Source of the DNA: Novisyntrophococcus fermenticellae
GTDB taxonomy: Bacteria; Bacillota; Clostridia; Lachnospirales; Lachnospiraceae
Assembly: GCF_018866245.1 (NCBI RefSeq)
Contig: NZ_CP076458.1
Location: forward strand, 620,001 to 684,000
DNA length: 64,000 nt
Direction of reading: 5' to 3'
In this document: positions 1 through 64,000 of the stretch, one piece after another
How positions within the stretch are numbered: position 1 is the stretch's first letter
Layout of the letters: each line of letters opens with the position of its first letter
The notes under the pieces: model-generated
Databases searched by the model: none
The model's input: only the letters and a program-made list of their open reading frames with translations
What the model was told of the DNA's origin: nothing
Position numbers and translations under genes: made by a program

Positions 1-817
1 ATACGACAGGCAATACATGCACCGGTTGGCCGAGGCAGGACTTAACTGTGTATTCCTGCAATTTGACGGTCTGGATGAAAGTGTTTACAAAAAATTGCGG
101 GGAAGAGAACTACTGGCAGAGAAAATGGCGGCAATAGAAGCGTGCAGGCGGGAAGGCATCGGCGTGGTACTGGTACCGGTTATTGCACCTGATATCAATG
201 TAGACCAGGTTGGAAAGATATTGGATTTTGCTTTAGAGCAGATGCCGGTGGTAAGAGGTGTACATTTTCAGCCTGTGAGTTATTTTGGAAGATATATGGG
301 CAACGCTCCCGAAGAACGGTTCACAATGCCCGACCTTTTAAGAGAAATTGAAAAACAGACCCGGGGACAGATGAAGGCCAGTGATTTTACAGCTGGAAAT
401 GCAGAAAATGCCTATTGTTCCTTCTCGGGTAACTTTATAAAAGAAGCGGATGGCGGCATCACTCCATGGGATCATTCGAATTCCTGTGGATGCGGAAGCT
501 CGGATAAATCCAAAGAATTTGTAGCCCGTCAGTGGTCGGCGCCACCCAAAGCCTGTACTTGCTGCTGTGAAGAAGACAACCTTGATTCCTCCTCCCTGGA
601 TGAATTCTTAAATCGTCTGAACCGCCAGACGCTGGCGGTATCCTGCATGACCTTTATGGATGCCTGGAACCTGGATCTGGAGCGTTTGAAAGAATGTTAT
701 ATCCACATTTCGGAATATAAAGACAACCCCAGACTGATTCCATTCTGCGCATACAACCTTACAGCGGCAGATGGAAGGACGTTATATAGAGGGTTCCGCC
801 ATGAACAAGAAGAGTAG
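1..817 (+). CDS. TrsS-like radical SAM protein, C-terminal part (5' end outside window)
   Basis: The reading frame is open from base 2, so the gene starts upstream and its radical SAM CxxxCxxC motif is not visible. What remains is the end of a TIM-barrel-like half (segments around 'FLQFDGLDES' and 'GVVLVPVIAPDIN') followed by a cysteine-rich tail with 'SCGCGSS' and 'CTCCCEED', typical of an auxiliary Fe-S cluster region. This layout, together with the CoA ligase that follows, resembles the TrsS radical SAM (seleno)protein of the DVU_1551-1557-type clusters. The substrate of that family is unknown to me. The selenocysteine position, if any, would lie outside the window. The family call rests on recalled resemblance and context, so it is moderate. 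Confidence 0.6.
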   Translation, partial: YDRQYMHRLAEAGLNCVFLQFDGLDESVYKKLRGRELLAEKMAAIEACRREGIGVVLVPVIAPDINVDQVGKILDFALEQMPVVRGVHFQPVSYFGRYMGNAPEERFTMPDLLREIEKQTRGQMKASDFTAGNAENAYCSFSGNFIKEADGGITPWDHSNSCGCGSSDKSKEFVARQWSAPPKACTCCCEEDNLDSSSLDEFLNRLNRQTLAVSCMTFMDAWNLDLERLKECYIHISEYKDNPRLIPFCAYNLTAADGRTLYRGFRHEQEE

Positions 818-1835
818 GACCTGTAGATGGGAAAGCTGGGCCCGGCAGCATATCAGCGACGGTGCCCTTATGCAGCGGGAGAGCATCCGGTCTTATCAGT
901 TTCAGAAAATACAGGAAACCTATTTCCGGGTTCTTCGAAATAGTTCTTTTTATAAGAAAATGTATAAAGATTCAGGATGTCCCTCTGCGCTGAATAACTG
1001 GCAGAATTTTGGGGAGCTGCCTCTGATCACGGAGGAGGATATCCGGAAACGTGGTATGGAGATGGTTTGCGTTTCCCAAAGTCAGATCAGCCGTGTGGTG
1101 TCTTTAGATACCTCCGGTACCACAGGGCTCCCGAAAAGGTTGTTTTTTACAGAAGAAGATCAGGAATTAACGCTGGATTTCTTTCATTATGGAATGAAAG
1201 AACTGGCAGATCCCAAAGACCGGGTCATGATTTTACTGCCGGGCGGCCAAAGGGGAGGGCTGGCAAATCTTTTAGAAAGGGGCGTGGCGCGGATACCTGC
1301 TAAGAGCCTCGTCTATGGATTGGTGGAAGAGACCGAAGACTGTGTGAATGAAATCTGCCGGAATCAGATTACCGTAGTGGTGGGCATTCCTGTCCAGGTG
1401 CAGGCACTGGCTGCCTGCTGCAGGGATAGGAAGATAAAGGTTCCGGTAAAACGGGTCCTTTTAAGTACAGACGTCTTGTCTGATTCAGTTCGCCATCAAA
1501 TAGAGGAAGGACTTTCCTGTGAGGTCTTTAACCACTATGGAATGACGGAACTGGGATATGGGGGAGCATTGGAGTGCAGAGAACATCAGGGAATGCATAT
1601 CCGGGAGAATGATCTGTACGTGGAGATTGTAGAGCCGATATCAGGAAAGAGTCTGCCGGAAGGCAGCCTTGGTGAGATTGCAGTTACCACGTTGACCAGA
1701 AAAGGCATGCCTCTGATTCGCTATCGGACAGGAGATATGGGCAGGATGTTGCCCGGACGCTGCCCCTGCGGCAGTATACTGAAACGACTGGATGGAATCA
1801 GAAGAATCAGTGACAGCCTTGACTGGAACAAGTAG
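801..1835 (+). CDS. AMP-dependent CoA ligase family protein (DVU_1553-like)
   Basis: This is a 344-residue adenylate-forming enzyme related to phenylacetate-CoA ligases but shorter. The nucleotide loop 'SLDTSGTTGLPKRLF' lies near residue 95, the 'FNHYGMTELGYGG' A5-type motif near residue 240, and 'PLIRYRTGDMGRM' near residue 300. The C-terminal lid domain is very short, ending soon after 'CPCGSILKRLDG'. I chose the ATG at 801, which overlaps the end of the upstream radical SAM gene by 17 nt and has a GAGG nine bases upstream; an in-frame ATG at 771 would increase the overlap. Expected chemistry is activation of a carboxylate to an acyl-AMP and perhaps a CoA thioester; the substrate cannot be read from sequence. 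It is the last gene of its cluster in this window. Confidence 0.65.
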   Translation: MNKKSRTCRWESWARQHISDGALMQRESIRSYQFQKIQETYFRVLRNSSFYKKMYKDSGCPSALNNWQNFGELPLITEEDIRKRGMEMVCVSQSQISRVVSLDTSGTTGLPKRLFFTEEDQELTLDFFHYGMKELADPKDRVMILLPGGQRGGLANLLERGVARIPAKSLVYGLVEETEDCVNEICRNQITVVVGIPVQVQALAACCRDRKIKVPVKRVLLSTDVLSDSVRHQIEEGLSCEVFNHYGMTELGYGGALECREHQGMHIRENDLYVEIVEPISGKSLPEGSLGEIAVTTLTRKGMPLIRYRTGDMGRMLPGRCPCGSILKRLDGIRRISDSLDWNK

Positions 1836-1845
1836 AAAAAAATGA

Positions 1846-1875
1846 TTGACACCCACCCTCTACATATGCTATTCT
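1846..1875 (+). promoter_or_regulatory. Promoter of the polyamine operon leader
   Basis: TTGACA at 1846-1851 and an extended -10 (TGC then TATTCT, 1870-1875) are separated by 18 bp. It begins 10 nt after the CoA ligase stop, so transcription from about 1882 would produce a leader of roughly 370 nt before the arginine decarboxylase start. Confidence 0.6.
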
Positions 1876-1881
1876 TTTAGC

Positions 1882-2222
1882 CAGTATGAAGAGACATTAT
1901 CGTTTTCATGCAAATATTGACCACTTCCATTGTGCAGCACGAAGGAAGTTAAGCCCAGACGGACAGGCGGGTCAGCTGCCGAGCGTGGGAAACCACATTA
2001 TTGATTGAGTTAAAAGCTCAAATTTTATAAGTTGATTACTTAATAATCCGTGCGGATGCACATCACTTGTGAAACGATCAATAATAGCAGGGAAACATAT
2101 TTGCTATGTAGACGCGAAGACGATGAATGTCATGAATATAAAGGCAGGAGGATCACTTTCAGGCCGGATATATATTCTGTGAGATTTTGGCAGGTGATGC
2201 ACATCACCTGCCTTTTTTGGCG
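1882..2222 (+). ncRNA. Structured leader RNA of the polyamine operon (candidate riboswitch or attenuator, family not recognised)
   Basis: This 340-nt stretch has no convincing gene. It shows several hairpins: CTTCC/GGAAG around 1924-1950 enclosing GTGC/GCAC; a CCCA...TGGG-bounded stem around 1953-1992; TTGAG/CTCAA near 2005-2022; ATAGCA/TGCTAT near 2083-2109; and a perfect terminator at 2189-2218. The 12-mer GATGCACATCAC occurs at 2055-2066 and again inside the terminator (2196-2207). Consequently CATCACTTG at 2061-2069 can pair with the terminator 5' arm CAGGTGATG (2191-2199) with one G-U pair, giving a possible antiterminator. I compared it by eye with SAM, lysine, guanidine, ZTP, T-box, cobalamin and c-di-AMP consensus elements and found no match. 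Function in sensing a polyamine or related metabolite is inference from the operon downstream. Confidence 0.5.
2189..2218 (+). terminator. Intrinsic terminator upstream of the arginine decarboxylase
   Basis: A perfect 10-bp stem GGCAGGTGAT / ATCACCTGCC with a GCAC tetraloop is followed by six T residues (2213-2218). It lies 37 nt before the first gene of the operon, where a terminator makes sense only if transcription is conditionally terminated or if it ends a separate leader RNA. Confidence 0.8.
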
Positions 2223-2255
2223 GCTTTTTATCTAAGAAAGGGGACAAAATACGAT

Positions 2256-3716
2256 ATGAACGATAGGAACATAGAAGAACAAAGAAGGGCCCCTATTTAT
2301 GAAGCGCTTGAGTCCTTTCAAAAAAAGAGGGTGGTTCCCTTTGACGTTCCGGGTCACAAAAGAGGGAGAGGAAATCCGGAGCTGGCGAAGCTTCTGGGAG
2401 AGAAGTGCGTGGGTCTCGATGTCAATTCCATGAAGCCTCTGGATAATTTATGTCACCCCGTATCCGTAATCCGGGATGCGGAAGAGCTTGCAGCCAGGGC
2501 CTTTGGTGCAGCAGATGCATTCTTGATGGTAGGTGGGACGACCTCAGCGGTACAGAGCATGATTCTGTCCGTCTGTAAGGCAGGTGAGAAGATGATTCTT
2601 CCCAGAAATGTACATAAGAGTGTCATTAATGCACTGGTTCTGTGCGGTGCAGTTCCGGTTTATGTAAATCCGGATGTGAACAGTATGCTGGGCATTTCTC
2701 TTGGTATGGAAATGAACCAGGTGGAGAAGGCAATCCGGGAAAACCCGGATGCAGTGGCAGTCTTTATCAATAACCCTACCTATTATGGAATTTGTTCCGA
2801 CATCCGTTCCATTGTGAAGCTGGCCCACACACATGGGATGAAGGTCCTTGCAGATGAAGCTCATGGAACCCATCTCTATTTTGGAAAGGGGCTTCCTGTA
2901 TCGGCGATGGAAGCAGGAGCGGATATGGCGGCAGTCTCCATGCATAAGTCGGGAGGCAGTCTGACCCAGAGCTCCCTGCTCCTTTTGAACAAGGGTGTCA
3001 ATGGGGACTATGTGCGGCAGATCATAAATCTGACGCAGACCACCAGTGCTTCCTACCTGCTGCTGTCAAGCCTGGATATTTCGAGAAGAAATCTGGCTTT
3101 GAGAGGAGAGGAGTCATTTGCCCGTGTGGTGGAGATGGCGGAATATGCCAGAGATGAAATTAATTCCATCGGCGGATATTACGCCTACGGGCGGGATTTA
3201 ATTAACGGAACCAGTATCTTCGAATATGATGTGACAAAGCTTTCTGTCTATACCCTGGGTAATGGACTGGCGGGGATTGAGGTCTATGACCTTCTCCGGG
3301 ATGAATATGACATCCAGATCGAGTTCGGAGATATCTGCAATATTCTGGCCTATATTTCCATCGGAGACAGAATTCAGGATATCGAACGTCTGGTTGGCGC
3401 TCTGGCGGATATTGAGCGCCTCTATAAAAAAGACCGGACAGGGATGCTCTCCGGAGAATATATAGCGCCTGAGGTTGTGATTTCCCCGCAAAGTGCATTT
3501 TATTCCCGGAAGATATCGGTCCCTGTGGAAGAATCAGCAGGAAAAATCAGCGGTGAGTTTGTGATGTGCTACCCGCCCGGAATTCCAATACTGGCCCCGG
3601 GAGAGATGATTACGAAGGACATCGTGGAGTATATCCTCTACGCCAGAGAAAAGGGCTGTTCTATGCAGGGAACCGAAGACCCTGCGATAGAGCATCTGAT
3701 GGTGCTGGAAAACTGA
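2256..3716 (+). CDS. speA: PLP-dependent Orn/Lys/Arg decarboxylase, probable arginine decarboxylase (Gram-positive SpeA type)
   Basis: A 486-residue fold-type I PLP enzyme, the size of the short Bacillus-type arginine decarboxylase. The pyridine-nitrogen aspartate is D200 in 'LADEAHGTH' and the Schiff-base lysine is K231 in 'VSMHKSGGSLTQSS'. The N-terminal 'VPFDVPGHKRGRGN' is the family hallmark. Family members act on arginine, ornithine or lysine; arginine is favoured because agmatine deiminase and N-carbamoylputrescine amidase, which consume agmatine, are in the same operon. The start at 2256 follows AAAGGGG; a longer in-frame start at 2187 would lie inside the terminator and is rejected. 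First gene of a six-gene operon, 17 nt from speE. Confidence 0.88.
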   Translation: MNDRNIEEQRRAPIYEALESFQKKRVVPFDVPGHKRGRGNPELAKLLGEKCVGLDVNSMKPLDNLCHPVSVIRDAEELAARAFGAADAFLMVGGTTSAVQSMILSVCKAGEKMILPRNVHKSVINALVLCGAVPVYVNPDVNSMLGISLGMEMNQVEKAIRENPDAVAVFINNPTYYGICSDIRSIVKLAHTHGMKVLADEAHGTHLYFGKGLPVSAMEAGADMAAVSMHKSGGSLTQSSLLLLNKGVNGDYVRQIINLTQTTSASYLLLSSLDISRRNLALRGEESFARVVEMAEYARDEINSIGGYYAYGRDLINGTSIFEYDVTKLSVYTLGNGLAGIEVYDLLRDEYDIQIEFGDICNILAYISIGDRIQDIERLVGALADIERLYKKDRTGMLSGEYIAPEVVISPQSAFYSRKISVPVEESAGKISGEFVMCYPPGIPILAPGEMITKDIVEYILYAREKGCSMQGTEDPAIEHLMVLEN

Positions 3717-3733
3717 CCTAAGGAGAAAATAAG

Positions 3734-4591
3734 ATGGAGATATGGTTTTCAGAAATGCACACGCCTAACGTGAAGCTTTCGGTGCGGATCGATAAGCAGC
3801 TATTTTCAGGTGAGAGTGCATATCAAAGAATTGATGTGTTCGAATCCCAGGAGTTCGGAAAATTTGTGGCCCTGGACGGAAACATTGTCTTTTCAGATAA
3901 AGATGAATTCATATATGATGAAATGGTGACCCATGTGCCGATGGCGGTCCATCCCTATGTGAAGCATGTGCTGATCATCGGCGGAGGAGACGGAGGGGTA
4001 GCAAAAGAGCTCCTGCAATATCCTTCGATTACAGCCATCGATGTGGTGGAATCGGATAAACTGTTCGTAGATGTGTGCCGGGATATTTTTCCGGAGGTGG
4101 CCTGCGGACTTACAGATCCCAGGGTACAGGTTTACTTTGACGACGGGTTACGCTTTCTAAGAAATAAAAAAGAGCAATACGACCTGATCATTAATGATTC
4201 CACGGATCCCTTCGGACACACGGAAGGGCTTTTTACCAAAGAATTTTATGGCAGCTGTTATAAGGCACTTCGAGAAGACGGCATCATGGTATATCAGCAT
4301 GGAAGCCCGTTTTATGATGAGGATGAGATGGCCTGCAGGAGCATGCACCGGAAGGTGTACCGTTCCTTTCCGATAAGCCGGGTCTACCAGGCCCATATTC
4401 CCACATGTTCCTCCGGTTATTGGCTGTTTGGATTTGCCTCCAAAAAGTATCACCCGCTTCATGATTTTAAACCGGAGGCCTGGAAGAAATTAAATATAGA
4501 AACATGGTACTATACGACGAATCTTCACACCGGCGCGTTTATGCTGCCAAAATATGTAGAAGATCTACTGGAAGAGGAGGAAAATCGATGA
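3734..4591 (+). CDS. speE: Spermidine synthase (polyamine aminopropyltransferase)
   Basis: A 285-residue aminopropyltransferase that moves the aminopropyl group of decarboxylated SAM to putrescine. The N-terminal tetramerisation strand region 'YQRIDVFESQEFGKFVALDG' is followed by the nucleotide loop 'LIIGGGDGGVAKELLQYP' (about residues 83-100), the acidic 'DDGLRFL' and 'IINDSTDPFG' segments that hold the amine substrate, and the C-terminal 'GYWLFGFASKKYHP'. Start ATG 3734 has AAGGAG 8 nt upstream. Its stop overlaps the next start by 4 nt. No S-adenosylmethionine decarboxylase gene is visible in this window, so decarboxylated SAM must come from elsewhere. Confidence 0.92.
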   Translation: MEIWFSEMHTPNVKLSVRIDKQLFSGESAYQRIDVFESQEFGKFVALDGNIVFSDKDEFIYDEMVTHVPMAVHPYVKHVLIIGGGDGGVAKELLQYPSITAIDVVESDKLFVDVCRDIFPEVACGLTDPRVQVYFDDGLRFLRNKKEQYDLIINDSTDPFGHTEGLFTKEFYGSCYKALREDGIMVYQHGSPFYDEDEMACRSMHRKVYRSFPISRVYQAHIPTCSSGYWLFGFASKKYHPLHDFKPEAWKKLNIETWYYTTNLHTGAFMLPKYVEDLLEEEENR

Positions 4592-5856
4592 GCAGATTAT
4601 TAATAATCGGATGTGGTGGTGTTGCAGCAGTGGCAATTCAAAAGTGCTGTCAGAACAGCCAGGTATTTACGGACATCTGTATCGCAAGCAGAACAAAGAA
4701 AAAGTGTGATGATTTAAAGGAAAAGCTGGAGAAAACCACGGAAACCAGAATCCAGACAGCGGAAGTGGATGCGGACCGTGTGGAAGAGGTTATTTCCCTC
4801 ATAAAGTTCTACAAGCCGGATGCGGTCTTGCATGTGGCCCTTCCTTATCAGGATCTGACCATTATGGAGGCCTGCCTTGCTGCAGGAGCAGACTATATTG
4901 ACACGGCCAATTTTGAACCCGAAGACACGGAGGATTCCAAGTGGCGCACTGTTTATGAAAAACGCTGTGAGGAGTTGGGATTTACGGCATATTTTGATTA
5001 TTCCTGGCAATGGGATTACAAGGAGCGCTTTGAAAAGGCTGGTGTTACGGCGCTTCTTGGAAGTGGCTTTGACCCTGGCGTCACCAGTGTATTTTCCGCC
5101 TATGCCTTAAAGCATTATTTTGATGAAATTCATACTATAGATATCTTAGACTGTAATGGCGGTGACCACGGATATCCTTTTGCCACCAACTTCAACCCGG
5201 AAATCAACCTGAGGGAGGTCTCTGCGAATGGCTCCTACTGGGAGGACGGGCATTGGGTGGAGACGAAGCCCATGGAGATTAAATCCAGGTATAATTTCCC
5301 CCAGATAGGGGAGAAGGACATGTATCTGCTTCACCATGAAGAAATTGAATCCCTGGCAAGGAACATTTCCGGCGTCAGGAGAATACGTTTCTTCATGACC
5401 TTTGGTCAGAGCTATCTGACGCATATGAAATGCCTGGAAAATGTAGGGATGCTTTCCACCTCACCCGTATCCTTTAACGGCCAGGAAATTGTCCCCATCC
5501 AGTTCTTAAAGGAGCTCCTTCCTGATCCGGCCTCATTGGGACCAAGAACCGTGGGGAAGACCAATATTGGATGTATTTTCACAGGAATCAAGGAAGGAAA
5601 GGAGAAGACCATCTATATCTATAACGTATGTGATCATCAGGAGTGTTATAAAGAGGTAGGGTCACAGGCAATTTCGTATACAACAGGTGTTCCTGCGATG
5701 ATCGGAGCCATGATGGTTGTGACCGGCCAATGGAAAAAACCCGGTGTGTTCAATGTGGAAGAGTTTGACCCGGATCCGTATATGGAAGCATTAAATCAGT
5801 GGGGGCTGCCCTGGGTTGTATGCGAGGATCCGGAAACCGTCACTGTATGGAGATAG
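4588..5856 (+). CDS. Carboxynorspermidine synthase (saccharopine dehydrogenase family)
   Basis: A 422-residue NADPH-dependent enzyme expected to condense aspartate semialdehyde with a diamine to give carboxynorspermidine or carboxyspermidine. The N-terminal Rossmann loop is 'LLIIGCGGVAAVAIQ', followed by 'HVALPYQDLTIMEACLAAGADYIDTAN' and 'GVTALLGSGFDPGVTSVFSAYA', both characteristic of this saccharopine dehydrogenase branch. The start at 4588 has GAGGAGG 8 nt upstream and overlaps the speE stop in an ATGA arrangement, indicating coupled translation. The decarboxylase that completes the pathway is directly downstream. Having both this route and SpeE in one operon gives two ways of making triamines. 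Confidence 0.9.
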   Translation: MSRLLIIGCGGVAAVAIQKCCQNSQVFTDICIASRTKKKCDDLKEKLEKTTETRIQTAEVDADRVEEVISLIKFYKPDAVLHVALPYQDLTIMEACLAAGADYIDTANFEPEDTEDSKWRTVYEKRCEELGFTAYFDYSWQWDYKERFEKAGVTALLGSGFDPGVTSVFSAYALKHYFDEIHTIDILDCNGGDHGYPFATNFNPEINLREVSANGSYWEDGHWVETKPMEIKSRYNFPQIGEKDMYLLHHEEIESLARNISGVRRIRFFMTFGQSYLTHMKCLENVGMLSTSPVSFNGQEIVPIQFLKELLPDPASLGPRTVGKTNIGCIFTGIKEGKEKTIYIYNVCDHQECYKEVGSQAISYTTGVPAMIGAMMVVTGQWKKPGVFNVEEFDPDPYMEALNQWGLPWVVCEDPETVTVWR

Positions 5857-5864
5857 GACAGGCG

Positions 5865-6986
5865 ATGAAAATTGAGAAATTACAAACACCCTGTTATGTG
5901 ATAGATGAAGGCAGGCTGGAAGAAAACCTGAAAATCTTAAAAAGAGTGAAAGAAAACACGGGGTGCAGCATATTACTGGCACAAAAAGCCTTCTCCTGTT
6001 TTGCGGAGTATCCTCTGATCGGGCGCTACATTGACGGCACCACAGCAAGCGGAATTTATGAAGCAAGACTTGGCAAGGAAGAGATGGGGCTTGAAAATCA
6101 TGTATTTTCACCGGCCTATAAGGAAGAGGATTTCCAGGCACTGGTTCAGATCTGCGATCATATCGTATTTAATTCATTTTCCCAATTAGAACGGTATAAG
6201 GACCGGCTGGATGGTGTGCAGGCGGGAATCCGTATCAATCCGGAGTGTTCTACGCAGGCAGGTCATGATATCTATGATCCCTGTGCGCCCGGCTCCCGGC
6301 TGGGGGTTACGGCAGAGCAGTTTCGGGAGGAGTGCCTGCCCCTTCTTTCCGGACTTCATTTTCATACACTGTGCGAGCAGAATGCGGATGACCTGAAAAA
6401 GACGCTGGACGTTGTGGAAGAGAAGTTCGGAAGATATCTGTCCCGGATTTCCTGGCTGAATATGGGCGGAGGGCATCATATCACCAGATCTGACTACGAT
6501 ATAAAACTTCTGGAAGAATGTATCATAAGGATGCAGAAGAGGTATGGGCTTCATGTATATCTGGAGCCTGGGGAGGCAGTTGCCTTAAATGCCGGATACC
6601 TGGTGACGGAAGTTCTGGAGGTGGTGGAAAATGGGATCAAGACCTTGATTTTGGATACCTCTGCGTCCTGCCATATGCCGGATGTTTTGGAGATGCCTTA
6701 CAGGCCTCCGTTAAAAGACAGCGGGATGCCGGGGGAAAAACCATATACCTACAGGCTTTCTTCCTGCACCTGCCTCGCCGGAGACATTATCGGGGATTAC
6801 TCCTTTGACCGGGAGATAAAGATTGGAGACAGGTTGTATTTTACGGATATGGCGATTTACTCTATGGTTAAAAACAATACCTTTAACGGAATGCCGCTGC
6901 CATCTATTGCTGCGATGGACAGCAAGGGAGAATGCCGGATGATAAGGACTTTTGGATATGAAGACTTCAAGAAACGGCTGTCCTGA
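5865..6986 (+). CDS. nspC: Carboxynorspermidine decarboxylase
   Basis: A 373-residue PLP enzyme of the alanine racemase / group IV decarboxylase fold that decarboxylates carboxynorspermidine or carboxyspermidine. The PLP lysine is K41 in 'CSILLAQKAFSCF'. 'AGIRINPECST', 'LHFHTLCEQ', 'LNMGGGHHITR' and 'YLEPGEAV' line the cofactor, and 'SSCTCLAGDIIGDYSF' supplies the catalytic cysteine of the partner subunit. I prefer the ATG at 5865; another in-frame ATG at 5847 would overlap the preceding gene. Product by context is norspermidine or spermidine. Confidence 0.9.
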   Translation: MKIEKLQTPCYVIDEGRLEENLKILKRVKENTGCSILLAQKAFSCFAEYPLIGRYIDGTTASGIYEARLGKEEMGLENHVFSPAYKEEDFQALVQICDHIVFNSFSQLERYKDRLDGVQAGIRINPECSTQAGHDIYDPCAPGSRLGVTAEQFREECLPLLSGLHFHTLCEQNADDLKKTLDVVEEKFGRYLSRISWLNMGGGHHITRSDYDIKLLEECIIRMQKRYGLHVYLEPGEAVALNAGYLVTEVLEVVENGIKTLILDTSASCHMPDVLEMPYRPPLKDSGMPGEKPYTYRLSSCTCLAGDIIGDYSFDREIKIGDRLYFTDMAIYSMVKNNTFNGMPLPSIAAMDSKGECRMIRTFGYEDFKKRLS

Positions 6987-7001
6987 CCGGAGGAAAAATA
7001 T

Positions 7002-8150
7002 ATGAAAAGATTAAAAAGCTTTCCGGCAGCTGATGGGTTCCATATGCCGGGAGAATTTGAACCCCATCGGGGATGTATTATGATCTGGCCCAAACGGCCG
7101 GGCTCCTGGCCCTTTGATGCAAAAAAGGCAAGGAAAACATTTGCCCGTATTGCGGAAATTATTGCAGACAGCGAGCCTGTGATTATGCTTTGTGAGAGCG
7201 ATGTAACAGACAGTGCCCGCCGTATGCTCTCAGACAGAATTCAAGTGGTGGAGATGCAATCCGACGATGCATGGGCAAGAGATGTGGCCCCAACCTTTGT
7301 GGTGAACCAGGAGGGAGAGGTCCGGGGAATTAACTGGAGGTTTAACGCCTGGGGAGGCACTGTGGACGGGCTTTATCCGAACTGGGAAAAGGATGACCGG
7401 ATTGCAGAAAGCTTCTGTGAAAAGTTCGGATATCCGGTCTATGATGCCGGAAATTTTGTTCTGGAAGGAGGAGCTGTCCACTCGGACGGAGAAGGGACTG
7501 TACTGGTGACAGAGAGTTGTCTTCTGAGTGCCGGGCGAAATCCATCCCTTAGTAGAGAAGAGATTGAGGAACAGCTGAAAAGGTACCTGGGGGCTGCGAA
7601 AATAATCTGGCTGAAATCAGGTATTTACCAGGATGAAACCAATGAGCACGTAGATAATGTATGCGCTTTTGTCCGTCCCGGTGCGTTGGTTCTGGCCTGG
7701 ACGGATGATGAGAATGATCCGCAATATGAAATGTCCCTGGCGGATTTAAGGCTGCTGGAACAGGAGACCGATGCCCGGGGGAGGCATTTTAAGATATACA
7801 AGCTTCCTGTTCCGAAGCGGCCGGTCTGTATTACACAGGAGGAGCTTTCCGGACTTGTCTTTGAACCGGGAGAGGATGAAAGGGAGGTTGGAGAGCGGCT
7901 TGCTGCCAGCTATGTGAACTTTTATATCTCAAACGGCGGAGTGGTCGTTCCCCAGTTTGGAGATGGACACGATGCGGACGCGGTGCGGATATTAGGAGAA
8001 TGCTTTCCGGAAAGAAAAATCCATCCGGTTTATGCAAGGGATATCCTTGTGGGAGGTGGAAATATACATTGTATTACACAACAGATTCCGAAAGGAGGTT
8101 TGTATGAGAGAAGTAACGGTGGCGGCAGTTCAGATGAAGTGCGGTGCTGA
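7002..8150 (+). CDS. aguA: Agmatine deiminase
   Basis: A 382-residue guanidino-group modifying enzyme (pentein fold) that hydrolyses agmatine to N-carbamoylputrescine and ammonia. The nucleophile is C357 in '[13 protein letters not shown]'; '[11 protein letters not shown]', '[22 protein letters not shown]' and '[13 protein letters not shown]' supply substrate-binding acidic and histidine residues. RBS GGAGGA precedes ATG 7002. The 3' end overlaps the next gene by 47 nt, so the last ~15 residues are encoded in DNA also read in another frame. Confidence 0.93.
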
Positions 8151-8982
8151 CAGAAAGAAAAACATAGAACATGCGGAACATCTGGTGCGGCAGGCGGCAG
8201 GGAAGGGAGCGCAGGTAATCCTGCTTCCTGAACTGTTTGAAGGCCCTTATTTCTGCCAGGAAAGAAGGTACGAAAGCTATGCACTTGCAAAAACGGCAGA
8301 GGAAAATGATGCGGTCAGGCATTTTTCAAAAATCGCTTCAGAGCTCCAGGTAGTCATTCCCGTCAGCTTTTATGAGGAAACCAAAAACAGCATGTTTAAT
8401 TCAGTGGCCGTTCTTGATGCGGACGGAAGAAATCTTGGGATATATCGGAAAACGCATATACCGGATGACCACTATTATCAGGAAAAATTTTATTTTACTC
8501 CCGGGGATACCGGGTTTCGGGTGTTTGATACAAGATATGGGAAAATAGGCATCGGCATCTGCTGGGACCAGTGGTTTCCGGAGACCGCCAGATGCCTTGC
8601 TTTGCAGGGAGCTGAACTGATTCTGTATCCGACCGCCATCGGAAGCGAACCAATATTGGAATGCGACAGCATGGAGCATTGGCGGCGGTGTATGCAAGGC
8701 CATTCGGCTTCCAATATTGTTCCGGTGGCGGCGGCCAACCGGGTGGGAGAGGAATGGATAATTCCCTGTGCGGAAAACGGAAACCAAAGCTCTTCACTTA
8801 AATTCTACGGCTCCTCCTTTCTCACAGACAGTACCGGTGCTGTGATAAAATCCATGGGCAGAATGGAAGAAGGGGTTATCTGTGCATCCTATGATTTAGA
8901 CCTGATCAGGATGGAACGCAGGAACTGGGGCCTCTTCCGCGACCGCAGGCCCGAGATGTATGGAACGATTTTATCTTGTTAG
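8104..8982 (+). CDS. aguB: N-carbamoylputrescine amidase
   Basis: A 292-residue nitrilase-superfamily amidase that converts N-carbamoylputrescine to putrescine, CO2 and ammonia, completing the arginine-agmatine-putrescine route. The Glu-Lys-Cys triad is E43 ('[11 protein letters not shown]'), K116 ('[10 protein letters not shown]') and C153 ('[11 protein letters not shown]'). The start at 8104 is fixed by AAAGGAGG six bases upstream; a start at 8032 has no such site. It lies inside the end of aguA by 47 nt. Last gene of the polyamine operon. Confidence 0.93.
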
Positions 8983-9004
8983 GAAGTAAAAAATAAGGTA
9001 TACT
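8976..9004 (+). promoter_or_regulatory. Putative promoter for dnaX-ybaB-recR
   Basis: TTGTTA (8976-8981) and TATACT (8999-9004) are spaced 17 bp apart, 35 nt before the dnaX start. The -35 overlaps the aguB stop codon region. Confidence 0.45.
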
Positions 9005-9038
9005 GACATGAGAGATGTAAATAGACAGAGGTGAGACC

Positions 9039-10634
9039 ATGAGCTACACGGCTCTATATCGTAAATTCCGTCCGGATACATTTGCAGATGTAAAAGGACA
9101 GGATCATATTGTAACAACATTAAAAAACCAAATAAAGGCTGACCGCATCGGCCATGCTTATCTGTTCTGCGGAACCCGGGGAACAGGTAAAACCACGATC
9201 GCTAAAATTCTGGCAAGGGCAGTGAACTGCGAGCATCCAATTGACGGGAGTCCGTGCAATGTATGTGAAAGCTGCAAGGCAATCCGTGCGGGAGTTTCTA
9301 CAAACGTCATAGAAATCGATGCCGCCTCCAACAACGGCGTGGACAATATAAGGGAAATCCGGGAGGAAGTTGCTTATCGTCCCACACAGGGGAAATACAA
9401 AGTATATATCATCGACGAGGTTCATATGCTTTCGACAGGAGCTTTCAATGCATTACTGAAAACCCTGGAGGAACCACCTTCCTATGTGATATTCATACTG
9501 GCAACTACGGAGGCCAATAAAATTCCGGTGACGATCCTGTCCCGCTGCCAGCGCTATGATTTCAGGCGGATTACGATTGATACCATAGCGGACCGGCTGA
9601 TGGAATTGATGCGCATGGAAGAAGTCGACGCAGAGGAGCGGGCGATCCGCTATGTGGCCAAAGCCGCGGACGGTTCCATGCGTGATGCGTTGAGCCTGCT
9701 TGACCAGTGCATTGCATTTTATCTGGGGGAAACACTAACCTATGATAAAGCTCTGGAAGTGCTGGGAACCGTAGATACCGAGGTGTTCAGCCAGCTTTTA
9801 AGGAAGGTGATCAGTCAGGATGTGACGGGAAGCATTCACATTCTGGAGCAGCTGGTGAATCAGGGAAAAGAGATGACACAATTTGTAGCTGACTTTACCT
9901 GGTATGTAAGAAACTTGCTTTTAGTGAAAACTTCTGATAATCTGGAAGATGTGTTGGATGTATCCACCGATAATCTTAAGCTGATGGAAGAAGAGAGCAG
10001 GATGATCGATGTGGAAACATTGATGAGATATATCCGTGTATTCTCCGATCTTTCGGGGCAGATTCGTTATGCCGCACAGAAGAGAGTCCTGGTGGAGATT
10101 GCATTGATCAAGCTGTGCAGACCGCAGATGGAAACCAACATGGATTCGCTGCTGGATCGTATCCGCACCCTGGAAGAGAAGATGGAAAAAGGGATACCGG
10201 TGAATATAAAGCAGAATGTTTCATATACTGCTGCAAAGGCTGATACTTCTCCGGAGACGCCCAAAGCACAAAAACCTGCTAAGGCCGCACCGGAAGACTT
10301 AAAGAGAGTGCGGGCCGAATGGAGGATGATTATCGGTCAGGTGGAAAGTGGCATGCTTCGGCAGTATCTGCAGCGCTCGATACCGAAATACAACAGTGAA
10401 ACAGGAGAGGCAAAACTATTTGTCGAATTTCAGGATAAGAATGCGCAGATGTATCTGGAAAATGAAGACGCAAAGAAGGAAATTGAAACAATTATCGAAG
10501 AACGGATCGGAAAATCTGTAGAGGTGGAACTGATTATTTCAGAGAATCATAAGCATGAAGCCCTGGCTCAGATAGATCTGGATACGATTTTGAAAGAATC
10601 AGTGCATATGCCGGTGGAAATTGAAGAGGAATAA
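9039..10634 (+). CDS. dnaX: DNA polymerase III subunit gamma/tau
   Basis: A 531-residue clamp-loader ATPase. Walker A is 'FCGTRGTGKTTIAKILARA' near residues 43-61, a zinc-binding cysteine cluster 'CEHPIDGSPCNVCESC' follows, then Walker B 'VYIIDEVHML' and the sensor segment 'ILATTEANKIPVTILSRCQRYDF'. The C-terminal part is charged and variable, as in tau. It is somewhat short for a tau protein. RBS GAGGTGAG precedes the start. Operon with ybaB and recR, a very common bacterial arrangement. I saw no A-rich heptamer that would clearly drive the gamma-producing frameshift. Confidence 0.95.
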   Translation: MSYTALYRKFRPDTFADVKGQDHIVTTLKNQIKADRIGHAYLFCGTRGTGKTTIAKILARAVNCEHPIDGSPCNVCESCKAIRAGVSTNVIEIDAASNNGVDNIREIREEVAYRPTQGKYKVYIIDEVHMLSTGAFNALLKTLEEPPSYVIFILATTEANKIPVTILSRCQRYDFRRITIDTIADRLMELMRMEEVDAEERAIRYVAKAADGSMRDALSLLDQCIAFYLGETLTYDKALEVLGTVDTEVFSQLLRKVISQDVTGSIHILEQLVNQGKEMTQFVADFTWYVRNLLLVKTSDNLEDVLDVSTDNLKLMEEESRMIDVETLMRYIRVFSDLSGQIRYAAQKRVLVEIALIKLCRPQMETNMDSLLDRIRTLEEKMEKGIPVNIKQNVSYTAAKADTSPETPKAQKPAKAAPEDLKRVRAEWRMIIGQVESGMLRQYLQRSIPKYNSETGEAKLFVEFQDKNAQMYLENEDAKKEIETIIEERIGKSVEVELIISENHKHEALAQIDLDTILKESVHMPVEIEEE

Positions 10635-10670
10635 GATATAGAAAAGCTGATAAAAGGAGGATTTGAAGTT

Positions 10671-11030
10671 ATGGCAAAAAGAGGCGGATTTCCGGGTGGC
10701 ATGGGTATGCCTGGCAATATGAACAATCTGATGAAGCAGGCTCAGAAGATGCAAAAGCAGATGGAAGAGAACCAGAAAACTCTGGAGGAAAAAGCGTTTA
10801 CTGCATCTGCCGGCGGCGGTGCGGTTGAAGTTACAATTTCAGGAAAAAAAGAGATTACAAAGGTGAAGCTGGCTGAAGAGGTAGTGGACCCGGACGATAT
10901 TGAAATGCTGGAGGACCTCATTATGGCGGCCTGCAATGAAGCACTGCGCCAGGTGGAAGAGGAATCCGCCACTATGATGTCCAAGATGACAGGAGGTCTC
11001 GGCGGCATGGGCGGAGGCATACCCTTCTGA
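10671..11030 (+). CDS. YbaB/EbfC family nucleoid-associated protein
   Basis: A 119-residue DNA-binding protein with a Gly/Met-rich N terminus ('[29 protein letters not shown]') and the core '[47 protein letters not shown]'. Members form tweezer-like dimers that bind DNA. It sits between dnaX and recR, its usual place, and its stop codon overlaps the recR start by one base (TGATG). RBS AAAGGAGG. Confidence 0.95.
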
Positions 11031-11626
11031 TGGATTATTATAGCAGTCATATTAACCGATTGATTGAACAGTTCTCGCGACTTCCGGGAATCGGAACCAA
11101 GTCGGCTCAGCGTTTGGCTTTTCACATCATTCATATGCCGAAAGACCAGGTAAAGCAGTTGACGGAAGCGATCCAGGGAGCCAGGGAAAATGTGCAGTAT
11201 TGTAAGGAATGCTGTACGCTTACAGATCAGGAAACCTGTCCGATCTGCAGTAACCCCAAGCGTGACCATAAGCAGATTATGGTGGTAGAGAATACCAGAG
11301 ATCTGGCTGCCTATGAGAAGACAGGCAAATTCGAAGGGGTGTACCATGTCCTGCACGGAGCCATATCGCCGATGCTGGGAATTGGTCCGGATGATATTAA
11401 ACTCAAGGAGTTGATGCAGAGGCTTCAGGGAGAGGTGGAGGAGGTCATTATTGCGACCAATTCCAGCCTGGAGGGAGAGACCACAGCGATGTATATCAGC
11501 AAATTAATCAAACCTACCGGAATCAGGGTAACCAGAATTGCGAGCGGGGTTCCGGTGGGAGGAGATTTGGAGTATATAGATGAAGTTACCCTGCTCCGTG
11601 CACTCGAAGGAAGGGTGGAACTTTAA
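11030..11626 (+). CDS. recR: Recombination protein RecR
   Basis: A 198-residue RecFOR-pathway protein. Helix-hairpin-helix 'LIEQFSRLPGIGTKSAQRLAFHI' at the N terminus, a four-cysteine zinc finger 'CKECCTLTDQETCPIC' near residues 57-72, and a TOPRIM domain with 'IMVVENTRDLAAYEKT' and the C-terminal 'GVPVGGDLEYIDEVTLLRALEGR'. Full length for the family. Translationally coupled to ybaB. Confidence 0.96.
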   Translation: MDYYSSHINRLIEQFSRLPGIGTKSAQRLAFHIIHMPKDQVKQLTEAIQGARENVQYCKECCTLTDQETCPICSNPKRDHKQIMVVENTRDLAAYEKTGKFEGVYHVLHGAISPMLGIGPDDIKLKELMQRLQGEVEEVIIATNSSLEGETTAMYISKLIKPTGIRVTRIASGVPVGGDLEYIDEVTLLRALEGRVEL

Positions 11627-11634
11627 GTTAGTAT

Positions 11635-11662
11635 TTGAAGATATGGAATCCTGTGGTATACT
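11635..11662 (+). promoter_or_regulatory. Promoter of the transaldolase-transketolase operon
   Basis: TTGAAG (11635-11640) and TATACT (11657-11662) with 16-bp spacing and a TG two bases before the -10 region (TGTGGTATACT). 48 nt upstream of the transaldolase start. Confidence 0.55.
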
Positions 11663-11709
11663 AAAACCAGAGAATTCATATAATATACATTTTCAGGGAG
11701 GGATTTATC

Positions 11710-12363
11710 ATGAAATTTTTTATTGATACTGCCAATGTAGAGGACATCAGAAAAGCAAATGACATGGGAGTTATCTGTGGTGTTACCACAAATCCGTCAT
11801 TGATTGCAAAAGAAGGGAGAGATTTTAATGAAGTTATAAAAGAAATCACTTCTATCGTGGATGGACCAATCAGCGGTGAGGTAAAGGCAACGACAACAGA
11901 TGCAGAAGGTATGATCAAAGAGGGACGTGAAATCGCAGCCATTCATCCAAATATGGTTGTTAAAATCCCGATGACTGTAGAAGGGTTAAAGGCCTGTAAA
12001 GTCTTAAGCTCTGAAGGTATCAAGACGAATGTCACTCTGATTTTCTCCTCAAACCAGGCACTTCTGGCGGCGAGAGCCGGAGCATCCTATGTTTCTCCCT
12101 TCCTTGGACGTCTGGATGATATTAACGTAAGAGGTGTGGATCTGATTGCGGAAATCAGTGAGATGTTTGCGGTTGCAGGTATTGATACCGAAATTATCGC
12201 GGCCAGCGTACGTAATACGATCCATGTAACAGACTGTGCTCTGGCAGGGGCGGATATTGCTACCGTTCCTTATAAAGTAATTGAACAGATGACCAAACAT
12301 CCGCTGACAGACGCCGGCATCGCAAAGTTCCAGGCCGACTACAAAGCTGTATTTGGTGAATAA
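11710..12363 (+). CDS. Transaldolase, short fructose-6-phosphate aldolase-like type
   Basis: A 217-residue single-domain TIM barrel of the TalC/FSA family. The opening '[36 protein letters not shown]' is diagnostic, and the Schiff-base lysine lies in '[15 protein letters not shown]' near residue 84. The end '[22 protein letters not shown]' is also typical. With the transketolase pair downstream it supports the non-oxidative pentose phosphate pathway, so transaldolase rather than aldolase activity is likely. RBS CAGGGAGGG. Confidence 0.93.
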
Positions 12364-12400
12364 GACTTTTAGACAGACGCTACAAAAAGGAGAAGAAAGC

Positions 12401-13240
12401 ATGAACACATTAGAGCTTCAAAAGACTGCCAACGAGGTTCGGAAGGGAATCATAACTGCAGTACATGGTGCAAAAGCAGGGCATCCAGGAGGATCTCTGT
12501 CAGCAGCTGATATTTTCACATATTTATATTTTGAAGAGCTGAATATTGATCCGGAAGACCCGAGAAAGCCGGATCGTGACCGGTTTGTTCTTTCAAAGGG
12601 ACATACATCCCCGGGATTGTATTCTGTATTAGCTGAAAGGGGCTACCTTCCCAAAGAGGATCTTCCGACATTCCGCCATCTGGGATCCTATCTTCAGGGA
12701 CATCCGGACATGAAGCATATCCCGGGCGTGGACATGACCAGTGGTTCTCTCGGACAGGGAGTTTCAGCAGCAGTAGGGATGGCTTTGTCTGCAAAGCTTT
12801 CCGATGACAGCTATAGGGTATATGCTCTTCTGGGAGATGGTGAACTTCAGGAAGGGCAGGTCTGGGAGGCAGCCATGTTTGCAGGCGCCCGTAAGCTGGA
12901 CAACCTGGTACTGATTGTAGATAACAACGGACTTCAGATAGATGGAGCAGTGTCGGACATCTGTACCCCTTATCCGATTGATAAGAAGTTTGAAGCATTT
13001 AACTTCCATGTAATCAGGCTTGAGGATGGTAATGACATGGATCAGGTTCGTGCGGCATTTAAGGAGGCCCAAACTGTAAAAGGCATGCCCTCTGTTATCG
13101 TCGCAAAGACAGTAAAGGGAAAAGGTGTTTCCTTCATGGAAGGGCAGGTAGGCTGGCACGGAAAGGCTCCGAATGATGAGGAATATGCGACAGCCATGGC
13201 AGATTTGGAAAAGGCAGGTGAAGTGTTATGTCAGAAGTAA
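12401..13240 (+). CDS. Transketolase, N-terminal (thiamine diphosphate binding) subunit
   Basis: A 279-residue half of a split transketolase. The ThDP motif 'GDGELQEGQVWEAAMFAGARKLDNLVLIVDNN' begins near residue 146, and 'GHPGGSLSAADIFTYLYF' and 'VLSKGHTSPGLYSVLAERG' hold conserved histidines. The start at 12401 has AAAGGAGAAG nine bases upstream; a 12353 start would run into the upstream gene. Overlaps the C-terminal subunit by 13 nt, ensuring balanced synthesis of the two chains. Confidence 0.94.
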   Translation: MNTLELQKTANEVRKGIITAVHGAKAGHPGGSLSAADIFTYLYFEELNIDPEDPRKPDRDRFVLSKGHTSPGLYSVLAERGYLPKEDLPTFRHLGSYLQGHPDMKHIPGVDMTSGSLGQGVSAAVGMALSAKLSDDSYRVYALLGDGELQEGQVWEAAMFAGARKLDNLVLIVDNNGLQIDGAVSDICTPYPIDKKFEAFNFHVIRLEDGNDMDQVRAAFKEAQTVKGMPSVIVAKTVKGKGVSFMEGQVGWHGKAPNDEEYATAMADLEKAGEVLCQK

Positions 13241-14169
13241 AGAAAATTGCAACCAGAGTAAGTTATGGGAATGCCCTTGTGGAACTGGGCAGAAAACACG
13301 ATAATTTAGTTGTTCTGGATGCTGATCTTGCAGCAGCGACACAGACTGCTATCTTCAAAAAAGAGTTTCCCAAACGTCACATTGACTGCGGTATTGCAGA
13401 GTGTAATATGATGGGAATCGCAGCAGGTATCTCAACTACGGGGAAAATTCCTTTTGCCAGTTCTTTTGCTATGTTTGCAGCAGGACGTGCGTTTGAACAG
13501 GTTCGGAACTCAATCGGTTACCCGCATTTGAACGTAAAAATCGGAGCTACTCATGCAGGAATCTCTGTTGGTGAAGATGGTGCGACACACCAGTGTAATG
13601 AAGATATTGCTCTGATGCGTACCATACCGGGTATGACTATCATCAACCCCTCAGATGATGTGGAAGCAAGGGCGGCTGTGCAGGCGGCGTATGAGATGGA
13701 AGGGCCGGTCTATCTTCGCTTCGGACGTCTGGCAGTTCCGGTAATCAATGATGGACCGGACTATAAGTTTGAACTCGGAAAAGGTGTCGTATTAAAAGAA
13801 GGTAAGGATCTTACGATCGTTGCCACAGGCCTTTGTGTATCGGAAGCCCTTGAAGCCGCAAAAAAACTGGCGGATGAAGGTGTGGATGCAAAAGTAATTA
13901 ACATTCATACAATCAAACCTCTGGATGAAGAACTGATCGTGGCTGCGGCTAAGGAAACCGGCAAAGTGGTAACTGTAGAGGAGCATTCTGTTATTGGAGG
14001 CTTAGGAAGTGCAGTCTGCGATGCATTGAGTGCCAATGCGCCAACTCCAGTCTTAAAGATAGGCGTTCAGGATGTATTCGGAGAATCCGGAGCGGCGGTA
14101 AAGCTTCTGGAAAAATACGGATTGGATGCACAGGGAATTTATAAACAGATTAAAGACTGGATTGAATAA
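13228..14169 (+). CDS. Transketolase, C-terminal (pyrimidine-binding) subunit
   Basis: A 313-residue chain that completes the transketolase dimer interface. 'VVLDADLAAATQTAIFKKEFPKRHIDCGIAECNMMGIAAGIS' contains the glutamate that activates ThDP (GIAEC), and 'ATHAGISVGEDGATHQCNEDIALMRTIPGM' is the sugar-binding region. The final domain ends with the regulatory-type segment 'DVFGESGAAVKLLEKYGL'. The start lies inside the N subunit gene. Confidence 0.94.
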   Translation: MSEVKKIATRVSYGNALVELGRKHDNLVVLDADLAAATQTAIFKKEFPKRHIDCGIAECNMMGIAAGISTTGKIPFASSFAMFAAGRAFEQVRNSIGYPHLNVKIGATHAGISVGEDGATHQCNEDIALMRTIPGMTIINPSDDVEARAAVQAAYEMEGPVYLRFGRLAVPVINDGPDYKFELGKGVVLKEGKDLTIVATGLCVSEALEAAKKLADEGVDAKVINIHTIKPLDEELIVAAAKETGKVVTVEEHSVIGGLGSAVCDALSANAPTPVLKIGVQDVFGESGAAVKLLEKYGLDAQGIYKQIKDWIE

Positions 14170-14212
14170 AAAGAAACGAAAGATGTCGTACATGTTGATG
14201 GAAATCAAGGTG

Positions 14213-14244
14213 TGCGGCTTCTTTTTTGTCTATAAGAAGCCGCA
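14213..14244. terminator. Inverted repeat between convergent transketolase and yyaC genes
   Basis: Perfect 11-bp stem TGCGGCTTCTT / AAGAAGCCGCA with a ten-base loop, centred between the + strand transketolase operon and the - strand yyaC gene. No clear T run follows on either strand, so it may be a processed 3' end or a weak shared terminator. Confidence 0.5.
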
Positions 14245-14280
14245 TATCCTTTGGCTGAAAGGTATTAATGATCGGCTATA

Positions 14281-14892
14281 CTAGTTTGTGCAGAAATATA
14301 CTTCCGGAACGGATGTCATTGCCTTATGGGTCAGATCTTTTATATAACAGGTTTGTAAAATCCCCTGACTGATCAAATCGGCCATCTGCATTACGTCAGA
14401 CAGTCGGGTGCTGGAAAGGAGCAGATGCGGAGAAACTCCGGTCTGATTTACAATTCCTGTTATGAAGATATGTCCTACTGCGGGGAGATTTTTGCTGACT
14501 CCCGCACCCGGAAGAATTGCTCCTTTTCCGACACAGACGCACCCCTGATGGGAAGAAGATCCTAAAGAAGCATCGATGGCAATAATCAATCCATGAGGAT
14601 GCGCATACTGTATATCTTTCATTATTTCCTGCAAATTCAGGGCGTGTACTGGATAATCTAATGTACCATAGACCGTATAGGGTCGCTTTGGAGTCCGATT
14701 AAGCTGATTTCCGATTAATGGACCGAGACAGTCTCCTGTGATCCGGTCACTGCCGATACATAGAAATATCAATTCGCTCCATAATAAATCAATATGAGAT
14801 ATATAATATTCCAGAGCATTCCCAATTTCGGCACTGGCTTGTTCTGTCTTAGAATTTACGTAACAAGTCTCGTTTTTTGATTTTCGAAACAT
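14281..14892 (-). CDS. yyaC: Spore protease YyaC-like protein (DUF1256)
   Basis: A 203-residue protein of the YyaC/GPR-related fold. 'LIFLCIGSDRITGDCLGPLIGNQL' and 'IIAIDASLGSSSHQGCVCVGKGAILPGAGVSKNLPAVG' are the conserved blocks holding acidic residues. Family members are produced during sporulation and are thought to act as peptidases or as maturation proteins. I chose the ATG at 14892, which is preceded by AGGGGG; the frame extends to 14943 with another ATG but without a ribosome site. Its presence supports a spore-forming host. Confidence 0.85.
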   Translation of the reverse strand: MFRKSKNETCYVNSKTEQASAEIGNALEYYISHIDLLWSELIFLCIGSDRITGDCLGPLIGNQLNRTPKRPYTVYGTLDYPVHALNLQEIMKDIQYAHPHGLIIAIDASLGSSSHQGCVCVGKGAILPGAGVSKNLPAVGHIFITGIVNQTGVSPHLLLSSTRLSDVMQMADLISQGILQTCYIKDLTHKAMTSVPEVYFCTN

Positions 14893-15081
14893 GGCGGTCC
14901 CCCTAATATCTGTTCTGTGACGCGTTGTCACTCTTCTAACCATTTTCCCCGTTATTTTATAGAATATTCGCCAGACAGGGATTTAATTCCATGCTGTTTG
15001 GGAAAGAGATATATGTGCTGTTTACAGAGTGTCTTTTATAAAAGAATCTGTCGATAAAATCAGGGTTTCCTACTGCATATT

Positions 15082-15109
15082 TTGATAAAATTTGCGGATT
15101 GAGTATGCT
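15082..15109 (+). promoter_or_regulatory. Putative promoter of the LysM gene
   Basis: TTGATA (15082-15087) and TATGCT (15104-15109), 16 bp apart, 27 nt upstream of the chosen start. Confidence 0.4.
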
Positions 15110-15136
15110 ATTGTATGGGACAAAAGGGGTGATTTA

Positions 15137-16375
15137 ATGATTGAAATCGTTTATAAGGAAGACAAAAAAGAGGCAAATGGAAATGAAGAATTTTTCTATC
15201 TGCCGAAGAACATCAGACAAATAGGTGAAGTGGGGGGAGCACGAAAGATTTATATGGAGGACTATGTCTACACCTTTTTGAAACGTATGAGTGCAGACAG
15301 AGAGGGAGCCGGACATGCAGCTATACTACTGGGGAGATATAAATGGGCGGAAGGAAAGTCCTACCTGTTTATACAAAGTGCCATAGAATTACAAAGTATG
15401 GAAGTCAGTCTGGAGCATATGCAATTTACGGACAAGATTTGGGGAGAAGTCCATGACACCATGGAGCAATACTTTAAAGGACAAGAAATCCTGGGATGGA
15501 CTTTAAGCCTGCCCGGGTTTAGCTTTGAAATTAATGATGTAATACTGAAGACACATCTGAATCATTTTGCAGGGAATGACAAGGTGCTTCTATTGATGGA
15601 GCCCACGGAGAAAGAAGAAATCTTTTATTATTATGAAAATGGAAGGCTGCAAAAAGAAGGCGGGTATTACATTTATTATGAGAAAAACGAGTTGATGCAG
15701 GAGTACATGATTGCAACCGGGAAAAATCGTTCTATTGAAGAAACGGAAAAAATTCCCGACAGAGCTGTCAATAACTTCAGGAAGGTATTAGAACAAAAGC
15801 ATGATTCCAAGGAAGACTCCGATGACAAAACCGGGCACAATATGGTATATACCCTTGCAGCATGTGTTGCAGTGGCTATACTGGCGGTTGGATTTACCTA
15901 TGCCAGAGATGCGGGTGCCCTTCCTGGAGTGTTAAGCAGATTCAACAATTCACAGGATGTGGGAATAACAGCTGCGGTCTCGGATTCAAATCAGGGAGAA
16001 ACAAGCATGTCAGATGAAGAGGTGAACGCAGCAGAACAAGAAAATGAGCAGCAATCTTCATCTGACAGCAATAGCACGAGCCTTTCCGGAGACAGAGAAG
16101 AGGCCGTTCCAACGGTTGAACCTACTGCAAATCCCACGCCGACACCTCCAGCTGCAACTACTCCGGGGAATCCAAACGTGGAAAACAATACTGCTCAAAC
16201 CTCCGGTGGGGTAGCAAAGACCAGAGAATATACTGTTCAAAAAGGCGATACCTTAAGCAAAATCTGTATGGCTGCTTACGGCAATATGACCATGATTCAG
16301 CAGATATGTGATTTGAATAACCTTGAAAATGCCGAGCTAATTTATGAGGGGCAGAAATTAATACTCCCACAATAA
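15137..16375 (+). CDS. Membrane-anchored LysM protein with degenerate JAMM/MPN-like N-terminal domain
   Basis: A 412-residue protein in three parts. Residues ~25-190 resemble an MPN (Mov34/JAMM) domain: 'KRMSADREGAGHAAILLGRY', 'QEILGWTLSLPGFSFEINDVILKTHLNHFAGNDKVLLLMEP'. The place where active JAMM proteases have HxH reads T-L-S-L and the aspartate-bearing segment reads 'INDVILKTH', so metal binding is probably lost. One transmembrane segment at ~235-257 follows, then a Ser/Thr/Pro-rich linker and a C-terminal LysM (~363-411, 'YTVQKGDTLSKICMAAYGNMTMIQQICDLNNL') that would bind peptidoglycan outside. Start 15137 chosen for AAAAGGGG upstream; a 15092 start lacks one. Likely spans membrane and wall with a cytoplasmic MPN-like domain. 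The MPN call is a fold-level guess. Confidence 0.6.
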   Translation: MIEIVYKEDKKEANGNEEFFYLPKNIRQIGEVGGARKIYMEDYVYTFLKRMSADREGAGHAAILLGRYKWAEGKSYLFIQSAIELQSMEVSLEHMQFTDKIWGEVHDTMEQYFKGQEILGWTLSLPGFSFEINDVILKTHLNHFAGNDKVLLLMEPTEKEEIFYYYENGRLQKEGGYYIYYEKNELMQEYMIATGKNRSIEETEKIPDRAVNNFRKVLEQKHDSKEDSDDKTGHNMVYTLAACVAVAILAVGFTYARDAGALPGVLSRFNNSQDVGITAAVSDSNQGETSMSDEEVNAAEQENEQQSSSDSNSTSLSGDREEAVPTVEPTANPTPTPPAATTPGNPNVENNTAQTSGGVAKTREYTVQKGDTLSKICMAAYGNMTMIQQICDLNNLENAELIYEGQKLILPQ

Positions 16376-16462
16376 GCAATCTTATGTTACAATCTAGATG
16401 TGAACCACAAAAATAAGTGCCGGTAATTGTATTTTGATTTACAAAAAGGCTGAAGGTTATTT

Positions 16463-18019
16463 ATGGATGAAAATAAAGAAATAGATTTTGAGAAACTACA
16501 GAAGGCACTGGAAGAGGTACCGGAAGTACATAAGGAAGAATCAAAAAAGGCACAGGAAGAAGTGCCGGAAGAATTGCAAAGAGAAGCCCTGGAAAAAGCA
16601 GCCGAAGAGCTGCAAAGGGAAATGCCGGAAGAAGCGGCGAAAAAGCTGCCAGAGGAAGAACCGGGAGAGAAAAAAAACGCAGAAAATAAAGAACTGGACC
16701 ATGAGGGGTGGGGGGAACAGGAGAGCGAAGAAAATACGATTGAGAACACGGTATTAAACGCACTCTCTGCTGCAACAATCTTCGTTCACAACGAGAAAAA
16801 GAGAAGGAAAAGCTCTTTTGAAACAAAAAGCGAACCTTCATTCAGCGGACGAACAAAAGCCGTTATCTCCAGTCTAAGCGAATATAAAGAAAGGCTATGG
16901 GCCTGCAGAAAGAAAAAATGGTTTAGGGCTGCGGCAGTTGCCATAGCCGTATTAGTGTTCCTGCTTTCAGTGACACAAGTGGAAAAATATTGGACATATG
17001 ATTCTTATACTATGGAAACTACGTTGACAGAGGAGGACACTACAACAGCCACTTATAGCAGGATAGGGGATAAGGTATTGAAGTATGGTTTGGACGGAGC
17101 CTCCCTCAGTGACTCTAATGGTAAGGAGCTCTGGAATAGTTCATATACGATGAATGCCCCGGCCGTTAATAATTGTGACGGTACATTCGTCATCTATGAC
17201 ACGCAGGGCACCAGTATGAATGTGTACCAGGAATCGGGGAAAATAGGAAGCGTGTCTACAGATATGCCTATTGTAAAAGCAAAGGTGGCGAAACAGGGGG
17301 TGGTGGCAGCCATTCTTGAATCTGGTGAAAACACATGGATTCAGTATTATGACAAAGAGGGCAGCAGCATAGCATCCTTTAAGACAACATTGGACAGCCC
17401 CGGATATCCACTGGATCTGACATTGTCAGAAGATGGATTACTAATGTCAGTGTCTTATCTGCAGATGAAGCAAGGTATACCGGAGACTCAGATAGCTTTT
17501 TATAATTGGAGCAGTATTGGGCAGAACCAGATGGACAATATGGTCAATAGCTATACTTTGAAGAACACCATTGCTCCCCAGGTAGAATATTTAAGTCGGA
17601 CGGAGTGTCTGGCGTTCAGGGATGATGGATTCACAGTTTATGAAGGGCAGCAGATTCCGAAACAGGAGGCCGAGGTAAATGAGAAAAAAGAAATCATCAG
17701 CGCATTCTATAATAGCAGTCATGTCGGGTATGTGGTGCATAATGATGATTCTGGTAAAGCCTTCACGATGAAAGTGTATAATCTGAAAGGGAAAGAAATA
17801 TTTACCAAGGACTTTGATTTTGAATACGATTCTATTTCGATGGGAGATAATCAGGTTTTGATGTATAACAACAAGCAGATGTGCACTTACAGCCTCTCTG
17901 GTGTGAAAAAATTTGAAGGAGATATAAAAAAAGGCATACTAAATAACGTGCTTCCATTTTCCTCAAATCGATATATGCTGGTAACAGACAGCGGAACCTG
18001 CTTCATAAAGCTGAGATAG
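16463..18019 (+). CDS. DUF5711-like membrane protein
   Basis: A 518-residue protein. The first ~75 residues are a charged Glu/Lys-rich repeat-like region ('EEVPEELQREALEKAAEELQREMPEEAAKKLPEE') likely helical and cytoplasmic. One transmembrane helix occupies about residues 152-173. The remaining ~340 residues are extracytoplasmic and made of short beta-rich units ('GDKVLKYGLDGASLSDSNGKELW', 'GTFVIYDTQGTSMNVYQESGKIGS', 'VKVYNLKGKEIFTKDF'-type) suggestive of a beta-propeller. I link it to DUF5711 from memory; no enzymatic motif is visible. It lies between the LysM protein and cvpA, all facing the same way, so a cell-envelope role is likely. Confidence 0.65.
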   Translation: MDENKEIDFEKLQKALEEVPEVHKEESKKAQEEVPEELQREALEKAAEELQREMPEEAAKKLPEEEPGEKKNAENKELDHEGWGEQESEENTIENTVLNALSAATIFVHNEKKRRKSSFETKSEPSFSGRTKAVISSLSEYKERLWACRKKKWFRAAAVAIAVLVFLLSVTQVEKYWTYDSYTMETTLTEEDTTTATYSRIGDKVLKYGLDGASLSDSNGKELWNSSYTMNAPAVNNCDGTFVIYDTQGTSMNVYQESGKIGSVSTDMPIVKAKVAKQGVVAAILESGENTWIQYYDKEGSSIASFKTTLDSPGYPLDLTLSEDGLLMSVSYLQMKQGIPETQIAFYNWSSIGQNQMDNMVNSYTLKNTIAPQVEYLSRTECLAFRDDGFTVYEGQQIPKQEAEVNEKKEIISAFYNSSHVGYVVHNDDSGKAFTMKVYNLKGKEIFTKDFDFEYDSISMGDNQVLMYNNKQMCTYSLSGVKKFEGDIKKGILNNVLPFSSNRYMLVTDSGTCFIKLR

Positions 18020-18040
18020 TGACGGAAAGAGGAGACTGAC

Positions 18041-18769
18041 ATGAGTTGGCTGTTAATTGTAATAATAGTTATTTTGGCAATATCTGTAATCCAGGGACTT
18101 CGGAAAGGGCTGGTCCGAACAATCGTTTCTACATTCTTTCTGGTATTTGTGATGGCTATCTCAGTTTGGATGGCGCCTCATATTGAAGATTTACTGGATC
18201 AAAATACAAAATTGCCGGAGTACATAGAAGCAAAATGTGAATCCTTTCTAAATGAACACATGATTCGTAATAGTAAGGGCCAATCTGGAACCGGAAGTGG
18301 CGGTGATGAGACATCCGGCAAACTGCTTGAACAGGAGCAAATTGAAAGCCTACCGATTCCGGATTATTTTAAGAGACAGATAGCAGAAAACAATAACAAA
18401 GCTGCCTATCAGGAATTGATGGCGCAGACATTTACGGACTATGTTCGAAAATATTTGAGTGGAATCGTACTATACATCATATCTTTTGCGGCTGCTTTTA
18501 TCCTTTCGGTTATCATTCTTGAGATTATACTGAAAGCAGTGGATGTTGTGACTGAACTGCCGTTAATTGGGTTCGCCAACAGACTGGGGGGCGCAGCAGC
18601 AGGTGTGGTACGTGCACTTTTGTGGGTATGGATCTTTTTTGCAATCCTTATGTTGTTTGCCAATACCCAGTGGGGAAGAATATGTATGCAGGAAATCGAA
18701 AGGAATTCAATATTAAGTTATATGTATACACATAATCTGCTGCTGGACTATCTTTTGAAAAACAACTGA
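18041..18769 (+). CDS. CvpA family membrane protein
   Basis: A 242-residue integral membrane protein. The start 'MSWLLIVIIVILAISVIQGLRKGLVRTIVS' is the CvpA signature, with a second hydrophobic block at residues ~25-45, a hydrophilic insertion of ~85 residues, and a C-terminal pair of helices with 'PLIGFANRLGGAAAGVVRALLWVWIFFAIL'. CvpA homologues are linked to colicin V production in E. coli and to envelope homeostasis; exact function here unknown. Last gene of the three-gene group; a terminator follows. Confidence 0.85.
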   Translation: MSWLLIVIIVILAISVIQGLRKGLVRTIVSTFFLVFVMAISVWMAPHIEDLLDQNTKLPEYIEAKCESFLNEHMIRNSKGQSGTGSGGDETSGKLLEQEQIESLPIPDYFKRQIAENNNKAAYQELMAQTFTDYVRKYLSGIVLYIISFAAAFILSVIILEIILKAVDVVTELPLIGFANRLGGAAAGVVRALLWVWIFFAILMLFANTQWGRICMQEIERNSILSYMYTHNLLLDYLLKNN

Positions 18770-18792
18770 ATAAAGTGAGTATATATACCTGT

Positions 18793-18825
18793 AAAAGTCC
18801 ACTTTGTGATATAGTGGACTTTTAT
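18793..18825 (+). terminator. Terminator after cvpA
   Basis: Stem AAAAGTCCACT / AGTGGACTTTT (18793-18803 with 18813-18823), nine-base loop, closing into a short T run. It ends the envelope gene group just before the rRNA promoters. Confidence 0.8.
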
Positions 18826-18847
18826 TGTAAAAAAAGGAAAAAAGGTG

Positions 18848-18970
18848 TTGACAAATATAAATAACATGTGATACTATAACTAAGCTGTCAATGGGACAAA
18901 CGGAAACAGCAAGACAACTTAAAAAATGTCAAAAAAAGTTCTTGACAAACAGTATGCTGCATGATAAGAT
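18848..18970 (+). promoter_or_regulatory. Tandem promoters of rRNA operon 1
   Basis: P1: TTGACA at 18848 with a TACTAT-like -10 at 18872-18877. P2: TTGACA at 18942-18947, 17-bp spacer, TAAGAT at 18965-18970. The same two promoters, base for base, precede operon 2. The leader from P2 to 16S is about 190 nt and contains the 5' arm of the pre-16S processing stem (CTTGATAATTAAACAG..., 19007-19033). Confidence 0.75.
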
Positions 18971-19169
18971 AATCAAGTTGCTGCTGAGACAGGAACACAG
19001 AAGAACCTTGATAATTAAACAGTGAAACACATCCTCGAAAGTTCTAAAAGTTTTAGTTTTGAACGATCGAAAGATCCTTATTAAATCAGTAAAAGGGATA
19101 AATTAGCTAGTTAGTTGATTTTGAACTGGAACAGACTCGCAGCATTTTCTTTTGGAAGATGATGCACAT

Positions 19170-20805
<1,636 letters not shown>

Positions 20806-20923
20806 TGCTGGTGGCGATGCGTTTTGGGGAGACACCCGTACCCATCCCGAACACGATGGTTAAGACCAAAGCGGCCGATGGTACTGCACTGGAGACGGTG
20901 TGGGAGAGCAGGTGGCTGCCAGC
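20806..20923 (+). rRNA. rrf: 5S ribosomal RNA (operon 1), between 16S and 23S
   Basis: About 118 nt with the conserved CCCATCCCGAACACGATGGTTAAG and GGTACTGCACTGGAGACGGTGTGGGAGAG segments (read in part). Closing stem CTGGTGGC (5') / GCTGCCAG (3') fixes the ends to within two bases. It lies upstream of 23S instead of in the usual place downstream of it; no other 5S follows the 23S gene. Confidence 0.93.
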
Positions 20924-20927
20924 TTAC

Positions 20928-21121
20928 TGAAAGCAACTTAATGAGTCCGCTAGGACGAATTTAGTGCGAAGTAGTTCATGAACCTTAACGAGCATAGCGA
21001 GTTTAGTTGAATGAACATACCCCTTGAAAGCAACTTAATGAGTCCGCTAGGACGAATTTAGTGCGAAGTAGTTCATGAACCTTAACGAGCATAGCGAGTT
21101 TCGTTGAATGAACATACCCCT
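20928..21121 (+). repeat. 97-bp tandem repeat, two copies, between 5S and 23S (operon 1)
   Basis: Copies begin at 20928 and 21025 with TGAAAGCAACTTAATGAGTC and end with GAACATACCCCT. Each unit can fold: GAGTCC/GGAC around GCTA, and GTTCAT ... ATGAAC closing around a CGAGCATAGCGAG segment. The copies differ by a few bases (for example TTTAGTTG versus TTTCGTTG). The second operon has three copies. Confidence 0.9.
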
Positions 21122-21394
21122 GGTTTTACCAGTGATCAGAAGATACAACATAGGTTGTGTTTCCTGATGACTGATAAATGATCAGTCAGATACGTACCTT
21201 GAAAACCGCATACAGATATAATCAATATCCAAGCGTTAATAACGTAAGATAGAGAAAAGACATCCGAGGCATCAGATACGCAAGTAGCTGATGTTACAAA
21301 CCAAGCAAGAACGATCAAACGATCGATGCTTATAAATGAATCAGTAAACACAAAGAACCAATCCGCACGCTAGCGGAGCGGTGGACTTTTAAAA
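21122..21394 (+). other. Pre-23S spacer of operon 1 with processing stem arm
   Basis: Non-coding. A hairpin-rich part (TGATCAG...CTGATCA-like pairs at 21130-21190) is followed by ACCTTGAAAACCGCATACAG (around 21197-21217). That segment is complementary at 22 of 23 positions to 24484-24508 downstream of 23S, so the pair would bracket the 23S precursor. No gene is visible. Confidence 0.7.
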
Positions 21395-24288
<2,894 letters not shown>

Positions 24289-24550
24289 AAGCACTTGATG
24301 AATGCAAGTCGCAGACGCAGCATGAATCCTGGTGCGCAGGTCGTTCCATTGAACAACGTGAGATGGAACTTCCAAATGCACCATGATTCAGACAGGCGAG
24401 ACAGACGTCGAGCCGGAACTGAAGAAGCGGCAAAGCAATCATTAAGTGAGGTCCGGTGTTTACAAAAGGTGGAAAAGATGTGATAATCTGTATGCGGTTT
24501 TGAAGGTATGTTTTTAGATAAAAAGCATAAACTAACCTATAATTAAATAA
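24289..24550 (+). other. Post-23S spacer of operon 1
   Basis: Non-coding 262 nt. It contains a long local hairpin in which TGAATCCTGGTGC (~24323) pairs with GCACCATGATTCA (~24379), enclosing GTTCCAT/ATGGAAC, and the 3' arm of the pre-23S stem, ATCTGTATGCGGTTTT (24485 onward). The sequence is repeated after the second 23S gene until about 24546 / 36026, where the duplication ends. Confidence 0.7.
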
Positions 24551-24622
<72 letters not shown>

Positions 24623-24630
24623 CTTAAAAG

Positions 24631-24666
24631 AAGTCCTGTAAACATTAAAATTACAAGACTTTTTAT
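24631..24666 (+). terminator. Terminator of rRNA operon 1 / tRNA-Asn
   Basis: Stem AAGTCCTGTAA / TTACAAGACTT with one mismatch, ten-base loop, followed by a T-rich tail (TTTTATTG). On the opposite strand it would also face the end of the EamA gene. Confidence 0.7.
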
Positions 24667-24691
24667 TGTTGAGAAAATCAAGGGATTTGCG

Positions 24692-25105
24692 TCACAGAAC
24701 CATTATCAAGGTGCCGGCTGTTATAAGAACCGCTCCAATCAATGACTTGGAAGTGAAGTTTTCATGTAAGAATACAAAAGCCAAAATCAATGTAATTACG
24801 ACGCTTAATTTATCTATGGGAACCACTTTTGAAACATTACCCATTTGTAAAGCCTTATAATAACATAACCAGGAGACTCCGGTCGCCAGACCTGAAAGAA
24901 TTAGGAATAACCAGCTTTCTCTTCTGATTTCTGTTATCCCGTGCTGCGCGTTTGTGAGAAAAACCATCCCCCAGGCCATGACTAATACAACGACAGTACG
25001 AATCGCTGTGGCCAGGTTGGAATTCACTCCATCAATTCCGGCTTTTGCCAGAATCGATGTCAATGCAGCAAACAGGGCAGATAAAATAGCAAATAGTGCC
25101 CACAT
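24692..25105 (-). CDS. Half-size EamA/DMT family transporter
   Basis: A 137-residue membrane protein with one EamA repeat: four to five helices, opening 'MWALFAILSALFAALTSILAKAGIDGVNSNLATAIRTVVVL' and closing 'KLSVVITLILAFVFLHENFTSKSLIGAVLITAGTLIMV'. Typical DMT exporters have two such repeats (about 300 residues); this one would need to dimerise, like the small multidrug resistance and other single-EamA proteins. Start 25105 is chosen because GGAGAGGGAG lies just upstream of it; the 25123 ATG would sit inside that ribosome site. Substrate unknown. Confidence 0.82.
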   Translation of the reverse strand: MWALFAILSALFAALTSILAKAGIDGVNSNLATAIRTVVVLVMAWGMVFLTNAQHGITEIRRESWLFLILSGLATGVSWLCYYKALQMGNVSKVVPIDKLSVVITLILAFVFLHENFTSKSLIGAVLITAGTLIMVL

Positions 25106-25264
25106 ATAATACTCCCTCTCCATCTATGTCTTCAGATATCAGAGAAAAGCAGAATATCATCTGCAGAGTCATTGCTTTTTCTGATAAGTTATAGTTTACT
25201 CTTTAAATGAAAATTGTCAAGTACGTATGACTGTGATCTTTGACCTTAATTTTCCCCAGCTTCA

Positions 25265-25293
25265 TTGACAAAAAATAAATACAGGCGTAATAT
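25265..25293 (+). promoter_or_regulatory. Promoter of the MATE transporter
   Basis: TTGACA (25265-25270), 17-bp spacer, TAATAT (25288-25293), 28 nt before the start codon. Confidence 0.65.
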
Positions 25294-25320
25294 TGTAGCA
25301 GAAAAAACAGGAGATGTGTC

Positions 25321-26679
25321 ATGAAATTTAAATTTTTAAGTCAAAGTATGGAACAACGCAGGGAGATGATATTGAAAGGGAGTATGTTATCTACCATTCT
25401 TCTGCTGTCATTACCCACTCTGATGATGGGGGCAGTGCAGTCCATGATACCTGTCATTGATGGATTATTCCTGAATAACCTGGTGGGTACAGCTGCCGCC
25501 AGTGCTGTGACCTATTGCACACCCGTTGTAAATATGACTACGGCATTGGCACAGGGTTTAAGCGCGGCAGGTATGGCAATTATTGGACAGTTCAATGGGA
25601 TGGGAAATTTTAAAGAGAGCAGACGTACAACCGTACAACTGATTCTTTTTGCCTTTATACTTGGATTTGTGTTGGCACCTGTTCTGGTGGTGGTAGCATT
25701 TGCTCTGTCAGGCCATGTAAATGCAGATATAGCACATAATGTTTTGATATATATTGCACTGAATGCGTTGGTTATTCCATTTTCTTTCCTGGAATCAATT
25801 TACAATGCAATTAAGAATGCAAACGGAAAACCAGAAGATTCCTTCGTACGTATGATTATTATGCTTGCTCTGAAGCTTGTGTTTAATACCCTTTTTGTTG
25901 GCGTATTTTCCTGGGGATTGATTGGTTCAGTAATGGCGTCTCTGGCTTCTAACATATTGATTACGTTATGGATGTTTTATGAGTTATTTATCAGTAAAAC
26001 CGGGGATAGACTGGAATTTAAAGGCTTTCATTTTGAGAAGGATATCATAAAAAAACTGTTGTATATCGGTTTTCCCTCCATGCTTTCCAGTCTGATGCTT
26101 AACCTGGGATTCTTCCTGATCAACAATGAAGTGGAGAAATATGGAGCGGTTATCCTGAACGGGCAGGGAATTGCCAATAATATTACTTCTGTCTGTTTTA
26201 TTCTGCCGTCTTCTTTTGGGTCGGCAGTCACAACTATGGTAAGCATGAATATTGGTGCGGGCAAGATTCAAAGGGCAAAACAAGCCTGTCTGGCAGGTTG
26301 CATCGTCAGTTCTTTAACTGCTGTGCTGCTCATTGCAATAGTTGTTCCTCTTTCCTCTCATTTAACAATACTGTTTACCAGAGAGCCAAGGGTGCTTTCC
26401 GTGGCGAACAGAGCACTTCATATCTATACATATTCAGTCATAGGTTTTGGAATCGCCATGGTCGAACAGGGTGCATTTATTGGACTGGGGAAGACAAAAA
26501 TTACGCTTGTGATGAGCATTCTCAGGGTATGGCTGCTGCGTTACATCTTTATACTTGTTACTGAGGCCTATTTAAGTTATTATGCAGTCTTCTGGGGGAA
26601 TCTATTTTCAAATTATGCAGCGGCACTTATTTCAACAATACTGATACTAAGAATGAAGTGGAATTCGGCCATTAATTAA
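25321..26679 (+). CDS. MATE family efflux transporter
   Basis: A 452-residue protein with about twelve hydrophobic segments in two similar halves. 'LLLSLPTLMMGAVQSMIPVIDGLFLNNLVGTAAASAVTYCTPV' opens the first half and 'LLYIGFPSMLSSLMLNLGFFLINNEVEKYGAVILNGQGIANNI' the second, matching the MATE pattern. It should export cationic compounds using a Na+ or H+ gradient. RBS CAGGAGATG. Stands alone between convergent genes. Confidence 0.9.
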   Translation: MKFKFLSQSMEQRREMILKGSMLSTILLLSLPTLMMGAVQSMIPVIDGLFLNNLVGTAAASAVTYCTPVVNMTTALAQGLSAAGMAIIGQFNGMGNFKESRRTTVQLILFAFILGFVLAPVLVVVAFALSGHVNADIAHNVLIYIALNALVIPFSFLESIYNAIKNANGKPEDSFVRMIIMLALKLVFNTLFVGVFSWGLIGSVMASLASNILITLWMFYELFISKTGDRLEFKGFHFEKDIIKKLLYIGFPSMLSSLMLNLGFFLINNEVEKYGAVILNGQGIANNITSVCFILPSSFGSAVTTMVSMNIGAGKIQRAKQACLAGCIVSSLTAVLLIAIVVPLSSHLTILFTREPRVLSVANRALHIYTYSVIGFGIAMVEQGAFIGLGKTKITLVMSILRVWLLRYIFILVTEAYLSYYAVFWGNLFSNYAAALISTILILRMKWNSAIN

Positions 26680-26885
26680 CGGATGCTGATTAAGAATAGA
26701 TAAAAAATACAATAGATTAGGCCAGCGAAGAATATAGAATAAACTCCGCTGGCCTCATGCACCATATCAATATATTAGCATATTTTTTAATACAGTACAC
26801 TAACTGCAATAATTAACATAGCTCTGACTTCTTAAATATACAGAAATTTAATATCTGTTAACAGATATTAGCTAAGGTTAATGGA

Positions 26886-27086
26886 TTATGCAACGTGTAC
26901 ATTTACAGCCTGTAATCCACGATTACCCTGAGTGGTTTCGAAAATGACTGACTGACCTTCTTCTAATGTCTTATAGCCATCCATTGCAAGACCGGAAAAG
27001 TGAACAAATACATCTGCTCCATCTTCACCTGTAATAAAACCAAACCCCTTTTCAGCATTAAACCATTTTACTGTACCCTTATTCAT
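26886..27086 (-). CDS. Cold-shock protein (CspA family)
   Basis: A 66-residue single OB-fold RNA chaperone. RNP1 'KGFGFITG' and RNP2 'VFVHFSG' are intact; opening '[15 protein letters not shown]'. AAAGGAGG lies 8 nt before the ATG at 27086; the upstream extension to 27152 has no ribosome site. A TTGACA sits on the minus strand at 27147-27152, so a promoter and short leader are likely. Confidence 0.95.
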
Positions 27087-27248
27087 GAAAGATACCTCCT
27101 TTAAATTTGTATGCATTTTTTTATAAATAAAAAAACCGCATATAAATGTCAATCATTAATAGAATAATGACTTACAAAAATATGCGAAATCAAAACTTAT
27201 TAAAAACACTTTCTGTAGAATAACACATTAGAGGAAGAATGTCAAGAC

Positions 27249-27297
27249 AAAAAATAAAAATGCGTTATCAGGCAAAAAATAAAATGCGTTATCAGGC
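27249..27297 (+). repeat. Two tandem 24-25-bp repeats upstream of the aconitase promoter
   Basis: AAAAAATAAA(A)ATGCGTTATC followed by AGGC occurs at 27249-27273 and 27274-27297, differing by one A. The second copy ends 12 bp before the -35 box of acnA, a position suited to a regulator-binding site. Confidence 0.75.
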
Positions 27298-27309
27298 TAG
27301 AGAAAGGCT

Positions 27310-27338
27310 TTGGCAGAAGAAGGAATCTATGTTATGAT
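27310..27338 (+). promoter_or_regulatory. Promoter of the aconitase gene
   Basis: TTGGCA (27310-27315), 17-bp spacer, TATGAT (27333-27338). The start codon is 51 nt downstream, with AAAGGGG as ribosome site. Confidence 0.6.
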
Positions 27339-27388
27339 TACAGGAAAGAACAGGAAACGGGCAAAGATGGAGAAAGGGGCTGTGTTAT

Positions 27389-30097
27389 ATGAAGCAGACG
27401 AAGAAAAAAGCCTTCAAGCAGTTAAAAATTGAAAACCGTGTCTACGGATACTATGATATAAGCATTTTAAACGAAGATGGATATGATATAGATCATCTTC
27501 CCTATTCTATCAGAATCTTACTGGAATCTGTAATCAGACAATGTGATGGCTATGCCATCACAGAAGAGCATGTCTATAATCTTGCAAACTGGAATAAAGG
27601 AAGTGATTCAGAAAGTGAGGTTCCCTTTAAACCGGCAAGAGTCATTTTACAGGATTTTACTGGGGTTCCAGCGATTGTAGACCTTGCTTCCATGAGACAG
27701 GCGATGTCAGAGGCAGGTGGAGATATCCATAAAATCAATCCGGAGGTACCGGTTGACCTTGTGATTGATCATTCCGTTCAGGTAGACGAGTATCTTTCTC
27801 CAAATGCATTGGAGAATAATGTTAAAAGAGAGTTTGAACGTAATATAGAGCGGTATCAGTTCCTGAATTGGGGAAAAGAAGCATTTGATAATTTTCAGGT
27901 AGTTCCTCCTGCAACCGGAATCGTTCATCAGGTAAATCTGGAATATCTGGCAAAGGTTGTCCAGGAAAAGACAGAAGAGGGTGGGCAAATTCTATATCCG
28001 GATACATTGGTCGGTACGGATTCCCATACCACGATGATTAATGGGCTTGGTGTACTGGGCTGGGGTGTCGGCGGAATCGAGGCAGAAGCAGGAATGCTGG
28101 GACAGCCGTCTTATTTTCCCACACCGGAAGTAATAGGTGTGCGGCTGGCAGGAGCACTCCCTACAGGAGTAAATGCCACAGATCTTGCACTTTATATCAC
28201 ACAGATTTTACGGAAAAGGGGTGTGGTTGGGAAGTTTGTAGAATATTTTGGGGAAGGAATTGATGCGTTATCGTTGGCCGACAGAGCGACGGTTGCCAAT
28301 ATGGCACCGGAATATGGAGCTACCTGCGGATTTTTCCCTGTGGATGAGAAAACGCTGCAGTATCTGGAACTGACAGGACGGACGCAGGAACATATCCGCC
28401 TGGTGGAATCCTATTTAAAGAAAAATCATCTTTTTTTTGATAAATCAAAAGAAGAACCGGAGTATACGGAGGTTATTGAGATAGATTTATCCGGAATTGA
28501 AACATCCCTGTCGGGGCCCAAGCGTCCACAGGATCTGATTCCTCTTGAGAAAATGAAAGAAGAATTCATAAAGTCGGTTACAGCACCAGTAGGTAACCAG
28601 GGACACGGACTTTTCCGTCCGGAGTTTGATAAAGAAGTATGTATACAACTTCCGGATGGAAGAAGCAGCGTCATGAAGGCAGGAGCATTAGCCATAGCCG
28701 CCATTACATCCTGTACCAATACTTCAAATCCGGCGGTCATGGCAGGAGCCGGCCTGCTTGCCAGAAATGCCGTTCAAAAGGGATTGAAAGTGCCGGCACA
28801 TGTGAAAACTTCATTGTCACCAGGTTCCAAAGTGGTTACCGGCTATCTGAAAGATTCCGGCCTGCTGTCATATTTAGAGCAGTTGGGTTTTTATATTGTT
28901 GGCTATGGCTGTACAACCTGTATCGGAAATTCAGGTCCTTTGCTGCCGGAGATTGAAGAGGCTATTACAGGGCATGATTTACTGGTGACGTCGGTTCTTT
29001 CCGGAAATCGTAATTTTGAAGGGCGTATACATCCTCTGGTAAAGGCAAATTATCTTGCTTCTCCCATTCTGGTAGTAGCATATGCGCTTGCAGGAACCGT
29101 CAATATTGATTTGCTCCATGAGCCGCTCGGAGTGGGAAATGATAACCAGGAGATATACTTAAAAGATATATGGCCGACATCAGAAGAAATAACTGAAACT
29201 GTTGCCAGGAGCGTAAAACCGGCATTATTTGAAAAAGAATACAAGACTGTTTATGAGGATAATTCTTTATGGAATGAGATTCAGGCGAATACAAAGACAG
29301 GAGAATTGTACAAGTTTGATAAAAAATCAACCTATATACAGAACCCTGATTTCTTTAAGGACATGCCGAAGGTGCCGGAGGGTATAAAACCTCTTTCCGG
29401 GATAAGAATTGCGGCCAAATTTGGAGATTCAATTACGACGGATCATATTTCTCCGGCAGGAGCTATCGGAAGAAATACACCTGCCGGTAAATATCTGACG
29501 GAACATGGGATTGCGCCGGAGGAGTTTAATACGTATGGTTCCAGAAGGGGCAATCATGAGGTGATGATGCGGGGAACCTTTGCCAATATACGAATTCGAA
29601 ATCAAATAGCTCCGGGCACGGAAGGCGGCGTTACCACTTACTGGCCGAATCGTGAGGTTATGACGATCTATGAAGCCTGTATGAAATATAAAGAAGATCA
29701 TACAGGGCTTGCAGTCTTAGCTGGAAAAGACTATGGGATGGGTTCTTCCAGAGACTGGGCAGCGAAAGGAACCAGGTTACTTGGTATCAGGATGGTAATT
29801 GCGGAAAGCTACGAACGGATCCACCGTTCAAACCTGGTAATGATGGGAATCCTTCCTCTACAGTTTATGCCCGGAGAATCCGCAGAAAGTCTGGGATTGA
29901 CGGGAGAAGAGAGTCTCAGCGCTGCGATTGATGAAACAGTAAAGCCCTTTGATATAGTCAGGGTTACTGCTGAAGCGGAAGGTAAGACAACGAAATTTGA
30001 CTGTATTGTGAGATTTGATTCCAATGTCGATGTGGATTATTACCGCCATGGCGGAATACTTCAGATGGTATTACGTGAGAAGCTAAGAACAAACTGA
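27389..30097 (+). CDS. acnA: Aconitate hydratase, AcnA type
   Basis: A 902-residue monomeric [4Fe-4S] hydro-lyase that interconverts citrate and isocitrate. The cluster ligands are C442 ('[23 protein letters not shown]'), C508 and C511 ('[14 protein letters not shown]'). '[26 protein letters not shown]' and the C-terminal swivel domain with '[17 protein letters not shown]' and '[16 protein letters not shown]' are all present. Full length for AcnA/IRP-type enzymes. No other tricarboxylic acid cycle gene is next to it; it stands alone between two rRNA operons and is followed by a hairpin. Confidence 0.96.
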
Positions 30098-30123
30098 TTT
30101 TATACAAACGGATTTCACTATGC

Positions 30124-30181
30124 AAAGAATAGAGCTGACCTCTTACAAGTAAGCTTGAACGGATCAAACTCTATTCTTTAT
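30124..30181 (+). terminator. Hairpin after acnA
   Basis: Stem AAAGAATAGAG (30124-30134) / CTCTATTCTTT (30169-30179), 11 bp, with a 34-nt loop that itself contains CTTAC/GTAAG. No long T run follows, but it is well placed to end acnA transcription before the rRNA promoters. Confidence 0.55.
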
Positions 30182-30230
30182 GTATAGTTGTAGTGTAATT
30201 GGAGAGATGAGAAAAAAGTCGAAAAAGGTG

Positions 30231-30353
30231 TTGACAAATATAAATAACATGTGATACTATAACTAAGCTGTCAACGGGACAAACGGAAACAGCAAGACAA
30301 CTTAAAAAATGTCAAAAAAAGTTCTTGACAAACAGCATGCTGCATGATAAGAT
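30231..30353 (+). promoter_or_regulatory. Tandem promoters of rRNA operon 2
   Basis: P1 TTGACA at 30231 and P2 TTGACA at 30325 with TAAGAT at 30348-30353, matching operon 1. The two operons become similar at about 18841 / 30224, just upstream of P1. Confidence 0.75.
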
Positions 30354-30551
30354 AATCAAGTTGCTGCTGAGACAGGAACACAGAAGAACCTTGATAATTA
30401 AACAGTGAAACACATCCTCGAAAGTTCTAAAAGTTTTAGTTTTGAACGATCGAAAGATCCTTATTAAATCAGTAAAAGGGATAAATTAGCTAGTTAGTTG
30501 ATTTTGAACTGGAACAGACTCGCAGCATTTTTTTTGGAAAATGATGCACAT

Positions 30552-32087
<1,536 letters not shown>

Positions 32088-32187
32088 AAGAATAAGTAGA
32101 AGATGTGTTTTGCTGTTTAGTTATCAAGTAATGGGAAAGAAGTAAAAAAAGCCCATAGGCTTGTAAGTATCAAAACTGAATAACTAC

Positions 32188-32305
32188 TGCTGGTGGCGAT
32201 GCGTTTTGGGGAGACACCCGTACCCATCCCGAACACGATGGTTAAGACCAAAGCGGCCGATGGTACTGCACTGGAGACGGTGTGGGAGAGCAGGTGGCTG
32301 CCAGC
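32188..32305 (+). rRNA. rrf: 5S ribosomal RNA (operon 2), between 16S and 23S
   Basis: Identical to the copy in operon 1 as far as I can read it, and in the same unusual position between 16S and 23S. The spacer 32084-32187 before it lacks tRNA genes and carries the 3' arm of the pre-16S stem. Confidence 0.93.
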
Positions 32306-32309
32306 TTAC

Positions 32310-32600
32310 TGAAAGCAACTTAATGAGTCCGCTAGGACGAATTTAGTGCGAAGTAGTTCATGAACCTTAACGAGCATAGCGAGTTTAGTTGAATGAACAT
32401 ACCCCTTGAAAGCAACTTAATGAGTCCGCTAGGACGAATTTAGTGCGAAGTAGTTCATGAACCTTAACGAGCATAGCGAGTTTAGTTGAATGAACATACC
32501 CCTTGAAAGCAACTTAATGAGTCCGCTAGGACGAATTTAGTGCGAAGTAGTTCGTGAACCTTAACGAGCATAGCGAGTTTCGTTGAACGAACACACCCCT
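32310..32600 (+). repeat. 97-bp tandem repeat, three copies, between 5S and 23S (operon 2)
   Basis: Copies start at 32310, 32407 and 32504, each exactly 97 bp. The first two are nearly the same as copy 1 of operon 1; the last carries changes (GTTCGTGAACC, TTTCGTTGAACGAACACACC), including paired changes that keep GTTCGT/ACGAAC complementary. The spacer from 32601 to 32873 then matches operon 1. Confidence 0.92.
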
Positions 32601-32873
32601 GGTTTTACCAGTGATCAGAAGATACAACATAGGTTGTGTTTCCTGATGACTGATAAATGATCAGTCAGATACGTACCTTGAAAACCGCATACAGATATAA
32701 TCAATATCCAAGCGTTAATAACGTAAGATAGAGAAAAGACATCCGAGGCATCAGATACGCAAGTAGCTGATGTTACAAACCAAGCAAGAACGATCAAACG
32801 ATCGATGCTTATAAATGAATCAGTAAACACAAAGAACCAATCCGCACGCTAGCGGAGCGGTGGACTTTAAAAA

Positions 32874-35767
<2,894 letters not shown>

Positions 35768-36112
35768 AAGCACTTGATGAATGCAAGTCGCAGACGCAGC
35801 ATGAATCCTGGTGCGCAGGTCGTTCCATTGAACAACGTGAGATGGAACTTCCAAATGCACCATGATTCAGACAGGCGAGACAGACGTCGAGCCGGAACTG
35901 AAGAAGCGGCAAAGCAATCATTAAGTGAGGTCCGGTGTTTACAAAAGGTGGAAAAGATGTGATAATCTGTATGCGGTTTTGAAGGTATGTTTTTAGATAA
36001 AAAGCATAAACTAACCTATAATTAACTTTCGATAGTCCGGCGTTAAAACCTCGGGCTGTTATTTGTGTTATCAATTATAGAACATAACGTCGAAATAATA
36101 TACATTATAAAG
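35768..36112 (+). other. Post-23S spacer of operon 2
   Basis: Matches operon 1 up to about 36026 (long TGAATC...GATTCA hairpin and the pre-23S 3' arm), then diverges. The tRNA-Asn gene of operon 1 is absent and I see no gene in the last ~90 nt before the terminator. Confidence 0.7.
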
Positions 36113-36141
36113 CATCTTGGAAAAATCCAAGGTGTTTTTTT
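36113..36141 (+). terminator. Terminator of rRNA operon 2
   Basis: Stem CATCTTGGA / TCCAAGGTG (one G-T pair) with an AAAA loop, followed by seven T residues. It is immediately upstream of the GntR promoter. Confidence 0.85.
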
Positions 36142-36143
36142 GC

Positions 36144-36199
36144 TTGACAAAAACATCGGAAAAGTGTATTATTGTACTACGAACACAATACAATAATAC
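36144..36199 (+). promoter_or_regulatory. Promoter and likely operator of the YtrA-like operon
   Basis: TTGACA (36144-36149), 17-bp spacer, TATTAT (36167-36172). A perfect inverted repeat GTATTATTGT (36166-36175) / ACAATAATAC (36190-36199) covers the -10 box and the transcription start, the expected place for repression by the GntR protein encoded next. Confidence 0.75.
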
Positions 36200-36212
36200 A
36201 GGAGGTGAGAAG

Positions 36213-36584
36213 ATGGCATGGAACTTAGATTCCGGAAGGCCAATCTACACACAGTTAGTAGAGCGAATTGAACTTTCCATTGTTTCCGGTCATTATAAAC
36301 CGGGTGATAAATTACCGTCTGTGCGGGAACTGGCTGTTGAAGCTGGTGTAAATCCCAACACGATGCAGAAAGCTATGGCAGAACTCGAAAGAGGAGGGCT
36401 GCTTCATGCAGAGAGAACAAGCGGAAGATTTATAACGGAGGATAAGGGTATGATCGATAAGATGAGGGAGGAACTGGCAAAAATCCAGATTCGGGAATTT
36501 ATGGAAAAAATGAGTCAGATGGGGTTTGGAAAAGAAGAGATTCTTAACTTACTTCGTAAAAGTCTGGAGGGGGAAAAGGAATGA
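36213..36584 (+). CDS. GntR family transcriptional regulator, YtrA subfamily
   Basis: A 123-residue repressor. The winged helix reads 'RPIYTQLVERIELSIVSGHYKPGDKLPSVRELAVEAGVNPNTMQKAMAELERGGLLHAERTSGRFI', followed by only ~50 residues of helical dimerisation region, as in YtrA. Start 36213 has CAGGAGGTGAG upstream. It is followed by its own ABC transporter with a 4-nt overlap. In Bacillus, the ytr operon responds to cell-wall antibiotics; that inducer is only an analogy here. Confidence 0.9.
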   Translation: MAWNLDSGRPIYTQLVERIELSIVSGHYKPGDKLPSVRELAVEAGVNPNTMQKAMAELERGGLLHAERTSGRFITEDKGMIDKMREELAKIQIREFMEKMSQMGFGKEEILNLLRKSLEGEKE

Positions 36585-37279
36585 GCACAATTTTGGAATG
36601 CAAGGGGTTATCGAAGCATTATGGAAAAAAACAGGCAGTAAAATCTATTGACTTGTCACTGGAATCCGGAAGAATTATCGGCCTGCTTGGGCCAAACGGG
36701 AGCGGAAAGACAACATTGATTAAATTAATTAATAGTTTGCTGTCACCATCAGAGGGTACACTGCTGATTGATGGAAAGCTGCCCGGAGCGGAGACGAAGG
36801 AGATTGTTTCTTATCTTCCGGAGCGCACATATCTGGATGAAAATCAGAAGGTTTCAGATACACTGGATTTTTTTGAAGATTTTTATGCGGATTTTGACAG
36901 AACCCGCGCGATGGATATGCTGAAGCGCTTATCAATTGATCCGACAGAAAGAATTAAAACATTGTCCAAAGGAACAAGGGAAAAAGTACAGTTAATATTG
37001 GTTATGAGCAGAAGAGCAAAGCTATATTGCCTGGATGAGCCAATTGCAGGTGTTGATCCGGCGGCCAGAGATTATATCTTAGATACCATTATCAATAATT
37101 ATGATGAAAATGCAACGATACTTATCTCGACCCACCTGATATCGGATGTGGAAAACATTTTGGATGAAGTGATTTTCATAAAGGATGGACAAATCCGTCT
37201 GCAGACAGCAGTAGATGACATTCGTGTAAAACAGGGGAAATCAGTGGATGCACTGTTCAGGGAGGTGTTCAGATGCTAA
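36581..37279 (+). CDS. ABC transporter ATP-binding protein (YtrB-like)
   Basis: A 232-residue ATPase. Walker A 'GLLGPNGSGKTTLIKLI' near residue 35, signature 'LSKGTREKVQLILVMSR', Walker B 'KLYCLDEPIAGVDPAARDYI' and the switch histidine in 'ILISTHLISDVENI'. It overlaps the regulator (ATGA) and the permease gene (7 nt), so all three are co-translated. Confidence 0.92.
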   Translation: MSTILECKGLSKHYGKKQAVKSIDLSLESGRIIGLLGPNGSGKTTLIKLINSLLSPSEGTLLIDGKLPGAETKEIVSYLPERTYLDENQKVSDTLDFFEDFYADFDRTRAMDMLKRLSIDPTERIKTLSKGTREKVQLILVMSRRAKLYCLDEPIAGVDPAARDYILDTIINNYDENATILISTHLISDVENILDEVIFIKDGQIRLQTAVDDIRVKQGKSVDALFREVFRC

Positions 37280-38082
37280 AAAAGTTATTTAAATATGAGT
37301 GGAAAGCAACATCCAGAAGCCTTATGGTCGTCCATGCAATTGTCCTTGTTTTCGCAGTTCTTACAAGAATCTTTTTTGCAGTAAGCGGTGGTCTGGAGGG
37401 AAGTTCTGTTATAGCGGGGCTGTTTTTATTCTTAAGTGTTATGGTAATATGTACTGCAGCAATATTTACAGTCATCTTTATAGGCTTTCGTTTTTACAAA
37501 AATGTCTTTACAGATCAGGGGTATCTGACTAACACGCTGCCTGTAACTCCGCAGCAGATAATCATATCCAAGGGACTCGTAGGGCTTATCTGGGAGGTTT
37601 TGGATATTATATTCGTGATAGCGGCAATTTTTATAATAGCGGCAGATGGAGATATGCTTAGAGAGCTGACAAGTGTAGTTAAGGAAAGTATCAAATATCT
37701 GTTTAATGGGGAAGCAGCACTTAGTGCATGGTTAGTTCTGATTACGATCGTTTTGTCACCAGTAGTGTATATACTTGAAATGTATGTTTCTGTAGCATTA
37801 GGCAATCTGTTTTCCGGACATAAGCTTTTGGGAGCGGTTGGGGCATTCGCCGGAATCTATATCGTCCAGCAGATTATTATGATCATTACGCTTGGAATCA
37901 CTGGATATAAAGCTTTCGCAGCCACAACAGTTTATTCGGCGGATGCAGTAGAAGTACAGGTAAGAGGCCTGCAGATGCTGGATACAACGATGCTAGTGAA
38001 TCTGATTCTGTCATTGATTGCTATAATAGCGAGCTTTCTCGTGACAAAATATATTATGACAAAGAAATTAAATCTTCAGTAG
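37273..38082 (+). CDS. ABC transporter permease (YtrC/D-like)
   Basis: A 269-residue protein with about six transmembrane helices ('LMVVHAIVLVFAVLTRIFFAV', 'LFLFLSVMVICTAAIFTVIFIGF', 'VLDIIFVIAAIFIIAA', 'AWLVLITIVLSPVVYILEMYVSVALG', 'GAVGAFAGIYIVQQIIMIITLGI', 'LVNLILSLIAIIASFLVTKYIM'). The loop 'DQGYLTNTLPVTPQQIIISK' is common in ABC-2 type permeases. Substrate unknown. Confidence 0.85.
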   Translation: MLKKLFKYEWKATSRSLMVVHAIVLVFAVLTRIFFAVSGGLEGSSVIAGLFLFLSVMVICTAAIFTVIFIGFRFYKNVFTDQGYLTNTLPVTPQQIIISKGLVGLIWEVLDIIFVIAAIFIIAADGDMLRELTSVVKESIKYLFNGEAALSAWLVLITIVLSPVVYILEMYVSVALGNLFSGHKLLGAVGAFAGIYIVQQIIMIITLGITGYKAFAATTVYSADAVEVQVRGLQMLDTTMLVNLILSLIAIIASFLVTKYIMTKKLNLQ

Positions 38083-38106
38083 CTCAAAAATTCACTCCCT
38101 CTATAT

Positions 38107-38137
38107 GCACGGACACTTATTAAAGCGGTGTCCGTGC
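38107..38137. terminator. Hairpin between convergent operons
   Basis: Perfect 10-bp stem GCACGGACAC / GTGTCCGTGC, 11-nt loop, spanning the stop codon of the minus-strand AraC gene and lying 25 nt after the permease gene. T runs on either side are weak. Confidence 0.5.
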
Positions 38138-38908
38138 AGCCGAAGGAGAGATTCCATACTTTTTTTTATACATCTTACTTAAGTAGAATTCATCATAAAA
38201 CCCAAAATTCTGTGCAGCGGTTTTCAGCTTTTCGTCCGGATGTTGTGTAAGAAAGGAATGCACCGCTTTCAATTTCAAATCCATCTGATATTGATAAGCA
38301 GACATATCAAAAACCTCATGAAATTTCTTATTTAAAGTTTTCACTGAAACGTTGAGTAAATCCGTAATCTCACTTAGAGAATAGAAGTATTCTGGTCTGG
38401 ATTCCATGATTTTGACTGCTTCTGAAACAACTGCATATTTTTCGGTATCCCGGCTGTCTTCAGCAATACGAAACAGTTGACATAATAAAAGATTCAGGGA
38501 AGCCGTTATTTCAGAGTCTGTCACATATGTGCTCCTGTTATGGTGTAGGGAAATGAGGGAAGAGAACAGATCTTTAATCTGCGGTGCATGACCACAGGAA
38601 ATCAGTGGGGGGAAGGAGGCCAGATCGCAGGATTCTTCTTCCTTAATATGCAGAAACATAATTTTCGTACCCGGAAGACAAAGCTCTTTACTAAAGTGAT
38701 GAACTCCCGCTCTTAACATGAGGACATCTCCCGCCTTCATAAGATAGGGCTTTTGATCCATCCATATTTCCCATTCACCTTCCAGCATATATATAAAATC
38801 ATGATCTTTCATAGTCCGGTCCGGATGCAACACACCCTTCATATATGTGACGTAATTCCCGTCATTAAGTTTTCGCTTTGAAGTTAATGAGTACAAGTAT
38901 TCTTTCAT
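38120..38908 (-). CDS. AraC family transcriptional regulator
   Basis: A 262-residue regulator. N-terminal cupin-like sensor ('HDFIYMLEGEWEIWMDQKPYLMKAGDVLMLRAGVHHFSKE') and C-terminal double helix-turn-helix ('LSEITDLLNVSVKTLNKKFHEVFDMSAYQYQMDLKLKAVHSFLT' and 'KLKTAAQNFGFYDEFYLSKMYKKKYGISPSAAR'). It is transcribed away from the ABC exporter operon at 39064; the 155-bp gap between them is the likely shared control region. Confidence 0.88.
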   Translation of the reverse strand: MKEYLYSLTSKRKLNDGNYVTYMKGVLHPDRTMKDHDFIYMLEGEWEIWMDQKPYLMKAGDVLMLRAGVHHFSKELCLPGTKIMFLHIKEEESCDLASFPPLISCGHAPQIKDLFSSLISLHHNRSTYVTDSEITASLNLLLCQLFRIAEDSRDTEKYAVVSEAVKIMESRPEYFYSLSEITDLLNVSVKTLNKKFHEVFDMSAYQYQMDLKLKAVHSFLTQHPDEKLKTAAQNFGFYDEFYLSKMYKKKYGISPSAARTPL

Positions 38909-39063
38909 GAGCCGATTTCCTGATTACCTCCAAGATTCGTTACTTATATCCTCAATTATACATGGAAGTGCACGCTTTATCAATGGTAATTCAGCATTCT
39001 TTCTGCTAGAGTAAAAAGAACCGACATAAAAAAGATGTAATTGTAAGGAGGAGGTAAGGATTC

Positions 39064-40869
39064 ATGCGTCAGACGAAATGGCTCTGGTCACAGATGAAAG
39101 CTTACAGGAAACGATATATTTTTCTGGTAGCAGTTATCCTGATTCCAATTGTTATGCAGCTGATCAATCCACTGATCACGCAGATGATTGTAGATCAGGT
39201 CGTAATGAAGATTCCACAGAATAAGGGGGATATGCAGGAGCTGATTGATAAACTTATAAAGCTTTTGCTTTTGATGGTTATGTTTATGGCCGTGCGAACC
39301 TTTGTATGGCGATATGCCATCGTCGGAATAGAGGAATGTGGACAGAGATTCCTGTACGACTTCAAGAAGCAGATGTTCCACAAGCTTCAGAATCTGGATC
39401 GTGGATTTTACAAAAGAAACGAAACCGGAGATTTGATGACGAGGCTTACATCGGATGCCGAGATGGGAAAGCATGGGATTGTAACCTTGTTCAGAGGCTT
39501 TTTGGAGGCTTTTACCCTGTATCTGGCCACAACTATCTATATGATGTCAAAAGATGTGTTGTTGACACTGGCACTCATGGTATTTACTCCGATGATATTT
39601 TTTGTGACATTTAGGTTTTCAAGAACCGCGAGACCATATTATATGAAACTGAGAGAGAAGCTCTCAAGGCTTAACAGCAACGCACAGGAAAATATAGAGG
39701 CGAATCGGGTCATCAAAGCCTTCGCCCGAGAAGCCTTTGAAGAAGAAAATTTTCTCGAAAAAAACACAAACTATAAAGAGGCTAATATTAAGGCATCCTT
39801 TGTATGGCTTAGGTTTTATCCCGCAATAGAGGGATTCTCCCAGGCACTTCCAATTGTTGTGCTGGTGCTGGGCGGCATCTTTCTTATGAATGGAAGAATC
39901 ACTGCAGGAACCTTTCTGGCATTTAACAGTCTGTGCTGGACACTCGCCGCTCCGATGAGAAACTTAGGGATTTTGGTTAATGACACCCAACGGTTTCTGG
40001 CATCGGTTGATAAACTGATCGAACTGTATGAGGCGGAACCATCTGTAAAGAATAAAAGCGGAGCGCTTGTTGAGAAAGATGAGCTTGAAGGTAAGATTGA
40101 GTTCCGGGATGTAAGCGTAAAACTGGAACATACGGATGTACTGGAACATGTCAATCTGACAATTATGCCGGGAGAAACTGTTGCGGTGATGGGGCCTACA
40201 GGTTCGGGAAAGACAACTTTAATCAACTGCATCAATCGTTTTATCGATGTGACAGATGGGGCCGTTCTTATTGATAATGTGGATGTCAGGGATTATGACC
40301 TGAAAGTGCTTCGGAAAAATATCGGTATTGCAAATCAGGATGTTTTTCTGTTCTCTGATACGATTAACCGGAATATCGCATTTGGAAACAGTATGCTTCC
40401 CACAGATCAGATCGAAAGATTTGCCCGTCTTGCGAGAGCTGATTTTGTGTGGCGTATGCAAAATGGATTTGATACGATGGTGGGTGAACGGGGAACCGGG
40501 CTGTCAGGGGGACAGAAGCAACGTCTGGCACTGGCCCGCGCTATTGCCGTGAAACCTTCTATATTAATACTGGATGATACAACATCTGCCGTGGATATGA
40601 ATACAGAAAGCGAAATTCGGGATAACCTTGTCAGGATGCCGGAAAGGGCGACAAAGATTATTATAGCCCAAAGATATTTTTCTGCAATGAAGGCTGACAA
40701 GATTATAATATTAAATAATGGTCATGTTGCGGAAGTCGGAACCCATAAAGAACTACTTGCAAAACGTGGTTACTATACGGATATTTATTTGCTGCAGAGA
40801 GGAATCAGTTCCTTGGAGGAAGACATATATACGCAATATGAAGAAACGGAGGTGCTGAACCATGGCTGA
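39064..40869 (+). CDS. ABC exporter half-transporter with degenerate ATP site (subunit A)
   Basis: A 601-residue fused membrane/ATPase protein. Six transmembrane helices in residues ~15-300, then the ATPase with Walker A 'GPTGSGKTTLI' and an intact signature 'LSGGQKQRLALARA'. The catalytic glutamate after Walker B is aspartate ('LILDDTTSAVD' where DEATS is normal), and the switch histidine is glutamine ('IIIAQRYFSAMK' for AHRLST). Such changes mark the non-hydrolysing half of heterodimeric exporters. RBS GGAGGAGG. The next gene overlaps by 8 nt and supplies the complementary half. Confidence 0.9.
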   Translation: MRQTKWLWSQMKAYRKRYIFLVAVILIPIVMQLINPLITQMIVDQVVMKIPQNKGDMQELIDKLIKLLLLMVMFMAVRTFVWRYAIVGIEECGQRFLYDFKKQMFHKLQNLDRGFYKRNETGDLMTRLTSDAEMGKHGIVTLFRGFLEAFTLYLATTIYMMSKDVLLTLALMVFTPMIFFVTFRFSRTARPYYMKLREKLSRLNSNAQENIEANRVIKAFAREAFEEENFLEKNTNYKEANIKASFVWLRFYPAIEGFSQALPIVVLVLGGIFLMNGRITAGTFLAFNSLCWTLAAPMRNLGILVNDTQRFLASVDKLIELYEAEPSVKNKSGALVEKDELEGKIEFRDVSVKLEHTDVLEHVNLTIMPGETVAVMGPTGSGKTTLINCINRFIDVTDGAVLIDNVDVRDYDLKVLRKNIGIANQDVFLFSDTINRNIAFGNSMLPTDQIERFARLARADFVWRMQNGFDTMVGERGTGLSGGQKQRLALARAIAVKPSILILDDTTSAVDMNTESEIRDNLVRMPERATKIIIAQRYFSAMKADKIIILNNGHVAEVGTHKELLAKRGYYTDIYLLQRGISSLEEDIYTQYEETEVLNHG

Positions 40870-42628
40870 CAGAAACAGATTCGATCAGGATGAACGGCTT
40901 GAAGAGGAATTTAACATCGGGCATCTGAAGAGAACCTTTGTATACATCAGGAAGAGAAAAAATGCTATGCTTCAGGCACTTCTCTTTTCCGCCGTTTCAT
41001 CTGTTTTTTCATTGATACCTGCTAAAATCATCGGATATGCCGTGGACAATACGATTCCGAACGGCGATGTAAGACAGCTTTTGCTTCTGGCTGCTGCAGT
41101 TGCAGCTATTGTGTCTGTTAGTGTTACACTGGCTGTGATACGTGCAAGAATTATGACCAAGGTGGGGCAGGATATCATCTTCGATATACGAATGGATTTA
41201 TTCCGAAAGCTTCAGGAACTGCCGTTTACATACTATGATGAGAGACCACACGGGAAGATTCTGGTACGTGTCATCAATTATGTCAACAATGTGTCCGATA
41301 TGCTTTCTAATGGCATGATTAACTTTGTGCTTGAGATTTTTAATATCCTGTTTATTCTGGCCTTCATGTTTACGACAAGTGTAAAATTAACCCTGATTAT
41401 ATTTGCAGGGGTGCCTGTTCTGGTTTTTGGGCTTTCAAAGCTAAAGCCCAGGCAGCGAAGGGCATGGCAGGATGTCAGCAATAAAGGCTCCAACATGAAC
41501 GCGTATCTTCAGGAAAGTATCAACGGAGTTGCGATTTCACAGAACTTCGTAAGGCAGGGAGAGAATGAAGAAATCTTTGATGAACTGAATCGCAGCAATT
41601 ATGAGTCGGTGATGCATGCCGTCCGGCTTGCGTACTGGACGCCGAATATGGTAGACTTAACAGCAGTTACAGCAATTGCTTTTATGTATCTGACAGGCGT
41701 GGCATGGCTGCGTCCTGCAATCAGCTTTGGAGTCATACTGGTTATGGGGGACTATGCCTGGAGGATGTGGCAGCCGATTATCAACATAGCAAACCTCTAC
41801 AATCAGCTGCTGAATACGTTGTCCTATCTGGAGCGTATCTTTGAGATTATTGATGAGCCGGTTTACCTGACCGATGCAGAGGATGCCAAGGAACTCCCTC
41901 CGATTACCGGGGATGTGGATTTTGAAGATGTTACATTTGCATATGAAAAGGGATTTAATATTCTGGAGCATATGAATCTCCATGTAAGTGCGGGAGAGAG
42001 CATCGCACTCGTAGGACCGACCGGAGCCGGGAAATCCACGATTGTAAACCTTTTGTCCAGATTCTACGATGTCACAGGAGGATGTGTGAGAATAGACGGA
42101 CACGATCTTCGTGACGTAACGATGCATTCTCTTCGAAGTCAGATGGGAGTGATGCAGCAGGATGGGTTTATCTTCTCAGGAACCATAGCCGATAATGTCA
42201 GATACGGACGGCTGGATGCCACCCAGGAAGAGATTGAGGAAGCTTGTAAGGCGGTTCACGCAGATGAGTTTATCCGTGATATGGAACAGGGATATGAGAC
42301 GGTGGTTGAGGAAAAGGGGAGTATCCTGTCACAGGGACAAAAGCAGTTGATTGCATTTGCCCGAACTCTGATCCGGGATCCCAAAATCCTGATTCTGGAC
42401 GAAGCAACATCATCCATTGACACAAAGACAGAAAGGCTGGTGCAAGAAGGGCTTGACCGCCTGATGGAAGGAAGAACGACTTTTGCTGTGGCGCACCGGC
42501 TCTCCACAATTAAAAACTGTGATAAGATTCTTTATATATCGGATAAGGGGATTTCGGAGATGGGAACACATAGTGAATTGATGAAACAAAAGGGGAAATA
42601 CTACGATATGGTAACCGCCCAGATGTGA
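40862..42628 (+). CDS. ABC exporter half-transporter with intact catalytic residues (subunit B)
   Basis: A 588-residue partner of subunit A. Walker A 'GPTGAGKSTIV', Walker B with catalytic Glu 'LILDEATSSIDT', and switch histidine 'FAVAHRLSTIKN' are all canonical, whereas its signature reads 'LSQGQKQLIAFAR' in place of LSGGQ. Thus the working ATP site is made of subunit B Walker motifs plus subunit A signature, and the other site is degenerate on both sides. Multidrug or lipid-like substrates are usual for this type. Confidence 0.9.
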   Translation: MADRNRFDQDERLEEEFNIGHLKRTFVYIRKRKNAMLQALLFSAVSSVFSLIPAKIIGYAVDNTIPNGDVRQLLLLAAAVAAIVSVSVTLAVIRARIMTKVGQDIIFDIRMDLFRKLQELPFTYYDERPHGKILVRVINYVNNVSDMLSNGMINFVLEIFNILFILAFMFTTSVKLTLIIFAGVPVLVFGLSKLKPRQRRAWQDVSNKGSNMNAYLQESINGVAISQNFVRQGENEEIFDELNRSNYESVMHAVRLAYWTPNMVDLTAVTAIAFMYLTGVAWLRPAISFGVILVMGDYAWRMWQPIINIANLYNQLLNTLSYLERIFEIIDEPVYLTDAEDAKELPPITGDVDFEDVTFAYEKGFNILEHMNLHVSAGESIALVGPTGAGKSTIVNLLSRFYDVTGGCVRIDGHDLRDVTMHSLRSQMGVMQQDGFIFSGTIADNVRYGRLDATQEEIEEACKAVHADEFIRDMEQGYETVVEEKGSILSQGQKQLIAFARTLIRDPKILILDEATSSIDTKTERLVQEGLDRLMEGRTTFAVAHRLSTIKNCDKILYISDKGISEMGTHSELMKQKGKYYDMVTAQM

Positions 42629-42642
42629 AGGAGGAAAAAATT

Positions 42643-43635
42643 ATGTATCAGGCATCATCAACACGTTATCAGGATATGAAATACGCCCGTTGCGGAAACA
42701 GCGGACTTCAATTACCGTCCGTTTCCTTAGGATTCTGGCACAATTTCGGCGATATCGCTTCCTATGAGAATATGAAGCAGCTTTGCTTTACCGCATTTGA
42801 CAATGGAATTACCCACTTTGACCTGGCCAATAATTATGGCCCTGCGCCGGGCAGTGCTGAAAAGAACCTGGGGCTTATACTGAAAGAAAACTTCGGGTCT
42901 TACCGCGATGAACTGATTATCAGTACAAAAGCCGGTTATGATATGTGGGAGGGTCCTTATGGCAACTGGGGAAGCCGGAAATATCTTCTGGCAAGTCTGG
43001 ACCAAAGCTTGCAGCGTATGGGGCTGGATTATGTCGACATATTTTATCATCATCGCATGGATCCGGAGACTCCGCTGGAAGAAACCATGGGTGCACTTGC
43101 ACAGGCTGTTGCATGTGGAAAGGCACTATATGTGGGGCTTTCAAATTATGATGGAGAAACTTTGGAAAAGGCAGCACGTATACTGGAGGAACTGCATTGT
43201 CCGTTTATCATCAACCAGAATCGTTACTCCATCTTTGACCGGACGATTGAGCAGAATGGACTAAAAGAAACTTCTGAAAAACTGAAAAAAGGAATCATTT
43301 CATTCAGCCCTCTGGCGCAGGGAATGCTGACGGACCGATATTTAGGCGGAATTCCGGAGGACAGCAGGATCAAGGCAGACGGACGTTTTCTGAAAGCATC
43401 TTCTCTGACACAGGAACGCTTAAGTCAGGTACAAAAACTCAATGAAATAGCAAAGACCCGGGGTCAGACTCTGGCGGAGATGGCTCTTGGCTGGATTCTT
43501 CGTGATGGACTTGTAACAAGTGTTCTGATTGGTGCGTCTAAGCCCTCACAAATTTTGGATAATATCGGAGCTTTAAGAAACACATCATTTACGAAAGAGG
43601 AACTGAATCTGATTGATACCGTTGCTCTGGGATAA
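42643..43635 (+). CDS. Aldo/keto reductase, YghZ-like
   Basis: A 330-residue NADPH-dependent TIM-barrel oxidoreductase. Catalytic tetrad D ('THFDLANNYGPAPGSAEKNLG'), Y in the same segment, K ('IISTKAGYDMWEGPYGNWGSRKYL') and H ('DIFYHHRMDPETPLEETMGAL'). The 'GPAPGSAE' loop is typical of the glyceraldehyde-3-phosphate reductase / Kv-beta-like group. RBS AAGGAGG precedes 42643, 15 nt after the ABC gene, so it is part of that operon. Confidence 0.9.
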   Translation: MYQASSTRYQDMKYARCGNSGLQLPSVSLGFWHNFGDIASYENMKQLCFTAFDNGITHFDLANNYGPAPGSAEKNLGLILKENFGSYRDELIISTKAGYDMWEGPYGNWGSRKYLLASLDQSLQRMGLDYVDIFYHHRMDPETPLEETMGALAQAVACGKALYVGLSNYDGETLEKAARILEELHCPFIINQNRYSIFDRTIEQNGLKETSEKLKKGIISFSPLAQGMLTDRYLGGIPEDSRIKADGRFLKASSLTQERLSQVQKLNEIAKTRGQTLAEMALGWILRDGLVTSVLIGASKPSQILDNIGALRNTSFTKEELNLIDTVALG

Positions 43636-43682
43636 TGAAATTAAATCAGGACATCCTAATATCGGGAAAGAGAGGTGCCTGC

Positions 43683-45086
43683 ATGAAAGATTTTCTGGTC
43701 CGCATATGTTCTATTGAATTAAAGGGATTTAAGAACACGGAGTATGGCCTGCTGGAAATGCCGTCTGTAATAAATGGCGGCTGTTTTTCAAAAAAGTCAG
43801 ATATTTTGGGAATCTATGGGCAAAATGGTTCCGGGAAAACGGCAGTGATAGAAGCAATGGCCATCATTCAGAAGCTGCTTATGGGGAATTCACTGCCTGA
43901 AGAAACAGTCCAGTATATTTCGAAAGAGATGAATCGCTGTTCTATCCTTGTATCCTTCGTTATTTCTGTACACGGAAAGCAATCTAAAGTGGAATATTCA
44001 GTTGTGCTAAGTCGTATAGACGGAAATAAGTTCGAAATAGCACAGGAAACTTTAAGTTCAGCCGTGTGGGGGGATGAAAAGTTTGAAAAGAAAAAAGTTT
44101 TGCTTCATTTTGAACTGAATGATTCACAGGTGAAATTCACCCCAAACTATCGTTATAATTCTATCGTAAATCATGAAGAAGAAAATCGGATTAACTTTGG
44201 CGTGGCATATAAACTAGCACAAAAAGAGCATAGGTCTTTTATCTTCAGCGAGGAGAGCAGGCGTGTATTTTTATCGGCGCCGGAAGAGGCTTCCACAGAG
44301 TACGCTTATATTATCCGCACCCTGAATGGATATGCCGGTATAAACCTGTTCGTGATATCAAGTGCACATGCAGGGAGTATCAGTATGGATTATCTGCTTC
44401 CCTTTGCATTCCGGATTGATACAGGAGATACAATTGTGAAAGGCAGCTTGCCGGTACGTCTGGACGAACCTTCTTTGCTGGGCCAGAAGCATTTTGAGAT
44501 GGTCCGGCAAATGATAGATGAAATGAACGTTGTTCTGCAGACGTTGATCCCGGGACTTTTCATAGGCGTACATGACTTTGGAGAGCAGCTTTTAGAAAAT
44601 GGCGGGACAGGACACAGAATTCAGCTGATTTCCAGGCGGGGAGATGTGGTGATACCGCTTAAATATGAATCAGAAGGAATTGTTAAAATCATTTCTATTC
44701 TGAATGCATTGATGTGTGTATATAATGATCCTTCCATGTGCCTGGTTATTGATGAGCTGGATTCAGGTATCTATGAATACCTGTTGGGAGAACTGATTTC
44801 TGTCTTTGATAAAAGCGCAAAAGGACAGCTTATCTTCACCTCCCATAATCTTCGCGCTTTAGAGATGCTTCACAAATCCAGCGTCATCTTTTCCACCACG
44901 AATCCGAAGAAACGTTACATGCGTATGCAAAATACAAAGACAAATAAAAATCTGCGTGACAGCTATTTGCGGTGTATTACGTTAGGCGGTCAGAAAGAAG
45001 AGGTGTACGCGGAAACGGACACCGTGGAAATTGGCCGCGCCTTCCGGCGTGTCGGAAAGGTGGTCCGGGATGGACGGGAAGACTAA
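43683..45086 (+). CDS. AAA15/OLD-like ATPase, partner of the TOPRIM-like gene
   Basis: A 467-residue SMC/ABC-type ATPase. Walker A 'GIYGQNGSGKTAVIEAMA' (GQNGSGKT at residues 46-53), Walker B 'MCLVIDELDSGIYEY' (D357, E358) and a late 'QLIFTSHNLRALEML' segment with the switch histidine. The middle contains helical and beta segments without recognisable catalytic motifs. Start 43683 is chosen for AGAGGTG six bases upstream; 43635 overlaps the previous stop. The C terminus overlaps the next gene by 17 nt. Related ATPases occur in AbiL, PARIS, Gabija and OLD systems; the resemblance is to the class, not to one named member. Confidence 0.75.
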   Translation: MKDFLVRICSIELKGFKNTEYGLLEMPSVINGGCFSKKSDILGIYGQNGSGKTAVIEAMAIIQKLLMGNSLPEETVQYISKEMNRCSILVSFVISVHGKQSKVEYSVVLSRIDGNKFEIAQETLSSAVWGDEKFEKKKVLLHFELNDSQVKFTPNYRYNSIVNHEEENRINFGVAYKLAQKEHRSFIFSEESRRVFLSAPEEASTEYAYIIRTLNGYAGINLFVISSAHAGSISMDYLLPFAFRIDTGDTIVKGSLPVRLDEPSLLGQKHFEMVRQMIDEMNVVLQTLIPGLFIGVHDFGEQLLENGGTGHRIQLISRRGDVVIPLKYESEGIVKIISILNALMCVYNDPSMCLVIDELDSGIYEYLLGELISVFDKSAKGQLIFTSHNLRALEMLHKSSVIFSTTNPKKRYMRMQNTKTNKNLRDSYLRCITLGGQKEEVYAETDTVEIGRAFRRVGKVVRDGRED

Positions 45087-45786
45087 AAAGGTCATTCTTT
45101 TTATCGTGGAAGGGCCTACAGATGAAGATACATTAAGTCCGGTTTTAAAAGAAATCTTTCATGATAAAGAAGTACACTTTCATGTCGTGCATGGAGATCT
45201 GACAACGGAGCGGAAAACAAACAGTGCAAATGCTATAAAAACAGTGCATGAGCACATCAAGGCTGAGATGAAACGCTATGGTTTTCGAAAGAGTGATATT
45301 CTAAAAGTTGTTCATCTGATTGATACGGATGGTGCATTTATAACAGATGAACACGTGGTTGAGGGAGATGTGAAAAAACTGTGCTATGAGGAGGACCGGA
45401 TTATCTCATCGAATCCACAGGCGACAATTGAAAGAAATGAGAGAAAAACTTCTGTTTTGCAGCGGCTCTATTCCGCAGCTATAATCGGTACACTTCCATA
45501 TGCGGTTTATTACTTTTCCAGAAATATGGAGCATGTCCTGCACAACATCGATGGAAACCTGAGCGATGAAGAGAAGATGGAATATGCGGACCGGTTTGAC
45601 GCCACATATGGCAAAATCCCGGAAGCGTTTATCAAGTATCTCTCCAGCCTGGATTTTGCGGTACCGGGAGATTATGAAGAGAGCTGGCACTTTATCTTTG
45701 AAGGATTAAATTCCCTGCATCGTCACAGTAATCTGCATCTTCTTTTCTCTGAAAAAAGAGCAGAGAATGCAAGAAGAGAGGGATAA
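45070..45786 (+). CDS. TOPRIM-like protein paired with the AAA ATPase
   Basis: A 238-residue protein. It begins 'KKVILFIVEGPTDEDTLSPVL', with the TOPRIM glutamate E14, and has a DxD-like pair D85/D87 in 'VVHLIDTDGAFI', the standard metal-binding arrangement (compare RloB/AbiLii-type and OLD-type TOPRIMs). The C-terminal half is helical and unrecognised. AAAGGTGG lies upstream of the ATG at 45070, and the overlap with the ATPase gene indicates a tight two-gene unit. A nuclease effector is plausible but not shown. Confidence 0.65.
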   Translation: MDGKTKKVILFIVEGPTDEDTLSPVLKEIFHDKEVHFHVVHGDLTTERKTNSANAIKTVHEHIKAEMKRYGFRKSDILKVVHLIDTDGAFITDEHVVEGDVKKLCYEEDRIISSNPQATIERNERKTSVLQRLYSAAIIGTLPYAVYYFSRNMEHVLHNIDGNLSDEEKMEYADRFDATYGKIPEAFIKYLSSLDFAVPGDYEESWHFIFEGLNSLHRHSNLHLLFSEKRAENARREG

Positions 45787-45833
45787 GCGTTTGCTTACCT
45801 CTCTTTCCATCTTTACCCGTAGGCTGCACTATA

Positions 45834-46211
45834 TCACTTTTCGGGATTCATGGCCTTATGTTCCCGAACCAGTTCTTCGAAGCATTCCAAAGGCGTCCAG
45901 TTGCTGTTGGTTGGGGTAAGAATTGCTTTATATGGAAGCTGTACTTTTTTATCACGCAGGCTTTTTAACAGGAGATTTAATTTATTATCCGGTATGCCGG
46001 CAAAAATCATCATGGAGGATTCCAGTTCATCTCCGGTGTAGGACTGCCCAGGGTCTGCGGAATCCGAGATGCCTACAAGGCTCCCAAGAGTTTTATTATA
46101 ATCCGCCAGCAGTACCTTTTTCAATCGGACATGGAAGGGGAAAAGTGCAAGTTCTATATTCAGTTTTGTTGACGAATCATTTACATTAAATACTAATACA
46201 GTTTCTTTCAT
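45834..46211 (-). CDS. DUF3783 family protein
   Basis: A 125-residue small cytoplasmic protein: 'MKETVLVFNVNDSSTKLNIELALFPFHVRLKKVLLADYNKTLGSLVG' and 'MIFAGIPDNKLNLLLKSLRDKKVQLPYKAILTPTNSNWTPLECFEELVREHK', which I recognise as the DUF3783 pattern common in clostridia. Function unknown. Convergent with the ATPase/TOPRIM genes and divergent from the tRNA cluster. Confidence 0.75.
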   Translation of the reverse strand: MKETVLVFNVNDSSTKLNIELALFPFHVRLKKVLLADYNKTLGSLVGISDSADPGQSYTGDELESSMMIFAGIPDNKLNLLLKSLRDKKVQLPYKAILTPTNSNWTPLECFEELVREHKAMNPEK

Positions 46212-46288
46212 AACAGATAGAATCCTTTCATATATGTTCTTCTTTACTATTGTATCGAAAAAGAGAGGAAAAGAAAAGAAAAAAGTAT

Positions 46289-46318
46289 TTGACTTTTGGG
46301 CAATTTATGTATTATACT
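46289..46318 (+). promoter_or_regulatory. Promoter of the tRNA cluster
   Basis: TTGACT (46289-46294), 18-bp spacer, TATACT (46313-46318); the first tRNA starts 107 nt after the -10. No protein gene lies between. Confidence 0.55.
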
Positions 46319-46424
46319 ATGGAAATGGATGAAATCAAGCATATCGCTTGACTGTAATTTAAAGAAAAAAGTAAAAAAATGCTTGCTAATTTACAGGGAG
46401 TATGATAATATAATATTCGTTGTT

Positions 46425-46496
46425 GGCTCCGTGGTCAAGCGGTTAAGACATCGCCCTTTCACGGCGGTAACACGGGTTCGATTCCCGTCGGAGTCA
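46425..46496 (+). tRNA. tRNA-Glu (TTC)
   Basis: Acceptor GGCTCCG / CGGAGTC, anticodon loop CTTTCAC (TTC), T loop GGTTCGATTC. 72 nt, no encoded CCA. First of six tRNA genes in one array. Confidence 0.95.
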
Positions 46497-46507
46497 CTTT
46501 TCACATT

Positions 46508-46580
46508 GCCGATGTGGCTCAATTGGCAGAGCAGCTGATTTGTAATCAGCAGGTTATCGGTTCGAGTCCGATCATCGGCT
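46508..46580 (+). tRNA. tRNA-Thr (TGT)
   Basis: Acceptor GCCGATG / CATCGGC, anticodon loop TTTGTAA (TGT), discriminator T. No encoded CCA. Confidence 0.95.
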
Positions 46581-46585
46581 TACGT

Positions 46586-46659
46586 GGACCTTTAGCTCAG
46601 TTGGTTAGAGCAACCGGCTCATAACCGGTCGGTCCTGGGTTCGAGTCCCCGAAGGTCCA
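46586..46659 (+). tRNA. tRNA-Met (CAT)
   Basis: Acceptor GGACCTT / AAGGTCC, anticodon loop CTCATAA (CAT), discriminator A. The fully paired first base pair (G-C) points to elongator tRNA rather than initiator. Confidence 0.93.
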
Positions 46660-46687
46660 CTAATTTTATTGAATATTGTTTTTGTTT

Positions 46688-46761
46688 GGCCCAGTGGCTC
46701 AGTTGGTTAGAGCGTCGCCCTGTCACGGCGAAGGTCGTCGGTTCGAGTCCGATCTGGGTCG
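46688..46761 (+). tRNA. tRNA-Asp (GTC)
   Basis: Acceptor GGCCCAG / CTGGGTC, anticodon loop CTGTCAC (GTC), discriminator G as expected for Asp. No encoded CCA. Confidence 0.95.
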
Positions 46762-46766
46762 TATAT

Positions 46767-46839
46767 GGAATCTTAGCTCAGCTGGGAGAGCATCTGCCTT
46801 ACAAGCAGAGGGTCATAGGTTCGAGCCCTATAGGTTCCA
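46767..46839 (+). tRNA. tRNA-Val (TAC)
   Basis: Acceptor GGAATCT / AGGTTCC, anticodon loop CTTACAA (TAC), discriminator A. Separated from tRNA-Asp by only 5 nt. Confidence 0.95.
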
Positions 46840-46842
46840 TAT

Positions 46843-46928
46843 GCCGGCGTGGCGGAACAGGCAGACGCCCGGGACTTAAAATCCCGTGGGTAGCGATACC
46901 CGTACCGGTTCGATTCCGGTCGCCGGCA
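46843..46928 (+). tRNA. tRNA-Leu (TAA)
   Basis: Class II tRNA of 86 nt with a long variable arm (TGGGTAGCGATACCCG). Acceptor GCCGGCG / CGCCGGC, anticodon loop CTTAAAA (TAA), discriminator A. Confidence 0.95.
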
Positions 46929-46934
46929 CTCTAT

Positions 46935-46966
46935 AAAGCCCATATATAAGGGCTTTTATTTTTTTG
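46935..46966 (+). terminator. Terminator of the tRNA cluster
   Basis: Stem AAAGCCC / GGGCTTT with an ATATATAA loop, followed by a long T-rich run (TTTTATTTTTTTG). Confidence 0.85.
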
Positions 46967-47042
46967 TGTTGCATTTCGGACAGTTAAATTCCAATTTAAA
47001 AAAAGTATCTAAGGCACATAAGTTAACAAGCAAAAGCCGCCT

Positions 47043-47864
47043 TTAAGAGCCGGTAATTCCATAAGTTTTCCGGAATTGTTTCGGGGTTGTGCCTGTATGC
47101 TGTTTGAATACAGAGATAAAGTAGCTTACATCGTTGTATCCGCACATATGGCTGATGCTTTGGACTTTTAAATAAGGTTTCCCAAGCAGCAGTTCTTTCG
47201 CTTTGCTAATTCGAAATCTGGTAATATAATTCTGCACGGAATAGCCGGTAAAGCGGCGAAACAGCCGTGTGAGATACTGGGGGGTGACATGGACGGCAAA
47301 GGCAAGTCTGTCAACGTCAAGAATTTCAGCATAATCAGTTTTGATTCTTGCAATTGCCGGGCACACATATTGCTGGTACAGCGGATGCTTTACAAGCGAG
47401 TGATTCATATAAATATTGGAAAAGTGCATTAGAAATTCATAGCAGTCTACAGAAAGGCTCAAATCATCCAGGCTGTTCTCCAGGTAAGAATGGAGTGTCT
47501 GCTCAATCCATTTTTGGAAATACCTTCCTTCCCCGGCACCAACAAAGAGATAGGGAGATTCCCCGCATATTTTTTGAATGTCATTGGACAGTGTTCCGCC
47601 AAAGGTAAGGAAGGAGGTCAGCCATATATCCCCGGTTTTCTGGTACTGGTGTGGCGTGAGAGGGGAGATAAGGATACCTTCTCCGTCCCTTAAGATGATA
47701 TTCTGTCCCGCAAGCTTTACCGTCCCCTGACCGCTTTCTGTCTGAAGCCAGTGGTAAAGAGGAAAACCTTTGGGACGGGAAACAGATTCCTGGAACCAGT
47801 TATTTCCGATGCTGTCGATGGTCAGCGGCAGATCCTGCATAGAAGGCCTGAAATAGATTGGCAT
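47043..47864 (-). CDS. AraC family transcriptional regulator, likely controlling the adjacent beta-galactosidase
   Basis: A 273-residue regulator with an N-terminal cupin sensor ('GEGILISPLTPHQYQKTGDIWLTSFLTFGG') and a C-terminal AraC DNA-binding domain ('LDVDRLAFAVHVTPQYLTRLFRRFTGYSVQNYITRFRISKAKELL' and 'VQSISHMCGYNDVSYFISVFKQHTGTTPKQFRKTYG'). It is divergent from the GH42 gene, 110 bp apart, the usual arrangement for a sugar-responsive activator. RBS GGAGG precedes the start. Confidence 0.9.
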   Translation of the reverse strand: MPIYFRPSMQDLPLTIDSIGNNWFQESVSRPKGFPLYHWLQTESGQGTVKLAGQNIILRDGEGILISPLTPHQYQKTGDIWLTSFLTFGGTLSNDIQKICGESPYLFVGAGEGRYFQKWIEQTLHSYLENSLDDLSLSVDCYEFLMHFSNIYMNHSLVKHPLYQQYVCPAIARIKTDYAEILDVDRLAFAVHVTPQYLTRLFRRFTGYSVQNYITRFRISKAKELLLGKPYLKVQSISHMCGYNDVSYFISVFKQHTGTTPKQFRKTYGITGS

Positions 47865-47890
47865 AGGACACCTCCATTGTTTCGAAAATT

Positions 47891-47943
47891 CATACTTTTT
47901 AGTTTACCATACCATACTTTTGGCAGAAAGAATAGATTATAAT
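47891..47943 (+). promoter_or_regulatory. Direct-repeat operator and promoter of the GH42 gene
   Basis: CATACTTTT occurs at 47891-47899 and 47913-47921, 22 bp apart (two helical turns), the pattern of AraC-family half-sites. The downstream copy overlaps the position of a poor -35 (TACTTT, 47915-47920), 17 bp before a perfect -10 TATAAT (47938-47943), as expected for an activator-dependent promoter. Confidence 0.65.
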
Positions 47944-47974
47944 GAATGAAAATAAAAAGTGGAGGTGCTTTACG

Positions 47975-50008
47975 ATGAAGGCGAAGTTTAAGCAAATGCT
48001 ATACGGCGGCGATTATAACCCGGAACAGTGGCCCAAAGAAGTCTGGCAGAAGGATATGGAAATGTTCAACAAGGCCGGAATCAACAGTGCTACGGTCAAT
48101 GTATTTTCCTGGGCGAGGATTCAGCCGTCGGAAGAGACCTATGACTTTAAGGAACTGGATGAAATTGTGGAGATGCTTACAAAGGAAGGCAGACAGATTG
48201 TGCTGGCAACCTCCACGGCTGCGCTTCCTGCATGGATGGTAAAGCGCTATCCCGAGGTGGCAAGGACGGATTATGAGGGACGCCGCCATAAATTCGGACA
48301 GCGGCATAATGCGTGCCCGAACAGCCTGGTCTACCGGCATTTTATAAAGGAACTGACGTCCAGACTGGCCAAACGCTACGGAAAGAATGAAAACGTCGTA
48401 TGCTGGCATGTGAATAATGAATATGGTGGAGAATGCTATTGCGAGAACTGTGAAAAAGCATTTCGCATCTGGCTGAGGGAGAAATACCAGACCATAGAGA
48501 CACTGAATAAAGCCTGGAATCTCTCATTCTGGGGTCATACCATCTATGACTGGGACGAGGTCGTACTGCCAAATGCGCTCAGTGAAGGGCTGTGGGATGG
48601 CGGTACGGCTTTTGCAGGGATTTCCATCGACTACCGCCGCTTTAATTCTGAGAGTATGCTGAATAATTACAGGCTGGAACGGGATACCATCAGGCAGTAT
48701 GACAAAGACACCCTTATTACCACGAATCTGATGGGAACCTATAAGGAACTTGACTATTTTAAATGGGCAAAGGAAATGGATATTGTATCCTGGGACAATT
48801 ACCCAAGCTTCGACACCCCCTGGAGCCAGACGGCCATGAACCACGACCTGATGCGTGGCCTGAAGGATGAACCCTTCATGCTGATGGAGCAGACGCCGAG
48901 CCAGCAGAACTGGCAGCCCTATAATTCCCTGAAAAAACCGGGACAGATGCGTGCTCAGAGCTATCAGACCATCGCCCACGGGGCGGATACGATCCAGTTT
49001 TTCCAGCTCCGCAGATCGGTGGGCGGATGTGAGAAATTCCATGGTGCCGTAATTGAACATGCAGGATCTGATAAAGCGAGGGTGTTTCGGGAAGTCTCTG
49101 AATTAGGAGAGGAGCTGAAAAGAATCGGCGGCTCCATCATCGGGTCCAGGAATGAAGCAAAGGTCGGAATCCTATTCGACTGGGATAACTACTGGGCACT
49201 GGAATATACAAGTGGTCCCAACAAGGATTTGAAGTATGTAGATCAGATTCTGCAGTATTATGAATACTTCTATAATAAAAATATCCCGGTAGATATGATA
49301 CCTGCGGATGCAGATTTTGGAAAGTATGCTCTGCTGATTGCACCGGTGCTCTATATGGTAAAGGAAGGCATGGCGGAAGCCATTGAAGAATTTGTGGCTG
49401 CCGGCGGGTCATTTGTGACGGGATTCATGAGCGGCATCGTGGATCAGTCTGACAACGTGCATCTGGGGGGATATCCGGGACCGCTTCGTAAGCTGGCAGG
49501 TGTATGGGTGGAAGAGATTGATGCGATGGCCCCGGAACAGAGCAATGCGCTTGCTTTTAAGGACGGTACAGTGGACGGATGCAGGATGCTGTGCGACATC
49601 ATCCATCTGGAAGGAGCAGAGGAGATTGCACAATATCGAAGCAATTTTTATGCAGGGACGCCGGCGGTCACGAAGAATATGTTCGGAAAGGGCTGCACGT
49701 ATTATGTGGGGACAATGCTGACGGAAACAGGTCTTGGGAAGCTGCTGAAAATGGCCTGTGACAGTGCCGGAATTGCATCGGTAATCGATGAAGACACGGA
49801 GCTTGAAGTGACAAGGAGAGTGGCGGAGAGCGGGGCAATCTATTTTGTCATGAATTTTAAAGACAAGGAACTTCCTCTTCCCGCTGTGTTTGTGGGGGAA
49901 AAGGATTTGCTTACTGGTACGGTGATGGGGGAAGAAACGCTGCAAAAATATGATGTCAGAATTATAAGCTCATCGTATCCTATAAAATCGGAAGAGAATA
50001 AAATGTGA
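47975..50008 (+). CDS. Beta-galactosidase, glycoside hydrolase family 42
   Basis: A 677-residue cytoplasmic glycosidase. The catalytic barrel begins 'MLYGGDYNPEQWPKEVWQKDMEMFNKAGINSATVNVFSWARIQPSE'. Acid/base E149 lies in 'CWHVNNEYGGECYCENCEKAF', with the adjacent cysteines of the family zinc site, and nucleophile E305 in 'FMLMEQTPSQQNWQP'. The trimerisation domain and C-terminal beta domain follow. Full length. Start 47975 has GGAGGTG upstream; 47942 is an in-frame ATG overlapping the promoter -10 and is rejected. Probably cleaves plant or host galactosides imported by transporters elsewhere; no transporter is adjacent. Confidence 0.94.
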   Translation: MKAKFKQMLYGGDYNPEQWPKEVWQKDMEMFNKAGINSATVNVFSWARIQPSEETYDFKELDEIVEMLTKEGRQIVLATSTAALPAWMVKRYPEVARTDYEGRRHKFGQRHNACPNSLVYRHFIKELTSRLAKRYGKNENVVCWHVNNEYGGECYCENCEKAFRIWLREKYQTIETLNKAWNLSFWGHTIYDWDEVVLPNALSEGLWDGGTAFAGISIDYRRFNSESMLNNYRLERDTIRQYDKDTLITTNLMGTYKELDYFKWAKEMDIVSWDNYPSFDTPWSQTAMNHDLMRGLKDEPFMLMEQTPSQQNWQPYNSLKKPGQMRAQSYQTIAHGADTIQFFQLRRSVGGCEKFHGAVIEHAGSDKARVFREVSELGEELKRIGGSIIGSRNEAKVGILFDWDNYWALEYTSGPNKDLKYVDQILQYYEYFYNKNIPVDMIPADADFGKYALLIAPVLYMVKEGMAEAIEEFVAAGGSFVTGFMSGIVDQSDNVHLGGYPGPLRKLAGVWVEEIDAMAPEQSNALAFKDGTVDGCRMLCDIIHLEGAEEIAQYRSNFYAGTPAVTKNMFGKGCTYYVGTMLTETGLGKLLKMACDSAGIASVIDEDTELEVTRRVAESGAIYFVMNFKDKELPLPAVFVGEKDLLTGTVMGEETLQKYDVRIISSSYPIKSEENKM

Positions 50009-50025
50009 ACTTTTAAGTAAAAAAG

Positions 50026-50063
50026 AAAGCATCTGCCTATGTTAATGGGGTAGGTGCTTTTTA
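50026..50063 (+). terminator. Terminator after GH42 gene
   Basis: Stem AAAGCA + CCTA / TAGG + TGCTTT with a four-base bulge, followed by T residues. Confidence 0.65.
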
Positions 50064-50184
50064 AATTCAATATTCTTCTTGAAAACGGAAGATTTTATCC
50101 TTTTGCCCATATGGGAACTAAAAGATTTAAAAAAATCAATAAAAAATGTTCTAAAGTTTGATTATGATTCATATATTTTAATTA

Positions 50185-50213
50185 TTGTAAATGTGACCAA
50201 TTTAGTGTAATAT
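50185..50213 (+). promoter_or_regulatory. Promoter of the coiled-coil protein gene
   Basis: TTGTAA (50185-50190), 17-bp spacer, TAATAT (50208-50213), in an AT-rich 260-nt gap that otherwise shows only the GH42 terminator. Confidence 0.5.
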
Positions 50214-50271
50214 AAAAACCTACTAAAGAAGTAAAGATTAAGTGGTAAATATCTAAAATGGAGGACATTAA

Positions 50272-50748
50272 ATGAAGAAAAAGGTAGTTGTGGCATTAAC
50301 CGTACTGAGTGTATTTTTGGGAGGAGTAGTGGCAGGTGCTGCTGTACAGTCGAACTTCTTTCCGGATGCGCAACAGACGATGACAACCATTGAGCAGTTG
50401 TTTACAAAGGGTAACGAGTATAAACAGAATGCACAACAGTTAAAGGCGCAATTAGAGCAGAACCAGAGAGAGCAGGAGAATTTACGGAATAATATTACGC
50501 AGCTTCAAAGTGCACTGCAGCAAAAAGACGTTGACATTCAGTCGAAGAATACTGAAATTCAGGCAAAGGTTACTGAAATACAAAGGCTGCAAGGTGAATA
50601 TGATAAGAAAAAGCAGGAAGCAGAGGATTTAAAGAACCAGATTGCACAGATACAACAGCAGAACGAGCAGGCAGATGCGCAGAAAGACGCTAAGATGGCT
50701 GAGGTCAGGAAGCTGGCTGAAGACAGGTTAAGTCAGTTAAGTCAATAA
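50272..50748 (+). CDS. Membrane-anchored or secreted coiled-coil protein
   Basis: A 158-residue protein of unknown function. Residues 1-28 ('MKKKVVVALTVLSVFLGGVVAGAAVQS') are a signal peptide or anchor; no lipobox cysteine is present. From about residue 45 the sequence is a continuous coiled coil very rich in Gln, Glu and Lys ('NAQQLKAQLEQNQREQENLRNNITQLQSALQQKD'). No enzymatic motif. RBS GGAGG. Stands alone with its own promoter and terminator. Confidence 0.75.
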   Translation: MKKKVVVALTVLSVFLGGVVAGAAVQSNFFPDAQQTMTTIEQLFTKGNEYKQNAQQLKAQLEQNQREQENLRNNITQLQSALQQKDVDIQSKNTEIQAKVTEIQRLQGEYDKKKQEAEDLKNQIAQIQQQNEQADAQKDAKMAEVRKLAEDRLSQLSQ

Positions 50749-50790
50749 GATTTAAAATGAAAGTTTATATACATAAGAGAACGTTTGAGG

Positions 50791-50818
50791 CAACTTGTTA
50801 AACACAGGTTGCTTTTTC
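50791..50818 (+). terminator. Terminator after the coiled-coil gene
   Basis: Eight-bp stem GCAACTTG / CAGGTTGC (one G-T pair), seven-base loop, TTTTT tail. Confidence 0.8.
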
Positions 50819-50834
50819 TGCTGCCTGGGAAGAA

Positions 50835-51506
50835 TTAAATGCCGGTATTTAACAAGGTATAGATATTCTTATCAAATTGAAGTATATGCTCATCCTGCAT
50901 TCGCTTTAGTTCACGGGTCAGCGAACTGCGGTCCACGCCCAGATAATCTGCAAGATCCACTCTTCCCAGGGGAGAATTGACTGTTGCCGAATCCTGCTCC
51001 TGTGCCAGCTGGGCCAGATAAGCCAGGATTTTTTCACGGAGGGAATGTTTGGTTGTAACTTCCAGCTGCTCCAGCAGTTTGATGTTATGCTGAGAAACCA
51101 TTACCACCATGTTTTGGACGAGCGTATTATGGAATTCACAAGCATTTGGGCAGATGTGCATGATCTGCTTAAACGGACATAAAAGAATAGAGCTGTCCTC
51201 TGTCGCCTGTACAGACACTGTAAGTGAAAAACTCCCGCCGCATACAAAGGACTCACCAAATACAGCGCCTGCGCCAAGGTCATTTAAAATTACACGGTTG
51301 CCAAAGACATCTTCCTTAATAATCTGCACCCGTCCATCCAGAACAATACCAATTGCAGTTGGTATATCCCCGCTTAAAAAAATAAATTCATTTCTGGCAT
51401 AAGATTTCTTCTTTGCATTAATACAATTGAGAAGATGGGGAAAGTCGTTTTCATTAATTCCCCTGAACAGGGGTACACGTTGTAAGACTTTCATGCTGGC
51501 ATCCAT
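50835..51506 (-). CDS. Crp/Fnr family transcriptional regulator
   Basis: A 223-residue regulator with an N-terminal cyclic-nucleotide-binding fold ('RNEFIFLSGDIPTAIGIVLDGRVQIIKEDVFGNRVILNDLGAGAVFGESFVCGG') and a C-terminal winged helix ('SPLGRVDLADYLGVDRSSLTRELKRMQDEHIL'). No N-terminal cysteine cluster like that of Fnr is seen, although C27 and C91 exist. It is divergent from the DUF1858-hemerythrin-YibE/F-flavodiiron genes, so control of that nitrosative/oxidative defence set, in the manner of NO- or redox-sensing Crp/Fnr proteins, is the natural guess. Confidence 0.9.
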   Translation of the reverse strand: MDASMKVLQRVPLFRGINENDFPHLLNCINAKKKSYARNEFIFLSGDIPTAIGIVLDGRVQIIKEDVFGNRVILNDLGAGAVFGESFVCGGSFSLTVSVQATEDSSILLCPFKQIMHICPNACEFHNTLVQNMVVMVSQHNIKLLEQLEVTTKHSLREKILAYLAQLAQEQDSATVNSPLGRVDLADYLGVDRSSLTRELKRMQDEHILQFDKNIYTLLNTGI

Positions 51507-51739
51507 ACTTACACCTCCTGAATATTTTAAGATATTTATTATTTACATTATATATTGTTCAAGTGACAAATGCAACATACAAATAAGGCTCTGGAAGGTA
51601 GAATCAATTTAAATAAAAAAGTTAACAATAACATTTCAGGAGGTATTTCCGTAAAGGATTTAAAGTTAACAAAATGGGTAGATACTCACGAAAAATAAAC
51701 GGAGTATCATAATAATTTCCACAGAGAGGAGAACAGCAA
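51507..51739. promoter_or_regulatory. Divergent control region of the Crp/Fnr and DUF1858 genes
   Basis: 233 nt without a gene. TTGT-N7-ACAA (51555-51569) is a possible Crp/Fnr-type dyad. AAGTTAACAA occurs twice (51619-51628 and 51663-51672, 44 bp apart), each with a GTTAAC palindrome. The assignments are pattern-based and unproven. Confidence 0.4.
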
Positions 51740-51952
51740 ATGAGTGAAAACAAGATTACAAAGGACATGTTAATTGGAGAAATTCTGAGATTAAACGGAG
51801 GGCTTGCACCAATCCTGATGGAGATGGGGATGCATTGCCTCGGCTGCCCGGCTTCCCAGATGGAATCGCTGGAAGATGCCTGCATGGTACACGGAGTGAG
51901 TGCGGATGAGATGGTTAACAGATTGAATGCCGGTCTGGAGGAGCAGCTATGA
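51740..51952 (+). CDS. DUF1858 domain protein
   Basis: A 70-residue protein that is a single DUF1858 domain: '[58 protein letters not shown]', with the CxxC pair C33/C36. DUF1858 is often fused to hybrid-cluster or hemerythrin-like redox proteins and resembles the N-terminal domain of ScdA/Ric. Overlaps the next gene by 4 nt. RBS AGAGAGGAG. Confidence 0.9.
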
Positions 51953-52563
51953 GCAAATTCTTAGGTCCTGTACATGTTAAAATGTACGGACGGATACTGT
52001 ATCAGGAAAAAATGATAAAGGCGATCATAGATCTGGCATCCCAAAATGGCTGGGGCACGGATCTTAAGGAAAAGGTAAACAGCGAGGCTATGGAAGCACC
52101 CGATGAGCCGCTTGAAACCATCATTGACCAAAGCAATATCCACGGCTGGCTGGGACAGGCTGTGGCAGGCAGCGAAAAGCGCTTTGCCAGGGCTGTATAT
52201 GAGACCTTAAGAGATAATCCGCAGCGAATCGGGGAGTTTAAAAAAGTGATGAAGCAACTGGGACGGGAATACGTCCTGCCCGCAGAGCTGAATGCTGAGG
52301 AAATCCATCAGTCCATATATGACATTCTTCTGGATGGCATGCCCTGTGATTTTCCATTTGAAATTACGCAGCAAAGTGCAGACGTTGTAATCTGGCGTGT
52401 GAGGACCTGCCCTCATGAAAAGTATTGGACTTATCCGGATTTTGGAGTAGATATCTACTATAGTTTGAGAGATTCATGGATAGAAGGGGTACTGGAAAAC
52501 TATGACATCTCGTACACCTGCACTGCGCCGGCAGAGTACTGCCTGAGAAAGGACGTGGCATGA
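51949..52563 (+). CDS. Conserved protein of unknown function in the redox-stress operon
   Basis: A 204-residue soluble protein I do not recognise. It is helical in the first 120 residues ('[41 protein letters not shown]'), then has a C-terminal part with conserved-looking Cys, His, Tyr and Trp residues ('[30 protein letters not shown]', '[36 protein letters not shown]'). Cysteines near residues 134, 152, 191 and 198 could bind metal. It overlaps both neighbours by 4 nt, so its product is made together with the DUF1858 and hemerythrin proteins. Confidence 0.7.
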
Positions 52564-53114
52564 ATCATATAGAACTCCTTAAGAAAGAGCATGAGAACAT
52601 CCTGCGAATGCTGGATGTGCTTCATAAAGCATCATTAAATGTGTTACAAAACTACGAAATAGATGTAGATGATTTAAAAAAAATGGTAGCATTTATCCGC
52701 AGATATGCTGACAAAACCCATCATGGAAAAGAGGAAAAATATCTGTTTAAAGCCATGGTCGAAGACCTGGGAGGTCCGGCACAAAAGGTAATACAAGGAG
52801 GGATGCTGATTGAACATGACCTTGGACGCCTGTATGTTTCGGATCTGGATGAGGCACTCGACGCTTACAAAGAACATCCTGCTGATGAGCATAAACTGGC
52901 CATTTTGGTAGCGGCAGGGAGCTATGAGCATCTGCTGCGGAGACATATCCAAAAAGAAAATGAGACGGTATTCACGTTCGGTGAAAAACATTTATCGGAA
53001 AAATCGATGAATTGGGTTGAAGAACAGAGCCAGGCATTCGAAGCAGATGTAGAAAATGCCGCTGAACGTGAATATCAGCTGCAGGTGCTTAAGGAACTTG
53101 AATTAAAGTATTAA
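52560..53114 (+). CDS. Hemerythrin domain protein
   Basis: A 184-residue four-helix protein with the di-iron ligand pattern: H11 in 'LLKKEHENILRML', 'KTHHGKEEKYLF' (H and E), 'MLIEHDLGRLYV' and 'YEHLLRRHIQKENETVF' (H, E). Such proteins bind O2 or respond to NO and oxidants in anaerobes. Overlaps the unknown gene by 4 nt. The C-terminal ~40 residues extend the coil beyond the usual domain. Confidence 0.9.
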   Translation: MNHIELLKKEHENILRMLDVLHKASLNVLQNYEIDVDDLKKMVAFIRRYADKTHHGKEEKYLFKAMVEDLGGPAQKVIQGGMLIEHDLGRLYVSDLDEALDAYKEHPADEHKLAILVAAGSYEHLLRRHIQKENETVFTFGEKHLSEKSMNWVEEQSQAFEADVENAAEREYQLQVLKELELKY

Positions 53115-53125
53115 AGGATAGAATA

Positions 53126-53231
53126 ATAGGGTGTTGTGTGCTATAATATGACAATAATTTTAAATTTCCGATTGCTTGATCTGTGAGCAGACCCGGCATG
53201 CTAAAAGTTTAATCAATCAAATCGGAGGCAT
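53126..53231 (+). promoter_or_regulatory. Promoter and stem-loop leader of the yibE/F genes
   Basis: Extended -10 TGC TATAAT (TATAAT at 53142-53147) without a good -35. The leader then contains CCGATTGCTTGAT (53168-53180), which can pair with ATCAATCAAATCGG (53212-53225). The 3' arm reaches into the ribosome site GGAGG (53224-53228), so the fold could limit translation. Confidence 0.4.
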
Positions 53232-53234
53232 ATG

Positions 53235-54368
53235 ATGACAACACCTGTATATGTAACGGCAGGACTTAAAGCGTTCAAAAAACGTAGGTACTTATTCATA
53301 CTGATATTTCTATATCTGATTATTCTGGTATTTGTTGCAAATGATGCATGGCTGTATCAGACACCGATAGCAAAGATTACGCAGGTGCGTACGAAAGAGA
53401 ATGGAAAGAAGAAAAGTACGAATGGAAAAGATGAGCTATATTACAAACAAGAGATAGATGCCCGCCTGTTAAACGGAGAAAACAAAGGAAAGACAGTTTC
53501 CCTGTCAAATGAATACTCCTATTCGGGGGTTTTAAAGCAGAAATATCATAAGGGAGACAAGATTCTCCTTGAGATGAGCGGAGGGGGCACAAGCGGAAAC
53601 ATAAAGGGGTTGAAGCGGGATGTGCAGCTTACCGCACTCATAGGAGCTCTTTTCCTTTTGCTTATAGCGGTGACTGAGAAGAAAGGCTTCCTTACCATAT
53701 GCACAATCGTGGTGAATATCGGTATTTTCGGCGTGGGGTTTTCCCAATTTCTGAAAGGAAAGAATATACTGGAAGTCTGTAATCTGATGTCTCTGTTGTT
53801 TGCGGTAGGGACGCTTATTTTCCTGAATGGAGTTCATAGAAAAACATGGGCGGCAGTTATATCTACCTTATGTGTGCTGGCAGTTATTATGGGAATCTTT
53901 GACGTAGTGATGATGCACTCGGAGGAATTGGATTATTCTGAAATGGAATATTTGGGAAGTCTGGATAACCCGGCGGATATATTCCGGGCGGAGGTTATGC
54001 TGGCAGGACTGGGGGCAATTATGGATGTGGCTGTCACAATCTCGGCTGCACTTGGAGAAATAGTCCAAAAGAAACCGGAAGTGACATTCCTGGAACTGTT
54101 TCGGTCAGGCAGGGAAATCGGATATGATATTATGGGGACAATGATGAATGTCCTGCTGTTCGTATTTGGCTGCGGGCTGATTCCTGCTTTTTTGATTCGC
54201 ATGAACAACGAGGTGGGGTTTATGACGATCGTGCGGCTGCACATCCCCTATGAGATATGCCGTTTTCTGGTTGAAAGTATAGGAATTGTTCTGGCAATCC
54301 CAATCTCCATACTGATTGCTTCCGTGTGCATGAAGATCAGGTTCAAAGGGGGCAGAAAAGGATGCTAG
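53235..54368 (+). CDS. YibE/F-like membrane protein (first of pair)
   Basis: A 377-residue protein with one N-terminal helix ('YLFILIFLYLIILVFVANDAWLY'), an extracytoplasmic domain to about residue 130 ('LLNGENKGKTVSLSNEYSYSGVLKQKYHKGDKILLEMSG') and about seven further helices. The conserved segment is 'EVMLAGLGAIMDVAVTISAALGEIVQKKPEVTFLELFRSGREIGYDIMGTMMNVLLFVF'. ATG 53235 is preferred over 53232 because of spacing to GGAGG. Function of the YibE/F family is unknown; it is translationally coupled to the second YibE/F protein. Confidence 0.85.
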   Translation: MTTPVYVTAGLKAFKKRRYLFILIFLYLIILVFVANDAWLYQTPIAKITQVRTKENGKKKSTNGKDELYYKQEIDARLLNGENKGKTVSLSNEYSYSGVLKQKYHKGDKILLEMSGGGTSGNIKGLKRDVQLTALIGALFLLLIAVTEKKGFLTICTIVVNIGIFGVGFSQFLKGKNILEVCNLMSLLFAVGTLIFLNGVHRKTWAAVISTLCVLAVIMGIFDVVMMHSEELDYSEMEYLGSLDNPADIFRAEVMLAGLGAIMDVAVTISAALGEIVQKKPEVTFLELFRSGREIGYDIMGTMMNVLLFVFGCGLIPAFLIRMNNEVGFMTIVRLHIPYEICRFLVESIGIVLAIPISILIASVCMKIRFKGGRKGC

Positions 54369-55117
54369 GTATACTCGCGCTTATTCTTCTGGTACTATTA
54401 CTGGTAATTGGCGGTGACCGGGGGGCAATCTCCGTGATGGCGCTTGCCGGGAATATTATTCTGCTGTCTCTGACAATTGTTCTGATGGCTGCAGGATTTC
54501 CGCCGCTATTGATAACCTTCCTGGCCAGCATAGCAATCAGCTACGTCACGCTGGTAAGCCAAAATGGAAGAAATGTGAAAACAGGGGCAGCTTTCCTTGC
54601 GGCTGGTCTTGTTATGCTGGTACTCTTCTTTATCATATATACAGTTGTATGGAGCTCTGAAAGCGGAGGCTTAAACGAAATCCAGGCAATGCAGGAGGAT
54701 GTGATGTACTACTTCAATGTAGATATCCATATCAACATGCTGCATATAGCTGTTTGCATGACCTTGCTAAGTACCCTTGGAGCAGTGTTGGATACAGCAC
54801 TGTCGGTCACCTCATCTGTATATGAGGTTGGAATTCATAAGCAAAGCCTGAGCCGGAAGGAACTGTTTTATTCCGGGATGCAGATAGGGAAGGAGATTAT
54901 TGGTACAACCATCAATACGTTGCTGTTTGCCTATTTAGGTGAATCAATACTGTTGTTTGCGTATCTGAAAATTGGTAAATTTACAATAGAGACGATCATA
55001 AACTCAAAATTTTTATTCCAGGATGTTGCCGTTATGCTATTTGGCGGGATAGCGTGTCTTTTAGTAGTTCCGGCTGCATCTGTCTGTATTGCAGAATCTA
55101 TTCATATGAGGAGGTAA
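54362..55117 (+). CDS. YibE/F-like membrane protein (second of pair)
   Basis: A 251-residue protein with about seven helices and the same conserved core as its neighbour ('VCMTLLSTLGAVLDTALSVTSSVYEVGIHKQSLSRKELFYSGMQIGKEIIGTTINTLLFAYLGES') but without the extracytoplasmic domain. The AAAAGG site precedes the ATG at 54362, which overlaps the previous stop by 7 nt. The two proteins probably form one complex. Confidence 0.85.
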   Translation: MLGILALILLVLLLVIGGDRGAISVMALAGNIILLSLTIVLMAAGFPPLLITFLASIAISYVTLVSQNGRNVKTGAAFLAAGLVMLVLFFIIYTVVWSSESGGLNEIQAMQEDVMYYFNVDIHINMLHIAVCMTLLSTLGAVLDTALSVTSSVYEVGIHKQSLSRKELFYSGMQIGKEIIGTTINTLLFAYLGESILLFAYLKIGKFTIETIINSKFLFQDVAVMLFGGIACLLVVPAASVCIAESIHMRR

Positions 55118-55121
55118 TTAT

Positions 55122-55406
55122 ATGATTACAAAGAAGATGACAATTGCAGAAGCCATAAAGAGTAACCCGGATATTATTCAGATTTTATCTGATGCAAATA
55201 TTGATTATTGCTGTGGAGGACACAGATCGCTTCTCGAGGCCGCTGAGGAGAAAAACCTGGATGTGGATTTTTCCGAACTGGAGAAGGAACACGAGCATGT
55301 GGGCGAATTGTTAAAGACACTTTCTGAAAAAACAGACAATTATACGGCTCCGGATGATATTCACAATCATATCTTTCTGGAAAACAGTGTACTATTTTTA
55401 AGGTGA
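55122..55406 (+). CDS. Short ScdA/Ric-like protein, apparently reduced by internal deletions
   Basis: A 94-residue protein. Residues 1-55 are a good ScdA_N (DUF542) domain with 'DYCCGGHRSLLEAAEEKNLD' (C30, C31). What follows, 'ELEKEHEHVGELLKTLSEKTDNYTAPDDIHNHIFLENSVLFLR', matches two pieces of the second half of the Ric hemerythrin domain joined together. Full Ric proteins are about 220-240 residues. The frame is intact with a normal ribosome site (GAGGAGG), so it may be a working small protein or a decaying gene. Full-length Ric repairs Fe-S clusters damaged by NO and oxidants. Confidence 0.75.
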   Translation: MITKKMTIAEAIKSNPDIIQILSDANIDYCCGGHRSLLEAAEEKNLDVDFSELEKEHEHVGELLKTLSEKTDNYTAPDDIHNHIFLENSVLFLR

Positions 55407-55420
55407 GAGGAGAAGAAGCG

Positions 55421-56608
55421 ATGAAAAGACAAGTAAAAAACAATGTAAGCTGGATTGGGTATATTGACTGGGAACTGGAGACGTTTCACGGGGATGATTA
55501 TTCTATCCTGAACGGCTCAAGCCAAAATGCCTACCTGGTAGAGGAGGAGAAGACAGTATTGATTGATACCGTCTGGGCTCCCCACAGATTTGAATTTCTG
55601 GAGAATCTGAAATCAGAGATTGACTTAAACAAGATTGACTATATTATCGCCAATCACGGCGAGGTAGACCATTCCGGTGCCCTTGTGGAACTGATGAAAG
55701 AGATTCCGAATACCCCTGTTTACTGTACTGCGAATGCGGTCAAAAGCCTGGAGGGACAGTATGGAAAACATGGATGGGATTTTCATGTTGTAAAGACTGG
55801 AGATTCCTTAGACATCGGAAATGGTAAGAAACTTATCTTTGTGGAGATGCGCATGCTGCACTGGCCCGACAGCATGGCAACATATCTGACAGATGATAAC
55901 ATTCTGTTTTCAAATGATGCATTTGGTCAGCATTATGCGGTGGAAGAGTTATTCAATGACAAGGCCGATCAATGTCTGCTGAATAAAGAAGCGATGAAAT
56001 ACTATGCCAATATATTGAATCCGTTTTCCCCTCTCGTTTCAAAAAAGATTGATGAAATTGTAGGACTGAACCTGCCGATTGACATAATTGCACCCAGCCA
56101 TGGGGCAATCTGGAGAGAAAACCCGCTGCAGATCGTAGAGAAATATGCTGCATGGTCAAAAGCTTATCAGGAAGATCAGTTTACCATAGTTTATGATACG
56201 ATGTGGCAGGGAACTGAGAAAATTGCACATCGCATCGCAAAGGAAGCAAAAACTGTAAGCCCGGATACTGTGGTGAAGGTTTTTAATATTTCAAAAGCGG
56301 ATAAGAATGAAATTATGACGGAAGTGTTCAAATCCCGTGCAATTGCAGTGGGCTCTCCCACCATCGGGAACAGTATCATGTCGAGTATGGCCGGATGGCT
56401 TCACTTCCTGAAATCACTGAAATTCAGGAACAAAAAAGCAGCTGTGTTTGGTTGTTATGGATGGAGCGGAGAAGGCAATAAAGTCTTGGCGGAGGAGTTA
56501 AAGTCAGCCGGATTTGACGTGGTTGAAGAAAACATAAAGTCATCCTGGAATCCTGAAAAGGAAGATTTTGACCAGGCAAAGGGACTTACAGAAGCTTTAT
56601 TGAAATAA
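55421..56608 (+). CDS. Flavodiiron protein (FprA family A-type flavoprotein)
   Basis: A 395-residue O2/NO reductase. The beta-lactamase-like di-iron domain has H79, E81, D83 and H84 ('NHGEVDHSGALVELM') and further ligands in 'MLHWPDSM', 'FSNDAFGQHY' and 'APSHGAIW'. The C-terminal flavodoxin domain begins at 'FTIVYDTMWQGTEKIAHRIAKE' and includes 'VGSPTIGNSIMSSMAGWLHFL' and 'GCYGWSGEGNKVL'. It scavenges O2 and/or NO using electrons from rubredoxin or similar donors encoded elsewhere. Start 55421 has GGAGAAG upstream. Final gene of the stress group. Confidence 0.95.
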   Translation: MKRQVKNNVSWIGYIDWELETFHGDDYSILNGSSQNAYLVEEEKTVLIDTVWAPHRFEFLENLKSEIDLNKIDYIIANHGEVDHSGALVELMKEIPNTPVYCTANAVKSLEGQYGKHGWDFHVVKTGDSLDIGNGKKLIFVEMRMLHWPDSMATYLTDDNILFSNDAFGQHYAVEELFNDKADQCLLNKEAMKYYANILNPFSPLVSKKIDEIVGLNLPIDIIAPSHGAIWRENPLQIVEKYAAWSKAYQEDQFTIVYDTMWQGTEKIAHRIAKEAKTVSPDTVVKVFNISKADKNEIMTEVFKSRAIAVGSPTIGNSIMSSMAGWLHFLKSLKFRNKKAAVFGCYGWSGEGNKVLAEELKSAGFDVVEENIKSSWNPEKEDFDQAKGLTEALLK

Positions 56609-56625
56609 GGACAAGGGACTATATG

Positions 56626-56646
56626 GGCTGCCCAATCAGGGCAGCC
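56626..56646 (+). terminator. Hairpin after the flavodiiron gene
   Basis: Perfect eight-bp stem GGCTGCCC / GGGCAGCC with an AATCA loop and a modest T-containing tail (TCTTATTG). It separates the stress genes from the ABC operon. Confidence 0.6.
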
Positions 56647-56668
56647 TCTTATTGCTGAGGAGGTATAT

Positions 56669-57370
56669 ATGAGTTATATCGAAGTTATTAACAGCTATAA
56701 AAGATATAAGATGGGCGATACGGAAATCGTGGCCAATAATGATGTTACATTTTCCGTGGAAGAGGGAGAGCTTGCCATTATTTTAGGAGCTTCCGGAGCC
56801 GGAAAGTCTACCGTATTAAACATTCTCGGAGGTATGGATACCAATGATGAGGGAAAGGTGATTATCGACGGAAAAGATATTTCTGATTATAATGCAAAAC
56901 AGTTAACCAGGTATCGAAGGGAGGATGTAGGATTCGTCTTTCAGTTTTATAATCTGGTTCCCAACCTGACGGCGAAGGAAAATGTGGAGCTGGCCTCTGA
57001 AATTGTCTCGGATGCATCGGATCCGGTAAGTGTGCTGGAAGACGTCGGCCTTGGAAAGAGAATCAATAACTTTCCGGCACAGCTTTCAGGCGGGGAACAG
57101 CAGCGCGTGGCAATCGCACGTGCGGTCGCAAAGAATCCGAAGATTCTTCTGTGCGATGAGCCCACCGGAGCACTGGACTATCAGACAGGAAAACAGGTAC
57201 TGCAGATTTTGCAGGATATGAGCCGAAATAAGGGGGCAACCGTCATTATTGTCACACATAATGGTGCTCTTGCGCCGGTTGCGGATCGCGTAATCCGTAT
57301 GCATGATGCCCGTGTGAAAAGTATCGATGTGAATCCGAATCCGAAGAAAATTACGGACATTGAATGGTAG
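56669..57370 (+). CDS. ABC transporter ATP-binding protein, MacB/LolD type
   Basis: A 233-residue ATPase. Walker A '[17 protein letters not shown]' near residue 39, Q-loop '[21 protein letters not shown]', signature '[32 protein letters not shown]' and switch histidine '[18 protein letters not shown]'. The PTGALD form is typical of ATPases that work with FtsX-type permeases. The giant permease gene follows after 10 nt. RBS GAGGAGG. Confidence 0.93.
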
Positions 57371-57380
57371 GTGAGATATA

Positions 57381-60300
57381 ATGAAACAGCAACTTTGGAA
57401 GGATATATGGAAATCCATCCGAAAATCCAAAGGCCGTTTTTTTTCGATTGCAGGTCTGATGATGCTGGGTTCGTTTGCGCTGGTAGGTCTGATTGTCACT
57501 GGCCCGGATATGCGTGCGGCCGGCAGGAATTATTTCGACAAGTTAAATGTTGCGGATATCATTGTTATAGGGGATCTTGGTTTAGATGCACATAACCGGG
57601 AAGTCATGAATGGGATAAAAGGAGCAACCGGAATTGAATTTGGCTATTTAAAAGATGTTGTAGCCAAAGGCACAGAAATAAGTTTTCGGATTTTCTCGAA
57701 GCCTGATAAAATTTCTGATTATCAGATTGTAAAGGGCAGGCTGCCGAACACGGATGATGAGATTGCCATAGGAAATAAATATGCCGATGACTATAAAATC
57801 GGAGATACGATCAGCTTCACGGAACAGGCGGATGCTTTCGGGAATCAGACCTTGAAGAAGCATAAATTTAAGATTGTAGGGTACATCTATTCGGGTGAGA
57901 TTATTTCCAACATTAACATGGGTGCGACAACAGCAGGAACAGGTGAATTAAAAGGCTATGCAGTAGTCAGCAAGGATGTATTTGAATCAGATGTCTATAT
58001 GATAGCCCGCATGGCATTTGAAGATACTAAAAAACTGAATCCGTACTCCGACGAATATACTTATAAGATCCAGAAGCATAAAGAGACTTTAAAAAAAATG
58101 ATGAAAGACCAGCCACAGATTCGTCTGGCATCTGTCAAAACAGAGTATCAGGATAAAATCGATGAGGGTCAGAGTAAAATTGATGATGCGAAGCAGAAGT
58201 TAGGCAATACGCAAAATCAATTGGACGATGCAAAAATACAGCTCTCCCAAGGCCAGGAAGAGATATCTGAAAATGAAGGAAAGCTAGATACACAGGTGTC
58301 TGAGGCTGAGAGAAGAGTTGAAGACGGAGAAACTCGGATTTCAGATGCAAAGGCGGCTTTGAACCAGGCAAACAGTCAGCTTCGGGAAGCACCTGCAGCA
58401 ATCAGTCAGGGAAAGCAGCAAATACAAGCCGGATATCAGCAGGTGACAGCAAACCAGCAGAAAATGGATGCAGCCGAACAGCAAATTGCAGCTGGAGAAC
58501 AGGAATTAGCCAAAAATCAGGCTGCGTATGATGAGAAAAATCAGATATATCAGGACGCAGTACAGGAATTGAATAAGAAAAAGGAAGAATATCAGGGCGG
58601 AAAGGCACAGATAGAAGCTAAACAAGCGGAATTGGATGCAGCACAGAATCAGCTGAACACTGCCAAAACCGGGTATGAGCAAAAAATTGCTGTGCTGGAA
58701 GACAAAATTAAAAATACGAATGACCCGGATGAAGAAGCGAGTCTGGAAACCATATTAAATAGTCTGAAACAGGAATATGATGTGTTTCTGATGCATACTT
58801 ACATGCCTGGTATGGCCCAGATGGAAGCAGGCCGACAAGAGCTTGATGGAAAAAAACAGGAACTTGAGAAAGCGAAACAGGCAATTGCCGGGGCTGATGT
58901 GAAGCTGAATGAATCCGGGGAAGCATTGGGGCAGGCAGCGAAACAGATTGACGCGGCGAAAGCGAAGCTGGAGTCAGGTAAACAGGAAGCTGCAGTGGGA
59001 AAGGAACAAATTGCAGCAGCAAAACAGATGTTGACCGAAAAGGAGCAATTGCTTCAACAAAAGGAAGCAGAATATCAGAAAAATTTGAGTGAAATTCAGC
59101 AGGCCGAAACCGGGCTGGCGGATAAAGAAGCGGAATTGGCAGAAGCAAAAGAACAGTTAGAGGAGCAAAGAGCCAAGGGGGAACAAAAGCTGGCCGAGGC
59201 CAGACAGGAATTGGCGGATAGACAAAAGGAGTATGAAGAGAAAAACCAGGTATTTCTGGAAAAGAAAACAGATGTTGACAGGGAAATCAGTGAAAATGAA
59301 GCAGAGCTAAAAGATGCGCAGGAAACTCTGGATAGTCTGGAGCCACCCGTATACGCCATAAACAGCCGTCGGGAAACACCTGGGTCTGAAGGATATAAGA
59401 TTTACACTTCCGTTTCGCGCATTATAGATGCACTTGCGAAAGTCTTTCCGATTTTCCTATACTTTGTTGCGGCTCTGGTAGCATTTACCACCATGACGCG
59501 TTTTGTCGATGAGGAGCGGATTAATTCGGGAACACTGAAGGCACTTGGCTATTCAAATGCAGATGTTATGAAAAAATTCATATTTTATGGATTGATTTCC
59601 GGCACACTGGGTTCCATAGCTGGAATAATTCTAGGTCATACATTGTTTCCAATGATTGTAAATAATGCGTATAACAGCGGATTTACACTGCCTGCGATAC
59701 AGTTGGATTTTCATCCAGGTATCACAATCGTGGCATTATTCCTTGCACTTTTGAGTGCAGTACTGCCGGCGTGGATTGTAGCTTCCAGGGAATTACAGGA
59801 ACGTCCTGCACAATTATTGTTGCCCAAACCGCCGACTGCAGGCTCCAAGATTTTGGTGGAACGTATTTCATATGTATGGGATCATCTGAATTTTACCCAT
59901 AAGGTCACCGCCCGTAATCTTTTTCGTTATAAGAAACGGATGTTTATGACTATCTTCGGGGTAGCCGGATCTGTTTCTCTGTTGTTTGCCGGGTTCAGTG
60001 TGCAGCATTCGATTGCTGAAATCAATGACCGGCAGTTCGGTGAAATTATTCGTTATGATATTATAGTTGCAGAAAACCCCCATGTTACGGGCAGCCAGCA
60101 GAAAGAAATTGATAACCTGATAAAATCTGATGCGGTAAAGACAAGTGCGTCTGTTCATTATGAAGAACTGGAAAAGGTTGCCGGTAAGAATCAGGATACC
60201 CAGGAAATCAAACTGATTGTTCCTGATACAACGGAAAATTTTGATGATTATATTCATCTGTACAATCGTAAATCCGGGAAGCAGCTTTCTTTGCCGGATG

Positions 60301-61034
60301 ACGGTGTCATCATCTCGGAGCGTTTAGCACGACTGTTAGATGCAGCAGAAGGTGATACGATTACAATGCAGGATCAGAATAATGCAAACATTCAGATGAA
60401 GGTTGAGGGTATCACGGAGATGTATATGGGGCACTTTATCTTCACCAGCCGACAGGGCTATGAAAAGATTTTTGACGGAGATTTTACAAATAACGCATAC
60501 CTGGTAAATCTGAAAGACAGCTCTATAGAGAATACGGAAAAACAGTCCGCTGCATTCATCAAGGCAGATGGTGTGAAGGGAGTTGTACAGAACACCACCC
60601 TGATGAATCAGATTGATGCGATTGTTCATGCGCTGGATAAGATTATGAAGGTATTGATTGTTGTAGCTGCATTGCTGGGCATTGTGATCCTTTATAACCT
60701 GACGAATATCAATGTTTCGGAGCGGATTCGTGAGCTGTCGACAATTAAGGTTTTAGGATTTTTTGATAAGGAAGTGACATTGTATATTTATCGTGAGACG
60801 ATTCTGTTGACACTTCTTGGAATACTTGCCGGATTTGCTATCGGTGAGGCGCTGCATCAATACATCATCAAGGTTGTACCGCCGGATGATGTCATGTTCA
60901 ACCCGGCACTTTGGGGAAGCAGTTTCCTGATTCCAACGATTATAATCAGTCTGGTAACCCTTATTCTGGGATTTGAAGTCAATCGAAGACTAAAGCGTGT
61001 GAATATGCTGGAAGCTTTAAAATCTGTAGACTAG
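57381..61034 (+). CDS. FtsX-like permease with giant extracytoplasmic coiled coil
   Basis: A 1217-residue permease. An N-terminal helix ('FFSIAGLMMLGSFALVGLIVTGPDM') is followed by a MacB-like domain to about residue 245, then about 400 residues of coiled coil (to ~653) rich in Gln, Glu, Ala and Lys, then the first FtsX domain ('IFLYFVAALVAFTTMTRFVDEERINSGTLKALGYSNADVM' with several helices), a second extracytoplasmic domain, and a final FtsX domain ('ALLGIVILYNLTNINVSERIRELSTIKVLGFFDKEVTLYIYRETILLTLLG'). Family members transmit ATP hydrolysis mechanically or export peptides and lipids. RBS AGGTGAG. The coiled coil is unusually long. Confidence 0.88.
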   Translation: MKQQLWKDIWKSIRKSKGRFFSIAGLMMLGSFALVGLIVTGPDMRAAGRNYFDKLNVADIIVIGDLGLDAHNREVMNGIKGATGIEFGYLKDVVAKGTEISFRIFSKPDKISDYQIVKGRLPNTDDEIAIGNKYADDYKIGDTISFTEQADAFGNQTLKKHKFKIVGYIYSGEIISNINMGATTAGTGELKGYAVVSKDVFESDVYMIARMAFEDTKKLNPYSDEYTYKIQKHKETLKKMMKDQPQIRLASVKTEYQDKIDEGQSKIDDAKQKLGNTQNQLDDAKIQLSQGQEEISENEGKLDTQVSEAERRVEDGETRISDAKAALNQANSQLREAPAAISQGKQQIQAGYQQVTANQQKMDAAEQQIAAGEQELAKNQAAYDEKNQIYQDAVQELNKKKEEYQGGKAQIEAKQAELDAAQNQLNTAKTGYEQKIAVLEDKIKNTNDPDEEASLETILNSLKQEYDVFLMHTYMPGMAQMEAGRQELDGKKQELEKAKQAIAGADVKLNESGEALGQAAKQIDAAKAKLESGKQEAAVGKEQIAAAKQMLTEKEQLLQQKEAEYQKNLSEIQQAETGLADKEAELAEAKEQLEEQRAKGEQKLAEARQELADRQKEYEEKNQVFLEKKTDVDREISENEAELKDAQETLDSLEPPVYAINSRRETPGSEGYKIYTSVSRIIDALAKVFPIFLYFVAALVAFTTMTRFVDEERINSGTLKALGYSNADVMKKFIFYGLISGTLGSIAGIILGHTLFPMIVNNAYNSGFTLPAIQLDFHPGITIVALFLALLSAVLPAWIVASRELQERPAQLLLPKPPTAGSKILVERISYVWDHLNFTHKVTARNLFRYKKRMFMTIFGVAGSVSLLFAGFSVQHSIAEINDRQFGEIIRYDIIVAENPHVTGSQQKEIDNLIKSDAVKTSASVHYEELEKVAGKNQDTQEIKLIVPDTTENFDDYIHLYNRKSGKQLSLPDDGVIISERLARLLDAAEGDTITMQDQNNANIQMKVEGITEMYMGHFIFTSRQGYEKIFDGDFTNNAYLVNLKDSSIENTEKQSAAFIKADGVKGVVQNTTLMNQIDAIVHALDKIMKVLIVVAALLGIVILYNLTNINVSERIRELSTIKVLGFFDKEVTLYIYRETILLTLLGILAGFAIGEALHQYIIKVVPPDDVMFNPALWGSSFLIPTIIISLVTLILGFEVNRRLKRVNMLEALKSVD

Positions 61035-61097
61035 TGTATCCGATGATGGCACGATTCCGGACATTTTGTCATAATATGTAAAAAAAGGGATAGTAGT

Positions 61098-62015
61098 ATG
61101 AATATAAATAAAAGCTATATTTCCACAGAGAACACGTATGCAAAGAATAATCCGCAATATATCGTGGTGCATAACACAGATAATTTCAAGGCCGGAGCAA
61201 ATGCACTTGCCCATGCAAAGGCTCAGCATAATGGTGATTTTGATGGGATTTCCGCCCATTATTACGTAGATGACGGTGATACAGTATACCAGGCAGCAGA
61301 ACACAGCCGCGGAACATGGAACATCGGAAAAGATTACGGAGGCCGTCTGTTCGGTACCGTCAACAATCGAAACTCGATTGGCGTGGAGATGTGCGTGCAA
61401 AAGGGATATGATTACGAAAAGGCATTTCAGAACACGGCAGAACTGGTGAGCCACATTATGGCCGAGACCGGGATTCCGGCAGATAGGGTGTTCCAGCATT
61501 ACGATGTCTGCGGGAAGGATTGCCCGAGCCAGATTCGTAAGAATAACGACTGGGACAGATTTAAGAAACTGATTGCCGGAGGAAATGAGTCCGCATCCAC
61601 CCAAAACGCAAGCAGTATAATTATAAGAGATGGACAGATCCACTGCAATAACTTCTGCAATGCCGGGCTTAGGGTGGATGGAATCCGGGGGTCTGCGACG
61701 GTCAGAGGCGGAATTAAGGCTCTTCAGCAGGCCATGAACCTGGATTATAAGGCCGGGCTTGCCGTGGACGGAATCTGGGGGGCAAAATCCGATGCAGCAC
61801 TGAAAAACCATACGGTCAGAAAAGGGGAAACGCAATACATGGTCACGGCTTTGGAAATATTGCTTATGCTGAAAGGATATGATCCCAAGGGAGTAGAGAG
61901 CCCGGGAATCTTTGGAAGCGGATGTGAAGCGGCTGTCCGGCAGTATCAGAGTGCACATGGGCTTGCCGTGGACGGCATTGCAGGATATAATACCTTTAAA
62001 AGTCTGATTTCCTGA
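61098..62015 (+). CDS. N-acetylmuramoyl-L-alanine amidase with peptidoglycan-binding repeats
   Basis: A 305-residue enzyme with an Amidase_2 (PGRP-like) domain in residues 1-165. Zinc ligands are the H in 'YIVVHNTDN' and 'FQHYDVCGKDCP' (H and C); 'NSIGVEMCV' is a core strand. Two C-terminal peptidoglycan-binding units follow ('ALQQAMNLDYKAGLAVDGIWGAKSDAAL' and 'AVRQYQSAHGLAVDGIAGYNTFKSL'). There is no signal peptide, as in endolysins and in some cell-wall autolysins exported by other means. No phage genes lie nearby. RBS AAAAGGG. Confidence 0.9.
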   Translation: MNINKSYISTENTYAKNNPQYIVVHNTDNFKAGANALAHAKAQHNGDFDGISAHYYVDDGDTVYQAAEHSRGTWNIGKDYGGRLFGTVNNRNSIGVEMCVQKGYDYEKAFQNTAELVSHIMAETGIPADRVFQHYDVCGKDCPSQIRKNNDWDRFKKLIAGGNESASTQNASSIIIRDGQIHCNNFCNAGLRVDGIRGSATVRGGIKALQQAMNLDYKAGLAVDGIWGAKSDAALKNHTVRKGETQYMVTALEILLMLKGYDPKGVESPGIFGSGCEAAVRQYQSAHGLAVDGIAGYNTFKSLIS

Positions 62016-62025
62016 TATTAGAAAT

Positions 62026-62074
62026 AAATCGGAGCTGTAAAGCGGGCTTATGCTTTGGGCTCCGATTTTTATTT
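62026..62074 (+). terminator. Terminator after the amidase gene
   Basis: Perfect ten-bp outer stem AAATCGGAGC (62026-62035) / GCTCCGATTT (62059-62068), with AAAGC/GCTTT pairing inside, followed by a T-rich tail. Confidence 0.85.
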
Positions 62075-62101
62075 GACATTTCCTGGAGAGTTACATATAC
62101 T
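62073..62101 (+). promoter_or_regulatory. Strong promoter-like sequence in the amidase-TetR gap
   Basis: TTGACA (62073-62078), 17-bp spacer, TATACT (62096-62101). It overlaps the end of the terminator tail. The 260 nt between it and the TetR gene hold no convincing gene; a TTTTCATGAAAA palindrome lies at 62103-62114. It could start a long TetR leader or a small RNA. Confidence 0.5.
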
Positions 62102-62267
62102 ATTTTCATGAAAATACGATATTATCAATCCTATACAGACGATTTTATTGAAAGCCATGTTCTGAAAACATGCCCTGCTATATTTTTAAAAAATAAACAA
62201 ACTATAATCATGATTTTAAGCAATTCGCAGAAAATACATAGCATGATAAATAAATCATTTAAATAAC

Positions 62268-62327
62268 TTGCATAAAAAACGGGCATATGTTATAAGAATG
62301 ATATAAGTTTATCATACACTCGTGTAT
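62268..62327 (+). promoter_or_regulatory. Promoter and putative operator of the TetR gene
   Basis: TTGCAT (62268-62273), 17-bp spacer, TATAAG (62291-62296), then ATACAC-TC-GTGTAT (62314-62327), an inverted repeat at the transcription start, suited to autorepression by the TetR protein. Confidence 0.6.
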
Positions 62328-62364
62328 AATTCACGTATGTATATGAATGTGAGGATAAAACATT

Positions 62365-62964
62365 ATGAGGACAACTCCGGAAGAGACACGCAGAAACAAA
62401 GAATTGATTATAAATACGGGTATTCAGGTATTTTCAAAAAACGGTTACGATGCTGCAAACATGAAGGATATTGCCGAAGCGGCAGGAATTTCCCGTGGTC
62501 CCCTTTATTATCATTTTGACAGTAAGTTAACCTTGTACATTGCATGTGTGAAAGCTTATACAGACAGAGAGCTGCAGGAATATCGAAGGATATTCAGTCA
62601 GGATAAGTATATTCTGGATTTGATCCGGGAAGATCTTTACTATTGTACCCGAAACATCCATGCGGATTCTGAAAATCCGATTTTGACGATTTCAAAAAAG
62701 GATAATTTAGAAGAAGCAAATCAGATCTTTGAGACCTATCGGAAGCATATCTATGATATTAAGGTGGCCAGCGTGACAGAAGCCATTCAAAAAGGAGAGC
62801 TGAAGAAGGAGACAGAAGTCTATCATATGGTGAATATGATGTTCATACTTTACGAGGGACTCTATAACATGATTGAAAAGACGGATTTTATCACTTCTGT
62901 GGACGAAGTAGATCAGGCAATTGAATCTCTCATTGCGCTTTTCAGACTGCAATACTGCATATAG
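62365..62964 (+). CDS. TetR/AcrR family transcriptional regulator
   Basis: A 199-residue repressor. The N-terminal helix-turn-helix reads 'IINTGIQVFSKNGYDAANMKDIAEAAGISRGPLYYHFDSKLTLYIACVKAYTD'; the rest is a helical ligand-binding and dimerisation domain ('GLYNMIEKTDFITSVDEVDQAIESLIALF'). Next to and co-directional with a flavin oxidoreductase 62 nt downstream, which it probably regulates. Confidence 0.9.
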   Translation: MRTTPEETRRNKELIINTGIQVFSKNGYDAANMKDIAEAAGISRGPLYYHFDSKLTLYIACVKAYTDRELQEYRRIFSQDKYILDLIREDLYYCTRNIHADSENPILTISKKDNLEEANQIFETYRKHIYDIKVASVTEAIQKGELKKETEVYHMVNMMFILYEGLYNMIEKTDFITSVDEVDQAIESLIALFRLQYCI

Positions 62965-63026
62965 GCATAAAAACATGTAAGAGTTTTGTGCTGTATGATA
63001 AATTATGTATTAGAAAGGGGTAAGAA

Positions 63027-64000
63027 ATGTATAAGATTTTAGAACCAATTAAAGTGGGACCCATGCAGCTGCGTAACCGGGTGATGTACCTGGCCATGGC
63101 GAAATATCTGTCTACGCCTGATAATTTTATTACGGACAGGCAGATTGCGTACTATGCGAATTATGCAAAAAATCATGTTGGCCTGATTGTTACCGGTGCC
63201 TGTATCACTTGTCCGGAATGTCCGTCCAAGCTGCCTATGCAGCCCGGAATTTATGACGACAAGTTCCTCCCCGGGATGAAAAAACTGGTGGATGCGGTAC
63301 ACAGCCACGGATCAAAATTCCTGTTTCAGCCCTGGCATCCGGGAGCTACACCATATGGCTGTGATGTCTCCGAACTGAAAACAGTAGCTGATTACAGTCT
63401 GGAAGAAATCAAGGAGCTTCAGAATGCATTTTTGCAGGCGGCGATCCGTGCACAGAAAGCCGGAGCCGATGGTGTGGAAGTTCATATTGCCCATAATTAC
63501 CTGCTGGAACAATTCCTTACCCCTCTGTTCAATAAGCGGACAGATGCGTATGGAGCACAGAATATGGAGAATGGGCTGCGTTTTACAACGGAATTAATTG
63601 GTATGATTAAAAATGCCTGCGGAGCGGAATTCGCCGTGACTACGAAAATCAATGGAAATGATTTTAATCCCGAAGGAATGACGCCGGAAAGAGTAGCTGA
63701 GGCCGGTCCGATTTTGGAAGCAGCCGGAGCGGATATGATCTCTGTCAGTGCGGGGGGCAGCCTTACGAATATCCTGGGCATGTCTGCCGATGGCCGCCGT
63801 GCGGAAGGATGGAAGGTTCCGCTTGCAGAGGCTGTTAAGAAGTCTGGTGTAAAGATTCCGGTAATGGCTACCGGCAGTCTGAGACATCCGGAGTATGTGG
63901 AGCAGGTGCTTGCCGAAGGAAGATGTGACATGATCGGAATGGGCCGGGGGCTTCTGGCTGAACCTGAGTGGGTAATCAAACTGGAGCAGGGCAGAGAACG
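63027..64000 (+). CDS. NADH:flavin oxidoreductase, Old Yellow Enzyme family (3' end outside window)
   Basis: The frame is open from ATG 63027 (RBS AAAGGGG) to the window edge, giving the first 324 residues. It opens 'MYKILEPIKVGPMQLRNRVMYLAMAKYLSTPDN', has the catalytic H/H-N segment 'GADGVEVHIAHNYLLEQFLTPLFNKRTDAYG', and the FMN-phosphate region 'PVMATGSLRHPEYVEQVLAEGRCDMIGMGRGLLAEPEW'. These are typical of the OYE barrel of 2-enoate / dienoyl-CoA / BaiCD-like reductases, which continue with an Fe-S cluster and a second flavin domain (about 640 residues in total). The downstream domains are not visible, so a short OYE cannot be ruled out. Confidence 0.88.
   Translation, partial: MYKILEPIKVGPMQLRNRVMYLAMAKYLSTPDNFITDRQIAYYANYAKNHVGLIVTGACITCPECPSKLPMQPGIYDDKFLPGMKKLVDAVHSHGSKFLFQPWHPGATPYGCDVSELKTVADYSLEEIKELQNAFLQAAIRAQKAGADGVEVHIAHNYLLEQFLTPLFNKRTDAYGAQNMENGLRFTTELIGMIKNACGAEFAVTTKINGNDFNPEGMTPERVAEAGPILEAAGADMISVSAGGSLTNILGMSADGRRAEGWKVPLAEAVKKSGVKIPVMATGSLRHPEYVEQVLAEGRCDMIGMGRGLLAEPEWVIKLEQGRE

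Follow-up and report, generated by a model that had tools for sequence, protein, structure and literature searches.

A conserved two-domain leader RNA upstream from polyamine genes in Novisyntrophococcus fermenticellae as a candidate polyamine riboswitch

Comparative analysis of the leader of a polyamine operon in Novisyntrophococcus fermenticellae, taken from a 64,000-nt window of the genome (NZ_CP076458.1, positions 620,001 to 684,000; coordinates below are those of the window), points to a conserved RNA of about 200 nt that, as judged from aligned sequences, is built of two domains with covarying stems. This RNA is a real and widespread cis-regulatory element that most likely represents a new polyamine riboswitch class, catalogued in part under another description. 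The leader probably functions in cis as a riboswitch that turns transcription off in response to spermidine or a closely related polyamine. On balance, we are inclined to go further and regard the RNA as belonging to a second natural class of polyamine (spermidine) riboswitches, unrelated to the first and far more widespread, for which this would be the founding description. In this view, polyamine synthesis and import in Clostridia, Bacilli, and Negativicutes would be controlled by a modular RNA of two domains and about 200 nt, of which catalogues have so far listed only a fragment, labeled an sRNA.

The leader and its conserved RNA

The leader (1882 to 2255) lies between a gene for an acyl-CoA ligase-like protein (801 to 1835) and the polyamine operon; it and the leader and operon features described below are on the + strand. 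The promoter (1846 to 1875; 10 of 12 matches) comprises a −35 element, TTGACA, beginning at 1846, an 18-nt spacer, and a TG-preceded −10 element, TATTCT, ending at 1875, which would place the transcription start near 1882. From this predicted start, 337 nt extend to the end (2218) of an intrinsic terminator (2189 to 2218), which consists of a perfect 10-bp stem (2189 to 2212) with its loop at 2199 to 2202, followed by six T residues (2213 to 2218); 37 nt separate it from the ATG at 2256. The fold of the leader was more stable than those of all 100 dinucleotide shuffles (z = −5.09). These elements had been anticipated in the original prediction, which described a strong promoter, about 340 nt of structured noncoding leader, and a perfect 10-bp terminator 37 nt before the decarboxylase gene. 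Upstream, genes at 17 to 1835 resemble those for the radical SAM protein TrsS (below the model cutoff) and a DVU_1553-family AMP-dependent ligase; this cluster is apparently unrelated and ends just before the leader. Two rRNA operons, each with the 5S between the 16S and 23S genes, are located farther downstream on the + strand (19171 to 35769).

The 5′ domain of the RNA (1918 to 1982, 65 nt), which is also supported by covariation, matches Rfam family RF02440 with 63.5 bits, above the gathering score of 37.2. The family is entered as "Streptococcus sRNA SpF59 (ldcC RNA)" and typed "Gene; sRNA," with no function stated in the entry. Among the Rfam leader families (T-box, the speF RNA motif of alphaproteobacteria, which we take to be RF00518, and others), RF02440 was the only one with a match at or above its gathering score here; assignment to any other known riboswitch or leader family was rejected, the remaining matches being weak and far below their gathering scores. 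The RNA had been described beforehand as unrecognized and as matching no known riboswitch class, and a match to a known RNA family had been named as evidence against it. To the letter, the Rfam search returned such a match, and the term "unrecognized" has to be withdrawn for the part that is RF02440, but the family is an sRNA entry without a stated function.

The RF02440 model has 54 positions and does not represent the whole RNA, as covariation spans 1910 to 2104. The conserved RNA is closed by stem P1b (1910 to 1917 with 2097 to 2104), which is supported by covariation and by a fold in which P1b was enforced; in the free fold of the window a local hairpin takes its place. An outer closing stem, P0 (1893 to 1907 with 2116 to 2131, one bulge; −18.5 kcal/mol), appears in part in the folds. 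Within the 5′ domain, stems P2 (1918 to 1922/1970 to 1974), P3 (1924 to 1928/1944 to 1948), and P4 (1953 to 1955/1966 to 1968) are accompanied by a loop, ACGGACA, and then UGCCG (within 1953 to 1982); these two elements, both fixed by the search pattern described below, could form a pseudoknot (CGG with CCG). Hairpin P5 (1985 to 1988/1993 to 1996), seen in the covariation count and in the folds, precedes the 3′ domain (1998 to 2099), which lies outside the Rfam match and contains P6 (1998 to 2005/2077 to 2084), P7 (2006 to 2009/2017 to 2020), P8 (2023 to 2031/2066 to 2074), P9 (2034 to 2037/2045 to 2048), P10 (2050 to 2053/2058 to 2061), and a 3′ tail. Two models were used, R1 for P2 to P6, with no Rfam match required, and R2 for the 3′ domain; they match the window with 139.1 bits (1918 to 2088) and 92.2 bits, respectively, the window being among the sequences from which both were built. 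The stretch after P6 (2085 to 2099) has the consensus GAGUAGUAAAAGUA, kept in 40 of the 66 loci found by RF02440, and has no assigned pairing; the copy in the window departs from this consensus (TAGCAGGGAAACATA).

Covariation was assessed with loci found by the sequence pattern. Out of 153, 18 were removed (no P8 motif, cut, or too long), leaving 135 complete loci; removal of 26 near-duplicates left 109 below 90% identity, and exclusion of 25 outside 238 to 264 nt left 84 leaders, which were aligned on sequence alone and scored with an eleven-helix model whose structure was read from one leader (L052). Cells in which both sides had changed and the pair was kept numbered 359, compared with 115.5 (standard deviation [SD], 17.4) in shuffles; none of 500 shuffles reached 359, and sliding the partner gave at most 165. 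Stem covariation across related leaders, proposed as a check in the original prediction, was thereby found. Paired cells made up 87.6%, versus 81.5% in shuffles. The compensatory changes lie largely in P2, P3, P5, P9, and the middle pair of P4, while P6 and P8 show little variation and are supported mostly by pairing; P1a and P10 are paired in 67% and 55 to 73% of cells, values that partly reflect poor alignment. In the 5′ domain, 22 positions are prescribed by the pattern, and their invariance is by construction; the requirement for CTTGT[GA]AA in P8 when loci were chosen is part of the reason why covariation of P8 in this alignment is little informative. Of the 66 loci retrieved with RF02440 only, a search blind to the 3′ domain, 63 contain CTTGT[GA]AAA and 57 contain TTTTATAAG; the 3′ domain was recognized by a strict pattern in 64 and by eye in the remaining 2. 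RNAalifold, applied to the 84 leaders, recovered P3, P6, P7, and an extended P8, replaced P2 and P4 by different short pairings, and proposed none for P1, P5, P9, and P10. The free fold of the window contains P2 to P5, P7, P10, most of P6 and P8, the outer stem, and the terminator; P1b and P9 are absent from it.

Variants, distribution, and downstream genes

By model matching, neither domain is universal; each can be missing or degenerate. An RF02440 match (E up to 1) was absent from 8 of 16 weaker R1 matches (16 of the 17 weakest were examined), and of these 8, 7 match R2 and the eighth does so weakly. Four loci that keep the 5′ domain (L037, L047, L135, and L141) were not matched by R2 at E up to 10, and the R2 match is weak in five others (L044, L107, L113, L118, and L133). 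Four loci are without the Rfam 5′ domain (L223, L226, L227, and L228); these and the four without an R2 match precede speA, speD, speE, or potA.

RF02440 was found in 36 of 200 genomes of the family to which the window belongs, in 22 of 295 of its order, in 18 of 398 of its phylum, and, among 14 control genomes, in Lactococcus lactis only. R2 was found in 21 of the 398 phylum genomes, comprising all 18 with RF02440 plus 3, and R1 in 47 of 341 genomes of the class, at one place each. A scan of named genomes with a 31-nt pattern gave at least 117 stretches; the 80 matches listed include Lachnospiraceae, Oscillospiraceae, Christensenellaceae, Acidaminococcus, and Phascolarctobacterium, as well as Bacillus, Neobacillus, Paenibacillus, and Fontibacillus, and many of the carriers among them are gut or rumen bacteria.

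The first gene behind the RNA in the window (2256 to 3716) is a speA-like gene of the Orn/Arg/Lys decarboxylase type, for which no NCBIfam model exceeded its cutoff; its product would be an arginine decarboxylase, as suggested by the neighboring aguA and aguB genes. It is nearest, at 90 to 91% identity, to the speA genes of two Hungatella and Clostridium loci (L040 and L102). There follow speE (polyamine aminopropyltransferase, 3734 to 4591), a carboxynorspermidine synthase-like gene (4504 to 5856; 403.6 bits, below the model cutoff of 800, with the match starting at residue 32 of the longest open reading frame), nspC (carboxynorspermidine decarboxylase, 5799 to 6986), aguA (agmatine deiminase, 7002 to 8150), and aguB (N-carbamoylputrescine amidase, 8032 to 8982); speE, nspC, aguA, and aguB were assigned by NCBIfam.

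This association extends to the related loci. After 4 of 183 loci (chosen by RF02440 or the pattern) with less than 500 nt downstream had been set aside, a gene for polyamine synthesis or import was the first panel gene, on the same strand, in 177 of 179, with genes named by NCBIfam for representatives and by BLAST for the others. The first panel gene was speA in 74, speD in 52, potA in 25, casdh (carboxynorspermidine synthase) in 25, and speE in 1; 2 had none. Reduced by a 67-nt key, the set holds 162 distinct RNAs, 160 of them with a polyamine panel gene first, and the same was true of 47 of 47 R1 matches and 21 of 21 R2 matches, sets that overlap the 183 loci. Among the 25 casdh-first loci, 13 continue with nspC (12 have more than 2,200 nt read), and none of speA, speB, speD, and speE appeared in the downstream sequence covered (up to 2.6 kb). 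The two exceptions (L013 and L179) retain the RNA and the terminator and stand before genes for secreted lipoproteins, by eye peptidase-like and carboxylesterase-like.

Pairing between the aptamer and the terminator

A 12-mer, GATGCACATCAC, occurs at 2055 to 2066 and again at 2196 to 2207, within the terminator. It is the sole 12-mer repeated within 1882 to 2218, and any repeated 12-mer was present in 4 of 2,000 mononucleotide shuffles of this region. Both copies had been noted in the original prediction, together with pairing of 2061 to 2069 with the 5′ arm of the terminator (2191 to 2199), which we confirm as nine standard pairs; the duplex reaches 2070:2190, with −14.5 kcal/mol for 2061 to 2070 with 2190 to 2199. 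Folds, energies, and coevolution indicate that the strand from 2061 to 2070 is common to the aptamer (3′ side of P10 and P8) and the antiterminator, and folds and energies likewise indicate 2190 to 2199 as the segment of the terminator 5′ arm able to pair with it.

A terminator was found in 112 of 147 leaders (those of the 153 with enough flank), and 107 of these 112, with a mean preceding leader of 318 nt, had a recognizable P8 motif and entered the comparison. The best complement of the terminator 5′ arm was the 3′ strand of P8/P10 in 82 of 107 loci, compared with 37.7 (28 to 45) for swapped arms and 6.9 (3 to 13) for shuffled arms in 20 rounds each; 25 arms had their best pairing outside P8/P10. 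For 94 distinct sequences, own pairs averaged −12.96 kcal/mol, versus −10.13 (SD, 0.24) for swapped pairs, with none of 2,000 permutations as low, and versus −10.49 kcal/mol (SD, 0.23) when arms were swapped within the gene context. The own arm was in the best tenth of all arms for just 26 of the 94 (median rank, 22). In the casdh group alone (8 sequences), own and swapped pairs did not differ (−16.06 versus −15.87 kcal/mol), probably because its members are much alike. Individual leaders illustrate the pairing: ACATCATCTTG stands opposite GCAGATGATGT in L018, and GGCACACTAACTTG opposite GTGACGTGTGC in L108, where the best-complement scan favored another site.

In the window, the arm has a stronger complement within 1960 to 1985 (−17.5 kcal/mol, versus −14.5 kcal/mol at 2061 to 2070), and the antiterminator fold (−95.5 kcal/mol) is 8.4 kcal/mol less stable than the aptamer plus terminator (−103.9 kcal/mol), so that energies alone do not predict read-through. 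Thermodynamics was rejected as a proof of switching for this reason. A platform of mutually exclusive pairings tied to the aptamer is strongly supported by complementarity and coevolution. The terminator/antiterminator switch originally proposed has thus gained strong support, as the arm coevolves with a named aptamer strand (82 of 107) and the stems covary.

Regulation, ligand, and relation to known systems

We propose that, when ligand is bound, P8 and P10 would stay closed, the terminator would form, and transcription would end before speA, whereas when ligand is scarce, the strand around CAUCACUUG would pair with the 5′ arm of the terminator, allowing the operon to be read. The direction follows from the architecture: as the antiterminator strand is part of P8/P10, a ligand closing the aptamer should favor the terminator, as expected for an OFF switch. 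Ligand binding and its direction of action are both inferred from sequence. Spermidine or a close polyamine is suggested as the ligand by the genes found behind the RNA (speA, speD, speE, agmatinase, and aguA/B; casdh-nspC; potABCD), since it is the one end product on which the genes leading from putrescine to spermidine, the route via carboxyspermidine, and the importer PotABCD converge. Published expression data agree in part. Deletion of potABCD in pneumococcus lowered polyamines and raised speA (SP_0916) 16.9-fold and speE 14.4-fold by quantitative reverse transcription-PCR (qRT-PCR), although, in the available passages of that study, the two genes were not differential in RNA-Seq (PMC8540371). 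The qRT-PCR rise is what a polyamine OFF switch predicts, with the RNA as a candidate cause. Deletion of putrescine synthesis is described in passages of a review as lowering the expression of transport and spermidine synthesis (PMC7990898), an effect that an OFF switch does not predict.

A riboswitch that senses a different pathway compound (putrescine, agmatine, arginine, norspermidine, spermine, SAM, or decarboxylated SAM) is unlikely but deserves consideration: speA and speD often stand at the head of the operon (74 and 52 of 179), and the carboxynorspermidine genes could indicate norspermidine. The loci with potA first (25 of 179) do not fit arginine, SAM, or decarboxylated SAM, however, and only late steps are visible behind the 25 casdh-first loci; among the ligands suggested in the original prediction, both contexts speak for a polyamine as end product and less for arginine or agmatine. 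It is rather improbable that a polyamine-sensing RNA-binding protein, rather than a small molecule, sets the choice between terminator and antiterminator; the domain losses would suit a protein site, but the stretches conserved letter for letter in loci not selected for them (CTTGT[GA]AAA in 63 and TTTTATAAG in 57 of 66) are as found in aptamers. We give still less credence to the idea that the RNA has no specific pocket and that polyamines simply stabilize its fold, as for many RNAs. Polyamines do bind RNA generally, as passages of PMC10853860 state, but a cation effect needs no letter-for-letter conservation of the 3′ domain.

A trans-acting small RNA, as filed by Rfam under "Gene; sRNA" and as reported in the pneumococcal papers, is hardly credible and was set aside in view of the position before polyamine genes: a polyamine gene on the same strand comes first in 177 of 179 loci, and a terminator lies between in 112 of 147 leaders. 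According to passages of the pneumococcal studies, F59/srn235 was discovered as an sRNA and has a fitness effect, with no mechanism given in those passages (PMC3395615 and PMC12323649). F59 is encoded between SP0915 and SP0916, in the orientation of the latter (PMC3395615, in part), and SP_0916 is identified as arginine decarboxylase in passages of PMC7531197 and PMC7990898. The tabulated extent of srn235/F59/Spd_sr49 (869478 to 869804, 327 nt; table in PMC12323649) is close to the 337 nt predicted for the leader of the window. The likeness of the RF02440/F59/srn235/SN20/Spd_sr49 RNA of Streptococcus pneumoniae to the window RNA concerns the 5′ domain (63.5 bits) and the location before a decarboxylase gene, through the Rfam model and the published position; the family differs in that its model spans 54 positions, out of about 200 nt for the RNA, lacks the 3′ domain with the switch strand, and is filed as an sRNA. 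Transposon data in Table 2 of PMC3395615 give a lung fitness of 0.05 for srn235 and SN20, and if F59 is the leader of SP0916, this effect may reflect the operon and not an sRNA. Our reading, if true, would suggest that pneumococcal F59/srn235, though reported as an sRNA, belongs to the arginine decarboxylase operon as its leader.

Ribosome-dependent attenuation via a leader peptide is equally hard to credit and was rejected as weak: Salmonella speF is under leader elements at low and high arginine (PMC6386406, in part) and a 9-codon, TTG-started frame is common to 56 of the 84 leaders, but no longer frame is stable, the start columns common to at least 60% of these leaders are TTG or GTG within conserved structural sequence, and the frames vary from 1 to 47 codons, except for a one-codon frame at column 285.

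Polyamine riboswitches have long been sought. Among the open-licence titles listed, which for three queries comprised 20 of 82, 30 of 101, and 20 of 51, we found no description of the present RNA as a polyamine regulator, and one may exist elsewhere; "ldcC" and "polyamine" are absent from the main text, as available, of a review of riboswitch discovery (PMC10043782). Several known systems resemble the proposed riboswitch in part. For potB of Borrelia burgdorferi, high spermidine cuts full-length importer transcripts and raises short 5′ RNAs; unlike in the window, the premature 3′ end falls within the coding region, the response is lost when codons are changed in a way that also disrupts a hairpin, and no aptamer is described in the passages available (PMC10319736). 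A leader has been predicted before potABCD in Haemophilus somnus and Pasteurella multocida (Naville and Gautheret 2010, PMC2965389, in part), which, however, are Gammaproteobacteria. The speF RNA motif of alphaproteobacteria is likewise, according to passages of PMC11477304, the leader of a polyamine decarboxylase gene, but it has no match in the window at E up to 10.

A further related system is the spermidine riboswitch that is a variant of SAM-I, known from 13 examples, whose authors expect more classes (Salvail et al. 2023, PMC10853860, in part). Both RNAs are associated with polyamine genes (speE, speB, and ldcC in the case of the variant) and use a terminator platform, and the OFF switch described there is the one proposed here. 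The architecture is different, the SAM-I variant having that of SAM-I, and the window RNA has many more members and is also found before speD, casdh, and potA. No SAM-family match was obtained in 1500 to 2600 of the window at E up to 10 or in three related leaders (L052, L063, and L067) at E up to 1. The window RNA would work like the SAM-I-variant spermidine riboswitch but, by its sequence, is not a member of it, and whereas the accepted bacterial class, as described in the passages available, is rare with 13 examples, the RNA described here is present in 47 of 341 sampled genomes of its class.
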